Virus record (IMG/VR): IMGVR_UViG_3300031576_000014
Location: 30,583 to 94,582 of that record
Strand: one strand, 5' to 3'
DNA: 64,000 nt
Source: a virus
Below, piece after piece: positions 1-64,000 of this stretch. How positions within the stretch are numbered: position 1 is the first letter of the stretch; each line of letters starts with the position of its first letter. Under the pieces are notes generated by a model. It had not been told where the DNA came from, searched no databases, and saw only the letters and a program-made list of their open reading frames with translations. The translations under genes were made by a program, and so were the position numbers.

Positions 1-123
1 GCCCGTGGGCACGACGCGGTAGCGCTGCTTGACGATCTCCGCCGCGACTGCCGCCGACGCGTCGTTCGAGGGCGCCGCCGGCGAGGTCACGGCCTCCGGG
101 GCAGCCTCTTTCGCTCTCCGCAT
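1..123 (-). CDS. Partial hypothetical protein, 5' end only
   Basis: The first 41 codons of a minus-strand gene are visible and the rest lies beyond the left edge. The ATG at 121-123 has an AGGAGG ribosome binding site about 8 bases upstream, which makes this start convincing. The open frame then runs without a stop to base 1. The first 25 residues are Ala/Pro/Ser-rich and probably disordered; the last visible residues (EIVKQRYRVVPTG) look more structured. The gene overlaps the 3' end of the RuvC-like gene by 37 bases, so it is probably the next gene of the recombination operon. Function is unknown. Confidence 0.6.
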   Translation of the reverse strand, partial: MRRAKEAAPEAVTSPAAPSNDASAAVAAEIVKQRYRVVPTG

Positions 124-704
124 CCCGCGCTCGCCTCCTGCCTGGCAGCATCCCCCTGCGCGTTCCAACCTTCAAGCGTCATCGACGGCATCCCGAGACG
201 CGCGCGCCCTGCGTTCGCGACGGCGAACGCGTCGACCTGGTCCGCCGTCCACTTCTCCCCAGGCTGGGGGAAAGCTGCGAAGAACGCGCGCTGCACCGCC
301 TCCCCGGACCTCTCGTGGGGCACTTTTCCGAGCAGCGCCTTGCGGATCGTCGGGATCGCGATCGGCCGCGCGACGATGCCCTTCTCCCGGTAGAGCGCCA
401 GCTTGATGCACCCGGTCAGCTCCGCCACGCCGCGCGCGTGCGCGAGCGCGGAACCGAAGCTGTAGTCCTCGACGAAGACGACGACGTCCGACGAGATCAG
501 GCCCACGACCGCGCGCGAGATCTCGCCCAGGCGCACGCAGCGGTCCTCCAGCGTGTGCTCCTTCGGAAGCGCGTGCGCGCAAGAAAAGACGGACACTTCC
601 TCGATACTCTTCGCGTCCCAGCTGCAAAGGACGAGCGCCGCCGCCGTCCCCCGGAGCGACACGTCGAGCCCCCAAACATCGACGGTGGCTCGGCGACGCG
701 TCAC
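87..704 (-). CDS. RuvC-like Holliday junction resolvase
   Basis: This 205-residue protein looks like a RuvC-type endonuclease, which would cut four-way DNA junctions made during phage recombination or before packaging. The RNase H-like pattern is visible: GLD with Asp14 on the first strand, an acidic pair VED at 79-80, and ADQVDAF at 154-160 supplying late acidic residues. The start is GTG at 702-704, overlapping the TGA of the SbcC-like gene as GTGA; a longer frame upstream is only a shadow of that gene. The setting after SbcD, SbcC and RecA-like genes supports a recombination role. Assignment is by motif, not alignment. Confidence 0.72.
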   Translation of the reverse strand: MTRRRATVDVWGLDVSLRGTAAALVLCSWDAKSIEEVSVFSCAHALPKEHTLEDRCVRLGEISRAVVGLISSDVVVFVEDYSFGSALAHARGVAELTGCIKLALYREKGIVARPIAIPTIRKALLGKVPHERSGEAVQRAFFAAFPQPGEKWTADQVDAFAVANAGRARLGMPSMTLEGWNAQGDAARQEASAGCGERKRLPRRP

Positions 705-2596
705 GCGACCACCTCCGCGCGCGACCAACCGCCCTCGCTCACGATCTCGATCCGCCCGGGCAAGCCGTGCATGGTCTGGGGATCGTGCGAGACGACGAAC
801 GCCTGCTCGACCCCGCCGCGGAGCACGAGCGCGCCGAGGTGCCGCGCAAACGCCCGCCGTTTCGACGTGTCGAGCGACCCGAACGGCTCGTCGAGGACGA
901 CGACGCCCCACGGGCTCCCGCGCTCCCCGCGCAGCCAGCCCCCCGCCGCGAGCCCGACCGCTGCGCCGGCGAGGTCGTCCGCCCCGCCAGAGTCGTGCGA
1001 CCTGTTGAACTCGAGCTTCGCCACGATGTTCGGACCCCTGCCCGCACCGCAGCGCGTGCAAACCTTCGCCGTCCTCGACGACGGGAACAGCATGCCGCAC
1101 CCGTCGCACGCGTGCGCCAGCCCTTGGCCCTCGCGCGACCAGCGGACGTCGACGCGCAGGTCGATCCCTGCCTCCGCCAGCCCCGCGTTCGCATCCTCCT
1201 CGATCTCCGCCAGCGCGTCTTCCGCAATCTTCCTCTGCGCACCGTTGCGCCCGAAGACCACCGCGGCCTCTCTCATGATCTCCGCGAAAGGCCGCGACAC
1301 CTCGATCTCCTTCTCGATCTCCGCGATCCTTCTCCTGGTCTCCGCTGCGCGCGAGACCGCCACCGCAGCCTCTGCGACCGCGCTCGTGGCCGCCCGCACC
1401 TGCTCGTACGCCTCGTCGTGCGCCCGCCGCAGCGCTGCCGCGTCCCCGGCCTCCGGAACGTTCCTCGCCGCCTCGGCGGCCGGCAGCATCCCCGCGATCT
1501 GCCCCCTCAGCGCATCGCCCTTGGCCTGCTGCCGCTCCGCCGCCTGGGTCTGCGCCTGCGCGCGCCCGTGCGCGGCCAGCGCCTTCTCGTGGACCGCCTT
1601 CGCCTCCTCGTAGGCATGCTGGAAGCGCTCCGCCTCCGTCCGGCACCTTTCCCTGTTCTCCTCGATGAACGCCCGCGCCGGGCACGGCGCCGAGACGACG
1701 GGACAAAGGCCGGCGAAGTCGCCGCCCGCGATCCCGCGGAAATGGTCGCGTCTCTTCATGTGGGCGCGCATCGCTTCCCCCGTCTCGTTCGCCTCCCTCC
1801 ACCGGTCCTTCGCGTCCGCCGGCGCCTTCGCCTGCACATGCTTCGCCAGCTCCTCGGACAACCGCACGAACTCCACGCGCACGTGCCGCGCCTTCTCCCG
1901 TGCCCCGTTCTCCTCAAGGTCCGCCGCAGCGTCCGACAGCTTCGCCCGGGCATGCTTCTCGCTGACCTTGGCCGCCTCGTGGGTCTTCAGAAGGGCCCCC
2001 TGGTCCCCGTCCTGGCTCCGCAGCACCTTCAGGAGCGCCTCCTTCTCCGCCGTCCCGTCCGTCGACGCTGCGAGCTTCGCGCGCGCGATCTCCGCGCAGC
2101 GCTCGACGGGCGCGAGCGACAGCCAAGAGACGACCACCTGCGTCCGGACCTCCGGCCGCGCGACGACGAGCTGCGAGAGCTTTTTTTGCTCGAAGAAGCT
2201 CGCCGTCATGAAGTCCTCCGACGAAAGCCCGACGAGGTCGTGGATCTTCTTCTGGGCCTCGTCCTTCCAGAGAACGCGCCCGCCGTCGTGGAGGGAAAGC
2301 TTCGTCGGCTTCCCCCGCTCGCGCGAGCGGCTCAGCACCTCGCCCGTGCTCAGAAGAACGACGACGCGGCCGTGGGCCTGCCCGTTCGAGATGAGCCCGT
2401 CCTCCGTCCGGTGCCGGTGCCAGCCGTCGAACGCGAAGCGGAGAGCCTCGAGCAGGTGCGTCTTGCCGAGCCAGTTCGAACACTCCGGATCGTCCACGCT
2501 CCTCGCGACGACGCCGTGCGCGCGCGCTCCTAGCCGGAGACGGTGCTCGCCGCGGAACGGACCCCAGTTCTCGACGAGCAGCTCGCGGACGTGCAT
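701..2596 (-). CDS. SbcC/Rad50-like recombination ATPase (phage gp46-like)
   Basis: This 631-residue SMC-like ATPase probably partners the SbcD-like nuclease in DNA end processing. The N-terminal P-loop is degenerate: residues 40-46 read SNWLGKT rather than GxxGxGKS/T. A long helical middle carries a hook-like Cys pair (CPVVSAPC). Near the C-terminus are an SGG signature at 536-538, Walker B VVVLDEP around 565-571 and an H-loop His at 604. A CxxC...CxxC zinc ribbon (Cys497, 500, 513, 516) sits just before the signature motif, which is unusual. ATG at 2594-2596 overlaps the upstream TGA as ATGA. Confidence 0.8.
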   Translation of the reverse strand: MHVRELLVENWGPFRGEHRLRLGARAHGVVARSVDDPECSNWLGKTHLLEALRFAFDGWHRHRTEDGLISNGQAHGRVVVLLSTGEVLSRSRERGKPTKLSLHDGGRVLWKDEAQKKIHDLVGLSSEDFMTASFFEQKKLSQLVVARPEVRTQVVVSWLSLAPVERCAEIARAKLAASTDGTAEKEALLKVLRSQDGDQGALLKTHEAAKVSEKHARAKLSDAAADLEENGAREKARHVRVEFVRLSEELAKHVQAKAPADAKDRWREANETGEAMRAHMKRRDHFRGIAGGDFAGLCPVVSAPCPARAFIEENRERCRTEAERFQHAYEEAKAVHEKALAAHGRAQAQTQAAERQQAKGDALRGQIAGMLPAAEAARNVPEAGDAAALRRAHDEAYEQVRAATSAVAEAAVAVSRAAETRRRIAEIEKEIEVSRPFAEIMREAAVVFGRNGAQRKIAEDALAEIEEDANAGLAEAGIDLRVDVRWSREGQGLAHACDGCGMLFPSSRTAKVCTRCGAGRGPNIVAKLEFNRSHDSGGADDLAGAAVGLAAGGWLRGERGSPWGVVVLDEPFGSLDTSKRRAFARHLGALVLRGGVEQAFVVSHDPQTMHGLPGRIEIVSEGGWSRAEVVA

Positions 2597-3006
2597 CAGA
2601 GACCGGCCTCGTCCATGATCGCCTCGCACGCCTCGCGCAGCGCCTTCTTGTCCTCGAACGAGCACGCCTCGACGACCTCGAGCACGACGTCCCGCGCCCT
2701 TGCCCGCTTCTTCCGGACGCGCGCGAGCGCCTCGTCGGGAAGCCTCGCCCGCCTCCGGCGCAGAACCCGTATCTCCCCCTCCGCGCCCATCTTCCGGGCC
2801 CACGCCCGCACGGCCTCGACCTGCTCGTCCGCGACGTCCGGGGGCGCGCGCACACGCACGAGCGCGCCCGCCGTCATCTGGTCGAACGCCATGTCTCCGT
2901 CCCAGACCGGACTGTCCTCGCCGATCGTCACGAGCCGCCTCGTCTCGACAGGGAAGAACTCCGTCTTCGGGACGAGCCGGATCGCGGGGTTTCTCCGGCG
3001 CGTCAA
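2596..3006 (-). CDS. Hypothetical protein between SbcD-like and SbcC-like genes
   Basis: A 136-residue protein of unknown function, wedged between the two subunits of the SbcCD-like complex and coupled to both by overlapping start and stop codons. The chosen start is TTG at 3004-3006, forming TTGA with the SbcD stop; the next Met candidates lie about 40 residues in. The C-terminal half is rich in Arg and Lys followed by an acidic helical tail (VVEACSFEDKKALREACEAI). Its place suggests a recombination accessory role, but no domain was recognised. Confidence 0.55.
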   Translation of the reverse strand: MTRRRNPAIRLVPKTEFFPVETRRLVTIGEDSPVWDGDMAFDQMTAGALVRVRAPPDVADEQVEAVRAWARKMGAEGEIRVLRRRRARLPDEALARVRKKRARARDVVLEVVEACSFEDKKALREACEAIMDEAGL

Positions 3007-3722
3007 GCGACCTCGGAGACGATGAAGCCCGGATCGTTCCCTTCCTCCGCGAACGTCAACCGCACGAGGGAGCCCGGGATCTCGATTCCGTCCGGCGTCG
3101 TCTGCCGGCGGTGGTAGTGCCCGTTGATCATGAGACGCGCCTTGCCGCGAAGCTGCTCGACGGGAAAGAGCACCTCCCGCCCGCGGGGCATCTCCGCCGT
3201 CTCCTCCCCCGGGATCACGCCCGGGACGTGCAGGTGTCCTAAGACGACCAGCGGCAGCTCAGAGCTTTCCTTCACCGCGGCCGCCGCCGCCGCCGCCGGA
3301 TCGTAGGCGCAGGACCGCGCGGTGTACGGAAGCGTCAAGAACCTGGTGCTCCTCCAGACGAAGCTCTCCGCCTTCTCGAAAACCCCCGTCAGCCCTGCGC
3401 ACGAGCCCAGCGAGCAGAGCGGCTCGAGCGTGGTCCTTCCCCGCCCGTCCTCGATCACGTCGTGGTTGCCCGCCACCCAGAACGACATGATGCCCCGGGA
3501 CCGAAGCTCGCGCGCGGCGTCGAGCGCGAGCGCGACGCACCGGAAGACCGAGGACCCGGAGTCCGGGTCGCAGAGGTCGCCCGTCATCGCGTAGAGGTCG
3601 ACCTTCCTGTCGACCGCCTCCTTGACCGTCTGCTCGACGGCGCGCGCGACGTCGTCGAAGCGGTCGACGCCCCGCGTGCTCCAGTCGGCGTGCCAATCGC
3701 TACAGGTCAGGATGCGGAGCAC
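3003..3722 (-). CDS. SbcD/Mre11-like metallophosphoesterase (phage gp47-like)
   Basis: A 239-residue calcineurin-type nuclease subunit, probably cutting DNA ends together with the SbcC-like ATPase downstream. All metal-binding motifs are visible in order: DWH (Asp9, His11), GD (Asp49), GNHD (86-88), GHLH (His163, His165) and GHYH (His202, His204). An alanine run at 143-149 lies between the central and C-terminal motifs. The ATG start is at 3720-3722. At 239 residues it is nearer the short phage versions than bacterial SbcD (about 400). Confidence 0.85.
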   Translation of the reverse strand: MLRILTCSDWHADWSTRGVDRFDDVARAVEQTVKEAVDRKVDLYAMTGDLCDPDSGSSVFRCVALALDAARELRSRGIMSFWVAGNHDVIEDGRGRTTLEPLCSLGSCAGLTGVFEKAESFVWRSTRFLTLPYTARSCAYDPAAAAAAAVKESSELPLVVLGHLHVPGVIPGEETAEMPRGREVLFPVEQLRGKARLMINGHYHRRQTTPDGIEIPGSLVRLTFAEEGNDPGFIVSEVA

Positions 3723-3735
3723 GCGTTCCCCGGCT

Positions 3736-4071
3736 TCATGGTCTCATCCCGTGCCGCCCGAGCAGCTCGAGCAGCAGGAGCCTGTCCGTCGAGTTCCACG
3801 CGTTGCGGCGCAGCGACTCGACGGCGTGGCGCGGCGGCGTCTGCACGCGATCCCAATCGTCCAGCGTGAACCCCGGGGCCCGCGCGTACACCCTGACCGG
3901 CCCGTCCTGCTCGTCCCTGCGAACAGCGGTCAAAAGGTCGCCGCTCGACCGTTCCGAGAACACCTCGTAACGGAACCTCCGGTGGCCGCGCAACGCCTGG
4001 AAACTGTCGGGCCACTCGCGCCACCACGGCGAAACGGCCAACAGCCTGCAACCCTCGAACGCGCGGGTCAC
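3736..4071 (-). CDS. Hypothetical protein
   Basis: A 111-residue protein of unknown function in the recombination operon. GTG at 4069-4071 overlaps the methyltransferase stop as GTGA, so this start is preferred over a slightly longer frame. The sequence is aromatic-rich at the N-terminus (WWREWPDSF) and has a leucine-rich C-terminus (RLLLLELLGRHG). No motif recognised. Confidence 0.5.
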   Translation of the reverse strand: MTRAFEGCRLLAVSPWWREWPDSFQALRGHRRFRYEVFSERSSGDLLTAVRRDEQDGPVRVYARAPGFTLDDWDRVQTPPRHAVESLRRNAWNSTDRLLLLELLGRHGMRP

Positions 4072-4697
4072 GCCTCGCACTCCGCCTGCACCAGCGGCAG
4101 CCGCGTCCAGGTCCCCGCCTTCGCGTCCGGGCCCCAGAAATACCAGGAGTAGGCCGTCGCGTCGTGCTTCCCGTCACCCGTGAACGACGGCCGCTTGTCG
4201 AGCATGCCCAGCTCCGGCGGATGCTTGGCGAGGAACCGGGCCCTCTCCTGGATGCGCGGGTACTTCGACCACGGGCAGGATTCCATCCAGCCCGTGCGGC
4301 AGAGCATCGCCACCGTCTTGGCGATCTCCATCGCCCGCGCGGCGAACTCGCGCGCAAGCTCGAACGGCGGGTTGAAGATCGCGTAGTCGTAGGAGCCCGC
4401 GAGGCGTGCGCGGTCGAGGACGTCGCCCCGGAGAACGTGCCAGTCCCCGTTGATGCTCTGCATCTTCTTCTCCGCCGCGTCGGCCAACCTGGGTTGAAGT
4501 TCGACCCCTGTGATGATCGCCGACGGGACGAAGCGGAGAACCTCCGCCATGACGGCGCCCCCTCCGCAACCGAGATCGATCATCCTTGGCCCGTTGTCCC
4601 GCATGTCGAGGCGTCCGAGCGCCGCGCGCGTGCACCAGCCCGGCGTCGCGTAATGCCCGCCCTTCCTGCTCCTCTCCCCCCTGCCCCTCGCGCTCAT
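4068..4697 (-). CDS. DNA N6-adenine methyltransferase-like protein
   Basis: This 209-residue protein has the layout of an N6-adenine/N4-cytosine DNA methyltransferase. The SAM-binding motif I is IDLGCGGG at 40-47, followed by an acidic strand end (GVELQP, 64-69) and the catalytic NPPF motif at 109-112. The N-terminal GGHYATPGW resembles the short segment that precedes motif I in phage Dam-like enzymes. It could protect phage DNA from restriction or mark replication state; no target-recognition domain is evident. The ATG overlaps the TGA of the RecA-like gene. Confidence 0.78.
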   Translation of the reverse strand: MSARGRGERSRKGGHYATPGWCTRAALGRLDMRDNGPRMIDLGCGGGAVMAEVLRFVPSAIITGVELQPRLADAAEKKMQSINGDWHVLRGDVLDRARLAGSYDYAIFNPPFELAREFAARAMEIAKTVAMLCRTGWMESCPWSKYPRIQERARFLAKHPPELGMLDKRPSFTGDGKHDATAYSWYFWGPDAKAGTWTRLPLVQAECEA

Positions 4698-5854
4698 GCC
4701 TTCTCCCTCTCGTCGCTCTCCGCGCAGCGCTGCCGGATCTCCGCGACGATCTCCGCCAAAATCTCCGGCTCCCCGCGCATCGCCTCGACGAACACCGCCT
4801 CCGTCCTCCAACGCTTGCCGCCCTTCTTCCAGGCGACGGACGAGCCCGAGCGCTCGACCACGCGCATGCGCTGCCCGAAGTCGGCCGCGTCGCGCGCGAG
4901 GTCGAAGGCCGGCGGCGAGAGCTGCGAGTGGAAGTAGGTCACCACGTTCCGCTCGTCCCGCTCCGCGATCTTCGTCTTCTTCACGGTCAGGCGGTGCCGC
5001 TCGCCGACCGTCGCCAGCGTGCCGGCGTCCTTGCTTCCGGTCGTGACGTACGCGTCGCGCTCGACGCGCACGAGCAGGCTCGACTCGTAGACGACCGACC
5101 TGCCTCCCCCGATCCTGTAATCGTTGCCGAACTTCCTCGTCCACGCGTCCGCGTCCGGGTCCTCGTACTCGCGCGTCACGGCGATCCAGGTGCAGCCCGT
5201 GCGCTCCATCAGGGGGACAAGCTCGTCGTACCACTCGGAGTTGAGCTTCGCGCGGAGCTGGCCAGCGCGGCCCCCCAGCACCCGCCCGCCTTTTTTCTTG
5301 TCGTCCTTCCCCTCCTCCTTCTGGAGACGCTTCATCAGGTCCTTCGGCACAAGCTTGCGCAGCGAGTCGACCACGACGATCCCTGTCGCGTCTGCCGGAA
5401 CCTGCCGAGCGTCCCGCATGCGCGCGACCGTCTCGCAGAACTCCCGCACCCGCTCGACGCACGCCTCGTAGCTCTCCGGCCGGATCGCGAGGAAGCGGTC
5501 GCTCTCGGCGAGATCGCCGAAGAGCTGCCGGACCCAGGTGATCGGCGTCGTCCGCTCCGCGTCGACGAGGAGCGCGAAGTGGCCCTGCGCGAGGAACGAG
5601 TAGACGAGCCCGAGCATCATCAGCGTCTTCCCCTCCGCAGAGGGTCCGTGGATCGCGCAGCACCGCTCGAGCGGCCAACCGCCGACGCCGAGGGCGTGGT
5701 CGACCTGCGGCCAGATCGTGCGGACGGCTCGCACGACCGTCAAGGCGTCGCGCGCGGTCCTCAAGCGCGCGAACCCCGAAGCGGCGGCTCCCAAAGCCGC
5801 GCTCGTTTTCCCGCGCGCCGCTCGCATCTCCGCCGTCAACTTCCGTCTGGCCAT
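4694..5854 (-). CDS. RecA/UvsX-like recombinase
   Basis: A 386-residue RecA-superfamily ATPase that probably forms filaments on single-stranded DNA and drives strand exchange. Walker A is GPSAEGKT at 70-77; Walker B is GIVVVDS with Asp163. A charged KEEGKDDKKKGG loop lies near 184-195, followed by segments resembling the DNA-binding loops. The N-terminal 45 residues are basic and Ala-rich. It starts 4 bases after the HNH gene stop and overlaps the methyltransferase. Its place near SSB, SbcCD and RuvC-like genes supports recombination-dependent replication. Confidence 0.8.
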   Translation of the reverse strand: MARRKLTAEMRAARGKTSAALGAAASGFARLRTARDALTVVRAVRTIWPQVDHALGVGGWPLERCCAIHGPSAEGKTLMMLGLVYSFLAQGHFALLVDAERTTPITWVRQLFGDLAESDRFLAIRPESYEACVERVREFCETVARMRDARQVPADATGIVVVDSLRKLVPKDLMKRLQKEEGKDDKKKGGRVLGGRAGQLRAKLNSEWYDELVPLMERTGCTWIAVTREYEDPDADAWTRKFGNDYRIGGGRSVVYESSLLVRVERDAYVTTGSKDAGTLATVGERHRLTVKKTKIAERDERNVVTYFHSQLSPPAFDLARDAADFGQRMRVVERSGSSVAWKKGGKRWRTEAVFVEAMRGEPEILAEIVAEIRQRCAESDEREKA

Positions 5855-5858
5855 CGGT

Positions 5859-6326
5859 TCATCTCGAATATTTTCGATGCTCGAGTCCGTGACAGCGAGT
5901 GCAAAGCCATCGGACGTCGAGCGGCTTGCTGTAATCGTGATGGTGAGCCTGCGCCTTCTTCTTCCCGCATTTCTGGCAGGGTTTCTTCTTGATTCGTCCG
6001 CACTCTACCGCATGCCCGAGAACGACTCGTGCCTTGCGCCGCTCCGGATAGCGTGCGTGATGCTCGCGGTGATAGCGCGCAAAACGTTCTGGATCGCGGT
6101 GCCGCGCATTCTTCTGATAGCGCGACACAGCTCGGCGCCGCACTGGTCGATCCTGACGTTCGCTTTCGTATTGTTTTCGATTCGCGCTCCGGTTGATTAC
6201 GTGCACGTCTTTCTTCGTGCACTCTTTGCACTTGCCGAGATGCCCATCCGCCATCTGCGGATGCTTGTAAAACGCGCTGAGAGAAAGAACTTTCCCACAC
6301 TTGAAACATTGCTTCCGCCTTCGCAT
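5859..6326 (-). CDS. HNH endonuclease, probable free-standing homing gene
   Basis: A 155-residue HNH family protein. The N-terminus has a CFKCGK...CKECTKK zinc module typical of phage HNH proteins. A basic Arg/Tyr/His-rich helical linker follows, then the C-terminal CQKCGKKKAQAHHHDYSKPLDVRWLCTRCH core, with paired CxxC motifs and the HHxDYxKPLxVxWLC signature. It sits exactly between the SSB-like and RecA-like genes, as free-standing homing endonucleases often do. Its A+T content is higher than its neighbours, suggesting recent arrival. No strong ribosome binding site precedes the ATG at 6324-6326. Confidence 0.82.
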   Translation of the reverse strand: MRRRKQCFKCGKVLSLSAFYKHPQMADGHLGKCKECTKKDVHVINRSANRKQYESERQDRPVRRRAVSRYQKNARHRDPERFARYHREHHARYPERRKARVVLGHAVECGRIKKKPCQKCGKKKAQAHHHDYSKPLDVRWLCTRCHGLEHRKYSR

Positions 6327-6372
6327 TCCACAAGCGAATCATGAGATAAAACCCTTGTCTAGAAAGGAATTA

Positions 6373-6445
6373 TCAAAACGGGATGTCGTCCCCGCGATCG
6401 ACCGTGCCTGGTGGTGGACGTTCGTCACCTGCGCCCGCTTTTTTT
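6373..6445 (-). other. Candidate +1 recoding/slippage site giving a DDIPF SSB tail
   Basis: On the coding strand GGC is followed by seven A (complement of 6439-6445). The zero frame ends soon after with SGRR and TGA. Skipping one base at the run gives AGAGDERPPPGTVDRGDDIPF and a TGA at 6373-6375. The SSB signature so close in the shifted frame is unlikely by chance. It may reflect ribosomal or transcriptional slippage, or a homopolymer sequencing error. Confidence 0.6.
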
Positions 6446-7636
6446 GCCGTCCTTCTTGGACGCCACCTCTTTTTCCGACGCCGGTGCGTCCTCGTCGACC
6501 TCGTACTCGCACCCGCAGCGCGGGCACTTGTCCATCTTCGGATGCATCGGCTCGTTGCAGTCGTCGCACGGGATCCACCCTGTCTTGTCCTCCTCCCCTT
6601 TCGGCTTCTCCGCTTTCTTGCGGCCGGAGCGGGCGCGGTCCTGCCTCTCCTCTTCGCCGCCGCCGCGGCGCTCGACTTCTCTGTCGTGCTCCCTCTTCGC
6701 AGCCACCTTCCTGAAAAGCTTCTCCCAGGGAAAATCGACGACCGCGTACTTCTCCATCACGGCGCGGAGCGTTGCCTGGTTCATCGGTTCGAGGAAGACG
6801 GACAGGTCCGGGGGCTCTCCCCGGATCAGCTTCTCGATCTCCGGCGTGATCTTCGCGCGCTCGTACGGCCGCGCATGGTAGCGCTTGTTGAACGCGATCC
6901 CCTTCGACCCGTCGTACGTCAGCTCGATCGCGTACGGCCGGATCATCGGGTTGCCATCCTCCTCGCGGTCGAGCGTCGCCATCCGGTCGCTGATGACCGT
7001 CTTGATCTTGTCGCCCACGTCCTGCGGCTGGATCGCGATCTGGACGCCGTCGCTCGCCTTCTCGTTGTTGACCACGGTCATCGCGTACTGGAGCTTCGCC
7101 ATGCCGTTCTCGCGCCAGGCCTCGCTCGGGCGTATCCCGTGCTCCTTCAGGTCCTCCTCCTCCTCCTCGTCCAGCTCCCGCCCGAAGAGCGCGAGCATCC
7201 CGCCGGCGTGCAGCGTGACGTTGTCGTCGTCGCTCGTCGCCCCCGTGAACTCGAAGACCGGGTCCGTCCAGGCGAGATCGCCCGCCTCGACCGCCACGGA
7301 GAGGTGCTCGAGCAAGAAGCACATCCCGCACTCCTGCGGCCTCTCCTTCCGGCTCCCGTCGTCGTGCGTCTTGTACTGCCTGCGGAGCACCTGCTCGTTC
7401 TCCGGGCAGTTGTGCACCAACGAAACCCAGCGGACCGTTGTTTTCCCCCTCTCTTCCTTGACGATTTGCTTCGGAAACCGGTGGCCCCACTTCGCCACCG
7501 GGAACCGCTTCGTGTGCAGCCAGACGACGATGCGTCCGTCGTCCTTCCAGTCCTCCAGCAGATCCCCTCCTCCGCGCTCGACGCCGCGGTGCTTGAGGAA
7601 GTCGTCGATAGAGTTGAACTCTCCCCTGTCTGCCAT
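6425..7636 (-). CDS. SSB-like protein with C-terminal zinc ribbon
   Basis: The 403-residue zero-frame product is probably the phage single-stranded DNA-binding protein. A C-terminal zinc ribbon has Cys357, 360, 371 and 374, followed by an acidic then lysine-rich tail. No OB-fold motif is obvious by eye. The main argument is that the frame just past an A7 run encodes a tail ending DDIPF, the classic SSB C-terminal interaction peptide, with a stop at 6373-6375. The ATG at 7634-7636 follows a purine-rich GGGAGAAAAA stretch. Position beside HNH and RecA-like genes fits. Confidence 0.6.
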   Translation of the reverse strand: MADRGEFNSIDDFLKHRGVERGGGDLLEDWKDDGRIVVWLHTKRFPVAKWGHRFPKQIVKEERGKTTVRWVSLVHNCPENEQVLRRQYKTHDDGSRKERPQECGMCFLLEHLSVAVEAGDLAWTDPVFEFTGATSDDDNVTLHAGGMLALFGRELDEEEEEDLKEHGIRPSEAWRENGMAKLQYAMTVVNNEKASDGVQIAIQPQDVGDKIKTVISDRMATLDREEDGNPMIRPYAIELTYDGSKGIAFNKRYHARPYERAKITPEIEKLIRGEPPDLSVFLEPMNQATLRAVMEKYAVVDFPWEKLFRKVAAKREHDREVERRGGGEEERQDRARSGRKKAEKPKGEEDKTGWIPCDDCNEPMHPKMDKCPRCGCEYEVDEDAPASEKEVASKKDGKKSGRR

Positions 7637-7706
7637 CTGCTTTTTCTCCCGCGCCTCTAGTTCGATCTAGGGGGTCCTTGGGGCCCTCGAAGTCACAGAT
7701 GCCGCC

Positions 7707-8069
7707 CTATCGGCGTCCCGGGGGCCTCAGCGGACGGTTCTTGAGCACCTCCGGGGTCGGGACCTCCTTCCCCCTCGGAGGCTTCTCGCTCCACCAAGCC
7801 GGCGGAGCCGGGTCGATCTCCCGCTGCCCGCGCGTCCGCTCGACGAACCAGGCGTGGACGACGAGGTTGCCGGCGGTGCCCTTCCCGAAAACCTCCGAGT
7901 CGTCGTGCAGGGCGCTCTTCGGGATCCAGCGGACGTCGTCGTGGCGCTCGCGCGAGCGCGGAACGACCCTCAGGTCCGGCCCGCTCGCCAGGATCGCTTC
8001 CTCCGTCTCGACCGCGCACTCGCACCCGGGAAAGACGTAGACCGGTGCGTCGTCAGACGCACGGCTCAT
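7707..8069 (-). CDS. Hypothetical protein
   Basis: A 120-residue protein of unknown function upstream of the SSB-like gene. The N-terminus has Cys residues (FPGCECAV); the middle reads like a compact alpha/beta protein (LRVVPRSRERHDDVRWIPKSAL); the last 30 residues are Pro/Arg-rich. The ATG at 8067-8069 overlaps the 3' end of the preceding gene by 17 bases. About 70 non-coding bases separate it from the SSB-like start. Confidence 0.55.
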   Translation of the reverse strand: MSRASDDAPVYVFPGCECAVETEEAILASGPDLRVVPRSRERHDDVRWIPKSALHDDSEVFGKGTAGNLVVHAWFVERTRGQREIDPAPPAWWSEKPPRGKEVPTPEVLKNRPLRPPGRR

Positions 8070-8433
8070 TCTTCACCAGACCCGCCAAAGGATCCCCTTC
8101 GCCTGCCTCGACCGCCCGGGAACGCCACGTCTCTGATTCGACGATGTAGTTCGCACAGACCAGCGCGGCCTCTTCGTCGTGCGGCTTGAACGCGACCTCC
8201 GCGATCGCCCTCCGCTGCACCGCCATGTAGCGGTTCGACGGACGCTTGTCGCTCTCCTGACCCGGTCGATACTCCTTCCAGACCGCGCGCCGGAGCAGGG
8301 CCGGCACGCGGTACCAGTGGTTCTTGCACATGAACATGTGCGGCGGGATCTCCTTCGCGCACCCGTGAGCGTGGCAAGCGTGCCTCAACGGCGGCCCGCC
8401 ATCGTGTTCAGGGAACGGCACCGGCTCTCCCAT
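8053..8433 (-). CDS. Conserved phage zinc-binding hypothetical protein
   Basis: A 126-residue protein resembling a small protein I recall from many high-GC phages. It has a CHAHGC...HMFMCKNHW segment that probably binds zinc through Cys/His (residues about 20-40), then the recurring RxVWxxYRPGQExDKRPS motif. The ATG at 8431-8433 starts the conserved part; an extension upstream is a shadow of the overlapping gene. Function is unknown. It lies in the replication operon between the polymerase and SSB-like genes. Confidence 0.65.
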   Translation of the reverse strand: MGEPVPFPEHDGGPPLRHACHAHGCAKEIPPHMFMCKNHWYRVPALLRRAVWKEYRPGQESDKRPSNRYMAVQRRAIAEVAFKPHDEEAALVCANYIVESETWRSRAVEAGEGDPLAGLVKNEPCV

Positions 8434-9170
8434 GCCTCGACGAGATGCTTGAGCGATTCGACCGTCGCCTTCGCGCGCGAGCGGGAGCGCTCCTGCGAGC
8501 GGTACTCGTCCGGGAAAAGCTCGGCGCACTTCATCTCGACGTCCTTGTCCGTGATCGTCTTGTTGCGCCGGCCCGCCTCCTTCTCCGCCTGGAGGAGCTT
8601 CGTCGACTCCGCCCAGAGCGTCGCGAAGACGACGTTGTTCTCCCTCTCGTAGTCCTCCTGCACGACCTTCGCCGTCACGTAGAGCTTGTTCGCCTGCCGC
8701 GAGTTCTTCTCCGCCTCGTCGAGCGCGCGCAGGACGAGCCCGTGCTCCGTCCGCCCGTCGCCCAGCTTGAGGATCTTCTCGAGCCGCTCCCAGACCTTCG
8801 GGATCTCCGCGTCCTGGAGAAAGATGCGCTCGACCGCGTACGCGAACCCTCCTGGCAGCGGAACCTTCTTCGGCGCGTTCGCGCTCTCCCAGACGAGGGC
8901 GCGCGTCGACTCCGCGCGGTCCTTCTCCTCCCGCTTCGCTCCGCTCTCGAGCGCGCGCCCCAGGTCCGCGCTCGTCTCGTCCACCTTCTTCTTCTTGTCG
9001 CCCATCTCACGGTGAAGCCTCGACGCCTCCTCGTCGCAGCGGGGACAGTACTCCGCATAGTCGATCTTGTGGCGCTCGCAGAAGCGGTCGAGCGGTGTTG
9101 TTTCCGTCGAAGACGCCGGCGGGGCCGGGTCGATGATCTGAGCCGCGGCCACCGCCTTTTTCCTTCTCAC
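8385..9170 (-). CDS. Hypothetical replication-operon protein, mainly helical
   Basis: A 261-residue protein directly downstream of DNA polymerase. GTG at 9168-9170 overlaps the polymerase stop as GTGA. The N-terminal part contains a CERH...CPRC pattern (about residues 31-45) that may bind metal. The rest is predicted to be mostly alpha-helical and highly charged (ESTKLLQAEKEAGRRNKTI), ending in a helix that resembles recombination-mediator C-termini only superficially. No family is claimed. Confidence 0.55.
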   Translation of the reverse strand: MRRKKAVAAAQIIDPAPPASSTETTPLDRFCERHKIDYAEYCPRCDEEASRLHREMGDKKKKVDETSADLGRALESGAKREEKDRAESTRALVWESANAPKKVPLPGGFAYAVERIFLQDAEIPKVWERLEKILKLGDGRTEHGLVLRALDEAEKNSRQANKLYVTAKVVQEDYERENNVVFATLWAESTKLLQAEKEAGRRNKTITDKDVEMKCAELFPDEYRSQERSRSRAKATVESLKHLVEAWESRCRSLNTMAGRR

Positions 9171-11749
9171 AGCAAGCTCGCCTCCCAGGCTTCCGTTGCC
9201 GCCCGCGCTGCCAGGCGAAGCCCGTAGATCTCCGCGAGCATCCGCTGCGACCCGGAGACGCGCAGCCTCGAATCAAGGACAGCAAGGGCACCGGACGCGA
9301 GCCGCACGTGAAGGACAAGCTGCTTCGTGCCCGGGTAGCGGACGACCGCGGCCTTGATGTCCTCGAACACGCCCTCCTCGCTCTCCAGGAGATCGACGAC
9401 GCACGCGCCCGCTGCCGGCGTCGACGCCTCGAAGCCGAGCTGCCCTTCGAGGACGCGCGCCTTCCGCCCGCGCGCCTTCGGGGGACGCACACGCTCGTAG
9501 CCCGTCTTCCAGTCGACGTCCGGGAAGGCCGCCTCGAGCAGCGCCTGCGTCGGCTTGTAGACCTGCTTCTCCCAGTAATAGAAGCGGTCGACGTCGACGT
9601 CCCCGTACTGGTCGATCGGCAGCACGACCTGCGGCGAGACGGAACCGTCTGCGACGAAGTATTCGACCCTCGTCCCCTCCCCGACGTGCTCCCCACGCTC
9701 GCGCAAGGCGCGCGCGACGCGCACGTGCGCCGGCTCCGTGCCCTTTTCGTCATCGTCCCCGCCGCCCTTGCCGTACTCGTGAAGGGGCTTCGAGATCCCC
9801 TTCACGATCACGATCTCCTCGACAGGCAGTTGATCGTTGAGCACGTGCCGGAGTGCGCGGTCGAGCGCCTCGCGGTAGGGCTCCGCCCGGAGATGCCCCT
9901 TCCCGATGAGGTCGATCATCTCTCCCTGAAGCCTGCGCGTCAGGAGGGCTGCGTCGCCGCGCTTGTACGCGAGTCCTTTGATCTCCGGTTTCGCCCCCGC
10001 CTCCGCCTGCTTGCCCTTGTAGTGCTCCCAGAACCCGACGTAGCTCTTGGCAGCGACGATCACGAGAGACCTGAACTTCTTCTCGTACGCGAGCTTGACC
10101 TCGTTGCGGACGCAGCCGGCCTCCCTCAGCATGGCCGGGAACAGCTCCGCGTTGCACCACGCGACGAAGGCCGCGAACTCCGTGTCCGAGACGTTGTCGA
10201 CGAAGATGGCGTCCGTGTCGCCGTACCCGACGCGCAGGCTCCGCTCCGCCGCCGCCGCGATCGTGCTCTTCAGCAACCAAACGCCGTTCTGCGTGATCGA
10301 CTCCGCGACGCGCTTGTCGAAGTAGCGCGAGAACATCGACCCGACGACCCCGTAGAACGCGAGCCCTACGACCTTGTACGCCGCCGACTTCCTGCCCGCC
10401 GCGTGCCACGCTTCCGTGCCCGGCGGAAGCTCCGCCTTCTTCTCGACCCAAACCTGGCGCTTGCTCATCAGGTCGCGCAGCGCCGTCGGCAAGATGCCCT
10501 CCGCACCGTTGTCGAAGTGGTGGCCGGTGAGGGGACAGCGGCAGAGACCTTCGGGGACCGGGCCCGCCGGGGACGCGTCCCGCCAGGTCTCTGGGCTCAT
10601 GTTCCACGTCAAGATGATCGACGGGTAGATCGACGCGAAGTCCGCGACGTGGACGCCGCGGGCGATCCCGCGAAACTCCGGCTCCATCACGTGCGCGCCC
10701 TCGTACTGCTCCGGCTTCAGACCCTCCTTGTAGAACTTCGTCGGGAAGCGCACGCCGCGCTCCTGCCCGAGCCGGAGCATGTAGCCGTCCATCTGCTGCG
10801 TCGGAAGGAGCCCGCGCGAGTCCGGGAGCACGCGGCAGACCTCCGCGATCGTGTTGAAGAGGTCGCCGAAGCCGGTCTTCTCCTCGATCTCGCGGAGAAG
10901 CACCGCATCCTTCAGGTTGTACTTCGGAAGGCGAGGATCCTTCGCCGCCCACGACTCGTACGTCCGGGACGCGTCGAAGTCGTCCTTCCCGTGTCCGAGG
11001 ATCGCCGTCGCGATGCTGTGGAGCTTCATCGACTGCTTCTCGTCGCCGCTCTCCGCGCTCATCTTGTTCATGCGCTCGAAGAGCGCGAGATGGTCGAGGT
11101 AGTGGAGCCTCCGCGTCTCGACTCCGAGGTTCAGGAGGTCCGTTCGCGCCCACCAGACGGGAAAGTCGAAACCGTCGCCGGACCAGGCGAGAACCTGGTC
11201 GTAGCCCTCCATCAGCTCCCAAAGCTCGCCGAGCAGGTCGCCCTCGGCGCCGTTCGTCTCCTCCGCGAGCACGCGCACGAGAGCGGTCTCCCCGTCGTCG
11301 ACGACCGCCCAGGAAAGGACGCGCGCGTCCTCTTTGCGCGAGAAGGGCACGCGCGAGTCGATCTCGAAGTCGACGTAGCAGCGGCGCGGCTTCTCGATCG
11401 TCGCTCCCGTGTCGGTGAACCATCGCCGCACCGCTCCGACGTCTGCCTCGTACGTCTTGACGCCCTTCGAGTCGAAGAAGGACGTGTTCTCCCCGCGCGT
11501 CCGGCACATCTGGGATCGCACGTAGTCGTCCTTGAAGCCGAGCCTTGCCCAGCTCCCCTCGACCTTGAACTCCCGCGTGAAGCGCGAGCTGCGAAGCTGG
11601 CGCGCGAGCGCTTCGTCGACGTCCGCGGCGCGGAGGTACGCGACCCACTCCGCGCGCTCGCGGCGCTCGAAGAGCTTCCCCTGCGCGTCGCGCCGCCAGA
11701 TCGAGACCTGGTTGCCGTCGACGAACGCGCTCAGGATCGGGTCGGTCAT
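9167..11749 (-). CDS. Family B DNA polymerase with 3'-5' exonuclease
   Basis: This 860-residue replicative polymerase carries both activities. Exonuclease motifs are VDFEID (Asp127, Glu129), GFDFP (Asp195) and YNLKDA (Tyr277, Asp281). Polymerase motif A is DFASIYPS at 370-377, motif B is KVVGLAFYG ending near 467, and motif C is YGDTD at 509-513. The ATG at 11747-11749 is preferred over a GTG lying inside the palindromic repeat at 11772-11791. The palindrome is 22 bases upstream of the ATG, so it would be in or just before the leader of this mRNA. The gene overlaps its downstream neighbour as GTGA. Confidence 0.93.
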   Translation of the reverse strand: MTDPILSAFVDGNQVSIWRRDAQGKLFERRERAEWVAYLRAADVDEALARQLRSSRFTREFKVEGSWARLGFKDDYVRSQMCRTRGENTSFFDSKGVKTYEADVGAVRRWFTDTGATIEKPRRCYVDFEIDSRVPFSRKEDARVLSWAVVDDGETALVRVLAEETNGAEGDLLGELWELMEGYDQVLAWSGDGFDFPVWWARTDLLNLGVETRRLHYLDHLALFERMNKMSAESGDEKQSMKLHSIATAILGHGKDDFDASRTYESWAAKDPRLPKYNLKDAVLLREIEEKTGFGDLFNTIAEVCRVLPDSRGLLPTQQMDGYMLRLGQERGVRFPTKFYKEGLKPEQYEGAHVMEPEFRGIARGVHVADFASIYPSIILTWNMSPETWRDASPAGPVPEGLCRCPLTGHHFDNGAEGILPTALRDLMSKRQVWVEKKAELPPGTEAWHAAGRKSAAYKVVGLAFYGVVGSMFSRYFDKRVAESITQNGVWLLKSTIAAAAERSLRVGYGDTDAIFVDNVSDTEFAAFVAWCNAELFPAMLREAGCVRNEVKLAYEKKFRSLVIVAAKSYVGFWEHYKGKQAEAGAKPEIKGLAYKRGDAALLTRRLQGEMIDLIGKGHLRAEPYREALDRALRHVLNDQLPVEEIVIVKGISKPLHEYGKGGGDDDEKGTEPAHVRVARALRERGEHVGEGTRVEYFVADGSVSPQVVLPIDQYGDVDVDRFYYWEKQVYKPTQALLEAAFPDVDWKTGYERVRPPKARGRKARVLEGQLGFEASTPAAGACVVDLLESEEGVFEDIKAAVVRYPGTKQLVLHVRLASGALAVLDSRLRVSGSQRMLAEIYGLRLAARAATEAWEASLL

Positions 11750-11771
11750 CTCTGCGTTGGTTTGCCGCCCC

Positions 11772-11791
11772 ACGTAAACCGCGGTTTACGT
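11772..11791. repeat. 20-bp perfect palindrome, copy 1
   Basis: ACGTAAACCGCGGTTTACGT, 12 bases after the stop of the 11803-12906 gene and 22 bases before the polymerase ATG. It is preceded on the plus strand by GCCC. It is the first of seven identical copies. Confidence 0.95.
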
Positions 11792-11802
11792 CGACCGCCT
11801 GG

Positions 11803-12906
11803 CTATTCTTCGCGCCTGTCGACCGGGACGACGGAAAGCTCGAGCTGCCCGGTGCTGCTCTCCCGGACGGCGATCTCGAGGTGGACCCCGTTCGTCCCCT
11901 CGACGACGCCGTACGGTTGGTCGGCGAGCCTCCGCGCCGGCTTCGGCTCCTGGCCCCTCTTCGCCGGCCTCGCCCAGAGCTTGACGCGCTGGCGCTCCGC
12001 CGGGACGAGGATGGTGAGCGTCTTCTCCCGCCTGTTCTTCTCCGTCGACGCCCTCGTCGCCGCCTCCGTCCGCGCCCCCGCCTTCGCCTTGCGCCGCTTG
12101 CCCTTCTCGAGCTGCTCGCGCACCTGCTGGTGGGACGGCACCGCTCCCCCCTCCGTCAGCTTGCCCCGCGTCTCGACGTCGAGCTTGACCATCAGCCGGA
12201 GCGTCTTCCCGCTGTTGAACTTCTTCGCCTGCTCCTCCGTGAAGTTCTCCGCAACCTCCATCAGCGAGTAGATGTACTGCGGCGTGAAGTTCAGCTCGCC
12301 CTCGCAGAACTGGTTGAAGCCCTTGTACTTCGGCTTCCCTGCGTCGTCGCTGCGCTGCTTCCAAAGCTCCGTCTTGTAGACGGCGCGGAAGATGTAGTCG
12401 CCGAGCTTCCACGCCCAGAGTGCCCCGTCGCCCTTCATCTGCTGGATGCGCGCGACCGCCTCGTCGAGGGCGCGCGTGCCCGCCGTCGTTCCTCCCCCGC
12501 CCGCGAGCGCGAGCGACCTCGTCTGCTGCTGCTTCTCCGCGTTCTCCATCTTCAGCTCCTCTTCTTCGGGTTCGTCGCCCGCGTCCTCGTCGCTTTCCTT
12601 CTCCCCGCTGAGCGGGGCACGGTCCGCGTCGCCGCAGAACGGACAGTGGTCGAGCGCGGCGTCCGAGTCGCCCCCGCACCGGTCACACGTCGCGCGGTCC
12701 TCTGTCGGGATCGATTCGTAGAACTTCGCGAGGTCGGCCACCGCCCTCGCGACCCCGGCCTCGTCCGTCGAGATCTCCGTGCCCAGGGCGTCCAGACACG
12801 CCTTTTTGAGCACCTCGACGGAGACCTCCCCGAGGTCGACGTCGGCGACCTTTCCATGAAGCTTCTTCTTCGCTGCGCTCGTTTTCTTCTTCCGGCGGCT
12901 GCTCAC
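11803..12906 (-). CDS. Putative DNA-binding protein with zinc ribbon and HTH-like region
   Basis: A 367-residue protein. A basic N-terminal tail (RRKKKTSAAKKK) is followed by a helical region and a CDRC...CPFC zinc ribbon (about residues 74-91). After an acidic linker comes a segment (about 160-230; WAWKLGDYIFRAVY...FNQFCEGELN...YIYSLMEVAENF) resembling the plasmid and phage DNA-binding families in which a helix pair precedes an HTH. The C-terminus is Lys/Arg-rich then beta-like. GTG at 12904-12906 overlaps the sigma-like gene stop. Copies of the palindrome flank this gene pair, making it a candidate binder; that is inference. Confidence 0.55.
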   Translation of the reverse strand: MSSRRKKKTSAAKKKLHGKVADVDLGEVSVEVLKKACLDALGTEISTDEAGVARAVADLAKFYESIPTEDRATCDRCGGDSDAALDHCPFCGDADRAPLSGEKESDEDAGDEPEEEELKMENAEKQQQTRSLALAGGGGTTAGTRALDEAVARIQQMKGDGALWAWKLGDYIFRAVYKTELWKQRSDDAGKPKYKGFNQFCEGELNFTPQYIYSLMEVAENFTEEQAKKFNSGKTLRLMVKLDVETRGKLTEGGAVPSHQQVREQLEKGKRRKAKAGARTEAATRASTEKNRREKTLTILVPAERQRVKLWARPAKRGQEPKPARRLADQPYGVVEGTNGVHLEIAVRESSTGQLELSVVPVDRREE

Positions 12907-13508
12907 GGGGACACCTCCATCGCGATGCTCCTCACTATGCCGCGCACGTCCGCCCGCGCGTGCTCCCGGCTCTGCCAGCGGTAGCGGAGCCTTTCGCGGC
13001 AGTCGTCGTAGATCTCGTCCGCCGCGGCGTCCGCGTCGCGCGCGCCCGCGTACGCGCGCAGGACGTCCTGGAAAGGCAGCCTCGCTATCGCGCGCCGGAG
13101 GTCGAGCGCCTCCTCCTGGCCGTCCTCGACCGGGATCTCCACGTCCCCCGCCTCTTCTCCGGCCTTCGCAAGGCTGCTCATGGGTGCCTCGAACCGGGAC
13201 GGACCCTTCCTCCGGTGCTGCTCCGCCCCGCGCGCCTTGTGCGCGACCTTGATCGTCGCCTTGATGGCCGCGAAAGAAACGAAGGACCAGGCCGGACAGC
13301 CGCGCGCCGCGTCGAACTTCCCGACCGCCTTCCACGCGAAGAAAAGCAGTTCCTGATAAAGGTCCTCCGCCGTCATCCAGGTCGGCAGACGGAACGAGCG
13401 CGCGATCGCGTGCGCGCGGCCCCTCCACGCCGGCGCTGTCCCGCGCACGAACTGCTCGAAGGTGACGGACCCGTCTCTCGCCCCGCGGGCGATCTCCTCG
13501 TTGTTCAT
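12903..13508 (-). CDS. Sigma-70-like RNA polymerase factor
   Basis: A 201-residue protein whose residues about 28-95 read like sigma region 2: helical AHAIARSF, then MTAEDLYQELLFFAWKAVGKFD, then the aromatic SFVSFAAIKATIKVAHKARG stretch that in sigma factors contacts the -10 element. Region 4 is weak or diverged. It could redirect host RNA polymerase to phage promoters. ATG at 13506-13508 is chosen; a frame running further up has no conserved content. A palindrome copy lies 120 bases upstream in an otherwise non-coding leader of about 210 bases, the longest gap in the replication module. Confidence 0.65.
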   Translation of the reverse strand: MNNEEIARGARDGSVTFEQFVRGTAPAWRGRAHAIARSFRLPTWMTAEDLYQELLFFAWKAVGKFDAARGCPAWSFVSFAAIKATIKVAHKARGAEQHRRKGPSRFEAPMSSLAKAGEEAGDVEIPVEDGQEEALDLRRAIARLPFQDVLRAYAGARDADAAADEIYDDCRERLRYRWQSREHARADVRGIVRSIAMEVSP

Positions 13509-13627
13509 CTTCCACGCTCCCGGCGCCTTGGGCGCCCTCTGCGAAAACGACTGCACGATCCCTTGGGGATCGATCCATTCTTAGCCGCCGCGCACTGCGT
13601 TTGGAAGCGCTTTCTCGGCCTGTTCCG

Positions 13628-13647
13628 ACGTAAACCGCGGTTTACGT
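13628..13647. repeat. 20-bp perfect palindrome, copy 2
   Basis: ACGTAAACCGCGGTTTACGT inside the 210-base gap 13509-13718 between the sigma-like gene and the gene upstream of it. A short GC hairpin (CGCGCG-AA-CGCGCG, near 13670) lies beside it. Nothing else recognisable is in this gap. Confidence 0.95.
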
Positions 13648-13718
13648 GAGGGCGGTCATCGAAGTCCCGCGCGAACGCGCGGTGTTCGCCCGCAATGCCT
13701 TACGATCCGCTTCAACTG

Positions 13719-14261
13719 TCACTTTTCGGCCGTCTCCCTGAGCCGACGAGCGAGGTCGGCGAGCTGGTCGAGCGACGCTTCGCGCTGCTCCGTCCTCTCC
13801 ACGTGGATCTCGAGCGCCTGCGCGACCGTCTCCCGGAAGCCGTCGAGCACGTCCGCCGTCAGGTCCTCGTCGACGGGCGCGCGGAACACGAGCCTCTCGC
13901 GGTTCGTCCGCCGCACGAAGAGGAGCCGCCCGAGCCGCCCGAGCACGAGCACCTCTGGATCGTCGTAGCGGACCGGCTTGTCCCGGTTCTGCTCCGCGCT
14001 GAGCACCCGCAGCCCCTGGAAAGGCTCGAACGTCCCGGGGATCGTCTTGCCGGCGTCGATCCCCCGGGTCTCTGTGTAGGAGCACGTCAGGTTCGGCAGC
14101 CCCCGGAGCGGCTCGCCGCGGAGCGCCTCGACCAGCCGATCCTCGAGCGCCCTGACAGCCTTCCTCGCCTCGTCGTTCGCCATCGCCCGTTTCTCCGAGA
14201 GCCGGCGCGAGCCCCGCGAGGTCTCGTCGAAGAGAAGATCGAGAGCCGCGCTCGTGCCCAT
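13719..14261 (-). CDS. Hypothetical protein
   Basis: A 180-residue protein of unknown function. ATG at 14259-14261 follows an AGAGG ribosome binding site; an in-frame Met about 25 residues later is an alternative. The sequence mixes amphipathic helices at both ends with a beta-like middle (EVLVLGRLGRLLFVRR). It lies between the HTH protein and the palindrome upstream of the sigma-like gene. Confidence 0.55.
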   Translation of the reverse strand: MGTSAALDLLFDETSRGSRRLSEKRAMANDEARKAVRALEDRLVEALRGEPLRGLPNLTCSYTETRGIDAGKTIPGTFEPFQGLRVLSAEQNRDKPVRYDDPEVLVLGRLGRLLFVRRTNRERLVFRAPVDEDLTADVLDGFRETVAQALEIHVERTEQREASLDQLADLARRLRETAEK

Positions 14262-14287
14262 GCCTCTAGTGGAGAACAATGCCGCCT

Positions 14288-14485
14288 TCAGGGCAAGCTC
14301 GGCAGCCGGTAGCGCCGCCGCCAACGGTCGCGCACCTCGTTGACGCGCGCCCCCAGCCCCCGGACGGTCAGGGTCTTCTTCAGGCACCCGTACGTCGTGC
14401 GCAGCTCCTCCGCCGCCTTCCTCGCGTCACCCTTGCACGCTTCGAACGCCGAGAGAATCTCCTCGTCCGTTATCGCCGAGCGCAT
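14288..14485 (-). CDS. Small helix-turn-helix protein (Fis-like)
   Basis: A 65-residue protein consisting almost wholly of a helix-turn-helix: ITDEEILSAF (first helix), GDARKAAEELRTTYGCLKKTL (turn and recognition helix), then a basic C-terminus (RDRWRRRYRL). It resembles the Fis-type HTH used by small phage regulators. It overlaps the primase 3' end by 59 bases. It is another candidate to bind the palindromic repeats, though nothing in the sequence proves that. Confidence 0.65.
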   Translation of the reverse strand: MRSAITDEEILSAFEACKGDARKAAEELRTTYGCLKKTLTVRGLGARVNEVRDRWRRRYRLPSLP

Positions 14486-15452
14486 CGATGATCCTTTGCC
14501 TCAAGGCCGGCCTTCCGAGGTCGGCCGCGTCCGTGCCCTCCGGCAATCTTACCCGCAACGTCTTCGCATGGCGCGCGAGCGCCCCCTCGAGCGCCTTCGC
14601 CGCCTTCTCCCCCGCCGCGTCCGGGTCGGTCAGGAGAAGGACGAGCTTCCAGGTCGAGAGCTTGCGCACGTACTCGCCGACGCGCGCGTCCGCGAGCGGG
14701 TTCGAGCCCGCGATGGCCGCGACGCAGAACGACGTCGCCTTCTCGACCGCGAGCGCGTTGACCGCCCCCTCGACGACCGCGACCGTGTGCCGGATCTCCT
14801 TGCGCACCCACCGCGCCTCGCCGAACATCACCCCCGTGTCCGCGCCCTCCTTCGGGTGCGGTTCCAGGTAGCGTTTGAGCTGCCCCGTGAACGTCCTGGC
14901 CGTGTACCCGCGAAGATCCCCGCGCGCGTCCCTGTACGGGAAAACGATGCGGCCCGCGAGCCTGCCCGAGAGCGCGTAGCCGATCCCCCAACACTTGACC
15001 TGCCAGTCATCGATCCCGCGCGAGAGCACGTAATCGCGCGCGGACGCCGGCCAACGCTCGAACGGGTCCCAGCAAACGCCCGGCGGGTCCCTCACCGGGT
15101 CGCTCCTCCGCAGAGGACGGCGATCCCGCACCTCCAACCGCGTCGAACCGGGGAGTGGTGACGTGTCCTCTTCGCCCTTCAGCCAGACCCGCGCCTCCTC
15201 TCGCGGGACACCGAGGACGTGCTCGGCGAGATCGAGCAGCGTGCCCCCGAACGAGCATGGATAGCAGTTGTGCCATCCGTCTTTCTTCGTCCCAGGCGCG
15301 TCGACGATGCGCCAGCTCGGCGTGCGGTCCGCGTGCCTCTTGTTCGGGCAGAGCGCCGTCCACTCCCGCCCGCGCTTCTTCGCGTCGATGCCGAGCCTCT
15401 TCAAAACGCGTTCGACTCGCGTCATGCGTCGTTTCTCACCTGCAATGCTCAT
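14427..15452 (-). CDS. DnaG-like primase (CHC2 zinc finger and TOPRIM)
   Basis: A 341-residue primase that should make RNA primers for replication. The N-terminal CHC2-type zinc site uses Cys35, His40, Cys63 and Cys66. The TOPRIM core has VVEGAVNAL (Glu228) and LLLTDPDAAG (Asp276, Asp278). There is no helicase domain; that role falls to the DnaB-like gene two genes upstream. ATG at 15450-15452 overlaps the DnaA-like gene stop as ATGA. At 341 residues it is shorter than bacterial DnaG because the C-terminal helicase-interaction domain is absent. Confidence 0.85.
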   Translation of the reverse strand: MSIAGEKRRMTRVERVLKRLGIDAKKRGREWTALCPNKRHADRTPSWRIVDAPGTKKDGWHNCYPCSFGGTLLDLAEHVLGVPREEARVWLKGEEDTSPLPGSTRLEVRDRRPLRRSDPVRDPPGVCWDPFERWPASARDYVLSRGIDDWQVKCWGIGYALSGRLAGRIVFPYRDARGDLRGYTARTFTGQLKRYLEPHPKEGADTGVMFGEARWVRKEIRHTVAVVEGAVNALAVEKATSFCVAAIAGSNPLADARVGEYVRKLSTWKLVLLLTDPDAAGEKAAKALEGALARHAKTLRVRLPEGTDAADLGRPALRQRIIDALGDNGRGDSLGVRSVQG

Positions 15453-15814
15453 CGGGCGTGTTCTGGATCGGGTTCCCTCAACCGCTCGAACAGGCTCGCA
15501 ACGGCTTGCTCTACGCGGGAATCTTTGGAAACGAGCCTTCTGCGGATCTCGCGCTCCGCCAGAAGGACTGTCGTGTGGTTGCGCCGTTTGAACGCGCGGG
15601 CCAGCATCGGGTAGGACGCGTCCGTCCTCATGCGCGCCACGTACATCGCCACGTGCCGGGCGAAGGCGACCGGCCTCACGCGGCTCGGGCCGAGGAGATC
15701 GTCCAGCGAAACACCGAGCTGCTCGGCCGCCAAGCGCTGGATCCGGTCGACGATCGGCTCGGCCTGCATCCATTTTTGGCGCCACTCTCCGGCACGCTGT
15801 CTTTTGATGATCAC
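15449..15814 (-). CDS. Free-standing DnaA domain IV-like DNA-binding protein
   Basis: A 121-residue protein matching the C-terminal DNA-binding domain of DnaA. SLDDLLGPSRVRPVAFARHVAMY is followed by the DnaA signature RNHTTVLLAEREI at 78-90. There is no AAA+ domain. It probably recognises an origin sequence and helps load the neighbouring DnaB-like helicase and primase. GTG at 15812-15814 overlaps the preceding stop as GTGA, which fixes the start. No consensus DnaA box was noticed in this window. Confidence 0.8.
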   Translation of the reverse strand: MIIKRQRAGEWRQKWMQAEPIVDRIQRLAAEQLGVSLDDLLGPSRVRPVAFARHVAMYVARMRTDASYPMLARAFKRRNHTTVLLAEREIRRRLVSKDSRVEQAVASLFERLREPDPEHAR

Positions 15815-15969
15815 CGCCGCACCTTCGATCGCTTGCGCTTGAGCGTGCGCGCGCGGACGAGGATCGAGTACTCCGCATCTTTCTCGCACTCGCGCAGCAG
15901 CTCATCGTAATCCAAACGCCGCCATCGTCCCCCGGCTGCGTCGAGCATCTCCAGCACTCGCTTGCTCAT
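15811..15969 (-). CDS. Small basic protein, 52 residues
   Basis: A short gene joined to the DnaB-like gene by ATGA at its start and to the DnaA-like gene by GTGA at its end, which argues strongly that it is translated. The product begins MSKRVLEMLDAAGG, has an acidic middle (YDELLRECEKDAEY) and ends very basic (KRKRSKVRR). Function is unknown; its position suggests a helper in replication initiation. Confidence 0.6.
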   Translation of the reverse strand: MSKRVLEMLDAAGGRWRRLDYDELLRECEKDAEYSILVRARTLKRKRSKVRR

Positions 15970-17513
15970 AGCTGACCTCTCCCGCTCTTACGCTTGCCGC
16001 CCTTCTGCCTGAGAAATGATCCGGCGACGGACACGTCCATGTCGTTGCCGTCTCCGGGGCGGTCGTACTCGATGCTGCGTCCTCCCCAGACCGCGCCGCG
16101 GTCCGGGTCCCAGTCGAACTCGATCCCGAGCGGCCAGATCCCCCAACGCTGCTTGAGCACGAAGATCTCGAGCTTGTTGTCCTCGAGCTTCTTCCAAAGC
16201 GCAGGCCGGTGCGGGGCGACGATGTTGTCCGATATCTCGATCCACGCTCCGCTGCCTTTGATGCCCTCCCGCGTCGGACGCTTGTCCGGCCGCATCTCGA
16301 TGTCCTTCAGGCGCTGCTGCTGGAGAAGCACCGCGTGCATGCGCAGCTCTTCGATCATCGCCTGCTGGTGAACGAGCGCCTCCTCCTCCGACTCCGGGTC
16401 CGTGTACCGCAGGCACCGCTTCCAGAGGTCGGCGACGAAGACGTCGCAGCCCGAGTCCGCGAGGTAGCCGTGTACGAGGTCGAGGTTCCTCTCGTTCGAC
16501 GGCTTCTCGCCGCGCCGCTTGCGGAACGGGTTCGCCCAGAAGCGCACGCGGTCCGTGATCTCGTCCATGCGCGCGCGCAAGACCTCGCGCCCCTCCGGCG
16601 TGCGGATCGGCGAGCCCTCGACGTTCTGCGGATCGCTCATGGCGGTGCGGCTCCAGCCGAGCGAGATCGTCGCGAGAAGCTCCAGCGTCATCCCGCCGGA
16701 CGGCTCCCAGGCCCCGTAGATCACGCGGCGCCCTTCCGGGCTCTCCGGCGGATCGTAGCCTGACCCGTCCGCGCGGTGCTCCCAGCCCGCAAGCCCGAGC
16801 GTCAGGTGCGCCGTCAAGGTCGACTTGCCCGCTCCCGAAACCGCCGTGACCGTCGTGACCATCCCCGGCTTCGCTCCCGGAAGCATGCGGCGGCGGCCGT
16901 CCTCGTAGCGGTCGAGGCCCGGCAGCCCGAACGGGAACGTCGCGCGACCGGCCACGCGCTCTTCGACCTCCCGCATCTGGTCGCGCACGAGCTGCTTCGG
17001 CTCGAGCAGATGCGAGCGTTCCTCGTAGCCGTCGAACGCGACGACGATCGACCGCGCGAGCGCCCGCACGCGTTCCGGCTCCGCCCGCGGATCGCGCAGG
17101 GCTTCCAGGAAGGCCGGCACCGGACCCCTTGCTGCGCCTGCGCGCGCGGAGTCCCAAAGCAGGTTCTCGAGATGCCAGGCCGGGTTCTGGGGAGCGCCGT
17201 CCTCCGCCACGCGCGCGAGCGCCCGTGCGGCGTCCTCGCCGGCGAGCTTCTCGACGACGGCGATGTCGACGGAGAGCTTTCTCCTGCGCGCCTCCGCGAT
17301 CGCCTGCCACGCGTCGGCGAAGAGCCTTGTCTGGAAATGGTCCGCGCGCGCGCGCAGGAGCAGCTTGTCGAGCTGCTCCTCGGAGGACGCGAGGGCTGCC
17401 GCGAGGAGGGCCGCCTCGTTGACCGGATCGTGCGGGATGACGATCGGCTCAGGCGCGTCGTTGCGCTTTCGATCTTCCCTGTCGTCGCCGGGCCTTCTGC
17501 GTTTTCTCCTCAC
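15966..17513 (-). CDS. DnaB-like replicative helicase
   Basis: A 515-residue RecA-fold helicase. The N-terminal region (about 28-120) is helical as in the DnaB N domain. The P-loop is AVSGAGKST (224-232). Further on are a Walker B-like CDVFVADLW and a LLQQQRLKD...IKGSGAWIEISDNI stretch typical of DnaB H3/H4 motifs. It should unwind DNA at the phage fork. The likely start is GTG at 17511-17513, overlapping the small upstream gene, but no clear ribosome binding site decides it. It ends in an ATGA overlap with the 52-residue gene. Confidence 0.82.
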   Translation of the reverse strand: MRRKRRRPGDDREDRKRNDAPEPIVIPHDPVNEAALLAAALASSEEQLDKLLLRARADHFQTRLFADAWQAIAEARRRKLSVDIAVVEKLAGEDAARALARVAEDGAPQNPAWHLENLLWDSARAGAARGPVPAFLEALRDPRAEPERVRALARSIVVAFDGYEERSHLLEPKQLVRDQMREVEERVAGRATFPFGLPGLDRYEDGRRRMLPGAKPGMVTTVTAVSGAGKSTLTAHLTLGLAGWEHRADGSGYDPPESPEGRRVIYGAWEPSGGMTLELLATISLGWSRTAMSDPQNVEGSPIRTPEGREVLRARMDEITDRVRFWANPFRKRRGEKPSNERNLDLVHGYLADSGCDVFVADLWKRCLRYTDPESEEEALVHQQAMIEELRMHAVLLQQQRLKDIEMRPDKRPTREGIKGSGAWIEISDNIVAPHRPALWKKLEDNKLEIFVLKQRWGIWPLGIEFDWDPDRGAVWGGRSIEYDRPGDGNDMDVSVAGSFLRQKGGKRKSGRGQL

Positions 17514-17601
17514 GGGGCCCGGCGATCGTTGCCGCCAACGCGCGCCACTCGAACCACGACGCCTTGCTAACGCGCATCAGGTCGCGAAGCACGCCGAGCA
17601 T
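17449..17601 (-). CDS. Small hypothetical protein, 50 residues
   Basis: ATG at 17599-17601 overlaps the RyR-domain gene stop as TGATG. The product (MLGVLRDLMRVSKASWFEWR...) has a hydrophobic/aromatic start and a very basic Lys/Arg/Gln tail. It overlaps the start of the DnaB-like gene by 65 bases, so either this gene or the DnaB start may need adjusting. Function unknown. Confidence 0.4.
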   Translation of the reverse strand: MLGVLRDLMRVSKASWFEWRALAATIAGPREEKTQKARRRQGRSKAQRRA

Positions 17602-18005
17602 CAGGCCCAGGGATGCCTGACGGGGTCGGCGCTGGCCTGACCGTTCATCCAACCGAGCGCGAGCGCCGTCGATCGGACGACGCGCAGGAAGAGCAGGTCT
17701 TTCTCGCGCTGCTCCTTCAGGAGATCATCGTAGGGCATCATGCACGGGTGTTCCTTCTTCTCCGGATCCTTGACCGGCCCGTGCGTCCAGCCGTCCGCGA
17801 TCTTCTGCGCGAGCCAGCCCGCATGCGACTCCTCCGGCGTGTTGCCTGCGAGCGCCCCTTTGACGCCCGCGATGGCGCTGTCCTTCTGCCATTGCGGCGC
17901 GGCCTCCCACGCTGCCTGGCTCGCGTCGCCGATCGCCAGGCAGTACGCCCGGTTGACCTCGTGCGCGGCCCGCGCGCACGCTTCGATCTTCTTCTCGTCG
18001 TTCAT
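17601..18005 (-). CDS. RyR-domain protein
   Basis: A 134-residue protein whose C-terminal half matches the RyR repeat first named in ryanodine receptors: DGWTHGPVKDPEKKEHPCM, then PYDDLLKEQREKD and LFLRVVRSTA. RyR domains also occur alone in bacteria and phages, where their role is unclear; nucleotide-derivative binding has been suggested for some. It lies in a tightly overlapping operon upstream of the DnaB-like gene and starts with an ATGA overlap. Confidence 0.8.
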   Translation of the reverse strand: MNDEKKIEACARAAHEVNRAYCLAIGDASQAAWEAAPQWQKDSAIAGVKGALAGNTPEESHAGWLAQKIADGWTHGPVKDPEKKEHPCMMPYDDLLKEQREKDLLFLRVVRSTALALGWMNGQASADPVRHPWA

Positions 18006-18517
18006 CTCGTCTTCTCCTTCGCGCCTCGCCTCGCTTTATCAAGCCGATAGTCCGTGAGGATCGCCCCGGAGAAGAGCAGGCGCCAGCCGAGCCGGCCTCC
18101 CGGCCTCCCGTTCTCGCGGCGCCACTCCTCGCGGTCCTTCTCCCGCAACCATGCCCAGCGGACGAAGTCCGCCATCGCGTCCGCGTCGCCGTCGAACTGC
18201 GAGCGGAGCATGCGCGCGGCCGCCGCGGCGGCGTCCATGCGCTCGCGCGGCCCGACCTCGTCCGCCACGCCGTAGACCTTCCCGTGGAGCATCGCGCAGA
18301 GGGCGACGAAGTGCTTGCCCGTCGCCCCCGCGAAGCTCTCGATCCGGATCATCCCCTCGACGTCGCGCTCCGCGGAGAGGACGGTCGAGCGGCTCATCGC
18401 CCGCCGCTTCTCCCTCCTGCGCCGGAAGAAGTCGTTCTTCTCGACGTCGCTCGGCTCCTCGTCCGACCAGTGGTCGGCTGCCGGCGGAGGGACGCGCGCG
18501 CCTGCGGACACCGTCAC
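18002..18517 (-). CDS. Hypothetical protein
   Basis: A 171-residue protein with a GTG start at 18515-18517 overlapping the preceding stop as GTGA. A polar N-terminal segment is followed by a hydrophobic FAGATGKHFVALCAMLHGKVYGVADEVG region and a C-terminal Trp/Arg-rich region (FVRWAWLREKDREEWRREN). No domain recognised. Confidence 0.55.
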   Translation of the reverse strand: MTVSAGARVPPPAADHWSDEEPSDVEKNDFFRRRREKRRAMSRSTVLSAERDVEGMIRIESFAGATGKHFVALCAMLHGKVYGVADEVGPRERMDAAAAAARMLRSQFDGDADAMADFVRWAWLREKDREEWRRENGRPGGRLGWRLLFSGAILTDYRLDKARRGAKEKTR

Positions 18518-19065
18518 GACCGCTCGCCGTACGTGTCGCCGATCGCCTTCAGGTACGCCTTCCACTTTCGGGGAATCTCTTCGTCGCGGAAGGCGCGCAG
18601 GTCGACCATCAGGCGCGCCATCGCCTGCGCGTGCGTCTCGCCCGGCCGGAGCGTCGTCGACCCCTCGAACGGGCCGACCTCGAAAGAATGGAACTGCTTC
18701 GGGCTGAAAAGTTCCTTCCCCCAGACCACGCGCACCACGTTCGCCGGATCGGGCGCGTCCGTCTTCGCATGGTGCTGCTTGTCCGACGCGCGGGAATCTT
18801 CGGGCCGAGATGCTGTTGCGTTGCCTTCGTGGCCGCACGGCCACGCCACCACGGAGCCTCTCGTGGTCGTGAGGCGCTGCCCGCAGCGCCCGCACTCCGG
18901 CTTCCCGTCCGCGCTCAAGACGGCCCCCGGCGGCAAGCTGTCGAACGCGTACGGCGGGTCCTTGCGATCCTCGAAGAGCGATCCGGTCCTGGCCTCGGCC
19001 GGGAGCGACCCGATGTTCGCCGTGTTCGTCTCCGCCGCGCCGCCGCTGTTCTTCTTCCTTCGCAT
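18514..19065 (-). CDS. Conserved-looking phage hypothetical with Cys pairs
   Basis: A 183-residue protein. The middle has a CGRCGQ...PCGH pattern (about residues 58-78) that may bind zinc. The C-terminal 80 residues (VVWGKELFSPKQFHSFEVGPFEG and ARLMVDLRAFRDEE) look well ordered. It begins 10 bases after the DECH-box helicase ends. Function unknown. Confidence 0.58.
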   Translation of the reverse strand: MRRKKNSGGAAETNTANIGSLPAEARTGSLFEDRKDPPYAFDSLPPGAVLSADGKPECGRCGQRLTTTRGSVVAWPCGHEGNATASRPEDSRASDKQHHAKTDAPDPANVVRVVWGKELFSPKQFHSFEVGPFEGSTTLRPGETHAQAMARLMVDLRAFRDEEIPRKWKAYLKAIGDTYGERS

Positions 19066-19074
19066 GGTTCCCTT

Positions 19075-21153
19075 CTATGCCGCCGCCGCGCGCCTCTTGA
19101 TGTACTCCTTCGCGGGCGTCCATCCGCCGTCCTCGAAGACGACGACGCGGGGGAACCACGTCTTCAGGTTCTTCAGGTGCTTCGGGAAAACGTGCCTGTC
19201 CCAGAGATAGTAAAACCTCGCGCCTCCCTTGCCCGTCGACGTCCGGCAGAAGCGGCCGCGCACCTGCCGGAAGAGCTGGCGGTTCGCCCCGATCGGCGTC
19301 GCGCCGATTCCCGTCCCGATCTTCGGGACGTCGATGCCCGTGCCGAACGCCTGGTACGTAGCGGAACCGGCCTTGAGCGTGCCGGCCTTCAGCCCGGACT
19401 TCGTCCTCTCGAACTCGACGGCGAAGTCCGGGCCGCCGATCAGGTAGCCACAGGGCGTTCCCATCGCGGAGATCGCCTGCCCGAAAGTCATCACGTGCTC
19501 GCGGTACTGCGCGAGCACGACGACCTGCTCGCCCTCCGCGATCGCCTCCCTGGCGAGCCGGAGCACGAGCCGGTTCCGGTCGTCGTCGCCCATCATCTCG
19601 ACGAGCAGACGGTGCCTGTCGACCCCGCGGTCCTCCCCGCCACGTAAACCGCGGTTTACGTCGTCGAAGCCCCCGTTCTCCGCGTCCGGGAGCCCGTACC
19701 AGTCCGCGCGGAAGTCCGTCGGCACGACCCGGACCTCGACGTCGAGGATGTGCCCGCTCTCGACAAGCTCCTTCTCGTCGACCTTCGCGGCCGTCGGACC
19801 GAACAGCTCCTTGATCAGGAACTCCTTCCGGTCCTTGCGACGCACGTCCGCCGTCGCGCCGATCCTGTACCTGGCCGGCAGCGGGTCGATTGCATCGAAG
19901 AGCGTCTTGCTTGCGAAGAGATGGCAGTTGTGAACGAGCACGCCGCCCACGACGAAGACACCACCCTCCGTTTCTAGATTGCAGACCGACGCGATCTCCG
20001 CGATGAAGCTTCGATCGATCCGCGCTCGGCCACGTCGAAGTCGAACTCCCCCCGGAAGCGGAGCACCAGCCAGCCCTTCGATTCGAGGAAGCAGGTTTTT
20101 CGTTCGTCGGCCGCCCCGCGGCTCTGCGCGATCATCGCCGGCCGTCGGGACCTCCACCGCTGACCCGATGAAAGCGCTGGCGCCCACTTCGCGCGCATCG
20201 ACGGATCTTTCCAAAGCTCTTTGAACATGAAGAGGATCACACCAAAGAACGTCATCGCAGCGAACACTTGAGACGCCGACCCATCCTTCACCCTCGACCG
20301 CAACCGGATGTTCGTCCGTCGCTCGCCATCCGGCCAACCGGACAGCCACGACGGCACGGCGTCGAGAAACGACGAGCACCGAACCTCCCGCCGCGACGCG
20401 TTCGCCAGGCCGGACCTCGCCGATCGATTTGAGCGTTCCGTCTTCCATCAGAACAGGCGCTCTCTCTTCAAAACACTCGTCCGCGAAGACCGCCCCGAAG
20501 TAGCGCTGGACGCCTGCCTCGCCCGAGCACTTCGCAAGCGTCTTGCCCATCGCGAGCGTCACGGGCCGCAGTCGCTGCGTCTGCCCCTGCACGACGCCGA
20601 TCTGGTCCGCCCGCATGCCGAGCTGCTCGCCGAGCTGCTCCCGCCACTGCCGGAGCAAGGCCGACGCATGCACGACGATGAGCACCGGGCACCGCACGCG
20701 CGGGATGAGCGAGATCAATGCGCACGTTTTTCCGCTGCCTTGCGGAGCTTCGATCAGGCAGCTCTCGCGCCCGAACGCGAGGTCGGCGAGCCGCGCCTGG
20801 TACGGGTAAAGCTCCCAGGCGTACTCCCCCGGCATGTTCGACTCCGCCGCGTCGACGAACCCTGTGTTCCTCTGGTCGCGGACCGTCCAGTCGATCTGAT
20901 GCTCGTCGAGCACCTCCCGCACCTTCGCGATCCCTCCGCGCGGGACGGAGAGGAATCGGTTCTTCCCGTCCTTCTCCTTCCGCCAGGTCACGATCGTTCT
21001 CGGCTCGTCCCAAACCGGGAGCCCGAGCCGGCGCTTCATCGCGTGCTGCGGGTTCTTGTGCTCGAAACGCTCCCGGAGCGCTGCCTGCGCGTTCTCCGGC
21101 ACGTCGTCGACGCAGAGCCGCGTCCGCGAGTCGACGACGATCAGGGCTGCCAC
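19075..21153 (-). CDS. SF2 DNA helicase (XPB/RecG-like DECH box) split by an in-frame intein
   Basis: The 692-residue precursor is a superfamily 2 helicase interrupted by a 183-residue intein at 227-409; the spliced enzyme would be 509 residues. Walker A is APQGSGKT at 136-143. The motif II DECH is split exactly as DE (225-226) / CH (410-411). RNA/DNA helicase motif VI is QVRGRFCRT from 630. ATG at 21151-21153 follows AGAGGAGAG. It is the first gene of the replication module. Residues about 498-504 (VNRGLRG) are encoded by a copy of the 20-bp palindrome. Confidence 0.88.
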   Translation of the reverse strand: MAALIVVDSRTRLCVDDVPENAQAALRERFEHKNPQHAMKRRLGLPVWDEPRTIVTWRKEKDGKNRFLSVPRGGIAKVREVLDEHQIDWTVRDQRNTGFVDAAESNMPGEYAWELYPYQARLADLAFGRESCLIEAPQGSGKTCALISLIPRVRCPVLIVVHASALLRQWREQLGEQLGMRADQIGVVQGQTQRLRPVTLAMGKTLAKCSGEAGVQRYFGAVFADECFEERAPVLMEDGTLKSIGEVRPGERVAAGGSVLVVSRRRAVVAVRLAGWRATDEHPVAVEGEGWVGVSSVRCDDVLWCDPLHVQRALERSVDAREVGASAFIGSAVEVPTAGDDRAEPRGGRRTKNLLPRIEGLAGAPLPGGVRLRRGRARIDRSFIAEIASVCNLETEGGVFVVGGVLVHNCHLFASKTLFDAIDPLPARYRIGATADVRRKDRKEFLIKELFGPTAAKVDEKELVESGHILDVEVRVVPTDFRADWYGLPDAENGGFDDVNRGLRGGEDRGVDRHRLLVEMMGDDDRNRLVLRLAREAIAEGEQVVVLAQYREHVMTFGQAISAMGTPCGYLIGGPDFAVEFERTKSGLKAGTLKAGSATYQAFGTGIDVPKIGTGIGATPIGANRQLFRQVRGRFCRTSTGKGGARFYYLWDRHVFPKHLKNLKTWFPRVVVFEDGGWTPAKEYIKRRAAAA
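19642..19661. repeat. 20-bp perfect palindrome, copy 3 (inside the helicase gene)
   Basis: An identical copy in frame within the C-terminal extein of the helicase, encoding VNRGLRG between GGFDD and GEDRG. It is the only copy inside a large conserved gene, and lies in what looks like a loop. Confidence 0.95.
19927..20475 (-). mobile_element. Mini-intein in helicase motif II
   Basis: A 183-residue intein without an endonuclease domain. Block A starts with Cys (CFEERAPVLMEDGTLKSIGE), block B contains ATDEHPV, and the C-terminal block F reads NLETEGGVFVVGGVLVHN followed by Cys as the +1 residue. All catalytic residues for standard cis-splicing are present. A 127-residue frame on the same strand in another phase, and frames on the plus strand, show no domain, so the homing function seems lost or is supplied in trans. 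Confidence 0.88.
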
Positions 21154-21343
21154 GCTCTCCTCTTTGCCGCCCGCTTCTTAGGTTCTTCTCCCCGCTACGT
21201 GCGCGCGTCCCCGCGCCCGCGTGTTCCGTAGGAACACGCAAGGATCTCTTTCTGATCGAGATCGATCGTCTCTAAATAATACACAGCTAAGCATAGTGGC
21301 GCGCGCGCACGCGCGCGTCCGTGATCCCGGGCTCGAAGTCCAG
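21154..21343 (-). promoter_or_regulatory. Module boundary: hairpin and AT-rich patch upstream of the helicase
   Basis: A 190-base gap between the virion and replication modules. It holds a 9-bp stem hairpin with a 3-base loop (21219-21239, GCGTGTTCC/GGAACACGC), a rare AT-rich patch (21271-21295, including a TATTAT on the minus strand at 21276-21281), and a GC alternating inverted stretch near 21298-21320. The order fits a promoter and leader for leftward transcription of the replication genes. No good -35 is visible and the hairpin lacks a T tract, so neither a standard sigma-70 promoter nor a rho-independent terminator is claimed. Confidence 0.35.
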
Positions 21344-21724
21344 CTAGTTCTTCGGCGTGGGCGGAACAGCCTCTTTCTCCAGGTCCTTCTGCTCGGAGAC
21401 GAGCGCGAGAAGGGCAAGAAAGCGGGGGGGGTTTCCACCGAGCGCGGCCTTGATGACGACGGCGTAGAGGCCCATCGCGAAGAGCGCCGCCTCGAAGCCG
21501 TCGCGCAGCGCTTCCGGCCACGGCTCGCCCCCGGAGACCGCGACGAGCGCGCCGTACGCGAGCCCGAGAAGGACGACGGCGAACGGTCTCCAGCGCTCCG
21601 GCACCGTGAGCGGGAAGCGGCTGTCCTTCTTGAGCATGCGCGCGAGCCAACCGATGACGACGACGGCGAGCGCGAGATAGTTGTGCGACTTCGCGAGGGT
21701 CCAGACCTGGAGAAAGAGCGACAT
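21344..21724 (-). CDS. Holin-like membrane protein
   Basis: A 126-residue protein with three hydrophobic segments: LALAVVVIGWLARM near the N-terminus, FAVVLLGLAYGALVAVSG in the middle and AALFAMGLYAVVIKAAL, then a charged tail. Size and topology fit a holin that would permeabilise the inner membrane at lysis. ATG at 21722-21724 is chosen; a TTG at 21745 overlapping the upstream stop as TTGA is a real alternative. The coiled-coil membrane protein directly upstream supports a lysis pair, although the muralytic enzymes lie about 40 kb away. Confidence 0.5.
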   Translation of the reverse strand: MSLFLQVWTLAKSHNYLALAVVVIGWLARMLKKDSRFPLTVPERWRPFAVVLLGLAYGALVAVSGGEPWPEALRDGFEAALFAMGLYAVVIKAALGGNPPRFLALLALVSEQKDLEKEAVPPTPKN

Positions 21725-21741
21725 CCCCGGATGATACGCCG

Positions 21742-22224
21742 TCAATGCTGGGAAACGAGGGCCGTGACGACGACGCCCGCGAGCGTCGCGAAGATCCCGA
21801 GAAGAGCCGCGATGGCGGTGATCCGCTTCACGCGCGCGTCCGAGAGGACGGCGACCTCGTTCTGGCGGACCTTCTCCTCCTCGATCGTGAGCCGCCTGTC
21901 CTTGCGGTCCGTCTCCTCGCGGGCTGCGCGGCCGCGAAGCTCGCCCCGCGCCTCCGCGACCTCGACGAGCAGCCTCGTCTGGTTCTCGTTCTGCGCGTGT
22001 ATCTGGTCGACCTTCCCGGCGATCTCCGCGACCTTCGCCCCGAGCGGCCTGACGGCCTCGTCGACGTGGCGCGCGGCCGAGTCGGTCATGGCGCGCACCT
22101 CGTGCGCCGTCTCGATCCCTGCCGTGCGCAGCTCGGCGCGGAGGTCCCCGATCGCCTGCCTGAGGCCGGCGATCTGCCGTTCGTGCTCGCGCAGACGCTT
22201 CTCGTGTTCGTCGATCGTCGCCAT
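21742..22224 (-). CDS. Coiled-coil protein with C-terminal membrane anchor (XhlA-like)
   Basis: A 160-residue protein. Residues 1-125 are a long charged coiled coil (for example DEHEKRLREHERQIAGLRQAI). Residues about 134-156 form one hydrophobic helix (ITAIAALLGIFATLAGVVVTALV). This layout matches XhlA-type lysis accessory proteins and some spanin-like anchors. It precedes the holin-like gene in the transcript. Confidence 0.55.
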   Translation of the reverse strand: MATIDEHEKRLREHERQIAGLRQAIGDLRAELRTAGIETAHEVRAMTDSAARHVDEAVRPLGAKVAEIAGKVDQIHAQNENQTRLLVEVAEARGELRGRAAREETDRKDRRLTIEEEKVRQNEVAVLSDARVKRITAIAALLGIFATLAGVVVTALVSQH

Positions 22225-22242
22225 CGGCGCATCAACGCGATC

Positions 22243-23871
22243 CTACATCCTCCAGCCGAGGACGCGCACGAAAGCGGACGCGGCCGCCGTCACGAAGCCC
22301 GCGTTCGAGGAGAGGATCGTCACGCGGATGTTCCCCGGCGACGTCGACGGGTAGAGCGTGTTGATCGGGACCCAGCGCAGGAGCCTGTGCGAGCCCGCGC
22401 CGACGGGCTCGTTCGCTTGCCCCTCGCTCTCGAGGAGCGCCGCGATCTGTGTGCCGACCCCGCCGTTCCCGAACAGCCTGATCTCGTGCAGGTAGTTTCC
22501 TCCCCCAGCCGCGACCGTGATCGAGTTGCGCATCTCGAGATAGACCGCGCGCGCGTTTGCCGGGTAGTGGACGTTCGCCGTCAGGTCGAAGATCCAGGTC
22601 ACGCTGCCGGCCGCCACGACGTTCGACGTTGCCGCCGCCTCGATCGGCTGCACCGTGGTGGCGATGTTCACGAGGATCGCTCCTGTTTCGTCGGAGAAGT
22701 AGCCGACGAGGAGCGGTCCGATGTCGACCCAGCCGGCGCCGACGCAGACGCCGTTCGCCGTCGTGCCCGCGAGGCCGGTCGAGGTCGGCAGGGCGATCGC
22801 CGCGGTCGGCTGCCCGTCCTCCTTCGGCCCGACGGACGAAACAACAGGGATGCCCCTGGGCGAGCGCGGCTTCCGGACGCCTGCCGCCGCCGTCGTGTAA
22901 CGGGCCCAGCGCGGGAGCCCGAAGGGCGTCAGGAGGTACCAGTACCAGGGTCGGCCAACGACGGGGGCGAACCCGGACTCCTGGTTGAGCACGTCCGTCG
23001 CCGTCATGAAGTCCCCGTCCGGAACCGCCTGGCGCGTCCCGGAACGAACGCGCCCGCCGAGCCGCCGCCCGTCGATCGATTCTGCCTCGACGAGCCCCAA
23101 GACCGGCGTCGCTCCGAGCGCGGTGATCGCCTGGACGACCTGCTTTCTCTGGAGAGTGCGGTTCTGCGTCAGGTCGAACGGGGCGCGCACGCGGTCCGAG
23201 AGGAGCGGCCGCACGTCCCAGAACATCATGTCGTCGCACGACGCGGACGCGACCGGGTTGCGGACCACGGCGAGAGGGAGCCACCCCGCCGCCGTGCCCG
23301 GGAACCCGCCTCCCGGCGCGCCGGCGCGCATGCGGAGCGTTCCCGGGACGGCGTTCGCCACGCGGGCGCGGAGGGCCTTCGTCAGGGGCGTCGCGGAGAA
23401 GAGGCCAGTCGTCGGGTTGAAGACGTCGCGGTTGTCCGTCTCCGCGATCTCTTCGACGACCTGGCACTCGACGACGTCGATCCGGTCGCCCGGCCCGGGG
23501 TTCGTCGTCTCGAGCAGCGTCCCCAGCGCGGTGATCCCCGCGTCCCTGACGTACTTGTAGTTCGACGCGTCCGCCGCGAGGTCCGGCGCGATCGCGAGGA
23601 GGACGCCCGGGTCGACGAGCAGGCTGAACGACGCAAGCTGCGGCCGAACAAGGAGCCCGTTGATGATCTCCGCGCGGAGCGGGTTGCCGAGCCCGGAGAA
23701 CTCCGTGACGACCGCCCCCGCGTCGAGGTCGTCGTTCGCCTGGACGTCGAGCATGTAGCGGAGAAGCTCCGCCTGATCGTTGCCGGCGAAGGCTTGCAGC
23801 CGGTTGATGTCCGTGGAGACCGCCCGCTCCTGCGTGTTGATGACCACACTTTTCCACCCACCACCGGGCAT
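22243..23871 (-). CDS. Virion structural protein, probably tail appendage
   Basis: A 542-residue beta-rich protein with few charges, many Gly/Ala/Val/Thr residues and no membrane segment, typical of virion proteins. The C-terminal 150 residues (ARAVYLEMRNSITVAAGGGNY...FVRVLGWRM) resemble a jelly-roll appendage domain. It follows the baseplate/lectin gene in the operon, so a tail fibre or fibre-attachment role is plausible. No enzyme motif recognised. Confidence 0.5.
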   Translation of the reverse strand: MPGGGWKSVVINTQERAVSTDINRLQAFAGNDQAELLRYMLDVQANDDLDAGAVVTEFSGLGNPLRAEIINGLLVRPQLASFSLLVDPGVLLAIAPDLAADASNYKYVRDAGITALGTLLETTNPGPGDRIDVVECQVVEEIAETDNRDVFNPTTGLFSATPLTKALRARVANAVPGTLRMRAGAPGGGFPGTAAGWLPLAVVRNPVASASCDDMMFWDVRPLLSDRVRAPFDLTQNRTLQRKQVVQAITALGATPVLGLVEAESIDGRRLGGRVRSGTRQAVPDGDFMTATDVLNQESGFAPVVGRPWYWYLLTPFGLPRWARYTTAAAGVRKPRSPRGIPVVSSVGPKEDGQPTAAIALPTSTGLAGTTANGVCVGAGWVDIGPLLVGYFSDETGAILVNIATTVQPIEAAATSNVVAAGSVTWIFDLTANVHYPANARAVYLEMRNSITVAAGGGNYLHEIRLFGNGGVGTQIAALLESEGQANEPVGAGSHRLLRWVPINTLYPSTSPGNIRVTILSSNAGFVTAAASAFVRVLGWRM

Positions 23872-23922
23872 GCCGTGTCTCCTGTCTCCGGGGATGTTAC
23901 TCGGACTCGGTCGCGCTCACAC

Positions 23923-26547
23923 CTAGAGGTTGAACCTCGTCGCGAGGTACTGCTCGACGAGCATCCGGTCCGAGTCGAGGAGCGCCTTGCTGTAGACGAT
24001 CATCGCCGCGAGTTCGTGGTCGAGGATGTTCAGTCCGACACCCTCGCCCCCGAGGAAGAAGTCGGCCGTGATCGTTGCGGTGCCTGGCACGGCCGTCGTG
24101 TTGTCCGTGAGGACCTGCGCGGCACCGTCGAGCCACGACGCCTGCGTCGCGTGCGAACCGTCGAAGCGGTACGTCCAAACGTGCCCGTTCGTGTCCGGGA
24201 TCGTGGCGCCCCCGTTCGCCGCCCAGGATGAGTCGCCTCCCGGGGGCGCGCCCGACGTTCGCGCCTCCTGGAACGAGGCGAAGCCCCCGTGCCGGGCGAA
24301 GCTGTAGTCGGCGACGCCCTGCACCTGTGAAAAGATCCGGCCGGCGACGCCAGACCGCTTGAGCACGACGAAGACCGTGCGCGGGCCGATCGCACCACCC
24401 GCCGCCGCCGTGATGCGCAGGACCGCGGACCCCGCGGCCAGGATCGTGATCGTCGGTTGCCCGCCCGCCCACGCCTGCACCGGGTTCAGGACGGGCTGTG
24501 AGCCGCCCCCCGGCACCGTCGCGTGCCGGAGGTTCCCGCTCTTGTCGTTGACCTGCGAGACGTCCGGCGAGAGGACGACGCTGTCCATCTCGAACCACGC
24601 CCAGAGGCCGGCGAGCTTCGCCGGCGTGAACGTCAGCTCGTCGTCGATGAACAGGCTGTAGCCGACCCCTCCCGCCTTCGCAGCGTCGAGCGACGCCGCG
24701 ACCCTTTTGTAGAGCGTCGCTGCCGCCTGCGGGAACCCGTCGAAGAACGCGCTGAACGGCGACGCGTCGTACGCGCCGAGCGAGTAGCCGGGCGATCCCG
24801 CGGGCAGCCCTGCGTAGAAGAAGCCGAACTCGCCCGCGTCGCTGCGCGGGACGCCGACGAAGAAGAACGCGCGGAACTGCTCGTAGTCGAGCCAGACGTG
24901 GAAGCGCCGCGCCGCGAAGGACGGGCTGGGCGTGACCGACGTGATCCCGTCGAAGAACGCGCCCGTGTGCAGGCCGAGGATCTTCAGGCCGAGCGGAAGC
25001 GTGGAAGGGAACGTGCCCGCGCGCCTGATGAACGTCAGCGTCGTCGGGCCCGCACCGTCCTGCCTGCCGACCCAGCCGAGGGCGTAGAGGTTGTTCGCCG
25101 CGTCGATCACCTGCGCGGCCTCCTGGAAGGCGAACGCGCTCGGGCCGAAGGCGTGGACGACCGCGAACGTGTCGAAGTCGTAGGCGTCGTTGGCGCCTCC
25201 TCCGGGGACGAAGTGAGGGGGGCTCACGTCGCCGTCGAAGTAGAAGCCCGGGAAGTCGAGCGAGCCGACCTCGCGGAAGCTCCAGGGGAGCGTGCCGAGC
25301 GCGCGGTTCAGGGCTCTCCGTATCGCGTTCGGCGAGACCACGTCGGCGATCTGCGCGACCCGCTTCCTGTAGGAGTCGTCCGTCTCGCCAGAAGACCGGT
25401 CGATCGCCCTCTCCGCCCCTGCTTCGTCGAGCATCGGCGACTTCCCCCCGGCAGGGCTCGCCGCGTTCGTGCAAGAGAGGTCCCAGTCGTCGACCCAGTC
25501 GAGGATCCTCCAGGTCGCCGCGGCGACCTCGCTCGAGAAGGTCTCCGAGAAAGAGACGCGGGAGACCGTCAGGGTCGCGCCGCTCGCGGCCCCCGTGACC
25601 GTGTTGCCGACCCCGAACGGGGGCGCGAGGCTCCCGTCGAGGAAGATGAACGTCAACTTCTTCGTCCCGGCCGCCGTGCGCGTGCCGAGCGCCGTCCCCT
25701 CGACGATGGTGGTCGGCCCGTTCTTGACGATCACCTTCTCCCCGACCGCGAACGCGCCCGCGAAGACCGTCGCCTCGACGGAGACGTCGGGCTCGAGGAG
25801 AACGGCGCTGCCGACCGGGGGCAGGCCAGAGGGCTGCGGCGCGAAGAACGCGTCGACGCGGCCGACCTTGCCCGCGTTCGCCCCCGCCGTGAAGAGCAAC
25901 GCCTGCCCAACGTGCTCCGGGATGAACATGTCCGTCTTGTTCGGTGCCGTGACCTTGATCTGCGCGGCAGGCACAGACCCGAGCGGCGCCGGGTAGGTCG
26001 CAACGACGGTCGCCGTGTCGTTCGTGAAGTTCGCGCCCGGCTTCTCGACCTCGACGATCGTCCCCGGCATCGGGTTGTCGTACCCGCGCCCCGGCCTGGC
26101 CGCCTCGCCCGGAACGGTGAACGGCCCCGCATCCCCCGGGTGAAAGACGAGGTCCTCCTTGAGCACGTAGCGCCGCCCCGTGACGACCCGCTCGCCTCCC
26201 TGCGGGCCCCAGTCCGTCTGCACCTCGTCGGCGAAGACCTGGCCCGCCCGGAGCCTTAGGGGGCGCTCCAGGAGCTTCGAACGCGCGATCGAGAGGACGA
26301 CCTGGCTCTTCGCCTCGCCCGCCGCCGGCGCCGCCGTCTGACCGCTCCACGGCTGGACGTACAGCTCCTGCGTCGTCTCGTCGATCGCGCGCGAGACGCG
26401 CGCGAAGGTCGCCCACATCTGCCCGTGGGCCTCGAGCCCTTCCCCGTCGCCGGCCGCGAGGAAAGGGTCGCGGTAAGACGGGTCGAGCGCGGCCGACCAG
26501 ATCGCCTGGAAATCCTCCGCCGTCAGGGGCCCGGTCTTCAGCGGCAT
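23923..26547 (-). CDS. Large baseplate/fibre protein with C-terminal lectin-like domain
   Basis: An 874-residue protein. The N-terminal half has a baseplate-like segment near residues 365-400 (ETDDSYRKRVAQIADVVSPNAIRRALNRAL), like that seen in tail proteins next to baseplate J. The last 230 residues (SGNLRHATVPGGG...LVEQYLATRF) match the concanavalin A/LamG-like domains that phages use for glycan binding. A receptor-binding role is likely. ATG at 26545-26547 has AGGAGG 7 bases upstream, and a palindrome copy lies just beyond it, starting 17 bases from the ATG. Confidence 0.65.
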   Translation of the reverse strand: MPLKTGPLTAEDFQAIWSAALDPSYRDPFLAAGDGEGLEAHGQMWATFARVSRAIDETTQELYVQPWSGQTAAPAAGEAKSQVVLSIARSKLLERPLRLRAGQVFADEVQTDWGPQGGERVVTGRRYVLKEDLVFHPGDAGPFTVPGEAARPGRGYDNPMPGTIVEVEKPGANFTNDTATVVATYPAPLGSVPAAQIKVTAPNKTDMFIPEHVGQALLFTAGANAGKVGRVDAFFAPQPSGLPPVGSAVLLEPDVSVEATVFAGAFAVGEKVIVKNGPTTIVEGTALGTRTAAGTKKLTFIFLDGSLAPPFGVGNTVTGAASGATLTVSRVSFSETFSSEVAAATWRILDWVDDWDLSCTNAASPAGGKSPMLDEAGAERAIDRSSGETDDSYRKRVAQIADVVSPNAIRRALNRALGTLPWSFREVGSLDFPGFYFDGDVSPPHFVPGGGANDAYDFDTFAVVHAFGPSAFAFQEAAQVIDAANNLYALGWVGRQDGAGPTTLTFIRRAGTFPSTLPLGLKILGLHTGAFFDGITSVTPSPSFAARRFHVWLDYEQFRAFFFVGVPRSDAGEFGFFYAGLPAGSPGYSLGAYDASPFSAFFDGFPQAAATLYKRVAASLDAAKAGGVGYSLFIDDELTFTPAKLAGLWAWFEMDSVVLSPDVSQVNDKSGNLRHATVPGGGSQPVLNPVQAWAGGQPTITILAAGSAVLRITAAAGGAIGPRTVFVVLKRSGVAGRIFSQVQGVADYSFARHGGFASFQEARTSGAPPGGDSSWAANGGATIPDTNGHVWTYRFDGSHATQASWLDGAAQVLTDNTTAVPGTATITADFFLGGEGVGLNILDHELAAMIVYSKALLDSDRMLVEQYLATRFNL

Positions 26548-26705
26548 GGCGATCCTCCTCCCCACGTAAACCGCGGTTTACGTGGGGGAGCCGTGCCGCT
26601 GGCCCCGGGATCCTGCCGGAACAGGACGAAGACCGTGCAGCCGCCTACCGCGTACTCGGCAACCAGCTGGCCGCCCACGTCGCGCACGCGCACCGCCGCG
26701 AGCAT
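26538..26705 (-). CDS. Small protein, 55 residues, read through palindrome copy 4
   Basis: ATG at 26703-26705 overlaps the baseplate J-like stop as TGATG, implying coupled translation. The product starts MLAAVRVRDVGGQLVAEY and has a beta-like middle. Its last 15 residues, including RKPRFTW, are encoded by the palindromic repeat and flanks, and it ends 10 bases inside the next gene. The N-terminal 40 residues look protein-like; the tail probably reflects read-through into a regulatory site. Function unknown. Confidence 0.45.
   Translation of the reverse strand: MLAAVRVRDVGGQLVAEYAVGGCTVFVLFRQDPGASGTAPPRKPRFTWGGGSPCR
26564..26583. repeat. 20-bp perfect palindrome, copy 4
   Basis: Identical copy with symmetric CCC/GGG flanks, giving a 26-base dyad. 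It lies directly upstream of the AGGAGG of the lectin-like baseplate gene and within the 3' end of the 55-residue gene. Confidence 0.95.
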
Positions 26706-27829
26706 CAGGACACCGTTTGCACGAGTTCGGGCAGCGTGCGGAGCGTCTGCCCGACGTCGGGCACGAGGTCGCCCGTCGGCGCGACGATCGTGCCCTCCGG
26801 CGTCAAGAGCCCGTCTTCCGAGAAGCGGCGCAGCACAGCGCCGAGGTCGAGGCGGTTCAGGCGTCCGTTGACGGGCAGCGAGTTGACGAACGCGACGATC
26901 GCCGCGCGGACCTGGTCGGTCAGCGACGCCGTGTCGACGTTCGCGCGGAAGGTCAACTTCAGCGTGATCGTCACGAGCAACGGCAGGCTGGTGAAGATGA
27001 TGACCGCGATCCCGGCCGCCCTGAAGTCGTCGAGCGCCGTCTGCACCCTCTGCGCGAGCGCGCGGGAGGCGAGACCGGACGAATCCGCGACGTAGAGCTG
27101 CACGACGCGCGCGGGCAGCCCGCCCGCGATCGGCGTGACGACCTCGATCGCGCGCGCGGAGACGATGCCCGGCACCGTGGTGGCGCCGAACTCGATCGCC
27201 CCGAGCACGCCCCTCCTCGCCGTCCGCCAGAAGTCGCGGACGCGGGCCTTGAACACGTCGTCGTTCTCCGCGTCCTCGCCGCCCGCCGCGGGCTCCTCGT
27301 CGTTCGTGCACTGGAGCGTCTTGTCGAAGAGCGCGCCCGGGTCAGCGAAGCGCTTGATCGCCCCGAGCCCGACCTGCGTCGCCTTCCCGGCCTGCACCGC
27401 GCGCACGTCCGCCCGCGACGTCTTGTCGCCGGCACCGAAGTTCGCCGTCGTGATCGTGACGTACTCGACCCCCGTGTCCGTGACCGTCCGCGTGCCTACC
27501 GGGACAGAGCCGGCGCCGGCGGCCGTCGTCGCACGCGTGACCGAGACGGTTGTCAGGGCGGCGCTCGCGCCTTTGCGCGTGAGCGTGTAGCGGTCGTACG
27601 CGAAGCGGTCGAGGTCGTCGCCCTCGCTCCCGTCGAGCAGGTGCGCCGCCGTGCGGAAACCGAGCTGCTTGATGCACGCGTCCGCCATGACGGACGCGAC
27701 CCCGACGATGATGTTTGCGTCTGAGCCCTCGACGTCGACCATCGCCGGGTCGATCTTGGTCGACCGCTGGACCACGTAGTCCCTGCCTATCGCGTAAAGA
27801 TCAAGCCTCGATGGCAGATCCGGGGGCAT
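26705..27829 (-). CDS. Baseplate J-like protein (Mu gp47 family)
   Basis: A 374-residue baseplate wedge protein. Hallmarks of the J family are the early DGSEGDDLDRFAYDRYTLTR region, the CTNDEEPAAGGEDAENDDVFKAR segment that introduces the conserved GAxxxG... domain, and the C-terminal beta/alpha repeats ending in PVNGRLNRLDLGAVL. It would connect the hub to the baseplate periphery. ATG at 27827-27829 is chosen over an upstream in-frame start. thyX lies divergently 53 bases upstream. Confidence 0.78.
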   Translation of the reverse strand: MPPDLPSRLDLYAIGRDYVVQRSTKIDPAMVDVEGSDANIIVGVASVMADACIKQLGFRTAAHLLDGSEGDDLDRFAYDRYTLTRKGASAALTTVSVTRATTAAGAGSVPVGTRTVTDTGVEYVTITTANFGAGDKTSRADVRAVQAGKATQVGLGAIKRFADPGALFDKTLQCTNDEEPAAGGEDAENDDVFKARVRDFWRTARRGVLGAIEFGATTVPGIVSARAIEVVTPIAGGLPARVVQLYVADSSGLASRALAQRVQTALDDFRAAGIAVIIFTSLPLLVTITLKLTFRANVDTASLTDQVRAAIVAFVNSLPVNGRLNRLDLGAVLRRFSEDGLLTPEGTIVAPTGDLVPDVGQTLRTLPELVQTVS

Positions 27830-27882
27830 GCCGTCGATGTTCGCGCGACGACCACGCGCGCACAAGCGGCAAGCAAAGACGC

Positions 27883-29037
27883 ATGGGAGAGAACGAAATC
27901 AAGGTTCTGGCTGCATATGAAGAGTTCGGCGATGGGCGCCCTGTTCGCGAGCTTCTCGCCGAGTACGCCGAGCGCATCTACCAGATCGAAAAGAACATCG
28001 AGGCCGCTCCGGACGACATCGTCGAGGGCACCGTCGCAGAACGGCTTGCGCACGTCGAAGACGCCGTCGCGCAGTGGCAGCGAGAGAAAAATTCGTCTTT
28101 CGTCGTCCTGCCGAAGTCGCCGCTCTCACCGCTCGTCGATGCAATCAAGGCGAGCCCGCCGACCGGCAACATCGATTGGCCCGCGCACGCGAAGGCTGTT
28201 AGCGCTTCGACGGCGACTTCGACGGCGACGCGTGCAGCTCGGGCTGGAGCCGCCGCGATGAAAAAGGAAGTCCTTGACCACGGATACTTGCAGCTCGTCG
28301 AAACGTGGGGCTCCGACGAGCGCATCATCGAGGCCGCGCGCATGTCGACGCAGAAGGGCTTCCAGGGGTGGGGGCATCCCGATGGGGCGTGCCAGAACTG
28401 TCACGGACAGGGGGAAACGCCTCGGCATGGCGTCTGCTCGCGCTGCGGCGGGACGAAGGTCCAGAAGGCCGGCGACGAGAAGCTCCTTAAGTTCCTCTGG
28501 GAGAACGCGCACCATACGCCCTTCGAGATGACGGGGATGACCATCGAAGTGCAGGCCCCGATCTTCGTCTTCCGCGAGTGGCACCGCCACCGCGTGCCCT
28601 TCGGGTACAACGAGATGAGCGCCCGCTACGCACCGCTCCCGGACGTGAACTACATCCCGACCGTTGAGCGACTCATGATGCAGGGAGGCAGAAACAAGCA
28701 GGCCCAGGGGACCGGCGTTGCGCTCACTGAGGACCAGGCGCAGACCTTCCGCGCGATGCTCTTCGCCTCGTACAAGGATCTGGAGTTCCAGTACCAGAGC
28801 GCGCTGGATGCCGGGGTCCCCAAGGAACTTGCCAGGATCATCCTCCCCGTCGGGCGCTACAGCCGGATGATGGCGACGGGGAACCTCCGCGGGTGGCTTG
28901 CGTTTTTGAAACTGCGCCAAGCACCGAACGCGCAATACGAAATTCGCGTCTACGCCGAAGCCGTTCACGACATGCTCGCGGAGAGGTTCCCCCGCACGCT
29001 CGCGCTCTTCGACGAAGGTACTTCCAAGACGCTCTAG
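27883..29037 (+). CDS. thyX: Flavin-dependent thymidylate synthase with zinc insert and N-terminal extension
   Basis: ThyX makes dTMP from dUMP using FAD and methylenetetrahydrofolate, supporting phage DNA synthesis. The catalytic domain starts near residue 126 (MKKEVLDHGYLQLV). A DnaJ-type CxxCxGxG...CxxCxG zinc knuckle (Cys170, 173, 185, 188) is inserted before DEKLLKFLWENAHHTPFEM. The signature RHR (235-237) is followed by eight, not seven, residues before Ser246. An Ala/Thr linker joins a 105-residue helical N-terminal part, so a shorter protein from ATG 28258 is possible. It is the only intact plus-strand metabolic gene, set between baseplate genes, and its TAG overlaps the convergent stop at a CTAG. 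Confidence 0.85.
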   Translation: MGENEIKVLAAYEEFGDGRPVRELLAEYAERIYQIEKNIEAAPDDIVEGTVAERLAHVEDAVAQWQREKNSSFVVLPKSPLSPLVDAIKASPPTGNIDWPAHAKAVSASTATSTATRAARAGAAAMKKEVLDHGYLQLVETWGSDERIIEAARMSTQKGFQGWGHPDGACQNCHGQGETPRHGVCSRCGGTKVQKAGDEKLLKFLWENAHHTPFEMTGMTIEVQAPIFVFREWHRHRVPFGYNEMSARYAPLPDVNYIPTVERLMMQGGRNKQAQGTGVALTEDQAQTFRAMLFASYKDLEFQYQSALDAGVPKELARIILPVGRYSRMMATGNLRGWLAFLKLRQAPNAQYEIRVYAEAVHDMLAERFPRTLALFDEGTSKTL

Positions 29038-29915
29038 GCCGCCTGGGAGAGCGGAACAGGCACGTCGAAGCGCGTGGCCGCCCCGTCGCGCGTGCGCACG
29101 GCCACGATGAACCGGACAAGCTCCGGGTGCTGCTCGTCGAGGACTACGCGGACCCTCGCCTGCGCGACCTCCGGTTCGAGCCGGATCTGCGCCTCCGCGT
29201 CCGCCGTCACGCGCGCGAGCGTGCTCGCGAGCACGAGCTGCTTGCCGTACGTGGTCACGCCGACGCCGTAGCCGAGAAGGTGCGCGAAGCGGTTCTTGAT
29301 CGTCAGGAGGCGCCGGACGATGCGCTTCTTCAGGCCGTCGTCGCCCTCGTCGAACGCGTAGTCGCCGTCCGCCCCGACGGCGAACGTGCCGAGCGCAATC
29401 TGCCCAGCCTGGATCCCTACCGGCTGTCCTCCTCCGGGGGCGTTCCCGATGTCGCGCGCGGGCCGGGGGTTGTTGAACTGCGGCGGTTGAACTTCCTTGA
29501 ACGCCGCGTCGAACGCGCGGGCCGCCGACGCAAGCTGCTGCAAGAGGTCCGCCGAGTAGACGTTCGAGACGGCCGCCGTGTACCGGGTCGGCCAGGCGCT
29601 CATCGGACGGTCGAGCACGAGGTCGACGAACCGCCCGACGTCGTTCGAGGGAAGCTCCTCGATGGTCGGAAGCTCAACGGCGACGACGGAGACGGCCCGC
29701 ACGGCTTCCCCGTCGAGTCCGACCCCGCCCATGACGGGGACCACCGTGTACTTCGACGGATCGCTCGCGTCCCTCGGGTCGAGCAGCCCGGAGAAGAAGA
29801 CCGTCTTCCCAAACGCGAGGCGCACGACGTTCTCGTCGAGCGCGAGCGCGTCGTCGAGCGCGAGCGCGCCCGAAGGGGTGGCGCCCCACGAGAGGAAGTC
29901 CCAGGGACCGCTCAC
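29034..29915 (-). CDS. Baseplate component, gp25-like C-terminal region
   Basis: A 293-residue protein. The C-terminal part (KKRIVRRLLTIKNRFAHLLGYGVGV, then beta strands with acidic ends) resembles the GPW/gp25 baseplate wedge family. The N-terminal 190 residues look like a virion domain with a Pro/Asn/Gly linker. It lies upstream of the baseplate J-like gene in the transcript, the usual gp25-J order. Start is GTG at 29913-29915, overlapping the neighbouring stop as GTGA. Confidence 0.6.
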   Translation of the reverse strand: MSGPWDFLSWGATPSGALALDDALALDENVVRLAFGKTVFFSGLLDPRDASDPSKYTVVPVMGGVGLDGEAVRAVSVVAVELPTIEELPSNDVGRFVDLVLDRPMSAWPTRYTAAVSNVYSADLLQQLASAARAFDAAFKEVQPPQFNNPRPARDIGNAPGGGQPVGIQAGQIALGTFAVGADGDYAFDEGDDGLKKRIVRRLLTIKNRFAHLLGYGVGVTTYGKQLVLASTLARVTADAEAQIRLEPEVAQARVRVVLDEQHPELVRFIVAVRTRDGAATRFDVPVPLSQAA

Positions 29916-30184
29916 GTGTCCTTCAGGTCAGGGTCGGGGTCCGTGCGGCTGACACGGCCCCCTCCGTAGGAGAGCCCGGCAGAGACGTCGATCGGCTTCG
30001 ACGGATCGCATGAGAGGGCGAAGGAGAAGCTCGGGATCGGGAGCTTGGGCGGGAAGGCGATTGCCGGCAGGAGGAACTTCAGGGAGAACTTCGGAAGCTG
30101 GATCGAGAAACCGCAAAGCTGCGCGTTGACCGTCGGCGTCGCGAAGTCCGCCCCGCCGAACCCCCCAGGAAGAGCCTGCGTCAT
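29912..30184 (-). CDS. Small virion-type hypothetical protein
   Basis: A 90-residue protein rich in Pro, Phe, Leu and Lys in an alternating pattern (FSIQLPKFSLKFLLPAIAFPPKLPIPSFSF), with an N-terminal Gly-rich stretch and a polar C-terminus. I recall similar short Pro/Phe proteins near baseplate genes of other myoviruses. Role unknown; ATG at 30182-30184. Confidence 0.5.
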   Translation of the reverse strand: MTQALPGGFGGADFATPTVNAQLCGFSIQLPKFSLKFLLPAIAFPPKLPIPSFSFALSCDPSKPIDVSAGLSYGGGRVSRTDPDPDLKDT

Positions 30185-30240
30185 GCCTCAAGGCTAACGC
30201 ACCGCCGCGCAGGGGTCGACCGCGACAGGCGTCCGCTTCA

Positions 30241-30546
30241 TCAGTAGATCCTGATCCCGAGCCGTCCGATCGCCTCGTCCTCGCGAACGCCGAAGAGCGT
30301 GTTCACCTCGAGCCGGATGGTCCCTACGTGTGCCTTGCATTTGAGGCACCCAGCATCGGCTTCCCACGCTCGGTCATCTTTGCTCGGCCGCCGGCCTGAG
30401 CCGGCGATGGCGAACGGCTTGTCACCGCAGTAGGGGCAGGCCGCGTCGACGACTACTGCGTGGTCCGCCTCATGGAACGGTTTCTCGCACCGTTGCCGTG
30501 CGCTCCCGTCCTTCGGCAACAAATAGATCTTCTCTCGGTGCGTCAT
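30241..30546 (-). CDS. Zinc-binding hypothetical protein
   Basis: A 101-residue protein with a CPYCGD pair (Cys37, Cys40) and a CLKC pair (about 67-70), probably one zinc ribbon. It is the last gene of the four-gene cassette behind the operator-like dyads at 32.5 kb. It starts by ATGA overlap with the coiled-coil gene. Its lower GC than flanking baseplate genes hints at separate origin. Confidence 0.55.
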   Translation of the reverse strand: MTHREKIYLLPKDGSARQRCEKPFHEADHAVVVDAACPYCGDKPFAIAGSGRRPSKDDRAWEADAGCLKCKAHVGTIRLEVNTLFGVREDEAIGRLGIRIY

Positions 30547-30968
30547 GTTGTCTTCCTTTTCCGGCTTGTCGGGATGCTCGCGAGCTTCGCTTTCAGCGTC
30601 GCGTTTTCGAGGAGCAGAGCTTCGTTCGTGCGCAGGAAATGCGCTCTTGCCTCGCCGGCTTTCTCCAGCTCGTCTTTCAACGTGTCGAGCTTCGTATGCA
30701 GCTCATCGTACTCTTTGCAGAGCTTCGACTTTTCCTCTTCACACTCCCCGCGCGCTTCATTGAGTTTCTCTTCCCAGCCATCGCCTTCGTCGGCCAGCTC
30801 TTGGATCGCGCTGAAGATCTCGTCCGTGGTTTCGCAGTCGATTCCCTCGCGTCCGCTAAGGTCGGCGCGGATCTCGTGGAGAAGCTCCAGGGCCGCGTGC
30901 AGCCGATCGCGCAAGTCTTCCTCGCGTGTGTCTTTGACGTCGCACCATGCTTGCGTGTACGCGCTCAT
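30543..30968 (-). CDS. Coiled-coil hypothetical protein
   Basis: A 141-residue, strongly charged protein; residues about 60-130 form a likely coiled coil (EEEKSKLCKEYDELHTKLDTL). Both ends are coupled to neighbours by ATGA overlaps. Codon use is less GC-rich than the structural genes. Function unknown; part of the 30.2-32.5 kb accessory cassette. Confidence 0.55.
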   Translation of the reverse strand: MSAYTQAWCDVKDTREEDLRDRLHAALELLHEIRADLSGREGIDCETTDEIFSAIQELADEGDGWEEKLNEARGECEEEKSKLCKEYDELHTKLDTLKDELEKAGEARAHFLRTNEALLLENATLKAKLASIPTSRKRKTT

Positions 30969-31195
30969 GGCGCCACCTCGGGGAAAACAAATTCGACCGT
31001 CGTATCCGCGTCGCGGTACGCAACGACTAGATACCCGTTGTGTCCGCGCGAAACCTGTACGAGGTGCCCGCGACAACCATCGGGGAAGAGTGCTCCGGTC
31101 CAAACCGCTCGACCGCGTGCGAGCCGAAACCCGATCGACCCTTTGGGCCAGCTATCAATACTGTCGATGACATCAATCACTTCGAACAGTTTCAT
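30965..31195 (-). CDS. Small hypothetical protein, 76 residues
   Basis: A compact, probably beta-rich protein (MKLFEVIDVIDSIDSWPKG... VWTGALFPDG... DTTVEFVFPEVAP). It overlaps the genes on both sides by ATGA. No family recognised. Confidence 0.5.
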   Translation of the reverse strand: MKLFEVIDVIDSIDSWPKGSIGFRLARGRAVWTGALFPDGCRGHLVQVSRGHNGYLVVAYRDADTTVEFVFPEVAP

Positions 31196-32463
31196 GACGC
31201 CCCCACGTATTCCCCGATCGCCTTCGAATCGGTGTCCTCGACGACGACTTCCGCCGCGCAGCGGGAGAGGACAGTCTGCTTGCGCCCCTTGTACTCTTCG
31301 TGCTTCTTCACCGTCGCCTTGACCGAGTAGCGCTTGCCCACGTCGAGCCGCGCGCTCGTTGTCCCCCACTTCGCCGCGTTGCCGCCCGCGTCCTCGAAGA
31401 GGTGAAGGTGGAGCGTCCCGTACTCCCCGTCGAAGTCGAGCACCTTCATCAAGGTGAGCACGAAGACCTCGCGCTTGCCCACCGTGCCGAAGTGGTCGTT
31501 CGCGGCGCTGCCCGCAGCCTTGCGCCGGACCGCGTCGCGGCCCATCGCGCGCTCGTACGCGTTGACGAGGGAGACCGCGTAGCCGTAGTGGCGCGGACCC
31601 ACGAACCCGGCCCGCGCGATCGCGCAGACGTTGTGCTCGAAGTCGCTCGCCGGCACGATCGCGGCGAAGTGCTCCGCGATCTGCGTCGCCTTCGCGATCT
31701 CCTCCGGGGTCGCCTGGGACGGCATCGGGAAGAGACGATCGTACGGACCGCAGACCATCCGCTGGACCGTGTCCGCGGTGAAGGGCGGCTTGCCCGACGA
31801 CTTCGGGACGTAGCCGTTCTCCCCAACCTCGCGCACGGCGTACGCGAGCACCGCGACGAGACCATGGACGTTCTCGCCCCCTCCGCCGAACCCGAACCCG
31901 TCCTCGTCGCCGCCTCCGCGGAGAAGCTCAGCGACGAACATCGCCGCCTCCGCGATCTTCTCCGGCGACGCGCGCCCGAGGAAGTCCCGCACGCACTGGC
32001 GGCCCACCTGGATCGTCCGGCCGTCCTCGTGCACGAGCACGAACGTGTCCTTGCGGTGGCGGGCAAGCTTGCAGTGCTCGCAGCGCGGCTTCGCCGTCCG
32101 GTACTCCTCCGGCAGGTCCGTCCCGGAGATGCTCCGGACGAGGTTGACGCCGTCCGCCAGGGGTTCGAGCGTCGCCGCGAACGTCCACCCGTCGAACTTG
32201 GGCGACTCGCCGAAGACCGTCACCTCGACGTACTCTGCCGCGCGGGTGTGCGGCTCGTGCCCCGACGTCCCGGAGAACTCGCACGTGGGAAGCGTGTCGG
32301 ACTTCCTGCCGCACCCGCACGAGAATTGAACGCCGGCCGCGCCCTTCCGGTAGCCGACCACCCCGCACGCGAGCTTCGCGGCCTTGCGCGTCAGGGACGC
32401 CATCTTCTTCTCGAACGCGTGAAGGTTGGAGGGGGCGATGCGGAACGTGGCTTCGGTGGGCAT
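31192..32463 (-). CDS. Conserved phage protein with multiple zinc-type Cys pairs
   Basis: A 423-residue protein resembling one I recall from several large phages, of unknown role. It has CGCG (48-51), CEHCK (about 129-133) and a VGRQCVRDFLG motif (about 152-162) following a strand that reads TFVLVHEDGRTIQ. The C-terminal 80 residues look like an OB or beta-barrel domain (RYSVKATVKKHEEYKGRKQTVLSRC). A role in nucleic-acid metabolism is possible but unproven. It is the first gene of the cassette behind the 32.48-32.61 kb operators, so it is probably regulated apart from the virion genes. Confidence 0.6.
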   Translation of the reverse strand: MPTEATFRIAPSNLHAFEKKMASLTRKAAKLACGVVGYRKGAAGVQFSCGCGRKSDTLPTCEFSGTSGHEPHTRAAEYVEVTVFGESPKFDGWTFAATLEPLADGVNLVRSISGTDLPEEYRTAKPRCEHCKLARHRKDTFVLVHEDGRTIQVGRQCVRDFLGRASPEKIAEAAMFVAELLRGGGDEDGFGFGGGGENVHGLVAVLAYAVREVGENGYVPKSSGKPPFTADTVQRMVCGPYDRLFPMPSQATPEEIAKATQIAEHFAAIVPASDFEHNVCAIARAGFVGPRHYGYAVSLVNAYERAMGRDAVRRKAAGSAANDHFGTVGKREVFVLTLMKVLDFDGEYGTLHLHLFEDAGGNAAKWGTTSARLDVGKRYSVKATVKKHEEYKGRKQTVLSRCAAEVVVEDTDSKAIGEYVGAS

Positions 32464-32482
32464 GGCTACCCTTTATGCTAAT

Positions 32483-32607
32483 GCTATGCCAAGTATGTCA
32501 GAGCATCTATCAGGGACTCGCCGGACGGTAGCTATGACATGCATGTCATAGCACTTAGACGAAGGCTTGTTTCGTCGGCCTTTTTGCTATGACATCCGTG
32601 TCAAAGC
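32483..32607 (-). promoter_or_regulatory. Three operator-like 22-bp dyads upstream of an accessory cassette
   Basis: Three related inverted repeats lie in the 215-base gap 32464-32678. Copy 2 (32531-32552) is a perfect dyad of GCTATGACATG and its complement. Copy 3 (32586-32607) has half-sites GCTATGACAT and GTGTCAAAGC. Copy 1 (32483-32504) is weaker, GCTATG...TGTCAGAGC. Start-to-start spacings are 48 and 55 bases. A half-site-like GCTATGATGTC follows at 32606. The gap is AT-rich for this genome. It should control the 31192-32463 gene and those behind it. Confidence 0.7.
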
Positions 32608-32678
32608 TATGATGTCTTTGCATGCTCTCTTGAAGGTGCGCACAACCTTGCCGCGTAAAGATTGCGCTTTTCACGCTC

Positions 32679-33719
32679 TCAGAACAGAAAGCTCTGCCGC
32701 CCGATGCCCGGCGTGTACGGCGTCGGAACGCCCGTCAGGCCGGCGAGGTCCGGGGGCTGCGTCAGGAGCGTGGCCGGGATCAGCGCCGCGAGCCCTATGC
32801 TGTCGAGCGCGCCCCCCGGCGTCGTGGCGGTCGGGGTGGCCGGCGACGCAGCACCCTGGAGCAGGGTCGTCATGATCGCCGCGAGCGTTCCAGGAAAACC
32901 CGCGTTGAAGGAAACCGTGAACGGCATCGCCCACGCCCCCAGGGCGTTCATCACGATCACGAAGTTCGCGATGAGGTTCGAGACCTGCTCGAGCGTGATC
33001 GCGTGGCCGGTCGCCCCGAGCCCGCCCGTCGCGACCGCGAGCGTGCCCTGCGTCAGGAACTGGGAGCCGTCCGCAGCCATCGTCAGCTGCGTCGTCCCCG
33101 CAGCCTGGAGGAGGAGCTGGTTCGACGCGACCTGCACCTGCACCGTCGTGTCGCCGTCCGCGCTCGAAAACCCGACCGCGTCCGCCCCGAGGAAGATGCG
33201 CGCGCCGTCCCCGTCGTTGACCAGGAACTGCCCCTTCTCGTCGAGCGCGATCTGCGAGCCGGTCGCCGCGTTGCGCACGAGGTACGCGTGAGCCGTCTCG
33301 AAGACGTACGGCGTGCGCACGCGCCGGAAAGCGAACGTGTTCTTCGTCGCGTCCATGCCGGCAACGGTGCGGGGCCAAGCGTCGATCGCGTTCGAGAGCC
33401 GCTTGACCACGATCGGCCAGCCGCTCTCGTCCCCTTCCGGGATCGCCACGAGCACCTCGTCGCCCCCGACGATCGGGTGCCAGTCCCCCTCCCCGTCGCC
33501 GGCGACGTCGTTCGCGATCCGGCACGTCACGTCGATCGCGGAGGGCTGGAGCGTCACGTCGACGACGGGGAACGGGAGCGGGTTTCCCTCCGCGTCGTTG
33601 AAACGGAGGCTCCGGGCCTCCTCGGTGTCGAGCTTCACCGTGCCGACGGAGAGCCATTGCCGGGTATCCTGGCCCGGGCCGGCGAAGCCCCTGCGCGCCG
33701 TCTCCTGGTCGTAGGCCAC
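32679..33719 (-). CDS. Baseplate spike-like protein (gpV/gp5 type)
   Basis: A 346-residue protein. The N-terminal third carries an OB-fold-like part in which baseplate V proteins bind the hub (DWHPIVGGDEVLVAIPEGDE). Later segments (SQIALDEKGQFLVNDGDGARIFLG, then DGDTTVQVQVASNQLLLQAAG) read like the beta-helical needle shaft. The last 100 residues are low-charge and Pro/Thr/Ala-rich. Its place next to the hub gene fits the spike assembly that punctures the host envelope. Confidence 0.62.
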   Translation of the reverse strand: MAYDQETARRGFAGPGQDTRQWLSVGTVKLDTEEARSLRFNDAEGNPLPFPVVDVTLQPSAIDVTCRIANDVAGDGEGDWHPIVGGDEVLVAIPEGDESGWPIVVKRLSNAIDAWPRTVAGMDATKNTFAFRRVRTPYVFETAHAYLVRNAATGSQIALDEKGQFLVNDGDGARIFLGADAVGFSSADGDTTVQVQVASNQLLLQAAGTTQLTMAADGSQFLTQGTLAVATGGLGATGHAITLEQVSNLIANFVIVMNALGAWAMPFTVSFNAGFPGTLAAIMTTLLQGAASPATPTATTPGGALDSIGLAALIPATLLTQPPDLAGLTGVPTPYTPGIGRQSFLF

Positions 33720-33728
33720 GCGCCGATC

Positions 33729-35657
33729 CTACTGGCTTTTCGGGATGATCCCGAACGGCCCGAGCGCGAACTGGAGAAGGGGCTTCGACGCAAGCCCGCC
33801 GAAGAGCGGCCGCACGGAACGGATCGCCTGCTCGTTCGCGCCGCCCGTGTTCTGCTGCGCCCCCTGGTCCGCCGTGTCTTTCGCCGGCCTGACCTCCCTC
33901 GGCCGCGTTCCCGACGCTGCGGCACCCGTCTCGGCCGGGGGCGGGTCGACGCGGGAGACGACGTAGTTGACCACCTTGATCTCGAAGCGCGGCGCCTCTG
34001 TCTCGGACCATGTGAGGGTCGACTCCCGCACCCTGTAGATCCTCTGGAACCCGGCCGCCGTGTACGCCCGCGCGTAGCCGCGCGCGAGCGCCGCAGAGTA
34101 GCCGAGGCTGCGCATCAGCTCCTCGCACTGTTCGCGCGAGCGGAGCCGGCGCTCCATGTCGAGTCCCGTCGAGAAGGAGCGCGAGCTGTCCATCAGGATC
34201 TCGACGCTGTCCATGGCCTTCATGTCGAGCAGGTCCGGGTCGTCGTTGCCGCCGCCGAACGAGGCGAGGTTCGTCGTCCTGACCGTGACCGCCAACTCGC
34301 TCCTGTTGATCCCGTGGTAAACGTCCTCCGCGATGCGCGCGATCGTGTCCTTGTCCGAGACGCCGGAGACGCGCCAGACGATCCACTTCTGCTCCTCTTT
34401 CCCATCGCCGGGGAGCGCGGAGACCGCCCGGTTGTCCTTGTCCGGGAAGCGGGCGACCAGAACGTTCTTCCTCACAGGGTCGTACGCGCGGACTTCGACG
34501 TTCGCCGGCTCCCGCGCGCCGAACTCGCGCTCCGGCTCCAGCTCGTCGACGTTCGCCCCGTAGACGAACGCGCGCACGGGGTAGGTGCCCGACGGCAGGT
34601 TCCGCGTCTCGTAGGGGTCGTCCTCGCGCTGCGGAACGTCGTCGCCGACGAGGGAGCGCACGCGCTGGACGATGAGCGCCGTCCCTTCGACCCGGACGGA
34701 GTGCCCGATCGATCCGCAGACGTCGGTCAAGTAGTCCCAGACGTTGAAGTTGTCCCCGCTCGTCGAGCCCCCGCCCTTCGAGACCGGCGGCCCGAGCTGC
34801 GGCCGGAAGGCGGAACCCGCGAGCGCCTCCCCTAGCCGCGGCGGCGTGTGCGCGTCGCGGGAGACGAACGGCCTGTACTCGACCGTCAGGCCCGCAAGCT
34901 GCGGGAAGTTCGAGAGGTAGACCGCGACCGCCTCGTCGATCGGCTTGTCGTAACCGACGACGAGCTTCGGGGGTGCTTGCTGCTTGATGAAGAGCCGCAC
35001 GTTGTCGACGCACTCGAGGTGGACGACGGGCTCCTCGTTCTTCGGGAAGCGCATCTTCCACTTGTCGACCCAGCCCCTGAACCGGACGTTCGTCCGGAGC
35101 TTGCCGTTGCGGTCGAGCCACGTGTCCGTCAAAGACGACGCCGGGAACCCCGGATTCTGGGCGCCCCCGCCGTAAACGTCGCCGCGCGTGAGCCCGCGCA
35201 CGCCCATCGCATGCTCCGCCGGCGTGACCGTGCCGAAAAGGAAATCGACCGCGACCGCCCGGAGCGTCATCGGGTGGAAAGGAAAATCTGTTTGCCGGAG
35301 GTCGACGACGAGCGTGTCCGGCGTCCGGATCCCGTTCTGCTTCCACTCCGCGGTCTTCGGCACGACGCCCGCGATCTCGTGCGTCAGGTCGTCCGCGCTT
35401 CCGAGCTGGTCGCTCCCGCCCCCCGCCTGCGGCGTCTGCCCCTTCGGCAGGAGAAGGAAACGCGTGGTGCCGGCCGGGGCCTCCGGGTCCGTCACGACGA
35501 CGAGCGGAGCCCGGTCGTCCTTCGTGCCCGCGAGCTGCGTCGTCGGCTTCTTCGGGGCCTTGCCCTTCAGAGTCTCCCGCTCGAACTCCTCGAACCGAAC
35601 GACGAGGCGGAGCATGGCCCGGGGGTAATAGTCCTGCGGAGGCGTTTCTAGGGGCAC
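33729..35657 (-). CDS. Baseplate hub protein (gpD/gp27-like)
   Basis: A 642-residue protein located between the LysM-type protein and the spike, as hub proteins are. The central part (NFNVWDYLTDVCGSIGHSVRVEGTALIVQR) is typical of the second domain of phage late-control/hub proteins, and a long beta-rich region follows. The C-terminal 60 residues are Ala/Pro/Gln-rich and probably flexible. It would join the tail tube to the spike. Confidence 0.68.
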   Translation of the reverse strand: MPLETPPQDYYPRAMLRLVVRFEEFERETLKGKAPKKPTTQLAGTKDDRAPLVVVTDPEAPAGTTRFLLLPKGQTPQAGGGSDQLGSADDLTHEIAGVVPKTAEWKQNGIRTPDTLVVDLRQTDFPFHPMTLRAVAVDFLFGTVTPAEHAMGVRGLTRGDVYGGGAQNPGFPASSLTDTWLDRNGKLRTNVRFRGWVDKWKMRFPKNEEPVVHLECVDNVRLFIKQQAPPKLVVGYDKPIDEAVAVYLSNFPQLAGLTVEYRPFVSRDAHTPPRLGEALAGSAFRPQLGPPVSKGGGSTSGDNFNVWDYLTDVCGSIGHSVRVEGTALIVQRVRSLVGDDVPQREDDPYETRNLPSGTYPVRAFVYGANVDELEPEREFGAREPANVEVRAYDPVRKNVLVARFPDKDNRAVSALPGDGKEEQKWIVWRVSGVSDKDTIARIAEDVYHGINRSELAVTVRTTNLASFGGGNDDPDLLDMKAMDSVEILMDSSRSFSTGLDMERRLRSREQCEELMRSLGYSAALARGYARAYTAAGFQRIYRVRESTLTWSETEAPRFEIKVVNYVVSRVDPPPAETGAAASGTRPREVRPAKDTADQGAQQNTGGANEQAIRSVRPLFGGLASKPLLQFALGPFGIIPKSQ

Positions 35658-35658
35658 C

Positions 35659-36957
35659 TCAGGCGCTCCGCGGGGCGTTCGCGAGCGCGGGGACGATGAT
35701 CGGCACGCCCGGCCGGAACGTCGGCGTGTACCAGGGCATGCGGTTCGCCCGCAGGACGTCCGCCCCGTGGTCCGGGCTCCCGTAGAACTTCGTCGAGACG
35801 CTCTGCGGGGTCTCCCCGAGCTTCGGCACGTAGACGGCCAGCACGTCCCCCGCGCGCGTCGTCGAGGAGTCGCGGACGGAGAGCGCTCCCCGGTTCGCGC
35901 CGGAGACGAGCACCTGGCGGATCCTCGACTCGAGGATCCATCCCTGGCGCGCGACGCCGGACGCGGCGAGCTGCGCGTTGCCGAAATAACGGTGAGCCCG
36001 GAGAAGGTCCGAGACGCGCGACTTCGTCGTCATCTCCTCCGGGGGCGTGCGCGAGAGCTGGTCGGCCGCCTGGTTCGCGACCGCCCGCGTGTTGCGCGCG
36101 AGCGCGAGCACGGAGTTCGCGATCGCGAATGGCTGCGCGCGGAGCTTGCGCACCACGTCCCCCGCCTGCCGGAAGACGGCGACGGCGCGGCGCAGCGACC
36201 GGAGAGCGTTGTTGACGAGCCGGAGGGGCGCCCCCGCGAGCTGCTCGAGCTGCCCGAGCGTGAAGCCCGTCGACGAGAGCCTCCGCGCCGCGTCGATCTG
36301 GACGACCTTCGAGAGGACCGCGAACTCCATCGCCTGGACGCTCGCGTCGACCGCGTTCGCCGTCGAAGCGAGGTCCGTGTCCTGCCGCACGCTCACGGCC
36401 CTCTGCTGCGCCGCCCCGCGCCCGACCCACTGGAAGACGATCTCCCACTTGATGAACGTGTGGTCGTTGACCGGCGTCTTGAAGGACTGGGCCCGCCCCT
36501 CCCGCACGATCTTCCGGTCCTCGCCCGCGACGATCCCTCCCCTGCGCGGGTCGCCCGCGAGCGTGTTGCCGGTCGCGGACCACGTCACGCGCAGGCGCTG
36601 GCCCTCGCGCACGATCGCCTCGAGCACCTCCCGGAGCGTCATCGGGTTGATGATCCGGTTCCTCGTCCCCGTCTCGTCGTCGTAGATCGCGGGCACGCGC
36701 CCGAGCTGCGTGCGGCTCCAGACGCCGTTCCAGTTCGAAGGCATCTCCGTCGGGCCGAGCATGTGCTGCGTGCCGTCGACTCCCCCCGCGGGGAAGGACG
36801 TCGGGATCCTGTTGACGGTTCCCCAGTCCGCGCCCTGGAGCGGCAGCGACGGGCCCCGGAGGTAGAGCACGCGCGGCTTCCAGCCGGCGCCCGCCGCCGT
36901 CAGCTCCTCGATCGCGACGACGCTTCCGAAGCCTAGCTGGCTCGTGTCTATCGCCAC
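35659..36957 (-). CDS. Baseplate/tail protein with C-terminal LysM-like domain
   Basis: A 432-residue protein. Residues about 375-428 resemble a LysM module (VYVPKLGETPQSVSTKFYG, RANRMPWY, GVPIIVPAL). The middle (about 240-330) is helical. Phage proteins of this type, often annotated as gp53-like or DNA-circularisation N-like, lie between the tape measure and hub and help start baseplate assembly. The hub gene starts 2 bases after its end. Confidence 0.68.
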   Translation of the reverse strand: MAIDTSQLGFGSVVAIEELTAAGAGWKPRVLYLRGPSLPLQGADWGTVNRIPTSFPAGGVDGTQHMLGPTEMPSNWNGVWSRTQLGRVPAIYDDETGTRNRIINPMTLREVLEAIVREGQRLRVTWSATGNTLAGDPRRGGIVAGEDRKIVREGRAQSFKTPVNDHTFIKWEIVFQWVGRGAAQQRAVSVRQDTDLASTANAVDASVQAMEFAVLSKVVQIDAARRLSSTGFTLGQLEQLAGAPLRLVNNALRSLRRAVAVFRQAGDVVRKLRAQPFAIANSVLALARNTRAVANQAADQLSRTPPEEMTTKSRVSDLLRAHRYFGNAQLAASGVARQGWILESRIRQVLVSGANRGALSVRDSSTTRAGDVLAVYVPKLGETPQSVSTKFYGSPDHGADVLRANRMPWYTPTFRPGVPIIVPALANAPRSA

Positions 36958-36989
36958 GGCCTAGGTCCTTCCGGCCCGCGCGCGCGGAC

Positions 36990-37199
36990 CTACTTCGCGT
37001 TCTTCATCGCCCACTGCCGGAGCGGGTTCGGCTTCGCGCCCTTCTTCTGCGCCGGGGGAACGGGCGGGGCGGGCTCGGCGGACACCGTCGGCGCGGCCTC
37101 CTCTTCCTCTTCCGGGCTCGGGCTCTCCTCTTCCTCCTCGTCGTCGTCGGGTGCGACCGCGCCTGGTTTCGGGGGGATGACCGGCATTCCGTTCGGCAT
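36990..37199 (-). CDS. Small acidic protein
   Basis: A 69-residue protein. The middle is a Glu/Asp/Pro run (DDDEEEEESPSPEEEEEAA) and the C-terminus is basic (KKGAKPNPLRQWAMKNAK). ATG at 37197-37199 begins the plausible part. Probably disordered; it may be a tail assembly factor given its place between the tape measure and LysM-type genes. Confidence 0.45.
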   Translation of the reverse strand: MPNGMPVIPPKPGAVAPDDDEEEEESPSPEEEEEAAPTVSAEPAPPVPPAQKKGAKPNPLRQWAMKNAK

Positions 37200-37259
37200 G
37201 GCTCTTCGCTCCGTGTGCACTACCACTAACAGGAGCAGGAGCAGGCGCCAAGCGCCTCG

Positions 37260-39011
37260 CTAGAGACCCATCGGCGTGGCGGTCCGCGCCTGGTAACGGT
37301 TCGTGCCCGCCGCGACGAGGTCCTTCTTCATCTGGAGGATCACGCGGTCCGGGTCCTCCTGCCGGAAGTCCTGGTGGATCTGGAACGTGTTGTTGAAGAA
37401 GTTCACCTGCGGCGGCGCCGCGAAGACGTCGGGCCTCCAGCCCGCGCCTTTCTTGATCTCCTCCGCCGCCTTCTTCCCGGAAGGCCCGAGCGCCGTGAGC
37501 GTCTTGATGAACTCCTGAGCGCCCGCGCCGAAGATCTCCGGGCCCTTCGATGCGAGGGTGCTCTTCATCGCCTCGGAGTCGACGATCACGCTCGCGATGT
37601 ACTTCTCGATCCCCTTGTTGTGCGTCGACGCGGCCCACTTCCAGATGTTGGCAAACTCGGTCGCGTCGAAGTGAGCCGTCGCCTTCGCCGCGTCCGCTCC
37701 CGCAGCGAACGCTTTGTTGTGGAGGTCCCAGACCTGGCTCCACTGCGCCTGGAACTCCCCCTCGTCGTGCCCGGCCGCCATCATCGCGTCGTGCATGCTC
37801 TTCCGGACGCCCTCGATCTCGTCGGGCGTGAGCACCTGCGCCATCCCGCGCTCGCCGCCAGCAAGCTCCTCCGCCTTCCGGATCGCGCGGCCCGAGAGCG
37901 TCTCGAGGCCCCCCTTGCCGACGGCGCCTGGCATCAGCGACTGGAGGGTCGCGATCTCGCGTTCCAGCTCGTCGATGAACCAGTCCCAGCCCATGCCCGC
38001 GAGCTTGATCGAGTCGGCCGCATCTTTGATGAACTCCGCGCCCTTCATCAGGTAGTTCGCGAAGTCGTCTCCGTCCGTGAAGAACCTGTCGAGCACGCCC
38101 CCGATCGCGTCGCCCGCGGCCGAGAACGCTTCCTTGATCTCCTCCGAATGCGCGAGGAGCGAGTCGCGCACGACCGCGATGCCGCGCATCAGCGGGTCGA
38201 CGATCGGCCCGCCGGCGTCCTCCATGAACTGCTCGATGATCGCCTTGATCGACCCGATCTGCTCGTCCCACGTCTTCGGCAGGGCCTCCATGCGGACGCC
38301 CATCTTCTCGACGGCCTTCTCGGCAAGCTCCATCTGCTTGTCGACGCTCATCTTCATCATCTGGCCCGCGACCTGCTTCGCGTTGCCGTGGAGGAGCCCC
38401 GTCGCGGCGATCATCTGCACGAGCGGGTTGCGCGCCCGGATGATGCCCATCTCGATGTTCGCGAACGCCTCCGAGAGCTGTCCGGGGCCGCCGGGCACGG
38501 CGCGGCCGGCCTGCGCCATCGCCTCGGTGAGCTTCATCGTCTGGTCGATGGTGTGGCCGCCCCGCTGGAAGATGTCGCCGAAGACCTCGTTCATCTCGCC
38601 GCCCGAGCGGCCGACCTCTTTGCCGACGTTCTCCAGTTCGTCCTGGAGGTCGTGCGCGAAGATGTTGATCGCCTGGATGCTGTCGCCCGCCGTGTCGAGC
38701 AGAAGCATCGAGTTCGCGAGCTTGCGGACGTCGCGCTCGTTGTCGAGGAACGCCTCCGCCGCCTCCTTCGCGACGTCGACGACCTTCTCGAAGCCCTTCT
38801 CGACCCCCTCGAAGAGCAGCTCGCCCGCCGCGAACTCGACGACGTGCTTGACGCTGTCCCCCCAGGCCTGGCCCGCGTGCTCCCCGGCCATCGAGCCGCG
38901 CTCGCCGGCCTTCTCGAGGTTCTCGCCAAGCCGGTCCGCCGCCTTCGCCGCCGGCTTGTCGTCGAGGACGATCCGGACCTTCAGCTCGCCACCGTCGATC
39001 TTTTCGGCCAC
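37260..39011 (-). CDS. Tail tape measure protein
   Basis: A 583-residue, largely helical protein with Ala/Gly-rich amphipathic segments and hydrophobic stretches near residues 220-235 and 290-340. It follows the frameshifted chaperone pair, which fixes its identity by position. At 583 residues it would imply a rather short tail (about 85 nm if 0.15 nm per residue holds). Confidence 0.8.
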   Translation of the reverse strand: MAEKIDGGELKVRIVLDDKPAAKAADRLGENLEKAGERGSMAGEHAGQAWGDSVKHVVEFAAGELLFEGVEKGFEKVVDVAKEAAEAFLDNERDVRKLANSMLLLDTAGDSIQAINIFAHDLQDELENVGKEVGRSGGEMNEVFGDIFQRGGHTIDQTMKLTEAMAQAGRAVPGGPGQLSEAFANIEMGIIRARNPLVQMIAATGLLHGNAKQVAGQMMKMSVDKQMELAEKAVEKMGVRMEALPKTWDEQIGSIKAIIEQFMEDAGGPIVDPLMRGIAVVRDSLLAHSEEIKEAFSAAGDAIGGVLDRFFTDGDDFANYLMKGAEFIKDAADSIKLAGMGWDWFIDELEREIATLQSLMPGAVGKGGLETLSGRAIRKAEELAGGERGMAQVLTPDEIEGVRKSMHDAMMAAGHDEGEFQAQWSQVWDLHNKAFAAGADAAKATAHFDATEFANIWKWAASTHNKGIEKYIASVIVDSEAMKSTLASKGPEIFGAGAQEFIKTLTALGPSGKKAAEEIKKGAGWRPDVFAAPPQVNFFNNTFQIHQDFRQEDPDRVILQMKKDLVAAGTNRYQARTATPMGL

Positions 39012-39014
39012 CCG

Positions 39015-39925
39015 CTACTGCTCCTCTCCCGCGCGACGGATTGACCCTTCGCCGTTCATCAACTCTACAAGGGTCTCGAAGTCGTCGCGCATCTGCGTCA
39101 CGGGGCGATGCTCGTAGTAGTCCGGCGAGACGCGCCCGTAGCGTGCGAGCCGCATGCGCATCGCGTCTCGCCGCTCGACCGCTGCCCGCGGATCGAAGCG
39201 CTCCGCCGCGAGGTCGAGATGCCAGAGCCCCCCGTACCAGCTCGGATAGTAGAAGAAGACCTTCGCGACCCAGTCGTCGACCTCGAACGGGTCCTCTACG
39301 TCGGCTGAGATCGTGCGACCACGTAGCAGTTCACTAAAAAATCGAGCGTCTCCATCTTTCCGAGCTGGTGCGTGCGCACGTAGTTGTTGACGACCGCCTT
39401 CCGGCACTTCGGCCCGATCTCGTTCCAGAACTTCTTGAGCGAGTTCGGCCCCACGCCCCCTCCGCGGTCGACGGCCATCCCGTCGACGACCCGGATCGTC
39501 GCCTTCGCCAGCTCGATCGCGGCCCTCTGGTTGTCTCCCCGCGCCCGCTTGTACGCCTCGATCTCCTCGTAGTCGGAGAGCGTCCAGGCGATGCAGACGC
39601 GGTCGCCCTTGTGCGGGGCGCGCGTCCAGGGCGCGCGGAACCGCATCGCCGCTATCTCGACCCCCGGCGGGACCTTGAGCGTGTTCGGGATGACGGCCCA
39701 GTCGGGCAGTTCGCTGTCCTCGACGTTGCCCGGCTGGGGCGGCTCCGCCTCGTCGTCTTCTTCGTCCCCTTCCTTCTTCTCCGCCTCTTCGTCTTCGTCT
39801 TCAGACTCTTCCGGAGCAGCCGGCGCCGCCTCCGGGTCGACCGCGAACTCCGCCGCGGCCTCCTCCGGCGTGAGCTTCTTCTCTCGAACGCCCGTCGCGT
39901 CCTTCTTAGCCGTCGTTCGTGTCAT
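39015..39925 (-). CDS. Tail assembly chaperone fusion (G-T type) made by -1 frameshift
   Basis: The upstream frame (39296-39925, 209 residues) is the G-like chaperone. The overlapping frame ending at 39015 has no good start of its own and continues the product after a T TTT TTA site. The fusion would be 303 residues: 197 zero-frame codons then SELLRGRTISADV... to the stop. Such pairs bind the tape measure during tail assembly, and the gene directly downstream is the tape measure. Confidence 0.78.
39296..39925 (-). CDS. Tail assembly chaperone, short form (G type)
   Basis: The 209-residue unshifted product. The N-terminal 70 residues are a disordered acidic stretch (EESEDEDEEAEKKEGDEEDDE), followed by a folded domain (residues about 75-190; VPPGVEIAAMRFRAPWTRAPHKG). 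It ends CYVVARSQPT, just past the slippery site. It would be the major form, with the fusion a minor product. Confidence 0.75.
   Translation of the reverse strand: MTRTTAKKDATGVREKKLTPEEAAAEFAVDPEAAPAAPEESEDEDEEAEKKEGDEEDDEAEPPQPGNVEDSELPDWAVIPNTLKVPPGVEIAAMRFRAPWTRAPHKGDRVCIAWTLSDYEEIEAYKRARGDNQRAAIELAKATIRVVDGMAVDRGGGVGPNSLKKFWNEIGPKCRKAVVNNYVRTHQLGKMETLDFLVNCYVVARSQPT
39335..39341 (-). other. -1 ribosomal frameshift slippery heptamer T TTT TTA
   Basis: In the chaperone zero frame the codons are GAT TTT TTA, so the heptamer T TTT TTA is correctly phased (X XXY YYZ). After the slip the next codons AGT GAA CTG CTA read into the T-type frame. It is the same heptamer as the HIV-1 gag-pol site. 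Confidence 0.8.
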
Positions 39926-40085
39926 GGCGCCTCTCCGTTTCCCTTGGTGGGTCCTCCCGCGCGGGCGATCCCAGGAGGCGCTAACTACTGGTCGGGAAGG
40001 CCGGGCTGGTGCCCTGCCTTCCTCGAGCGTCTCCCGCGCGTTCGGACCCTCAGCTAGCGCCTCGCATCTGCTAAAACTGCGTACC

Positions 40086-40520
40086 CTAAAACTGCACGTC
40101 GTGGGTGTCGGCGGCGTAGTCGAGCTTGAACTTGACGTACTCCGTGCCCCCCGCGACGTTCATCGGCAGCTCCCCGAACTTCACGTCCGGCACCACGATC
40201 GTCGGCGTCTGCTGGTTCGGGAAGGCGAGCACCGCAGAGATGTTGAAGACGACGTCGGGCGTGACGCGCCTCTGCCGGTCCGTGACGGCCGCGAGGAAGA
40301 CGAGGAAGTCGGACGAGTGGAGGTCCATCTCCATGTCGCCCTTCACGTGCTTGAAGACGTCGTCGGTCCTGTCGTTCGTCTCGCCGAGGTACCTCTGGAA
40401 AAGGATCTCCGAGACGAAGACCAGGTTGAAGTTCTTGATGTCGACAAGCTCGGTCTCGAGTTCGGCGCCCCTGTTGATGAGCACCGAAACTTCCTGACCC
40501 TTCAAACGTTGGCTGGGCAC
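40086..40520 (-). CDS. Tail tube protein
   Basis: A 144-residue beta-rich protein directly after the sheath gene, the usual tube position in myoviruses. It contains typical short strands (NFNLVFVSEILFQRYLGETND, EMDLHSSDFLVFLAAVTDRQRR) and ends in VKFKLDYAADTHDVQF. A 15-base tandem duplication follows (CTAAAACTGC at 40071 and 40086) and repeats the last codons and stop. The 160-base gap 39926-40085 holds only this duplication and a GC hairpin. Confidence 0.75.
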   Translation of the reverse strand: MPSQRLKGQEVSVLINRGAELETELVDIKNFNLVFVSEILFQRYLGETNDRTDDVFKHVKGDMEMDLHSSDFLVFLAAVTDRQRRVTPDVVFNISAVLAFPNQQTPTIVVPDVKFGELPMNVAGGTEYVKFKLDYAADTHDVQF

Positions 40521-40534
40521 GTTCTCTTACCTTC

Positions 40535-43090
40535 CTACGCCGCGAGGGCGAGCGGCACTTCGCTGACGTCCACGTTCGTTCCGACCACCGTCTGGAGCAC
40601 GATCGCCTTGAGCGACGCGAGCGTGCGCACGTTCAGGATGATGCGGAAGATCCCCATCGCGAGCGACTCCTGCGTGTTCGCCGAAAGGTCGATGGAGAAG
40701 CCCGCGATCCGCTGCGCGTCCGGGTTGTTCCTGGGCAAGAGGCCGTTCATGAACCCGCGTATCTCGACGACGATCGCCTTGCGCCGCTTCTCCGTCGAGA
40801 GCTTCTTCCCGAAGGTCTTCAGGCGCCGGGCGAGCGTGTCCTGGATGAAGTCCGCCATGCGTCGGCGGTTGATGTCGACCAGCTCTGGGAAGGAGGCCGG
40901 GTCGACGGAGGTGACGCCCGACTGGAAGAACGCCCCGTCGCCGTCGATGCGCAGCGCGGCGATGCCCGCCTTCTTGAACGAGACGTAGTCCTCCATCTGG
41001 AGGTTCGCGGCGTTCGGGCTCGACTCGAGCGAGACGACCCCCAAAAGGAAATCCGTCTGCTGCCCGGGATCCTCCTCGGGCGCGAGCTGGGAGAGGATGC
41101 TCGCCATGAACCCGTCCGCCCCGACGTCGACCAGCCCGTCCGCGGTGAACGACGTCCCGCCCGCGATGCCCCTCCTGGCGATGACCGGCACGAAAGTCCG
41201 CGCGGCCGGGTAGCAGTAGACCGCCCGCTGGTTGCGGTAGGCGCCGACGCCGGGCTCCGCGATGCCCGACTTGGCGACGGCCTTCGCCGTGCCGAGCGGC
41301 GGCCTGAGGACCGCCATGCGACCGAACATCCCGCGCGCGCTCGCGTCGACCGCGTTCGTCTTCAGGCCCCGGCGCACCGCGTTCGACTGCCTCGCGGAGA
41401 CGACGATGTTCGCCTCCTTCGCGATGCTGTTCATGTCGATCGTCGAGTCGAGGGCGAGCTGGTACTGCGCGTCGATCTGCGCCTCGGTCAGCGCGGCGGT
41501 CGTCGTCTGCGCGTTGACCGCCGCGAAGCTCCCGAGGTCGGGCGCGTTCGGGACGGAGACGAGCGTGCCGGCGAGCGCGGAGATCCCTGTCCCGTCGTCG
41601 AGCGCGTGGCGCACGAAGACCGGGTACGGACCGGTGCCGCTCGCGCCGACGCCGGGGATCGCGAGGGCCGTCACTTCGACGTCCTGGGTCGTGACGAACA
41701 CGTTCGTCGCCGCCGCGTTCTGGACCACCGTCCCTGCCGGGAGGACACCGTCCGACACGCCGCCCGCGTTGACCGTCGTCGGCACCGTCAGCCCGAGCGC
41801 CGTGAGCACCAGCGCGACGCTCGCCCCGAGGATGCGCACCTGGCCGGCGTTCTTCCTGCCAGCGAAGAGGATGACCGTGGCCGACGCGCTCGTGGCCATC
41901 GTGAAGCCGGCCGCCAGGTTGATGCGCGTGATGACCGCCGCCTGCGTCTGATCGCCGGCCGTGAAGACGACGACGAAGTTCGGCTCGTCGTCGACCCCGA
42001 GCGTCAAGGTCTCGCCCCCGACGAAGGTCGTCGGATAGACGCCGACTCCCGAACGCAAGCGCGCGAAGCCGTCGTTCGAGTTCATCAGCCCGACGGCGAA
42101 GCCGAGCCCGGTCGCCGTCGTCGCGGAGCCGACCGAGATGTAGTCGGCCGCCGCGGCGAAGTTCTTCGAGATCCGGAGCCTTCCCTGCGAGTCCTGCTCG
42201 ACCGTCGTCCCCGCGACCGCCGCCTGGACGACGGTCTTGATCTCGAGGAACGTGACCGCGTCGATGTCGCCGACGTTGCCCGTGCCCATCGTCGTTCCGA
42301 CGGTCATGCCGAGGGCCACGAGAACGCCCGCGCTCGCCGCGACCACGCGCACCTGCGCGTTCAGGCCCCGGCGGATCGACGTGAGCGTGATGATGTTTCC
42401 GCCGCCGTCGGACGCGAAGGAGAATCCCGCGTACTGGTTGATCCGCGCGATGACCTGGAGCTTCGTCTGGTCCGCCGCGAGGAACGTGACGACGAAGTTA
42501 GGCGCGCTGTCGTAGCCGAGCGTCAGGGTCTCGCCCCCGACGAAGAGCGTCGGGTAGACGCCCGCGCCGCTGACCCGGACCGCCGCCGTCGCGGAGAACG
42601 TTGCGTTGACCGCCCCGGCTCCGATGTCGAGCGCGAGGATCTGCGCCGGCTCGAGGTTGTAGGCGAAGGCCGCCCCGCCGGTGATCGTCGCCTGCCGCGA
42701 GAACTGCACCTGGCCGACCGACGTGTCGGCGCGCGCGATGATCAGCCGCCGGAACTTCTTCCCGTTGAGCTGCACCCCGAGGCTGCCGTTCCAGGGCTCG
42801 CCGACGAGGGCCCCGTCCGCCTTGCGCACGCGCGCGCTCGGGTTGTTCGCCGCGACGCCGTTGTAGGTGTAGCCGACGAGCCCGAACGTGTTCTGCATGT
42901 CCGTCGCGCCGAAGACCTCCGTCGGATCGTTGTAGGGGCCGTTCTCCGCCTCGCCCACGTAAAGGACGGTCCCCGTGCCGACGCCGACGATCGACGCGGG
43001 CGGGTTGAGGTCGAGGATGTTGACCGACTCGATCTCGAGCAGGACCTCGGTCCCCGGATCGACGAGGAATCGACGGGTGAACATCGACAT
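40535..43090 (-). CDS. Tail sheath protein with duplicated inserted domain
   Basis: An 851-residue contractile sheath subunit. The C-terminal third (FVPVIARRGIAGGTSF... INRRRMADFIQDTLARRLKTFGKK) is the conserved sheath core. The middle holds two related copies (about 177-265 and 350-435), each beginning GVYPTxFVGGETLTLG and continuing PNFVVxF...DQT...RIN. These probably form domains projecting from the sheath surface. ATG at 43088-43090; a second Met follows at position 3. Confidence 0.85.
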   Translation of the reverse strand: MSMFTRRFLVDPGTEVLLEIESVNILDLNPPASIVGVGTGTVLYVGEAENGPYNDPTEVFGATDMQNTFGLVGYTYNGVAANNPSARVRKADGALVGEPWNGSLGVQLNGKKFRRLIIARADTSVGQVQFSRQATITGGAAFAYNLEPAQILALDIGAGAVNATFSATAAVRVSGAGVYPTLFVGGETLTLGYDSAPNFVVTFLAADQTKLQVIARINQYAGFSFASDGGGNIITLTSIRRGLNAQVRVVAASAGVLVALGMTVGTTMGTGNVGDIDAVTFLEIKTVVQAAVAGTTVEQDSQGRLRISKNFAAAADYISVGSATTATGLGFAVGLMNSNDGFARLRSGVGVYPTTFVGGETLTLGVDDEPNFVVVFTAGDQTQAAVITRINLAAGFTMATSASATVILFAGRKNAGQVRILGASVALVLTALGLTVPTTVNAGGVSDGVLPAGTVVQNAAATNVFVTTQDVEVTALAIPGVGASGTGPYPVFVRHALDDGTGISALAGTLVSVPNAPDLGSFAAVNAQTTTAALTEAQIDAQYQLALDSTIDMNSIAKEANIVVSARQSNAVRRGLKTNAVDASARGMFGRMAVLRPPLGTAKAVAKSGIAEPGVGAYRNQRAVYCYPAARTFVPVIARRGIAGGTSFTADGLVDVGADGFMASILSQLAPEEDPGQQTDFLLGVVSLESSPNAANLQMEDYVSFKKAGIAALRIDGDGAFFQSGVTSVDPASFPELVDINRRRMADFIQDTLARRLKTFGKKLSTEKRRKAIVVEIRGFMNGLLPRNNPDAQRIAGFSIDLSANTQESLAMGIFRIILNVRTLASLKAIVLQTVVGTNVDVSEVPLALAA

Positions 43091-43142
43091 GGCTGGCGGA
43101 CTCCCTCTCTCGCCCGGATGCTCTCACGCGCGCCCGCGCTTG

Positions 43143-43973
43143 TCACTGGTCCTGGACGTCCCCGAACGGGTCGCAGGGGAGCAGCGGCACGGCAAGGTCC
43201 GGGCGCTTCGGCACCGCCGGCGCGTCGCGGTCCGGAAAGACGATCGCGACGTTCGAGTCTTCGTCGACGTTGACGTTCGTCTTGAAACGCACGTCGAGCA
43301 GCGAGTAGTTGATGAGCGAGACGACGTTGAACCGCATCTGGACGACCACCCGCGCGGTGCGCCTGTTGCGCGCGGCGTTGTCGTCGTCTGCGAGCAGCCG
43401 CTTGACCGCCGTGAAGCAGACGAGTTCGTTGTAGTACTCCGGCATCGTGAAGCGGACGCCGTACATCAGCTCCGTCGGCACGAGCGCCGTCTCGACGCCG
43501 GCGAGGACGGCCCTCCGCTCCGCGCGCGAAGACGCCCAGACCTCGACGGCGAACTCCTCGACGAACTCGTACTGCCACTGGATCACGGTCCCCGGCGCGT
43601 AGACGTCCCGCGTGGCCTCCTCGACGTAGGCGGTCAGGCCGATCGAGTCGTACTCCGCCTCGTCCGTCGAGAGGAAGACGAGCGCAGGGAAGGCGACCTT
43701 GTCCGGGTTGTCCGGGAACTCGATGAAGATGTTCTTCTCCGGGATCTGGAAGCGGACCGGGGACCCGACCTTCCCCGTGTCCGGATCGCGCTCGCCCCTG
43801 CGCGCGAAGACCAGCTCGGAGAAGTACCGGCGAAGGATGCGCAAGGCCGGCGTCCTGCCGTCCTCCCCGACCGGGGGCGGGTTGGCCCTGGCCGGAAATG
43901 TCTCGCCGAAGGGCGAGCCGAAGATGAGCTTGCGCAGGAAGGCCGACAGCTTGGGGACGAGCTTCTCCGTCAC
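43143..43973 (-). CDS. Probable tail completion/terminator protein
   Basis: A 276-residue protein upstream of the sheath gene. Beta strands and an ordered helix (AERRAVLAGVETALVPTELMYGVRF) resemble tail-terminator proteins, and the position between the gp10-like gene and the sheath fits. GTG at 43971-43973 overlaps the gp10-like stop as GTGA. Confidence 0.5.
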   Translation of the reverse strand: MTEKLVPKLSAFLRKLIFGSPFGETFPARANPPPVGEDGRTPALRILRRYFSELVFARRGERDPDTGKVGSPVRFQIPEKNIFIEFPDNPDKVAFPALVFLSTDEAEYDSIGLTAYVEEATRDVYAPGTVIQWQYEFVEEFAVEVWASSRAERRAVLAGVETALVPTELMYGVRFTMPEYYNELVCFTAVKRLLADDDNAARNRRTARVVVQMRFNVVSLINYSLLDVRFKTNVNVDEDSNVAIVFPDRDAPAVPKRPDLAVPLLPCDPFGDVQDQ

Positions 43974-44467
43974 AGGAACGCCCTCCTAAGCTCGAGGGCG
44001 AACTCCTGCTCGAGGAACCGCGGAAGCTTCGCGAGACCCTTCTCCAGGATCCGGAGACCGCGGGGGGCCCAGATTCCTTTTCGTCGCATCGACTGGGCGA
44101 TCGCCCACGCGACGCCTCGGGCGTCCTCGCGCTTCGAGACGAGCCCCTTTCTCTTCACCCATCCGGCGAGCGCGTCGATCATCGCCTTGCCAACCTTCAC
44201 GTTCTTCCCGCGCACGCCCTTCTCGACGAAGAGCGCATGGGGCGCCGTGTTCTGGATGAGCGCCCCGTCCTGGATCCTCCGCGCGCGGAACCCCGCCCGG
44301 TAGATGCCCCGGTCGACCGGCCGCGGCTGCGCCGCCGGGATCAACACCGAGACGATGTGGGAGACGACGCGCAGGCTCGCGGAGAGCACGGCCTTGCGCG
44401 ACGCCGTCCTCGTCGCCTTCTTCAGCGTTTCGCGAAGCTCGCGCACGTTCTTGTACTTCTTGGCCAT
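43970..44467 (-). CDS. HK97 gp10-like head-tail protein
   Basis: A 165-residue basic protein. TAPHALFVEKGVRGKNVKVG matches the conserved segment of the HK97 gp10 family of head-tail joining proteins, with a helical N-terminus (NVRELRETLKKATRTASRKAVL). ATG at 44465-44467 overlaps the preceding stop as TGATG. Confidence 0.65.
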   Translation of the reverse strand: MAKKYKNVRELRETLKKATRTASRKAVLSASLRVVSHIVSVLIPAAQPRPVDRGIYRAGFRARRIQDGALIQNTAPHALFVEKGVRGKNVKVGKAMIDALAGWVKRKGLVSKREDARGVAWAIAQSMRRKGIWAPRGLRILEKGLAKLPRFLEQEFALELRRAFL

Positions 44468-45165
44468 CAGTCCTCCGACGCCTCGTGCTCGCTCCGCGTC
44501 TCCCCGCTCCTTCTCCGGTCCTCGCTCACGCGCTCGAGCACGATCGTCCAGTCGAACTTGTCGCCCCTCCGGGTCGGCGTCGAGAAGGGCCGGAACTTCT
44601 TCCGCTCCGACCCCGACCGGTCCTCGACGATCTCGTAGAAGAAGTCGACGTTCCGCGGCGGCCCCGAAGGGTCGAGCCGGGGGAACGCCTTGCCGACGAC
44701 GTCGCCCGGCCGGAGCTGGAGGGCCCCGGGAGCGCTCTGCAAACGCCCCGCGCGCGGGAGCCCGCACGAGTCGAGGTACGAGGCGCTCGGGACGGCGTTG
44801 CCCAAGAGGTTGTCCTCCGTCAGGGACGTCGTTACCGCCTCCAAGCGCACGGACCCGACGGGGAGGATCCCGGCCGCGAACGGCGAGAGCGAGAGCGTTG
44901 TCAGGTCGACGACCTTCGGCCGCGGAACGATCCGGACGCTCGCGAGCTGCGTCTCCTTCTGCCCCTCGCCGCGCTCCTCGCCGTCCCAGCGCGTCCAGAC
45001 GAGGAAGACCTCGTAGGGCCGCAGGCCGAAGCGGACGAGCGTCCTTTGCCGGATCCTGTCGAGCCGCGGCGAGAGGCGCTCGACCAGGTTGCGCGCGCGC
45101 GGGACCGTCGGGACCGGCTCCTGGGCCGCAAGGCACGCCGCGCAGGTGCCGCACCCGCAGGCCAC
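44467..45165 (-). CDS. Hypothetical connector-region protein with Cys-rich N-terminus
   Basis: A 232-residue protein starting MACGCGTCAAC, four Cys in eleven residues, which may bind a metal. The rest is mixed with a polar C-terminus. GTG at 45163-45165 has GGGAGG upstream. It lies among head-tail connector genes, so a neck role is plausible, but no family was recognised. Confidence 0.5.
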   Translation of the reverse strand: MACGCGTCAACLAAQEPVPTVPRARNLVERLSPRLDRIRQRTLVRFGLRPYEVFLVWTRWDGEERGEGQKETQLASVRIVPRPKVVDLTTLSLSPFAAGILPVGSVRLEAVTTSLTEDNLLGNAVPSASYLDSCGLPRAGRLQSAPGALQLRPGDVVGKAFPRLDPSGPPRNVDFFYEIVEDRSGSERKKFRPFSTPTRRGDKFDWTIVLERVSEDRRRSGETRSEHEASED

Positions 45166-45169
45166 GGCG

Positions 45170-45478
45170 CTACCCTCCCGGCTTCTGCCAGCGGAGCTTC
45201 GGCTTGTCGAACGAATAGCCGGAACGCTTGAGCGCCTCCCGCTGCCCGACGAGCGACTCGATGTACTGGAGGAGCCCCGGCGCGATCTGCCCGCCCGCGC
45301 GCACGACGTCGCACGCCTTCGCGACCTCCGCCGAGTCCGTGAGGTTGCTCACCATGATGCAGGCGAACTCGGCGACGTTCAGCGCGTCCTCGACAACGGC
45401 GTTGACCTTCGCGTTCGTCGCCGGCGAGCAGTCGAGGGCGAGCACGGCCAGGAGCATGGTTGCGCGGACAAGCTTCAT
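45170..45478 (-). CDS. Secreted or membrane-anchored small protein, possible lipoprotein
   Basis: A 102-residue protein with a signal-like N-terminus (MKLVRATMLLAVLALDC). The Cys at 17 could be a lipidation site, but Asp at -1 is atypical, so lipoprotein status is doubtful. The mature part (VVEDALNVAEFACIMVSNL) looks helical with two more Cys. It is odd among connector genes and may act in superinfection exclusion or lysis. Confidence 0.5.
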   Translation of the reverse strand: MKLVRATMLLAVLALDCSPATNAKVNAVVEDALNVAEFACIMVSNLTDSAEVAKACDVVRAGGQIAPGLLQYIESLVGQREALKRSGYSFDKPKLRWQKPGG

Positions 45479-45488
45479 CTTGATTCTC

Positions 45489-45905
45489 CTAGTGTTGCAC
45501 GGGCACGTTGATGTTGCCTCCACTCGAAAGCCAACTTCTCTGGTCGAACGGGTTCGGCGGGATCCCGAGCAGGTTGGCGAGCCCCTGCTGGGGGATCTTG
45601 TAGTAGCGCGCAAGCTCCGGGAGCCTCTTGCGGTTGATCTTCGCCTCCCCGACCTCGTCGACGTCCGCGAGGTCGAGCCCGCAGAGCACGAAGTTCTCGA
45701 TCTCGTCGAGCCGGGCGAGCATCTCGCGGAACTTGTCGACCGCGTTCGGCGTGTTGAGCACGCGGTTGAACGCCCCCTCCGCCATGAACGTGGTCTGCAT
45801 GGCCGCCGGGACCCCGAGCACGAACGTGGCGACGCTCTCGACGTTCGGGTAGCCGAGGTGGTGCCTCGCCCTGACCTTCTCGTCGTCGCTGATGAACGCC
45901 GCCAC
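45489..45905 (-). CDS. Head-tail connector-type protein
   Basis: A 138-residue mainly helical protein (ISDDEKVRARHHLGYPNV at the N-terminus, DKFREMLARLDEIENFVL in the middle). Size, helices and place between the capsid and gp10-like genes fit gp6/gp15-type adaptor proteins. Its C-terminus (SSGGNINVPVQH) is probably flexible. Confidence 0.55.
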   Translation of the reverse strand: MAAFISDDEKVRARHHLGYPNVESVATFVLGVPAAMQTTFMAEGAFNRVLNTPNAVDKFREMLARLDEIENFVLCGLDLADVDEVGEAKINRKRLPELARYYKIPQQGLANLLGIPPNPFDQRSWLSSGGNINVPVQH

Positions 45906-45916
45906 CTAGAGCCTCC

Positions 45917-46336
45917 TCAGCCCGCAGCTAGGGCGGGCTCCTCGTCCTTGATCTCGCGCAGCCGCACGCCCTGCGAGACGAGCAGCCGGACGTCGTACTC
46001 GTGCTCGCTGAAGATCTTGCCCTCGCGGATCGGGACGGTCAGCCCGTTGTAGAGCACGTTGCGCGTCGCGAGCACCTCGTAGCGTCTCGGCCGCGGTGCT
46101 TTGGGCTTGCTCGGATCCTCCGGCACGACGGACGTGCCGACCGGGATCCCCGGCTGGTGAAAGCCTACCCCCTCGTGGACGATGCCCTCCGCCCCCCCGG
46201 GGATGTGCGGGGCGGGCATGCGGGCCGCCGGTGCCGTCTGCGAGCGGGACTCGTCCAGGCTGCCGGCCATCGTGTGCGGCGTGACCGTCACGCCCGGCGG
46301 GACGAAGGTTGGGACTGGGTTTGCTTTTCGGACCAT
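45917..46336 (-). CDS. Hypothetical capsid-proximal protein
   Basis: A 139-residue protein directly after the capsid gene. The first 85 residues are Pro/Ala/Ser-rich (MVRKANPVPTFVPPGVTVTP) and probably disordered. The last 50 form an ordered unit (RYEVLATRNVLYNGLTVPIREGKIF). ATG at 46334-46336 has AGGAGG upstream. Palindrome copy 5 lies 72 bases upstream. Confidence 0.55.
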   Translation of the reverse strand: MVRKANPVPTFVPPGVTVTPHTMAGSLDESRSQTAPAARMPAPHIPGGAEGIVHEGVGFHQPGIPVGTSVVPEDPSKPKAPRPRRYEVLATRNVLYNGLTVPIREGKIFSEHEYDVRLLVSQGVRLREIKDEEPALAAG

Positions 46337-46407
46337 GGAAGACGCCTCCTGTGCAGTCCGTTCGAACGTAGCGCCAGGGAGAAGCGCGCACAAGGCACGG
46401 AGCCGCC

Positions 46408-46427
46408 ACGTAAACCGCGGTTTACGT
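46408..46427. repeat. 20-bp perfect palindrome, copy 5
   Basis: Identical copy, flanked symmetrically by GCC/GGC, in the 131-base gap between the major capsid gene and the gene at 45917-46336. Confidence 0.95.
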
Positions 46428-46467
46428 GGCGGACCTCACCAACCACATCCGACGAGGACGTCCTGGA

Positions 46468-47883
46468 TCACAGGGCATGTTCGAGCACGATGGCGCGTTT
46501 GAACCGCTCGATGCCCGAAGGAGCCGTCACGTCGCTCGGGACGGGAAACGAGGTCGAGGACGACCAGGTGCAGGCGATCTTCTGCTGGAGCCTGTCGAGC
46601 GGCGCGCGGAGGATCATGCGGATGCGCTCCGTCAAGATCGAGATGCCGTTGTTCACGATGGTGAACTCGCCGATCTTGCCGGTCGTGCCCGCCTCCGTGA
46701 CGTACTGCTTCTCGTCGAGATAACGTTCGTAAAGCGCGCCCTTGCCCGTGATGATCACGCGGCCGATCTGGATGCCGTTGCCGTTCTGGACCTCGGCCCC
46801 AAGCTCCGTCGCGTAGAGCCCCGTCGCCCCCGCGGGCGCGCCGACGGCCGCCGCGGTCGTGACGAGCGAGCCGACGTTGACCAGCTCCGGGCTCTCGTTG
46901 TTCATGAAGAACATCACGCCCGAGAGCGTGCCGATGAAGCCCGCCTTGTAGATGACGTGCTCCGGCAGCGACTGGTTCAACCGCTGGAAGACGGGGTCCG
47001 CGAAGACCTGCGCGTTCGAGAGCGGCGAAATGTGCGCGTGGTAGAAGCCGTCCTCGTGCGGCTGCACGCTCGCGCGCCGGAGAAAGGCGCAGGCGTTGAT
47101 CGCCTGCTGGAGCACGAACGTGTCGCCGGCGCCGACCGCGTCGATCGAGTCGCCGCCAGCCGCGCGCACGACGCGCGGCGCGAAGATGCTCCGGACCGCG
47201 GCGCGGACCGCGAAGATCGCGCCGACCGCCGCGGAGAGGGTCAGAACGCCCGGGCCGTCCGGGTCCGCCGGGTCGTCCGGGATGGTGCCGACGACGGACG
47301 CCGTGACGGTCGCCGCGCCGGTGCCGATGCGGATCGTCAGGGGGGACGACGGGGAGACCGGGAGCGGCTTGACGTTGACGCCCGGGTTGACCACGTCGCG
47401 AAACCCGTTGAGGGCCGTCACGCGGACGGTCGTGTCGGCCGCCGCGATGGCCGCGTTGGCCACCGTCTGGCCGGATAGGTACGCCTTGAAGAGCGCGTTC
47501 CTGGCGATGCGGTTGATCGACTGCCCGGCCTGGAGCCCGAGCTGCTTGATGTCGCGCAGGAAGAGGCTCGCGTTCGCCGTCACCGACGTCGGCATGTCGA
47601 CGTCGATCGAGCCGGAGAACTGGAACAGCTCCGCGCTCCACTGCTCGAAGGGGATGGCCTGGGGCAGCGGGTCCGTGCCCGGCGCCTGCGGCCTGACGAC
47701 CGGCGGGAGCAGACCCGCGCGCGTCATCGTGATGTCGTTGCCCGTGTTCGCGGGCCACTCCTCCGCGATCGCCTCCGCCCTGAACGCCAGGTTCGGGTAA
47801 AGGCCGTCGTAGAACTCGCGCGAGATCAGCCCCCGCTGCTGAAGCTCGAGCACTGCGGGCGGGACGCCCAAGATGAGAGACAT
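46468..47883 (-). CDS. Major capsid protein
   Basis: A 471-residue protein with a strong AGGAGG before the ATG at 47881-47883 and the scaffold gene upstream. Segments such as GLYPNLAFRAEAIAEEWPANTGNDITMTRAGLL, the spine-like FLRDIKQLGLQAGQSINRIARNALF and the C-terminal EFTIVNNGISILTERIRMILRAP fit an HK97-fold capsid like those annotated as N4 gp56-type. No protease is encoded beside it. Confidence 0.8.
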   Translation of the reverse strand: MSLILGVPPAVLELQQRGLISREFYDGLYPNLAFRAEAIAEEWPANTGNDITMTRAGLLPPVVRPQAPGTDPLPQAIPFEQWSAELFQFSGSIDVDMPTSVTANASLFLRDIKQLGLQAGQSINRIARNALFKAYLSGQTVANAAIAAADTTVRVTALNGFRDVVNPGVNVKPLPVSPSSPLTIRIGTGAATVTASVVGTIPDDPADPDGPGVLTLSAAVGAIFAVRAAVRSIFAPRVVRAAGGDSIDAVGAGDTFVLQQAINACAFLRRASVQPHEDGFYHAHISPLSNAQVFADPVFQRLNQSLPEHVIYKAGFIGTLSGVMFFMNNESPELVNVGSLVTTAAAVGAPAGATGLYATELGAEVQNGNGIQIGRVIITGKGALYERYLDEKQYVTEAGTTGKIGEFTIVNNGISILTERIRMILRAPLDRLQQKIACTWSSSTSFPVPSDVTAPSGIERFKRAIVLEHAL

Positions 47884-48113
47884 TCGATCCTCCTACGAAA
47901 ACAGATCCGCACCGACCCCTCTCGCGTGGGGGCTTCCGCGGTCCCTGGCTTCGCAGCTCGTCTCTCTCCCGTTCCACCCTGATTGACCGCCGGGCGTGCC
48001 CGCGTAGTTGGGGATCGATCTGCCGCTTACGCTTCGACCTGTTGCGATCCAGATGATGACCCGCCCGGGCGTCGACCGTCAAGGGGGATGGCGGCAAGGG
48101 ATCCACACCTGGC
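47884..48113. other. Non-coding gap upstream of the capsid gene
   Basis: No convincing gene on either strand. It contains the capsid ribosome binding site at its left edge and ordinary GC-rich sequence; a capsid promoter could be here but no elements are clear. Confidence 0.4.
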
Positions 48114-48152
48114 ATGAAGTACTTCCTCGACATCGAGTTCCACGAGACATAG
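48114..48152 (+). pseudogene. Fragment resembling the start of a phage 3'-5' exoribonuclease
   Basis: ATG at 48114 encodes MKYFLDIEFHET and then TAG. I recall this dodecamer pattern (MKYFLDxEFxE) as the N-terminus of RNase T-like phage exonucleases, with the first catalytic Asp/Glu pair. Nothing after the stop continues it in any frame. It may be a decayed remnant or chance. Confidence 0.3.
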
Positions 48153-48154
48153 CC

Positions 48155-48523
48155 GTGAGGGTTAACGTCTACTGTGAAGAGCTTTCCGACCGCGTCGAGA
48201 TCATCTCGAAGGAGATCGATGGATAAACTTTCACCGGGCTTCGTATCCACCTCGAACTGCCGGTGACGGTTCGCGTGTGCCGGCATTGCGAAATGATCGA
48301 CACGCCAGGCGCTACGTCTCGGTATTGCCCCGGTCACGGTTCACACGATGACATGCATGATTTCCAACCGCGCAATATCAGCGGCCCCTTCATGCATCAC
48401 CCTGGAGACGACGATTCGAGCGCGGTGACCTTCTGGGGGAAGAGGGACTTGCGCGAGGTGCTAAAGAAGGCGCAGGCCCGAAGTGGCAGGAGTGGAGAAG
48501 CCAAGCCGCCCGCGCCAAGGTGA
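48155..48523 (+). pseudogene. Plus-strand accessory gene broken by an in-frame TAA
   Basis: A single frame runs from GTG 48155 to the stop at 48521-48523 except for TAA at 48224-48226. The first part reads VRVNVYCEELSDRVEIISKEIDG; after the TAA, TFTGLRIHLELPVTVRVCRHC continues and the gene ends with GPFMHHPGDDDSSAVTFWGKRDLREVL. A Lys codon AAA at the stop would restore a well-formed protein, and I recall both halves together in a small phage protein family. A Cys/His pattern (CRHC...CPGH) suggests zinc. A second GTG at 48263 could start a 86-residue fragment. Confidence 0.55.
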
Positions 48524-48601
48524 AGTCGTGAGGTGCGCGGAGCCTCGTCGAGCTGCGCGCAGGCAGCCCGGCCCTCTTTCGTTGGTGAGCCGCTCCTGCG
48601 T

Positions 48602-49546
48602 CTAGGTGCGGATCCCGTTCTGCGCTTTCCAAGCCCGGTACTCCGGGTCGGTCATCGAGTTCGCTTTGCCCGGCTCCGGCGTCTTGCCGGCGAGGTTCGT
48701 CGTCTGCTGACTCCCGGCAGGCGGCCGGGTGTTGTTTGGATCGGGGCCCGTCGTCAGCGAGACCGCCGGCGGGGGCGCTGGAACAGACTGCACGACCACG
48801 GGCTGCCCGTTGTCCGCTGGAGCCGGCGGCGCGAAGGTGCGCGCGAACTTCGGGAAGCGCGAGACGGTGTCCTTCGACCACTTCTCGACGACCGCGTCCC
48901 TGTTCTGAAGCTCCTCGTCCGTGCAGTTGAGCAGGTGGTTCGCGAGCGAGACGCGGTGGATCGCCAGGTACTCCGGGTCGAAGTGCTTCCTGAGGACCTT
49001 GTCGATCGCGCGGCCCTCCGAGTTGAGCGCGATCGTCGTCTGAAGCTCGTCGTACTTCGTCTTCCACTCCACGCCCTCGCGGTCCTTCGTCCCGAGCTGC
49101 TCCTTGAGCCGGTCGATCTCGGTCATCTGGGCGAGCCTGGTCGCCTCCTCCTTCTTCTCGAAGTCGGCGAGCTTCTGGAGCTTGCCCCCGATCTCTTCGA
49201 AGGAGTCCGTGCCGAAGCGCTCGCGAAGCTCCTTCGCCGTGTGGCGCCCGAGGCGCTTCTTCAGGCTGTCCTTGCTCAGCTCGATCAGGTCCGTGTCGTT
49301 CGGGATGTCGTCGTCGTCGCCGATCAACTTGCGCGTCGGCACGCGCTCGGCAGGCACGGCGGGAGCCGCCTGCGCGTCCGGCGCCGGCGCGGCCGGGGAT
49401 GCCGGGGACGCCGGGGACGCAGGCGCTGGTGCCGCTGCGGGCGCAGCGGGGGGCGGTTTCGCCTCCGCCGCTGCCGGGGAAGCCGCTGGCGAGGGGGTTG
49501 CCGCAGCTGGTGCTGCGGGTGGGTTGGGTTGCGCCTCGATGCCCAT
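48602..49546 (-). CDS. Scaffold-like capsid assembly protein
   Basis: A 314-residue protein upstream of the capsid gene. The first 68 residues are almost only Ala and Pro. A charged coiled-coil middle (KDSLKKRLGRHTAKELRERFG to about residue 175) follows, then a helical part with LAIHRVSLANHLLNC and a Pro-rich C-terminus. This low-complexity, helical make-up and gene position match phage scaffolds. Confidence 0.65.
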   Translation of the reverse strand: MGIEAQPNPPAAPAAATPSPAASPAAAEAKPPPAAPAAAPAPASPASPASPAAPAPDAQAAPAVPAERVPTRKLIGDDDDIPNDTDLIELSKDSLKKRLGRHTAKELRERFGTDSFEEIGGKLQKLADFEKKEEATRLAQMTEIDRLKEQLGTKDREGVEWKTKYDELQTTIALNSEGRAIDKVLRKHFDPEYLAIHRVSLANHLLNCTDEELQNRDAVVEKWSKDTVSRFPKFARTFAPPAPADNGQPVVVQSVPAPPPAVSLTTGPDPNNTRPPAGSQQTTNLAGKTPEPGKANSMTDPEYRAWKAQNGIRT

Positions 49547-49583
49547 GAACGTTTCTCCTGCGCGCGCGGAAAGCGCGCCTTCG

Positions 49584-50327
49584 TCAACCGATGGCTTCGC
49601 TCGCGAGCGTCAGGATCGCGTCGAGGTCCGTGCCCGGCGCAACGCCGAGCTTGACGCGCGCCTGCGTGACCGCGTCGGCGATCGTGAACTGCACGACCGT
49701 CTTCGCGAGGTTGAAGCGCGCGTTGCCGGTCGCCGGGTTCGCTGCCCCGGGAACGAGGACGATCCTCTTGCCGAGCACGCCGCCGACGGTGACCTCCGCC
49801 TCGAGCAGCGACGCGTACCCGTTCGCGATGGCCGTCTGCCCGGCAGCGAGGGGCGTCAAGTTGAGCGTCGACGGCAGGGTGAGCACGCCCGACGCGGCGA
49901 CGACCGGAAGGGTCATCTCGAGGATGTCCTGGCGCTCCGGGATGTACTCGACGTCGACGTCCGTGTACCGGCTCGCCGCGAGGAGCACGATGTTCCCGGA
50001 CGGGGAGACGGCGATCTGGGCATCCGCAGGGGTCGTGCCGAAAGCCTGCGCGGCAAGCTCGCCGAGCGTCCCGGCGGCGGCCGTCGCGCGCGCGTAGGCG
50101 CGAACGATCGTGTTGGCCTTCGCGTCGTCCGGCAGCACGATCGAGTCGACCGTCGCGAGGTCGTGCAGGGAGGCGACCATCGTGTCGACGTTCTTCTTGA
50201 CGAGCTTGATCGGCATCCCGCGAACGAAGTCGCCGAACCTGATCTTCTGGAGCATCGACGCGATCTCGCTCGCGTTCGCGTTGTTCAGGATGTTCTTGCC
50301 CGAGGTCGCCAGGATCGTGATCGCCAT
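49584..50327 (-). CDS. Virion structural protein
   Basis: A 247-residue protein with a mixed alpha/beta pattern and few Cys (MAITILATSGKNILNNANA; NIVLLAASRYTDVDVEYIPER; LEAEVTVGGVLGKRIVLVPG). Located between head genes; it may be a minor head protein. No family recognised. Confidence 0.5.
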   Translation of the reverse strand: MAITILATSGKNILNNANASEIASMLQKIRFGDFVRGMPIKLVKKNVDTMVASLHDLATVDSIVLPDDAKANTIVRAYARATAAAGTLGELAAQAFGTTPADAQIAVSPSGNIVLLAASRYTDVDVEYIPERQDILEMTLPVVAASGVLTLPSTLNLTPLAAGQTAIANGYASLLEAEVTVGGVLGKRIVLVPGAANPATGNARFNLAKTVVQFTIADAVTQARVKLGVAPGTDLDAILTLASEAIG

Positions 50328-50389
50328 CGCCGTCGTCTCCTACGCTCTGAGTGTGAAGATCAAATATCCGATGCTGGCCGGGATCACAA

Positions 50390-50809
50390 CTACGCGATCC
50401 CGCCGACCAGGTATTCGATCTGCCCTGTGCCCTGGACCTCGAGAAGCTTGAGCGTCCCGGCGTCCGGGAATTCCTGGACGATCGTGCCGAGGACCTCGTC
50501 GACCGAGACGATGTCCGCGCCTCCCCCTATGTCGACCATCGTCTTCCTGATCTTCATCGGCGAGTTGCAGCGGAAGTAGAGGAACGTCCCCTTCGTGACC
50601 GTCGACGTCGCTCCGATGCCGTCGAGCGCGAGGAACGCCGGCGGCGCAACCTGCACGTTGCGCTGCGTCCGGAACGACGCCGCGAGCGGCTTCTGCGACG
50701 GGAAGGTCGTGAGCGAGAGCTGATCAACGGCGGACGGGAACGCGCAGTCGGACGCGCCGAGCGGGCCGACCGTGATGCTCCCGGAAAGGACGACGACCTG
50801 GGTGCCCAT
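50390..50809 (-). CDS. Small virion protein, possible capsid decoration
   Basis: A 139-residue beta-rich protein (MGTQVVVLSGSITVGPLG; GTFLYFRCNSPMKIRKTMVDI; TLKLLEVQGTGQIEYLVGGIA). Its size and place between head genes suggest a decoration or head-lining role. Function not recognised. Confidence 0.45.
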   Translation of the reverse strand: MGTQVVVLSGSITVGPLGASDCAFPSAVDQLSLTTFPSQKPLAASFRTQRNVQVAPPAFLALDGIGATSTVTKGTFLYFRCNSPMKIRKTMVDIGGGADIVSVDEVLGTIVQEFPDAGTLKLLEVQGTGQIEYLVGGIA

Positions 50810-50812
50810 CGA

Positions 50813-51166
50813 CTAGATCTTGAACGGCTTGCCGGACGCCTCGCCGACCTTCGTGCCGGCCTCTTGCGGCGCATCCTGCGGGAAGCCCCCCGCCGTGCCG
50901 GTGAAGCGGTGCGCGTCGATCGACCCGAACGGCAAGCGCCCGCCTTCCGGGACGGAGTCTTTGTCGTAGTCCGGCTCGCCCATCCTCTGGGGCCGGTTCT
51001 GCTTCGCGACGTCGATGCCGCCGCCCGTCGCGGGGGCCGGGCTCTTGCCGTCCTCGACGAAGTCGTGCCCGCCCTCCGAAGGCCCGGCGGAAGATGTCGC
51101 TCCGTCGCCGTTGCCGAACGGCGGCTGCGCTGGGTTCGTGACGTCTGCTTTCTTTCCGTCTTCCAT
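50813..51166 (-). CDS. Disordered head-region protein ending KPFKI
   Basis: A 117-residue Gly/Pro/Asp-rich protein with little predicted structure (MEDGKKADVTNPAQPPFGNGDG). It ends GEASGKPFKI, the same last residues as the neighbouring gene product. The shared tail suggests a common docking peptide, for example to portal or capsid. Confidence 0.5.
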   Translation of the reverse strand: MEDGKKADVTNPAQPPFGNGDGATSSAGPSEGGHDFVEDGKSPAPATGGGIDVAKQNRPQRMGEPDYDKDSVPEGGRLPFGSIDAHRFTGTAGGFPQDAPQEAGTKVGEASGKPFKI

Positions 51167-51175
51167 AGCTGCCTC

Positions 51176-51415
51176 TCAGATCTTGAACGGTTTCTTCTGC
51201 GACGTCTCGACCGTCTGCCCGCGCTCCTCACGCTGCACCGTCGCGGGAGGCCAAGGGATCGCCGGGTCGTGGTCCGGGATCGAGTTGACCGGTGTCCCGT
51301 CGACCCCGGGCTTGTCCGTCTTCGGCACCGCCCCTTGGGTCTTCTTCGCGGGCACCGCGTTCGTGTTCGGGCGCGCGTCCGGTTGAAGGTTGCCGAAGGG
51401 TTTGCTGCCCGCCAT
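51176..51415 (-). CDS. Small disordered protein ending KPFKI
   Basis: A 79-residue protein starting MAGSKPFGNLQPDARPNTN and ending VETSQKKPFKI. KPFG near its N-terminus also recurs at the Pro-rich C-terminus of the portal protein. ATG at 51413-51415 is 2 bases after the next gene's stop. Probably disordered; function unknown. Confidence 0.5.
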   Translation of the reverse strand: MAGSKPFGNLQPDARPNTNAVPAKKTQGAVPKTDKPGVDGTPVNSIPDHDPAIPWPPATVQREERGQTVETSQKKPFKI

Positions 51416-51417
51416 CG

Positions 51418-51891
51418 CTACCCGTCGATTCCCCAGGCGAGGACGGAGACGTCCGTGACGACCGTCGCGCCCGTGCTGTCGACCGCCGTGACCGTGAACG
51501 ACCCGACGCCGGGCCCGCCGACGACGGTCGTGTACTTGTAGCGTGTGCCCTGCGCCGCCCCGCCCGGCGTCTTGACGTTGAAGAAGAGCCGGCTGAGCGC
51601 CGTGACCGTGATCCCGGTCGAGAGCGTTGCAACGCCCGCGACGAGCGTGATCTCGCCGCCCTGGTCGGACTGCTTCTGGAGCGAATCGACCGCGGCTGCC
51701 ATGATCGCGTTGAGCGTCGCCTCGTTCGCGCCGCGGTTCTTCTTCGCGATCACTGCATCGCTCGACGGCCAGAGCACTCCGCCCGCCGCGGCGATGGCCG
51801 CCGCCGGGTGGACCGCGTCGTCGATGGTCTCGCCAGCGAAGAACTTCGTGTTGCCGACCTGCGTCGTGTTGATCAGGAAGAACGTGCTCAT
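51418..51891 (-). CDS. Virion structural protein
   Basis: A 157-residue protein (MSTFFLINTTQVGNTKFF) with a helix (EATLNAIMAAAVDSLQKQ) and a C-terminal beta domain (GSFTVTAVDSTGATVVTDVSVLAWG). ATG at 51889-51891; palindrome copy 6 begins 55 bases upstream, so this is the first gene after that site. Confidence 0.5.
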   Translation of the reverse strand: MSTFFLINTTQVGNTKFFAGETIDDAVHPAAAIAAAGGVLWPSSDAVIAKKNRGANEATLNAIMAAAVDSLQKQSDQGGEITLVAGVATLSTGITVTALSRLFFNVKTPGGAAQGTRYKYTTVVGGPGVGSFTVTAVDSTGATVVTDVSVLAWGIDG

Positions 51892-51945
51892 CTCGGTCCC
51901 CCATACGTACCAGCGGGGTCGGCGCAGCACAAGGGCGGCCCGCCC

Positions 51946-51965
51946 ACGTAAACCGCGGTTTACGT
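51946..51965. repeat. 20-bp perfect palindrome, copy 6
   Basis: Identical copy upstream of the gene at 51418-51891, at the edge of the frame-disrupted plus-strand locus. Preceded by GCCC on the plus strand. Confidence 0.95.
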
Positions 51966-52010
51966 CGCCGGCTAGCTGCTCGTCGCGCGGCAATTCCCGG
52001 CATGGGTCGA

Positions 52011-52467
52011 AGAAAGGTTCCTGCTGCGCAGACGTCCTTCGACTTCAAGGGAGGATCCCGTGCGAAGACTGTCAACACCGAAAGGCGCCCCCGCCGACGC
52101 CGAAAGGGATGCTGCGAAGGTGGTTCGTCTGCCTCGACTGCGGCCTGAAGCAGTACATGGATCACGTCCCGATGCGCGAAGCGATCCCGATCCCAAAGTG
52201 CCAGCACGACCTCGACGCGCTCGACGAGTTCCTCCCGCGCCATCGCACGCCGTCTACCGCTACGTCGGCGAAGACGGGAAGCGCGGCCGCGTCCTCTCGC
52301 TCCACGCGACGATCGGGCAAGCGTTCGAGGCGTGCGACCTCGCGTCGGGCGCGTACATAGGCGAGGGTTCCGAATCCCGGGACGCGCGTGTCTCGCTCCG
52401 GACCGTGCGCGCCTACGTGCCCGGGTCCGTCGTCGGCGACGTCGTCGAGCTGCCCAGGCTCTATTAG
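52011..52467 (+). pseudogene. Plus-strand locus with coding-like segments in shifting frames
   Basis: Three phases each look protein-like over part of this stretch: MGRRKVPAAQTSFDF (from ATG 52011), then IPCEDCQHRK...MLRRWFVCLDCGLKQYMDH (about 52055-52250, with CxxC pairs), then SHAVYRYVGEDGKRGRVLSLH...VVELPRLY (about 52220-52467). The overlapping parts of each frame become Arg-rich shadow. It may be one zinc-containing gene with frameshifts or two overlapping genes; GTG 52060 has an AAGGGAGG upstream. It ends convergent with the MuF gene, stops overlapping. Confidence 0.4.
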
Positions 52468-54371
52468 CGCCGCTTGCCGAACCGCGAGAGCGGGATGGTG
52501 GTCATGCGAGGACGCGGGGGAGGCGATCCCTTCCGCTTCTCCGCGCGCCACCGCGCCGCGATCTCGCCCGCGTCCCGCCAGCGGAACTCCTTCGGGATCG
52601 GCCAGGCGACGCGGTGCGGGACGACGATCTCGCGGTCGTTCGGGCGCGCGGGCGGATGCTGCATCAGCCCGTACCAGGTCTCGAACGCCTGGGCGCTCGC
52701 GCGGATCTGCCCGTGAACCGCGTAGGAGTCAGAGTTGCCCGTATAGATGCCTTCTGCGGTGAAGTAACCCTCGGACGTTGAAAGGTCGAAGACATGCCCG
52801 GAAATCGAAGTGGGTTGAACGTCAACGAGGCGATCGAGTTGTACCGAACCGGAATGACGTTGTCCGAGGTGGCGGGCACTCTCGACATTCATCGCCGATA
52901 TGTTGCCGAGGAGATCGCGGCACGCGGCGAAACTCGATCGAACGCCGAAGCTCGACGACGACAGTTCGCCAATCGCGAGAACCATCCTCGCTATCGCGAA
53001 GGCATGCCTATCAACCACATCGCCCATTCGTACATGAAAGGCGAAGCGATCAAACGCATAGGCAAGCGCCTCGGGGTCTCCCAGACGCTCGTCACTCGGT
53101 GCCTGCTCGATGCAGGGATCACACCACGCTCTGGTTCTGAAACAAACCATGTCCGCGCACGTTCGCGGGCTGATGAGCCTGCCGCATTCGACACAAAAAT
53201 GAACATCATCGGTTGGGGCGAGGACCTGCTTCGCGGCTGGCTCAGTGAGCGCGGCGAATCTCCCCAACCGCAGCTCGCCGTGGGAACGAAGAACATCGAT
53301 GTCGCGATTCGACCCATCGCCGTGGAAGTCTTGATCTCGTCCTCGTCGCCGCTCACGGTTTCCCGTTGCAAGCAGCGACTCGAATACCTCGCCGATCGTG
53401 GGTGGACGACCTGTTACGTGCTCATCTCTCGGCGCACTCGTACGCTCATGCCCACCGTCGCAGACCAGCTCATCGCCAAGGCGAAGTTTGCCCGCAGCGA
53501 CCCATCCGCGCCTCGTGAGCATTGGGTGATTCGGGGTTGTGGTGAGATCGCGGCCCGCTTCGGTGACGAAACGCGCCGCCGGTCCCTCGTATGGCCGTCG
53601 AAAGACTGCCCTCACCACCGCCCCGGCAACCCTCGTCGAACCGACTAAACACGCTGTTCTGTCGTCGAACGTCGCGACGAGGATCTTGCACACGTCGCCG
53701 AGCTGCTGGTGCGCCTCCTTCGTCGCCTCGTAGTTGGCGCGGTTCGCTGATCCCATTATTTCTGTGCGCACGATGCGCTCGGCCCAGCTCGCCGGCGCCT
53801 GCTGGAGGAACGGGCTCCTGTCGACGATCGAGGTGCGCATCGAGTCCCACGACCGGCGCGAGACGAGCCCGAGCTGAAGCTCCTTCTCGAAGTGCTCGAC
53901 CACTCCCGCCCCGTAGCGCGCAAGCACGCCCTCGCCGCGCTTGCCCTTCTCGCCGACGAGGCTCCTGAGGATCGACCCCCGGCTCCCGTCGAGCGCTGCC
54001 TCGAGCATGCGCGCCTCGTCGAGCGCGAGCGGCTGCGCGCCGACTCCGAGGAACTCCCTGTCCCGCGCCGCCAGGTAGCGCGCCGTCGACTCCGCCGCCT
54101 TCTCCGCCGCCGCCGCACCGACGTCGAGGGCGGTCCCGCGCAGCCCGGTGTTGAGCTGAAAGACCACTTCCCGGACCTGCGCAAGCGTCGCCCGGAGCTG
54201 CGCCGCCGTGAAGCTCGCATCCCCCGGCCCCGCGACCGCCCGCGCCAGGCGGCTCTCCAGGTCGCGCTCCGCTCGCTCGAGCAGCTTGCGCGTCCTCCCT
54301 ACGCCCGTCTGCTCCGCGAACACGTGCGCCGCCCGCTTGTCCGCGGCGAGCACCTCGCGTGCGGTCTTCAC
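52464..54371 (-). CDS. MuF/SPP1 gp7-like minor head protein precursor with intein
   Basis: A 635-residue precursor; splicing would remove residues 241-546 and give a 329-residue head morphogenesis protein. The N-extein is helical, with SPFLQQAPASWAERIVRTEIMG typical of the MuF family. The conserved motif D-x-R-T...HG is split as DDRTA / SDSYAVHGQ. The gene follows the portal gene by GTGA overlap, the standard MuF position. A plus-strand gene lies wholly inside the intein region. Function: an internal head protein needed for assembly or genome ejection. Confidence 0.82.
   Translation of the reverse strand: MKTAREVLAADKRAAHVFAEQTGVGRTRKLLERAERDLESRLARAVAGPGDASFTAAQLRATLAQVREVVFQLNTGLRGTALDVGAAAAEKAAESTARYLAARDREFLGVGAQPLALDEARMLEAALDGSRGSILRSLVGEKGKRGEGVLARYGAGVVEHFEKELQLGLVSRRSWDSMRTSIVDRSPFLQQAPASWAERIVRTEIMGSANRANYEATKEAHQQLGDVCKILVATFDDRTACLVGSTRVAGAVVRAVFRRPYEGPAARFVTEAGRDLTTTPNHPMLTRRGWVAAGKLRLGDELVCDGGHERTSAPRDEHVTGRPPTIGEVFESLLATGNRERRRGRDQDFHGDGSNRDIDVLRSHGELRLGRFAALTEPAAKQVLAPTDDVHFCVECGRLISPRTCADMVCFRTRAWCDPCIEQAPSDERLGDPEALAYAFDRFAFHVRMGDVVDRHAFAIARMVLAIGELSSSSFGVRSSFAACRDLLGNISAMNVESARHLGQRHSGSVQLDRLVDVQPTSISGHVFDLSTSEGYFTAEGIYTGNSDSYAVHGQIRASAQAFETWYGLMQHPPARPNDREIVVPHRVAWPIPKEFRWRDAGEIAARWRAEKRKGSPPPRPRMTTIPLSRFGKRR
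52734..53651 (-). mobile_element. 306-residue intein in the MuF-like gene
   Basis: Block A begins with Cys241 (CLVGSTRV), block B is TTTPNHPMLTRRGW (TxxH), and block F is GHVFDLSTSEGYFTAEGIYTGN with Ser as the +1 residue. The penultimate His is replaced by Gly, a known tolerated variation. Between blocks B and F are about 180 residues, including a FCVECG...CDPC Cys cluster, without DOD-type LAGLIDADG motifs on this strand. Confidence 0.88.
52794..53648 (+). CDS. Antisense-encoded HTH plus PD-(D/E)XK-like homing endonuclease
   Basis: A 284-residue plus-strand gene wholly within the intein coding sequence. AAAGG lies 8 bases before the ATG; the TAA at 53646-53648 falls one codon inside the intein boundary. 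Residues 11-45 form an HTH (EAIELYRTGMTLSEVAGTL), 82-110 a second HTH (GEAIKRIGKRLGVSQTLV), and about 139-215 a nuclease-like core with NIDVA (Asp169) and AVEVL (Glu178), as in Vsr/DUF559-type enzymes. It probably drives homing of the intein. Both strands code, which is rare. Confidence 0.78.
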   Translation: MPGNRSGLNVNEAIELYRTGMTLSEVAGTLDIHRRYVAEEIAARGETRSNAEARRRQFANRENHPRYREGMPINHIAHSYMKGEAIKRIGKRLGVSQTLVTRCLLDAGITPRSGSETNHVRARSRADEPAAFDTKMNIIGWGEDLLRGWLSERGESPQPQLAVGTKNIDVAIRPIAVEVLISSSSPLTVSRCKQRLEYLADRGWTTCYVLISRRTRTLMPTVADQLIAKAKFARSDPSAPREHWVIRGCGEIAARFGDETRRRSLVWPSKDCPHHRPGNPRRTD

Positions 54372-56302
54372 GGCCCGGCCGCCCCTTCGTCTCCGCCATC
54401 GTCGCCCGGGAGAAAGGGCGGCTGCGGCTTGCCGAACGGCGGCTTGCCGAACGGTTTGCCCCCGCCCGGCTGCTCATCATCCTTTTCGACCTTGCCGGCC
54501 GCAGCCTCCTGCTGCTGCTGGAACATCGCCTGCTCCTTCGCCTTGTCCTTCGCCGTCTGCTTCTGGACGCGCTGCTGCTCCTGCGCAGGGTCCGCCCCGA
54601 ACGCTTCCGCCATCGCTTCCGTCGCCGTCTCGACGGAGAGGAACATCTTGCCCCCCGTCGCGAGCTGGAGCGTCGTCGCGATCTTGGCTTGGTCGTCCGG
54701 CGTCGGCGTGAAGTACGGCGGCCAGCGGAGATCGGTCTCGCCTCCCTCGCCCGGCTCCCGCTCAGTCTTCGTCGTGACCGTCTTCGGCTCGAGATCCTCC
54801 GGGGGCAGCTCCTCGGGCGGCGGTCGTGGTTGCAGAGGTTGTTCTTCCGGGAGACCGGTCTTCGGGTCAAGCGGAGGCTTCCCGGGCGGGACCGGCTGTT
54901 CCGATGGCAGCGGGGCGGGCTTCACCTCGATCTTCGGCGGAAGCGTCAGCTCCCACTTGCCGGGCTGCGTCTTCGGTACGCCAGCCTCGTCGAGCACCGG
55001 CTGCCCGAGGTCGTCCGTCACCTGGACCATCGGCACCCGCTTCATCTTCGCGCGCGCGACGTCCGTCGGCTCGTCGACGAGGTTCCTGATCGCGTGCCCG
55101 TACTGCTCGCGGAGCACGTCCGCGCTCCCGAGCATCGGGGCGAACATCGCCTTGACCGCGACGGAGGAGACGCCCTGCGCGGCGACCTCGTGCGGGTCCG
55201 GGACGATGCACTGCGCGGCTTCGAGGATGCTCCTCCGGTGCGTCTCGATCAGCTTGATCCCCACCTCGATCGACGTGCCCTGAAGCTCCATGTACTCGGC
55301 GTCGCCGCCCTCGCCCGTGACGATCGAGTTGTCGGACCCCTTCTTGACGCCCGACATGGCGATCTGCTCCGGGTCCATCTTGAGCTTGAGCGTCGGGTCG
55401 AGGTTGAGGATCGCCCCGCGCGCGACGACGCTCGCGAGCACGTCGAGCGTGTCGAACTGGTCGAGGAGCCCTGCGTAGTCGCCGACGCCGTCGATCTCGT
55501 CGCTCGGGCGGTTCTGGATCCAGTGGAGGTGGCAGACGCCGTCGTCGTGCCGGACGCTCTTCTTCGCGTCGACGATCCAGACCGGCGCCGTGTCCGGGTT
55601 CGGCTTGATCTCCGCCGGCTCGAAGACGATGTCCGCGTCCGGCGTCCAGTCCCGCCGAAACCAGTAGTAGATCTTGTCGAACGCCTTGCCGTTCCATTGC
55701 GGAATCCAGAACGGGTAGACCTCCGTCGCCCAGCGCGGCTTCAGGCGCAGGCGGTCGGCCCACTCGTGCACGTGCACGTTCTTCGCGTTGTGGACCTCGT
55801 AGCGCGGCCGGCCCTTGTAGAAGCACCAGTCGACGCAGACCGTGCCCGTCGCGCCCCCGAGGCTCCGGGCCTCGATCATCTTCAGGGGCAGGTTGCCGAC
55901 GCGCGCGATCGTCTGCTTGAAATCCTCGTTCTTCGGGTCCCCCTCGACGCGGATCTGCGGGAAGCGGTTCTCGCCGAAGAGCAGGTTCGTGAACGAGTCG
56001 ACGATGATCTTGCCGAGCGGGTACGCGGCGCTCGGGCGGCGGTCGCGGAGCGGGACGTAGTACGGCGCCTGCTCCTGGGAAAGGAGAGGCATCGTCGTCC
56101 GCGGACTGTAGAGACGCCCGTCGAAGTCGTACATCTTGCCGTCGTGCTGCCGGCAACGAAAGTACGACTCGAGAAGGTCGAGCGCGCGGTAGCGGTCACC
56201 CTGGAGGATCGAGAGGGGCCGGAACCCGTCGAACGGGGACTGCTCCGTCCCGGTCATGTTCCCGAACGAGAGCGCGTTGCGCGGGTCGACGACCATGGTC
56301 AT
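54368..56302 (-). CDS. Portal protein
   Basis: A 644-residue portal subunit. It has the SPP1-like order: an N-terminal wing (GKIIVDSFTNLLFGENRFP), a stem and crown region with HNAKNVHVHEWADR and WNGKAFDKIYYWFRRDW, and helical segments (GIKLIETHRRSILEAAQCI). The last 120 residues are Pro/Gln/Glu-rich and end with repeated KPFGKPPFGKPQPPF. It is followed by the MuF-like gene with a GTGA overlap. The terminase expected upstream is not present to the right edge. Confidence 0.85.
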   Translation of the reverse strand: MTMVVDPRNALSFGNMTGTEQSPFDGFRPLSILQGDRYRALDLLESYFRCRQHDGKMYDFDGRLYSPRTTMPLLSQEQAPYYVPLRDRRPSAAYPLGKIIVDSFTNLLFGENRFPQIRVEGDPKNEDFKQTIARVGNLPLKMIEARSLGGATGTVCVDWCFYKGRPRYEVHNAKNVHVHEWADRLRLKPRWATEVYPFWIPQWNGKAFDKIYYWFRRDWTPDADIVFEPAEIKPNPDTAPVWIVDAKKSVRHDDGVCHLHWIQNRPSDEIDGVGDYAGLLDQFDTLDVLASVVARGAILNLDPTLKLKMDPEQIAMSGVKKGSDNSIVTGEGGDAEYMELQGTSIEVGIKLIETHRRSILEAAQCIVPDPHEVAAQGVSSVAVKAMFAPMLGSADVLREQYGHAIRNLVDEPTDVARAKMKRVPMVQVTDDLGQPVLDEAGVPKTQPGKWELTLPPKIEVKPAPLPSEQPVPPGKPPLDPKTGLPEEQPLQPRPPPEELPPEDLEPKTVTTKTEREPGEGGETDLRWPPYFTPTPDDQAKIATTLQLATGGKMFLSVETATEAMAEAFGADPAQEQQRVQKQTAKDKAKEQAMFQQQQEAAAGKVEKDDEQPGGGKPFGKPPFGKPQPPFLPGDDGGDEGAAGP

Positions 56303-56305
56303 CGA

Positions 56306-56551
56306 TCAGCCGGCCTTCTTGCGCGCGCGCGCGACGCGGTCTGCGCGGCTTCCCCGCAGCAGGACGGGCGGGTCCGGGCGCTTTGGCTCTTCGCGGAACT
56401 CCTGCCGGACAGGCATCCCGCGCCCGCGCTCCGTGACACCTACGAAGTCGACCGCTTCCTCCGGCTCCGGTTTCCTTTCCCCGCGCACGCGCTCGCCGAG
56501 GCGGATCAAGAGATCACCGGCGAGCGATCGGACGTGGTCGCGGAGCCGCAT
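56306..56551 (-). CDS. Small basic hypothetical protein
   Basis: An 81-residue protein directly upstream of the portal gene (MRLRDHVRSLAGDLLIRLGER... SRADRVARARKKAG). An amphipathic N-terminal helix and basic C-terminus are visible. Function unknown. Confidence 0.45.
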   Translation of the reverse strand: MRLRDHVRSLAGDLLIRLGERVRGERKPEPEEAVDFVGVTERGRGMPVRQEFREEPKRPDPPVLLRGSRADRVARARKKAG

Positions 56552-56604
56552 GCGGACACTCTACAGGCGCCGCGGGCGACGGTCACGGACCGCGGACGCG
56601 CGCG

Positions 56605-56907
56605 TCACGCGTTCTTCTTCGCCTTCTTCGTCTTCGCCGGAACCTGCTCGTCGTCCGCCGCCGCATCGATCGGCGATGGCGCCGACCCCGCACAGACCGG
56701 GGAGGAGTCGATCGGGGCTTCCCAAGGGAGCCCGGTCTCCGGATCTCCCCCGGCGAAGACGCGCGCGCCGCAACACTTCGTGAGCGCGAGGTCCGAGGAC
56801 CTCACCCGCTGGGAAGTCGTGAAGGTTTCGAGCTGCTCCGCCGTCGGCGGCGTTTGCGTCTCCGCCAGCTGGTGCCACTTGTCTCCGTGCTTCGCCCAAC
56901 CGCTCAT
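56605..56907 (-). CDS. Small hypothetical protein
   Basis: A 100-residue protein (MSGWAKHGDKWHQLAETQTPP... TKCCGARVFAGGD... TKKAKKNA) with a CC pair and a Lys-rich tail. No family recognised. Confidence 0.45.
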   Translation of the reverse strand: MSGWAKHGDKWHQLAETQTPPTAEQLETFTTSQRVRSSDLALTKCCGARVFAGGDPETGLPWEAPIDSSPVCAGSAPSPIDAAADDEQVPAKTKKAKKNA

Positions 56908-56917
56908 CCTGTCCTCC

Positions 56918-57304
56918 CTACGGAGCCGCTTCGATTGTGAAGAAGCCCGTCGAATCGCCGCGGGCCCAGAAGAAGTCCTGGTATTTGTCCGCTTTGCAGA
57001 GAAAGACCTTCACCTGAGACCCGAACTGGGGGCTCGTGAAATATCCTGCGACGAACCACTTCTGAGCCTGCTGCGCGCTGGCTGTCCGCTGAACGATGAT
57101 CGCGAATGTGCCTGTTGCGGGTTTGCCTGCCGGATCGCTTGCCCCGACCGTGAGCAGCTGAGATGCGTCCGTGTCCGAGAGATGATGCACCGCACCTTCC
57201 GGAGTGATGTCGCGCGCATCCCATCCGGCCGCAGCGTTTCCGGCGAAGACGGTGGCGATCTGTCCGGAGCCGAACGCGAGAAACGATCCGATTGCAACAG
57301 TCAT
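56918..57304 (-). CDS. Small virion-type hypothetical protein
   Basis: A 128-residue beta-rich protein (MTVAIGSFLAFGSGQIATVF... KWFVAGYFTSPQFGSQVKVFL), with a composition like other virion proteins. It lies behind the large fibre-like gene. Function unknown. Confidence 0.45.
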   Translation of the reverse strand: MTVAIGSFLAFGSGQIATVFAGNAAAGWDARDITPEGAVHHLSDTDASQLLTVGASDPAGKPATGTFAIIVQRTASAQQAQKWFVAGYFTSPQFGSQVKVFLCKADKYQDFFWARGDSTGFFTIEAAP

Positions 57305-57317
57305 GATGATCCTCCTC

Positions 57318-59015
57318 CTACACGAGCGTGGTGCGAGCCTTGTAGATGCGAGCGTTGTGCGTCATGTCGTGAGCGTTGTTCGCGTGCCCGCCAGCAGCGA
57401 TCGTGCCCGTGATGTTCGTCCAAGTCAGCGTGCGCGCGGCAGGAGCGACCGACCACGTGCCCGTCGCCGTGTCGAACGCCTCGACAGAGGAGCGCCCGCC
57501 AAGCATCGCGTTCGGCACCGCCGCTGCGCCCGCGATGTAAAGCTTCGTGCCGTCCGCATACGTGAATGTTGCGTCGTCCTCGCCCTGAACACCGACTGTC
57601 GTCGCGACAGCCGAAGCTCCCCAAAGACCAGAGAGCCCGTACAGGAAGCTCTGCTGACGAGCCGCCCCGAAAGACGCGACGATGATCCCGCCTATCGAGA
57701 GCCCGAGGGCCGGCCAGTCCATGTGCCCGCTGTCCTCGGTGAGGAACGATCCTGTGCGGACGACGAGAACAAAAGTTCCCTGAAACAAAGTTCCCGTCAC
57801 GGCTGCTGCGCCGTCGCCCTCGGCGACGAACGCCGGTTGCGTTCCGGTTCCCCGCACAAGGCACGCGTCGAACTGGTTGGCGTACGTGTTGCCCGCGTTC
57901 TGGCAAGAGAATTGGAAGCCAGTCGTCGAGGATGGCTCAATGTTCGTCGCGGTGAAGAACGCCCACGTGTTTGCCGTTCCCTTCCCCTCTGCCGAGAGGA
58001 TCAGCCTTCCGCCGCCCGCGTCTTTGTCGATCCAACGGCAGTTGGCGAAGACCAGCGAACATGCGGAGTGCAAGAGCTGGGACTCGGAGAAGGCCCCGCG
58101 TCCGAGGATCGACAGGTCTAGATCTTCGAACTGCACGGTAGGCTGGTTCGGGTAGAGGCCGCCGTTCGCCCGGACACGGATGAAGTCGACGTACAACACG
58201 CCCGGCGCGGTGAGGATCTCGTACGGGTCGGGCGCGGCCGGGGTCACGTACGTGTTGGCGAGCACGGGGAAGTTCGGGATGACCGGCTCGCTGACGCGGA
58301 TCGTCGTGGCGCCCGGGACCGTCGCGACGTAAAAGCGCGCGCCCGTGCGCGCGCCCGACGTGATGCGCACGCGCAGACCGAGATCGGTCGCGTCGAAGGC
58401 GGCGCCGGCGTCCGTCAGAAGCCACGGCGTGTTCGTCGAACGCACGCGCACCGTGACCGCCGAGAGGGCTCCAGTTTTCTTCTGGGTCATCGCGGGCCCG
58501 ATGATCCGGACCTTGACCTGCGTCGTCGGCACCCGCTGCTCGATGAAAATGTCTGCTCGCACCGGGTCGGCCTTCGGCGGAAGCGAGATGAACGCGACGA
58601 CCGTGCTCGCCGTGATCGGCTGCGCGCCGAGCCGGTAGAAAAGCTCCGCGTCCGTGAGCAGCGGCGTCCCGGCGGTCAGCCCGTCGTTGAGGTCGCTCGC
58701 GAGCTTCGTCGTGTTCAACCCGTCGACGAACCACGCCGGCTGCGCGCCCCAGCCCGGGTTCGGCGCGAGCTGGTCGCGGAAGGCTATGTCAGCCCCGAGA
58801 TCGACTCCCGGGATCTGCCCCTTGCGCTCCTTCGCGAGGGCGATCGCCGCCGTCGCCGCCGCGTCGCCGTAGACGAGCGGGAGCAGCCGCGCGCCCGCCT
58901 GCCGGAGCCGGGCGACGTCGTCCGTGACCTCGTCGACCGTGCGGCCCTTCCGGAACGTCGCGGTCCCGGAGGGGGTCGCGATCGTCACGTCGTTCTCGAG
59001 CACGTACTTGCCCAT
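57318..59015 (-). CDS. Large fibre- or tailspike-like virion protein
   Basis: A 565-residue protein. The N-terminal 100 residues (MGKYVLENDVTIATPSGTATF; DDVARLRQAGARLLPLVYG) look like an assembly domain. The centre is beta-rich with short repeats of Gly/Ala/Thr (SGARTGARFYVATVPGATTI; GGRLILSAEGKGTANTW) like a right-handed beta-helix. No enzyme residues are obvious. Its location with other receptor-type genes suggests a fibre or a head fibre. Confidence 0.5.
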   Translation of the reverse strand: MGKYVLENDVTIATPSGTATFRKGRTVDEVTDDVARLRQAGARLLPLVYGDAAATAAIALAKERKGQIPGVDLGADIAFRDQLAPNPGWGAQPAWFVDGLNTTKLASDLNDGLTAGTPLLTDAELFYRLGAQPITASTVVAFISLPPKADPVRADIFIEQRVPTTQVKVRIIGPAMTQKKTGALSAVTVRVRSTNTPWLLTDAGAAFDATDLGLRVRITSGARTGARFYVATVPGATTIRVSEPVIPNFPVLANTYVTPAAPDPYEILTAPGVLYVDFIRVRANGGLYPNQPTVQFEDLDLSILGRGAFSESQLLHSACSLVFANCRWIDKDAGGGRLILSAEGKGTANTWAFFTATNIEPSSTTGFQFSCQNAGNTYANQFDACLVRGTGTQPAFVAEGDGAAAVTGTLFQGTFVLVVRTGSFLTEDSGHMDWPALGLSIGGIIVASFGAARQQSFLYGLSGLWGASAVATTVGVQGEDDATFTYADGTKLYIAGAAAVPNAMLGGRSSVEAFDTATGTWSVAPAARTLTWTNITGTIAAGGHANNAHDMTHNARIYKARTTLV

Positions 59016-59059
59016 CGGCCCTCTTCTTGACCGATGGTTTCACGGGCGCGGGAGAAACG

Positions 59060-59542
59060 CTAGATCGGGAGCGTGGTCAGGTCGGCCGCCATGCCGAACG
59101 TGTAGACGCCGTTGGGCGCCACGCCCGGATCCTTGACGATGAGCATCGCCTCGATGCACCCCTGCGTCGGCGTCGCGAGATCCGCCTTGCGCATCTTGCT
59201 CGAGACGATCGCGACGACGTCGAAGAACGTGACCTGGTCGACGAGGAGGTTGCCCGCCATCGCGGTGCCCTGTTTGTACCAGTGATCCGTCTCATGATCG
59301 TAAAGCCAGAGCTGGGCGTTCAAGGAGATCGGCGCCACAGCATCGGTCATGTACGTGACGGCTACCCGGTGAGCCGGCCATCCCTGGTCGGAGAAGTACG
59401 GCGCGATGAGCACGTTGTCGACCGTGTCCGCCGGCTTCGGGACGCCGCCCGGGAAGTTCGCCGGCGTCGGGTCGAGCGTGTCGAAGAACGGAGGAGGCGC
59501 GACGCCTCCCTTTCTCCGCTGGAAAACCTTGGTCATCTTCAT
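59060..59542 (-). CDS. Virion-type hypothetical protein
   Basis: A 160-residue protein (MKMTKVFQRRKGG, then APYFSDQGWPAHRVAVTYM, NAQLWLYDHETDHWYKQG). The beta-rich middle resembles small fibre-head or collar proteins. No family recognised. Confidence 0.45.
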   Translation of the reverse strand: MKMTKVFQRRKGGVAPPPFFDTLDPTPANFPGGVPKPADTVDNVLIAPYFSDQGWPAHRVAVTYMTDAVAPISLNAQLWLYDHETDHWYKQGTAMAGNLLVDQVTFFDVVAIVSSKMRKADLATPTQGCIEAMLIVKDPGVAPNGVYTFGMAADLTTLPI

Positions 59543-59558
59543 CGCGGTACGTCTCCTC

Positions 59559-60191
59559 CTAGAGCCCGGTGTGCGCGATCGAGGCGGCGAGCCAGACGAC
59601 GCGCACGTCAGGCATCATGCCGTAGAGCGCGAAGTCGTAGAAACCCGCGCCCTGCGGATGGATCGTGCCCTCGCCGCCGACCGTCCAACCACAGCGCTCG
59701 TCGGGCTTGCCGAGCGCGTCGAACGAGACCGGCTGCGTCTCCTTCGACGCCTGGACGGGCGACTGCCACCCGTGGTGCTGCGACTGCATGCCGATCAGGC
59801 GAACGAACCCCGTCGTGAAGAGCGTCCCGGCCTTCGCCGCCTCGAGCTTCAGCTCCTTCGGCACCAGGCGGGCCGCCCAGTAGATGCGCTTGTGCGTCAG
59901 CTCGACCCAGATCGTCAGGGGGCAGCACATGGTCGGCGTCTGGTAGTCGAGCGGCCAGCCCGCCCCCCAGGCGCGCTTCGCAAAGCCGCCGACGCCGCTC
60001 TTCTTGAAGAGTCTCGGGTCGCACGGGAGAGCCGCGCCCCCGCGCGCGTTGACGACCGCCGCGCGCTGCGCGTCGACGAGGGAGCCTTCCCAGAACTCGC
60101 CGTCCGGGTCCGCGACGACGACGAAGTCGCGGTCGACGGTGCGCCCGCTCCAAGGGTGCTGCGCGTGCCTCTGAAGTTCCGCTGCCTGCAT
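59559..60191 (-). CDS. Virion-type hypothetical protein
   Basis: A 210-residue protein with ordered stretches (RDFVVVADPDGEFWEGSLVDA; KRIYWAARLVPKELKLEAAK; GFYDFALYGMMPDVRVVWLA). ATG at 60189-60191 is preferred; a Met 12 codons upstream would overlap the transglycosylase-like gene. Function unknown. Confidence 0.45.
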   Translation of the reverse strand: MQAAELQRHAQHPWSGRTVDRDFVVVADPDGEFWEGSLVDAQRAAVVNARGGAALPCDPRLFKKSGVGGFAKRAWGAGWPLDYQTPTMCCPLTIWVELTHKRIYWAARLVPKELKLEAAKAGTLFTTGFVRLIGMQSQHHGWQSPVQASKETQPVSFDALGKPDERCGWTVGGEGTIHPQGAGFYDFALYGMMPDVRVVWLAASIAHTGL

Positions 60192-60207
60192 GATGTGTGC
60201 GCCTCGC

Positions 60208-60861
60208 TCAGAGAACCTTATCATCCGCGGACGGGGGCACGAAGGGGTGTTCCTTCCACCAGTCCCTGGCGAGCTTCTCCCGCTCCCACGCGAGCCGGCA
60301 CCCGTGGTCCCCATCCTTCTTCTCGTCGTAGCGCTCCCCTGAGTAGCCGCAGAGCGTCTTCGTCGCGTGGAACGACGAGCGCGCGATGTGGAGCGCCGTC
60401 CGCGCGGCGAGCTTCCGGTCGGCGAGGAGATCGTCGCCCGTGATCGCCGGACCCGTGCCACCCATCGACGTGTAGAAGTCCCCGGTGAGCCACAACCCTT
60501 TACCAGGCTGGATCTGCCAGAACGTGAACGCGTGGCCCCCGTCGCACGTCATGCCTGCCGCGGCCAGGAGCCGAAGCGCTTCCTTCAGTTCCGGATGCTT
60601 GCCGTTGCACGTGCCGTCGCCGATCGAGGGCCAGAAGGAGCTTTCCTTGTACGCGAGCGCGACGAGCAGGAGCGCCGTCTTCGCGCGGTCCGCGCCCGCG
60701 GTGGTCGGTGCGAAGAGCGGCTTCTCCGTCTCCTCAAGGACGACCTCCGCAACGTCGCGCGCGGTCCCCTCGTAATGAGAGACGTCCTTTCCCGGCATGA
60801 ACACGGCCGGCGACCAGGCGAGCATCGCGGCGACCAAGTACTTCGTGAGCGCTTCGAGCAT
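60208..60861 (-). CDS. Lytic transglycosylase-like lysis or virion enzyme
   Basis: A 217-residue protein with an N-terminal hydrophobic segment (TKYLVAAMLAWSPAVFM, 6-22). Residues 66-80 (LVALAYKESSFWPSI) fit the SLT motif I, where Glu73 would be catalytic, and GHAFTFWQIQPG (109-120) matches motif II. It could cleave peptidoglycan during entry or lysis. The GH25 muramidase lies two genes upstream. Confidence 0.62.
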   Translation of the reverse strand: MLEALTKYLVAAMLAWSPAVFMPGKDVSHYEGTARDVAEVVLEETEKPLFAPTTAGADRAKTALLLVALAYKESSFWPSIGDGTCNGKHPELKEALRLLAAAGMTCDGGHAFTFWQIQPGKGLWLTGDFYTSMGGTGPAITGDDLLADRKLAARTALHIARSSFHATKTLCGYSGERYDEKKDGDHGCRLAWEREKLARDWWKEHPFVPPSADDKVL

Positions 60862-60886
60862 GGCGTTCTCCGCGAGCCGTCCCTGT

Positions 60887-61288
60887 CTAGCGCGTCGAGC
60901 GCGGGATGTCGAAAGCCTCGCGACGCTTCCGCTCGAGCTGCGTCGCGACGACGAAGACATCGACGTCGCCCGCGAACGATGAGAACGTCGCCCAGTAGCT
61001 GTCGAACAGCTCCGTGTTCGCCATCTCGGGAACGAACCTGGCCATGCGCACCGCGCGCGGGGTTGCAAGATGGAAAGCGACCTCCTCCCTCGTGACGTAC
61101 GCGCGCAAACGACGCGCCGGACCAGGGATGATCGCGTCGCCCTCCGCGTGGACGTCCGCCGCCAAGACCGGGATGTAGGACCGCGCCTGCGCAATCACCC
61201 GGTCGAGGTCGAACACCGGAAACGGGTCCAAGTACTCCCCGATCCGCGCCGCCGGCATGCGGTACGGGTTCGACAATTGCCCGCTCAC
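60887..61288 (-). CDS. Hypothetical protein in the lysis cluster
   Basis: A 133-residue protein with GTG at 61286-61288 overlapping the muramidase stop as GTGA. It has ordered strands (FDLDRVIAQARSYIPVLAADV; TELFDSYWATFSSFAGDVDVFVV) and no membrane segment. Function unknown. Confidence 0.5.
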   Translation of the reverse strand: MSGQLSNPYRMPAARIGEYLDPFPVFDLDRVIAQARSYIPVLAADVHAEGDAIIPGPARRLRAYVTREEVAFHLATPRAVRMARFVPEMANTELFDSYWATFSSFAGDVDVFVVATQLERKRREAFDIPRSTR

Positions 61289-62013
61289 GTCACGCCCCCG
61301 TCGCCACGAACGGAGTTCGGGTCGAATCTCCCAGAGGAAAGCCACTCGAGATCCTCTACCTCGCCGGCGAACCAATCGAGGTCGACCTTGCCGGTCACGC
61401 CCGGGCAGATCCCGATCGGGCCGCCCTGCATCGACGCGGCCCACTGCCAGAAGGTCCAGCGCGTCCAGGGCGCGGGCACGACCGGCTCCGGCGCGTCCGT
61501 GTAATGCGCGATCGCCAGCGGGTAGCGAACGATCGCCTGCGCGCCCGCCGACCCCGGCCCACCGAGATCCTTGACCAGCTCCGCGAGGAAGCCGACGTAC
61601 GAGTAGAGGAGGATCCCGCAGCCGCGCTCCGCGAGGTAAAAGCGTTCCCAGGCCCCGACGAAGTCGACCACCTGGTGCGCCGACATGTTCTTCCCGCGCG
61701 ACTCCATGTCGTAGACTGGTGCGTACGGGAGCTTGCCGAGGACGGGCTCCGTCGCGCGCAGGAACTTCTCGACGTCGTCGCGCGCGTCCTCGTCCGGGCG
61801 CCCGAACGTGTAGGCGAACTGCTTCAGCGGCGTGCGCGACGCGCGCTCGACGAACGCGCGGAACTGCGGGTCTTCGTACGTCTCCGCCTCCGTCGCCTTG
61901 TGCCAGACGAACCGCTTGCCACCCTCCGCGTAAGCCTTCCCGAAGTCGACGTCGTCGAGGCTCGACGCGAGGTTGTCGTTCGCGACGGAGATGTCGAACC
62001 CCGGCGTTCTCAT
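61285..62013 (-). CDS. GH25 muramidase (endolysin)
   Basis: A 242-residue glycosyl hydrolase family 25 lysozyme that should hydrolyse peptidoglycan at lysis. Typical elements are the N-terminal GFDISV (Asp7), RFVWHKATEAETYEDPQF, the catalytic DxE in PVYDMES (Asp102, Glu104), GILLYSYVGF, and the C-terminal TFWQWAAS...GKVDLDWFAG. There is no cell-wall-binding domain and no signal peptide, so it would need a holin; the small membrane protein encoded just upstream could supply this. ATG at 62011-62013 overlaps that gene as ATGA. Confidence 0.85.
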   Translation of the reverse strand: MRTPGFDISVANDNLASSLDDVDFGKAYAEGGKRFVWHKATEAETYEDPQFRAFVERASRTPLKQFAYTFGRPDEDARDDVEKFLRATEPVLGKLPYAPVYDMESRGKNMSAHQVVDFVGAWERFYLAERGCGILLYSYVGFLAELVKDLGGPGSAGAQAIVRYPLAIAHYTDAPEPVVPAPWTRWTFWQWAASMQGGPIGICPGVTGKVDLDWFAGEVEDLEWLSSGRFDPNSVRGDGGVT

Positions 62014-62171
62014 CGATGGTTTCCCGAAATGCACCGGCTCAACCTTCGCACCATGCGCTCTACGCCAGCGGCGAGGACGCAGAACGTGTAGGGGTTCATC
62101 ATCACGAACATTGCACCAAGAACAGCCGGGCGTTCGGACATATCGATCGTTTTGCGCTGGCGGCTAGTCAT
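62010..62171 (-). CDS. Small single-span membrane protein, putative holin
   Basis: A 53-residue gene coupled to the muramidase by an ATGA overlap. After a polar start (MTSRQRKTIDMSERP) comes one hydrophobic stretch of about 20 residues (AVLGAMFVMMNPYTFCVLAA) and a basic tail (RMVRRLSRCISGNHR). Size, single helix, tail charge and the coupled endolysin fit a small holin or antiholin. Confidence 0.5.
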   Translation of the reverse strand: MTSRQRKTIDMSERPAVLGAMFVMMNPYTFCVLAAGVERMVRRLSRCISGNHR

Positions 62172-62192
62172 GGTGCGTGCGTGGTTCTACCT

Positions 62193-62567
62193 CTAACAAC
62201 GCACCGTGCCGCAAGCGCGAGCGGCTTCGACGCTCTTCGCCTCCTGCACGCACGCAGGCTCGAGCGAGAACCTGCCCGTGACCTCCGCGTCCGCGCAGAC
62301 GCGGTAGCAAGTCTTCCCCCCGTCTGGCCTAGACGCCTCCGGGCACCCGAGCCGCGCAAGCGCCGCGCACGCGCGCGAGCACGCGGGGAAGCGCGCGACC
62401 TCCGCCGGGGGATCGTCGGGGTCTGCGTCGCCGAAGACGATCGGAGCCGGCCCCGCGTCAACCTGAGCTTGACCCGGATCCTTCGGCTCCGGCGGCGGGC
62501 ACCCGATCGCGAACAAGCTTGCGCACGCGAGAACCAAAGAAATACCGGCTGGAAGGTGGCTTCTCAT
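62193..62567 (-). CDS. Cysteine-rich lipoprotein
   Basis: A 124-residue protein with an N-terminal signal (MRSHLPAGISLVLACASL) and lipobox FAIGC, so Cys23 should be lipidated and the protein anchored in a membrane. The mature part is acidic and carries eight more Cys (ACSRACAAL, LGCPEA, CYRVCADAE, AACVQ..., CGTVRC), likely disulfide-bonded in the periplasm. It may act as an outer spanin or exclusion factor; neither is proven. Its style resembles myxobacterial lipoproteins. Confidence 0.62.
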   Translation of the reverse strand: MRSHLPAGISLVLACASLFAIGCPPPEPKDPGQAQVDAGPAPIVFGDADPDDPPAEVARFPACSRACAALARLGCPEASRPDGGKTCYRVCADAEVTGRFSLEPACVQEAKSVEAARACGTVRC

Positions 62568-62670
62568 TTCTCTCCTCCGGGTCCCTGTTGCACGTGTGGA
62601 TGAACCGATAGTTCCTGCCGCAGTCGCGCTTGCACCGACAAGCCTCGCAGCGCTTCTTCGGCGTCTTCAT
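62458..62670 (-). CDS. Small Cys-rich protein overlapping the lipoprotein gene
   Basis: A 70-residue frame with ATG at 62668-62670 overlapping the papain-like gene stop as ATGA. The first 35 residues (MKTPKKRCEACRCKRDCGRN... FIHTC) have a zinc-finger-like Cys pattern. The C-terminal half overlaps the lipoprotein gene in another frame for 110 bases and looks less constrained. Confidence 0.45.
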   Translation of the reverse strand: MKTPKKRCEACRCKRDCGRNYRFIHTCNRDPEERNEKPPSSRYFFGSRVRKLVRDRVPAAGAEGSGSSSG

Positions 62671-63515
62671 GCCGCGGAGCATTCCACCGCGCAGAAGTCC
62701 GCGGCGAACGGATCGTTGAGGTACCCCGCCGAGCACCTGTAAAGGCCGCCCTCTCCCCAAGTCGTGCCCCAGGAGTTCAGGCAGACGAAGACGAGGCCCG
62801 ACGGCGCCGTTGTGTAGCCGAGGATCAGCGTCATGTGCCCGCCGAGCCTGGGCACGGACCCCGGCGAGTCGAGCACCTCCCCTGCCTTGTAGTCCTCGAA
62901 CGACTTCGCGACCTGCGTCCCGAACGGCACCGGATGGTTCTGGACAAGCTGGTTGCAGACGTCCTCGATCCGCTGCTGGCCCGTCGAGCGGATCTTCGAG
63001 AGGAGCGCCACGCGCCCCGCGCTCGCGTTCTGCTGCGCGTCCCAGGGAAGCTCCTCGTTGATCTTCGCTTCGTCGAACGGCCAGACATCCTCGGAGGGGA
63101 CGCCGAACTGCGAGAGCGCGTGGTAGGCGTCCGCTGGGTAGCTCCCGTCGTCCTGGAGCTTCGACTTCTTCGTCTGCTTCTCAAGCATCCGGGCGAAGGC
63201 GTAGACGCCGAGCGGGGAAGGTTCCGGGAGCGTCTTGCCGAGGAAACGCAGCCGGACGTCGACGCCGCTTGCGCACGCGTGCCCGACGCACGAGGAGGTC
63301 CCTCCCTGGTCGCGCACCCGGCGCACGAGCCCGACAAGAGAGAGCGACTCCGTCGGCAGGTTCCGGGGCGCCCCGAAGCGAGCCCTCGCGTTTGCGTAAA
63401 GCTGGTCGCGCGGCGCGTCGTCCGCCTTCCAGCCGAAGCGCGTCTTCGGCTGGTGCGTGGTCGGCGCTGACGACCTCTTCGGCTGCGGAGGCGGATCGCT
63501 GTCGACGTCGGTCAT
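62667..63515 (-). CDS. Papain-like (C1A) cysteine peptidase
   Basis: A 282-residue protein with the full C1 catalytic layout: Gln70 of the oxyanion hole in VRDQGGTSSCVGHA with nucleophile Cys76, His227 in GGHMTLILGY, and Asn247 in LNSWGTTWGEGGLYR. No signal peptide is seen; the first 45 residues are Pro/Lys-rich. C1A peptidases are uncommon in tailed phages. It may process virion proteins, act on host surface layers, or be injected. ATG at 63513-63515; palindrome copy 7 begins 49 bases upstream. Confidence 0.82.
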   Translation of the reverse strand: MTDVDSDPPPQPKRSSAPTTHQPKTRFGWKADDAPRDQLYANARARFGAPRNLPTESLSLVGLVRRVRDQGGTSSCVGHACASGVDVRLRFLGKTLPEPSPLGVYAFARMLEKQTKKSKLQDDGSYPADAYHALSQFGVPSEDVWPFDEAKINEELPWDAQQNASAGRVALLSKIRSTGQQRIEDVCNQLVQNHPVPFGTQVAKSFEDYKAGEVLDSPGSVPRLGGHMTLILGYTTAPSGLVFVCLNSWGTTWGEGGLYRCSAGYLNDPFAADFCAVECSAA

Positions 63516-63563
63516 GCGCGGAGCGTACGACGAAACCTTCCGCGCGTCAGCGGGAGGGCGCCC

Positions 63564-63583
63564 ACGTAAACCGCGGTTTACGT
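63564..63583. repeat. 20-bp perfect palindrome, copy 7
   Basis: Identical copy upstream of the papain-like gene, flanked by GCCC and GGTGGGC. The base run 63584-63690 holds at most a 31-codon frame from TTG that ends in the palindrome's TAA; it is not annotated as a gene. Confidence 0.95.
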
Positions 63584-63690
63584 GGTGGGCGAGATCGGGC
63601 AGCGCGCGCACGGCACGCCCTCCCGTCCTTTCAGGTCGACGCGCACCCACGCACGCCGCTTCCCTACGCCCGCCAATGACCGCGCGTCAT

Positions 63691-64000
63691 CTACTTGCGG
63701 AACCCCTTCTCGCGCGCTGCCCGGACGATCTGCTCGCGGAACCACTGCGACATCGTCTTGTTCTCCGACGACGCGATCCGCAGAAGCAGCGCATGGTCCC
63801 CGCGCGGGACCAGGAACCCGACCTGCTGCACGTCCATCACCTCGCCGCCGATCTCGACAGGCCTCGTCCTCGGCTCTTTCCCGTTCGCGCGCGCGCCCTT
63901 CGGCGGCGGGAGCATCTCCCACTTCGCGCCGCACTCGTCGCACTGGAAGACCCCCGTCCTCGTCTCGTCCTCGACGCGCAGGATCGGCCTGTCCGCGTAC
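63691..64000 (-). CDS. Partial hypothetical protein with zinc pair, 3' end
   Basis: The visible 102 residues run in from the right edge. CDECGAKWEMLPP supplies a CxxC pair (one half of a ribbon, the rest probably beyond the edge), followed by a basic linker (KGARANGKEPRTRP) and an ordered C-terminal part (VGFLVPRGDHALLLRIASSE; TMSQWFREQIVRAAREKG). An internal ATG at 63913-63915 could be a shorter start, but the frame and the zinc motif continue upstream. Function unknown. Confidence 0.55.
   Translation of the reverse strand, partial: YADRPILRVEDETRTGVFQCDECGAKWEMLPPPKGARANGKEPRTRPVEIGGEVMDVQQVGFLVPRGDHALLLRIASSENKTMSQWFREQIVRAAREKGFRK

Follow-up and report, generated by a model that had tools for sequence, protein, structure and literature searches.

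The phage helicase gene considered here is interrupted within motif II by a mini-intein that very probably (roughly 0.88) descended by internal deletion from an intein of the same DE/CH site, in which a gene for a VSR-like homing endonuclease lay in the +1 reading frame. This reading of the window, the whole stretch of 64,000 nucleotides that was analysed, rests on the combination of endonuclease remnants in the +1 frame of the window intein, a complete +1 endonuclease in the intein of the sister locus L180, and a widespread family of inteins built in the same way, from which the window element would be a decayed mini-intein. With less assurance, it is also fairly likely that these inteins make up an undescribed and widespread mobile group, in which the splicing frame and a Vsr-like endonuclease in phase +1 overlap over about 200 codons and DExH-box DNA serves as the target, the window copy being a fossil of the group.

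The helicase gene and its insertion comprise the following features:
19075-21153, minus strand: SF2 (XPB/RAD25-like) helicase precursor, 692 aa, GTG start, with phrog_16, ResIII and NF045503 matches
20476-21153, minus strand: N-extein, 226 aa, ending in ...FADE, with the Walker A GSGKT intact
20476-20481, minus strand: first half of motif II, D225-E226, invariant in 7 aligned helicases
20395-20475, minus strand: block A region (CFEERAPVLMEDGTLKSIGEVRPGERV), from an alignment with 32 other inteins
20296-20334, minus strand: block B region, T53xxH56 (ATDEH), T53 and H56 being invariant in 33 inteins
19927-20475, minus strand: mini-intein, 183 aa (C1 ... H182 N183), precursor residues 227-409
19927-19986, minus strand: block F/G region (VCNLETEGGVFVVGGVLVHN), from the alignment of inteins
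19921-19926, minus strand: second half of motif II, C410-H411, the Cys being the +1 nucleophile
19075-19926, minus strand: C-extein, 283 aa plus stop, beginning with CHLF

The precursor matches phrog_16 (E=3.2e-39) and ResIII (E=9.4e-8), as well as NF045503 at E=8.4e-16, which is far below the latter's own cut-off, and the host is classified on such matches as an XPB/RAD25-like SF2 phage helicase and a member of phrog_16. Genes for a DnaB-like helicase (15966-17513) and a primase (14427-15905) lie downstream. The term "replication helicase", used in the original prediction, is thus appropriate to the place of the gene in the replication module only, since the host itself is XPB/RAD25-like and lies upstream of the DnaB-like helicase and the primase. 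All 7 aligned phage helicases have D225, E226 and H228 (spliced numbering), and hence the motif II reading, which a non-homologous alignment would have refuted, proves homologous. Relatives with an empty site, also proposed for a search, do exist: 17 of the 18 close helicase loci in a scan with the C-extein carry no insert at DE (three of the 18 being L008, L009 and L010 fetched again), and the uninterrupted site reads DEVH in L010 and DEVQ in L008 and L009.

The intein is in frame and lies exactly between D225-E226 and C410-H411, and its removal leaves exteins that sum to 509 aa, so that the predicted parting of DE from CH in motif II is accurate to the residue; the split motif likewise supports the expectation that the unspliced helicase would be inactive. 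The class-1 splicing features are kept, namely C1, T53xxH56, the block G H182-N183 and the Cys+1, and all six residues (C1, T53, H56, H182, N183, Cys+1) are in place; among the 33 aligned inteins, C1, T53, H56 and N183 are invariant and H182 is nearly so. The window intein, L180 and some others lack the block F His, which most relatives have in an HTY/HNY stretch, and its absence could slow Asn cyclisation. By these residues the insert is identified as a class-1-type mini-intein, which probably still splices.

Family matches of the window intein alone are weak (Vint, E=0.0013; Hint, E=0.0088; both under cut-off), and a PDB sequence search with the window intein alone gave no match; a profile of the 33 inteins picks up solved inteins. 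An AF2 model of the window intein resembles the splicing domain of the Mtu RecA intein (Foldseek E=1.6e-5), and all 17 of its Foldseek matches under 1e-3 are inteins, intein-like (BIL) or hedgehog domains; as modelled, the insert has a Hint fold. The mean pLDDT is 73.8, and residues 91-138 fall under 50, a disordered segment that roughly coincides with the location of the endonuclease fossil. Two other arrangements were ruled out for the window: a split-intein fractured gene, as the gene is continuous without a stop between the intein halves, and a ShiLan-type insertion, as the intein blocks are present.

The traces of the endonuclease lie in the +1 frame of the intein:
19974-20447, minus strand: open stretch of the +1 frame that contains the fossil, 157 codons from stop to stop
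20151-20228, minus strand: fossil piece 1, +1 frame, MFKELWKDPSMRAKWAPALSSGQRWR, matching MFRQLWRDPKKREQWTKSMSVGQRKR of L180 with an ungapped score of 82
20040-20126, minus strand: fossil piece 2, +1 frame, QSRGAADERKTCFLESKGWLVLRFRGEFD, C-terminal part of a VSR/DUF559-type endonuclease, as found by the profile

The helicase frame of the intein matches no endonuclease family at E up to 1, and its weak Hom_end-associated Hint match (Pfam, E=0.35) represents the splicing part. The earlier statement that no endonuclease domain remains thus holds for the helicase frame and fails for the +1 frame, to which the two VSR/DUF559-type remnants are assigned by sequence comparison. A hidden-endonuclease profile of 94 distinct sequences, from which both the window and L180 were excluded, was run on the 929 six-frame ORFs of the window; its top match was the +1 frame of the intein, at piece 2 (21.9 bits, E=5.5e-6), with the runner-up at E=0.26, and the profile score of this frame was reached by none of 2000 synonymous shuffles. 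Piece 1 (26 residues) was missed by the family profile, and its score of 82 against L180 was also reached by 0 of 2000 synonymous shuffles. Compared pairwise with L180, piece 2 scores 68, a value reached by 7 of 2000 shuffles, and against Pfam DUF559 it stays under cut-off (E=0.022). The shuffles lead us to reject chance similarity of the +1 frame. The openness of that frame was dropped as evidence, 565 of 2000 synonymous shuffles being equally open, and gapped +1-frame alignments were set aside, since in these GC-rich genes the +2 frames reach equally high scores (92 vs 85). The E-x-D-G-x-S-H core of the endonuclease is absent from the window copy, which is thus regarded as a decayed descendant and no active family member.

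In the sister locus L180 the helicase is 44% identical in the C-extein scan and the intein occupies the same DE/CH site; among the scanned relatives this is the only close helicase with another intein at that position. The two inteins share 44-45% identity, compared to 16-27% for the other 31. The +1 frame of L180 contains a complete endonuclease (profile 89 bits, E=1e-27; DUF559, E=1.4e-11), whose E-x-D-G-x-S-H core sits between the regions matched by fossil pieces 1 and 2, and the window intein, with 183 residues versus 356, is 173 codons shorter. Deletion is the likely direction of change between the full-size and the window intein. Direct protein scans with the whole precursor and with the intein alone found no close relative; a scan with the window and L180 inteins together returned nine loci, consisting of L180's contig and eight others, which are Hint/intein proteins at other sites without a hidden-endonuclease match. 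The L180 endonuclease matched 44 phage records, and among the 15 listed one is annotated as a homing endonuclease, that of Rhizobium phage RHph_TM61 (132477-132788), which by virtue of this annotation is not hidden.

The family was delimited from scans in which the best 80 of 206 IMG/VR relatives and the best 80 of 225 GTDB relatives were kept. Together with eight phage loci and L072 these form a set of 168 loci, from which L090 was omitted (it is L072's contig) and in which L124 and L152 are duplicates, being the phages of L092 and L095. A strong endonuclease match, defined as at least 75 bits, occurs in 115 of the 168 loci, duplicates included; the 53 loci under 75 bits, none of them spanned by a host frame, stand outside the 115. 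In 107 of the 115 loci (94 distinct endonuclease sequences) the host frame runs uninterrupted across the endonuclease, and in every one of the 107 the endonuclease is in phase +1, with an intein-like C-terminus downstream. The intein starts immediately after DE in 99 of them, the DE/C placement having been missed by the pattern in eight (L112, L149, L168, L176, L206, L211, L212 and L221). Pfam helicase domains were found in all six hosts tested, five from the 107 and that of L180. In the annotated phage records that were fetched, the host CDS is open, the intein lies at DE/C and the endonuclease is in phase +1 in eight cases out of eight, and at that stretch none of the eight records annotates an endonuclease gene, but only the long host gene. 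The window intein shares with this family both the DE/C insertion and the homology of the +1 frame to the endonuclease, and lacks the complete enzyme.

The eight unspanned loci among the 115 were read by eye, from 500 nt upstream to 250 nt downstream. L121 and L218 lie at contig edges and exhibit the same arrangement as far as the sequence runs, L169 and L213 have a fractured form, and L163, L173, L198 and L217 are free-standing copies. In the fractured loci (L169, near 2600-3900; L213, near 2600-3750), the N-part of the intein ends in a stop and is followed by the endonuclease gene and the C-part of the intein, and the N-extein ends in DESHS or DESHT. The free-standing endonucleases of L163 (2995-3597) and L198 (2926-3504) are located directly upstream of a helicase-like frame, motif II of which may be their target. 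A hidden endonuclease has matches in 17 of 72,556 plasmid records, comprising 14 annotated as DUF559, one unannotated record, one uncharacterised protein and one SNF2-related gene. On a Rhodovastum atsumiense plasmid (L285), the match at 3001-3462 falls in an SNF2-related gene with an intein after DEAH, an insertion two residues further on than DE, and the +1-frame endonuclease is perhaps degenerate.

Inteins are also found elsewhere in related helicases. The underlying scan retained 80 of 123 relatives, and in the resulting 86 helicase loci, which include duplicates, the long or odd ones were read fully and the rest judged by pattern and length. At least five of the 86 carry inteins, four at Walker A (L010:4457-5260, L042:2936-3952, L061:2975-4006 and L071:2987-3988) and one at DE/C (L072). 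The Walker A inteins have their endonuclease in frame, HNH_3 in L010 and LAGLIDADG_3 or Hom_end in L042, L061 and L071; the L042 intein, with its start as placed here, opens with Gln and not Cys (QQALDS), and is possibly non-canonical. The intein frame of L072 matches Intein_splicing over cut-off (E=5e-15), and its +1 frame holds a 209-codon ORF with a GTG start and the Shine-Dalgarno-like AGGAAGGAAGG, which matches DUF559 over cut-off (E=8e-11). This endonuclease protein matched 40 of 50,697 phage records, where the features at the matched positions bear the names helicase, P-loop NTPase, coil-containing or hypothetical protein.

The endonuclease model (pLDDT 91.8) aligns with 3hrl at Z 12.6, with I-Bth0305I (3r3p_B) at Z 11.0 and with Vsr (1cw0) at Z 9.3, and its VIA list also includes mitoribosomal proteins at Z 9.4 and 8.5. 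Foldseek gave no PDB match for the model under E=1e-3, the best values being 5e-3 for 3hrl, 0.011 for I-Bth0305I and 0.43 for Vsr. D136, D149, H153, D162, R178 and N181 are invariant in an alignment of 37 sequences (A4), and E147 is nearly so. The +1 proteins of the relatives are thus modelled with a Vsr-like fold and have conserved residues of catalytic type, as in the Vsr-like (EDxHD, I-Bth0305I) homing endonucleases. The catalytic domain fold is shared with I-Bth0305I (Z 11.0, 2.7 A over 91 residues), at 18% identity in the structural alignment and a sequence-profile value of E=0.13; unlike the hidden endonuclease, 3r3p is named "mobile intron protein", and is thus no intein-nested enzyme. 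Family likeness and genomic place suggest that the hidden protein is a homing endonuclease.

The overlap itself bears signs of constraint. The host frame contains no stop in 88 distinct loci, versus 8.3 per locus expected under synonymous shuffling of the endonuclease, which would leave 0.23 of the 88 loci open, and the third frame averages 14.2 stops; these loci were preselected for an open host frame, and the fair reference is therefore the 107 of 115. In all 15 hand-picked pairs, conservation is higher in the endonuclease frame than in the host frame, whose variability is about that of the third frame. A host frame that is open yet so variable argues for a linker in which openness, and not sequence, is kept. 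Shine-Dalgarno-like sequences precede 40 of 154 starts in the endonuclease frame versus 9 of 82 in the third frame (p=0.007), with 15 of 222 in the host frame and 229 of 1720 at random positions. Such a start in the endonuclease frame is present in 35 of 86 distinct loci (55 of 87 under looser limits), and the support for an internal endonuclease start is modest.

In the proposed history, a full element would have invaded the DECH box of the helicase. In intact members of the family, frame 0 would yield a precursor that splices itself to give a working helicase, and separate initiation inside the intein would yield the endonuclease, which would then cut intein-free DNA at the conserved DExH box, whereupon the intein would be copied there; this internal translation, the cleavage specificity and the homing are our inference. 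In the window, an internal deletion would have removed the catalytic middle of the endonuclease and left the intein frame in register. The copy would then have persisted as a mini-intein, the helicase being dependent on its splicing and purifying selection on the helicase maintaining that splicing, and with the catalytic middle gone it can probably no longer spread by itself.

Several alternatives may be set against this history. Most known inteins have an in-frame endonuclease, as do the Walker A inteins of the related helicases (L010, L042, L061, L071), and the openness of the window's +1 frame is without significance; a common mini-intein whose lost LAGLIDADG or HNH endonuclease had been in frame, with +1 similarity arising by chance, is nevertheless very improbable, since neither the profile score nor the piece 1 score was reached by any of 2000 shuffles and a full endonuclease occupies the same frame in the nearest intein, that of L180. 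The remote similarity to known inteins and the missing block F His would suit a dead intein that does not splice, in a helicase gene reduced to a pseudogene; this too is improbable, although less so, in view of the open frame of 692 codons, the intact helicase motifs around the intein and the retained C1, T53, H56, H182, N183 and Cys+1. That the insertion is an assembly or sequencing artefact of a single metagenomic virus record can practically be dismissed: the exact sequence was seen in one record only, and the direct protein scans found no relatives (near records lying perhaps outside the scan), yet the insert is in frame and intein-like, and inteins at the same site recur in L180 and many further records, among them those of isolate phages.

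A further alternative concerns how the family endonuclease is made. Programmed frameshifting would produce it as a fusion with the N-extein and the N-part of the intein, with no internal initiation, and the phase +1 of all 107 loci is what a fixed frameshift requires, as is a Shine-Dalgarno-like start in only 35 of 86 loci compatible with it. A fixed phase is, however, explicable by common descent, the endonuclease-frame starts are enriched in Shine-Dalgarno-like sequences (40 of 154 versus 9 of 82), and free-standing relatives of the endonuclease exist, which together make frameshifting unlikely, albeit the most credible of the alternatives considered, and favour separate initiation inside the intein.

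The homing endonuclease of inteins is generally regarded as lying in frame, or as a free gene in the split form. The closest relatives of the hidden-endonuclease inteins are the fractured genes that Dassa et al. reportedly described in 2009, in which the inteins are split and the Vsr-like homing endonucleases stand free. Both involve DNA-metabolism genes of phages, contain inteins and place a Vsr-related endonuclease between the intein halves, and L169 and L213, as read by eye, share the fractured form, whereas the 107 loci have an uninterrupted intein frame, which the endonuclease gene overlaps in another frame. The ShiLan domain, as presented in the consulted passages of PMC11855218, is an out-of-frame HNH endonuclease in a phage methylase, without a detectable splicing domain; it resembles the present case as an in-frame insertion with a homing endonuclease in another frame, and differs from it in that the insertion here is an intein and the enzyme is DUF559/Vsr-like. 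Walker B inteins occur in mycobacteriophage TerL, at site TerL1-e, according to passages of PMC5050341, which also list two helicase (HEL) inteins. The TerL1-e inteins are likewise phage inteins in Walker B, in line with the clustering of inteins in ATPase motifs; the host protein is another one, and the passages on TerL1-e do not mention an out-of-frame endonuclease. A literature search of titles and abstract openings, with few subscription papers, found no out-of-frame endonuclease inside an intein.

In the proposed family, the two functions of splicing and endonuclease activity would thus be carried by the same DNA in two frames, an arrangement which is not visible in the annotation of the eight fetched phage records and which would represent a strong overlapping-gene constraint across dozens of distinct sequences. 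Such an overlap may be a natural route from the continuous intein to the fractured one. The DE/CH hot spot may be explained by the conserved box, which would be a probable target of the endonuclease. By inspection of the other frames, mini-inteins may become recognisable as decayed homing elements, and the window fossil, if the reading is true, shows the decay of such inteins into mini-inteins.

The window contains a second intein of 306 aa (52734-53651, minus strand), in the gene that the original prediction called MuF, with the junctions DDRTA/C...GN/SD. It matches Intein_splicing at E=2.9e-6, under cut-off, and has no in-frame endonuclease match and no hidden-endonuclease profile match in any frame at E under 2. 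A third intein, of 385 aa, lies outside the window near 12.8 kb of the virus record (G000:C1; L089:1501-2655, minus strand), in what is presumably the gene of the large terminase subunit (TerL). The claim that two genes of this phage carry inteins is therefore right for the helicase and the MuF-called gene and too low for the record, which holds at least three. The third intein matches Hint_2 over cut-off and LAGLIDADG_3 just under it.

Follow-up and report, generated by a model that had tools for sequence, protein, structure and literature searches.

A mobile intein in a phage head gene appears to carry its homing-type endonuclease not as a fused domain but in a gene of its own on the opposite strand, nested codon on codon in the intein, and we hold this reading of the locus with high confidence. 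The locus lies in the window (the whole 64,000-nucleotide stretch analysed here, taken from a virus record of 94.6 kb), and the reading is drawn from sequence comparison: two open frames and their register, a constraint that switches between strands, a start codon with its Shine-Dalgarno sequence, nuclease homology with a predicted fold, and patchy occupancy of several insertion sites. The earlier note treated the arrangement as an observation at a single locus; it is real in the window, but it is not a one-off, and the class occurs in hundreds of phage sequences. It is likely that these form a widespread and so far unrecognised class of mobile inteins, one where the nuclease is coded codon-on-codon opposite the intein, the host frame is its passive shadow, the codons of block F double as ribosome binding site and start, and the origin was probably a free-standing EDxHD gene beside MuF, like that of phage P1068, which came to be nested antisense in a mini-intein.

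The host of the intein is a MuF-like head gene on the minus strand (54371-52464; 635 codons, GTG start at 54371), whose product has weak matches to PHROG head morphogenesis families at about residues 195-247. By its translation, the N-extein (53652-54371) ends with ...ATFDDRTA at the intein border and the C-extein occupies 52464-52733. Between them lies an intein of 306 residues (52734-53651, minus strand), which runs from Cys1 to Asn306 with Ser as the +1 residue and is supported by Pfam and TIGR matches, by the Hint ends of an AlphaFold2 model and by a family alignment (A5). The match to Pfam Intein_splicing has an E-value of 1e-5, which is below the curated cut-off, and that to TIGR01445 (intein_Nterm) has 7e-5. 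The match of the head protein family phrog_15127 to the window protein falls mainly within the intein (residues 239-363), which suggests that intein sequence has been included in this family.

The splicing domains are found at the two ends of the intein. The Hint N-terminal region (residues 1-67; 53451-53651) contains blocks A and B (TPNHP) and is modelled with pLDDT mostly of 86-96, while the C-terminal region (residues 269-306; 52734-52847) contains blocks F (GHVFDL) and G with pLDDT of 85-95, so that the Hint ends together span 85-96. A zone with the sense motif DFHGDG (residues 81-128; 53268-53411; pLDDT about 84) faces the active site of the nuclease, and the linker (residues 130-268; 52848-53264), the sense read-through of the antisense gene, falls to a pLDDT of about 30. 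The catalytic Cys1 is present and invariant across the family alignment, and the TxxH motif of block B is found as TPNH at residues 39-42, in which T39, N41 and H42 are invariant. Asn306 is followed by Ser, in agreement with the Asn plus Cys/Ser/Thr requirement. The penultimate His of block G is absent, and the window intein ends in Gly-Asn (Gly305) and not in the usual His-Asn; this position varies in the family (H, S, R or G). Some active inteins lack the penultimate His, so Gly305 is not decisive against an intein.

The antisense gene (52794-53648, plus strand) consists of 284 codons, begins with ATG, is preceded by an in-frame TGA (52779-52781) and ends with a TAA that faces intein residue 2, and therefore lies wholly within the intein. 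The extents given in the earlier note for the intein and for this open frame turned out to be exact, as did its placement of the stop near the intein edge. The sequence preceding the ATG is AAAGGTCGAAGAC, and the translation start (52781-52796, plus strand) comprises a Shine-Dalgarno-like AAAGGT located 7 nt upstream of the ATG. In the window, the block F His codon read on the other strand gives the ATG, and the Asp-Leu codons face the Shine-Dalgarno sequence. The same holds in the family, where the start complements the block F His (GHVYNL), the Shine-Dalgarno sequence complements the next Asn/Asp-Leu codons, and the consensus of the latter is GAGGT at -12 to -8. The codon usage of block F is strongly biased: its His codon is CAT in 46 of 59 inteins, versus 58 of the 215 His codons at other places in the Hint ends (p 2e-12), and its Leu codon is CTC in 46 of 58 (p 2e-9). 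In Salmonella phage TS6, the Leu codon opposite the antisense Shine-Dalgarno sequence is CTA, which creates a stop in the antisense frame immediately upstream of the ATG and thus confirms the required gene start. A promoter scan recognised no plus-strand promoter, and the upstream logo of the family had no conserved promoter apart from the Shine-Dalgarno sequence and start.

Since the first position of a sense codon faces the third of an antisense codon, only the sense codons TTA and CTA (Leu) and TCA (Ser) can stop the antisense frame. These three make up 0.07% of 1481 codons in sampled head genes, and the chance that 284 antisense codons stay open in the GC-rich window genome is about 0.83, so openness by itself is no proof, and the length of the frame was discarded as stand-alone evidence for the gene. 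Very long open frames also occur on the plus strand over the portal and head genes (for example 54359-57412); such frames are what GC-rich codon usage leads one to expect, and they are not to be taken for genes.

The strand under selection was determined from the family. All of 71 distinct inteins have both frames open, with no interruption or phase shift in any sense frame. Antisense TTA, CTA and TCA codons were absent (0 versus about 547 expected) among 1552 Leu and 1119 Ser antisense codons, and the set without such blocking codons includes inteins of 41-47% GC. Substitutions were analysed in 16 independent pairs of family inteins. In the linker, the change at sense positions 1/2/3 is 0.40/0.15/0.23, and sense position 1, the antisense wobble, is the freest in all 16 pairs (p 3e-22), which is not the sense-only third-position pattern that the earlier note had named as counting against it. 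In the Hint ends position 3 is the freest, with 0.14/0.05/0.22 for Hint N and 0.12/0.05/0.23 for Hint C. Nei-Gojobori dN/dS values, which ignore the overlap and are approximate, were 0.96 in sense and 0.28 in antisense for the linker, 0.26 and 0.66 for Hint N, 0.19 and 0.72 for Hint C, and 0.68 and 0.28 for the FHGD zone, which has low rates at all codon positions. The linker is neutral in sense and constrained in antisense, the Hint ends are constrained in sense, and the direction reverses cleanly. Hence the suggestion of the earlier note that both strands are constrained applies to the Hint ends in sense, to the linker in antisense and, with signs of both, to the FHGD zone, but not to the whole overlap; strict double constraint is mostly confined to the FHGD zone and to the antisense tail where it overlies the Hint ends. 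Pairs without the GGxWH motif of the nuclease also show antisense constraint. No close relative of the exact window intein was found, so the constraint is inferred from the family and not from the window copy. A domain search of the sense linker found no endonuclease domain between the Hint halves, and an in-frame sense endonuclease was ruled out, the linker having no domain, being disordered and evolving neutrally in sense.

The antisense protein contains two helix-turn-helix (HTH) modules, at residues 10-43 and 73-106, and a nuclease core at about residues 140-250 (E143, D169, E178). Pfam HTH_23 matched above its cut-off and a second HTH match covered residues 74-102, in line with the two units described in the earlier note. 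The AlphaFold2 model of the window protein (pLDDT 84.8) shows two HTH units of three helices each and an alpha-beta nuclease core, for which Foldseek gave 3r3p, the catalytic domain of I-Bth0305I, as the best relevant PDB fold (probability 0.99). Profile searches of the PDB matched 3hrl (a DUF559 structure; 2e-5), 3r3p (8e-4) and the two-HTH protein 2lvs (2e-8), while phmmer with the single sequence P0002 returned noise only. Among 63 family members, MTES_1575 was matched by 52, HTH_23 by 42 and DUF559 by 17, and N167, D169 and E178 show no variation across 63 homologues. By these profiles and the predicted fold, the nuclease belongs to the EDxHD/Vsr/DUF559 branch of the PD-(D/E)XK fold; the PD-(D/E)XK-like core with Asp169 and Glu178 proposed earlier was thus right in its residues and too generic in its class. 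The GGxWH motif is present in 30 of 63 members and absent in 33, including the window protein, which has E143, D169 and E178, so its catalytic competence is uncertain. The HTH repeats of a BcepSauron endonuclease (MK552141.1, 640-1611) match the HTH modules of the antisense family, and a relative of this enzyme is named GIY-YIG homing endonuclease; such DNA-binding modules appear, from sequence similarity, to be common to different nuclease types.

Searching with tblastn, the antisense protein matched 110 phage records (Salmonella, Gordonia, Pseudomonas, Escherichia, Edwardsiella, Haemophilus and others), and among the matches listed the homologue lies opposite a head gene wherever the gene is annotated. 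A scan of viral contigs with an alignment of 12 antisense homologues recovered 396 relatives. The best 80 of these, together with the window and the 11 first-fetched phages, all have the nuclease opposite the intein in the same register, as do 8 bacterial contigs, which are probably prophages. Each of the 91 intein loci in the first collection has a homologous ORF on the opposite strand in this register. Single-protein back-translation scans (P0002 against viral contigs and one homologue against genome contigs) gave no matches, whereas family alignments recovered relatives in both viral and genome contigs. When inteins were picked by similarity of the splicing strand alone, the antisense gene was present in 80 of 80, and the two flagged antisense stops were located at gene ends; the comparison of inteins with and without the gene proposed in the earlier note thus yielded no same-type intein without it among the 80. 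Apparent antisense stops in three loci (L106, L172 and L175) are likewise at or beyond the gene ends and are not interruptions, and a small annotated ORF opposite the intein of Salmonella phage sam is in a different frame and is not the antisense gene. The insertion sites include a MuF HPN|CxC motif, a MuF DRT|C motif, which is also occupied in Escherichia phage Ec1-ASingh, and a dCMP-deaminase-like gene (in Virus Rctr197k and at locus L077). The Rctr197k gene (KX853510.1, 616-1968) is labelled "head morphogenesis protein", while its sequence resembles that of a dCMP deaminase (PCVAC, HSEENA), into which an intein of this type is inserted; the label probably stems from the intein that it has in common with the head genes. 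L077 seems to be a similar case, with a deaminase-like gene and this type of intein. The carriers include the well-studied Salmonella Jerseyvirus and Gordonia phages, and the antisense enzyme is unannotated in every intein record checked.

Occupancy varies between close relatives. In Guernseyvirinae, the same MuF codon is empty in St162 and occupied in SaI_NFG_5577, whose exteins are 93% identical. Pantoea AH01 and Salmonella phage SaI_NFG_5577 have intein DNA 86% alike and exteins 76% alike. For Gordonia Fosterous and Angelicage the exteins are 97% alike and the inteins 89%, and for ViaConlectus, at the same site, the values are 73% and 53%. The patchy occupancy, the several insertion sites and an intein identity above that of the exteins point to mobility. 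Besides, Acinetobacter phage P1068 (OQ689089.1, 1501-2394; 37% GC genome) has a free-standing nuclease homologue (WHB31326.1), the independent antisense homologue whose absence was to count against the earlier note. It is convergent with an intein-less MuF gene with an overlap of 7 nt, and stops occur throughout its opposite frames. This is an independent version of the gene and plausibly represents the ancestor state; it is possible that it is a homing gene adjoining its own target.

Three other explanations were weighed. The antisense frame might be a by-product of GC-rich codon usage, its conservation mirroring that of the sense strand through the codon-on-codon register. The high chance of openness in the window genome is in favour of this, and the sense motifs FHGD and TPNHP do mirror antisense VAVEV and RVIRG, but the substitution pattern already refutes it, the linker being sense-neutral and, in all 16 pairs, most variable at the antisense wobble; antisense frames that stay open at 41-47% GC, the nuclease and HTH profile matches and the free-standing homologue in the 37% GC phage P1068 speak against it too, and we consider it next to impossible. 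It is very improbable, though not to the same degree, that the antisense gene alone is functional in an intein that no longer splices, with the head gene broken or bypassed. A neutral, disordered sense linker and the penultimate Gly of the window copy would suit such a dead intein, yet the Hint ends are under sense constraint (dN/dS 0.26 and 0.19), which argues for protein splicing, the sense frames are uninterrupted and in phase in 71 inteins, and MuF, a structural gene, has complete exteins.

A real antisense protein with a role other than homing, such as a nuclease against competitors or a DNA-binding regulator where the catalytic His has been lost, is a somewhat better candidate than these two, while still unlikely. 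GGxWH is missing in 33 of 63 members including the window, and HTH modules are typical of regulators too; against this, a pure regulator would not need the invariant N167, D169 and E178, and the patchy occupancy, several insertion sites and higher intein than extein identity suggest mobility. Cutting of empty competitors and homing are compatible and not mutually exclusive.

The claim of a homing endonuclease-like gene antisense inside the intein, with its own start and ribosome binding site, is borne out by the family constraint and by the codon bias at the start and Shine-Dalgarno sequence. For the preferred reading, a mobile intein with its nuclease gene on the other strand, we infer plus-strand transcription, splicing, cleavage and homing as follows. 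Sense translation of the MuF-like head gene would give a precursor, in which the two Hint ends would fold together, excise the intein and restore the head protein; the excised intein would include the central stretch, which needs only to stay open. A plus-strand transcript would give the antisense protein through its own Shine-Dalgarno sequence and start, made of block F codons. In a co-infecting phage, its HTH modules may then bind the MuF allele that lacks the intein, the EDxHD/Vsr-type domain may cut this empty allele, and repair would copy the intein in.

The usual view of intein homing endonucleases is that they are in-frame domains. The present inteins resemble in-frame mobile inteins (LAGLIDADG or HNH) in that Hint ends flank a central endonuclease segment at a conserved phage gene site and occupied and empty alleles coexist, while here the endonuclease is on the other strand, has its own start, lies outside the spliced polypeptide and leaves the sense linker neutral. 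EDxHD/Vsr-like homing endonucleases such as I-Bth0305I (3r3p; PMC3943268) share the nuclease fold and motif, separate DNA-binding modules and occurrence in phages. Known members of this family, whose first report PMC12350094 credits to Dassa et al. 2009, stand free, occur in introns (PMC3943268, PMC12350094) or are associated with split inteins, unlike the present enzymes, which are antisense in a contiguous intein, have two HTH modules and lack the WH motif in half of members. In the ShiLan domain (PMC11855218), an HNH endonuclease of homing type is likewise concealed, out of frame, in a phage methylase gene within an insertion that stays open in sense, but it is on the same strand, without recognised Hint/intein domains and without a detectable ribosome binding site (PMC11855218); the window gene, with its opposite strand, EDxHD type and intein domains, is not of the ShiLan type. 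Complementary-strand endonuclease genes of group I introns (Porphyra S1506, PMC2585584) are also antisense within a mobile element, while there removal occurs at the RNA level, the host-strand codons are unconstrained and the enzyme is of the His-Cys box type (PMC2585584). The same intein was already reported for Jerseyvirus (PMC8425127), and the family member of Escherichia phage Snoke (MK931441) is annotated as an intein-containing capsid morphogenesis protein, without the antisense gene. A literature search found no published antisense endonuclease in an intein; a preprint on Actinobacteriophage inteins of non-canonical architecture (10.1101/2025.01.02.630785), outside that comparison, may bear on priority.

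In conclusion, the evidence suggests that this arrangement is a widespread, apparently undescribed kind of mobile intein. Unlike the in-frame view of intein endonucleases, hundreds of phage sequences carry the enzyme on the other strand, and the shared intein explains annotation errors, such as a deaminase named as head protein. The overlap is a natural example of long, complete antisense coding in which the handover of selection from strand to strand can be measured. Coding on the opposite strand separates expression of the nuclease from that of the host protein, which is impossible in a fused intein.
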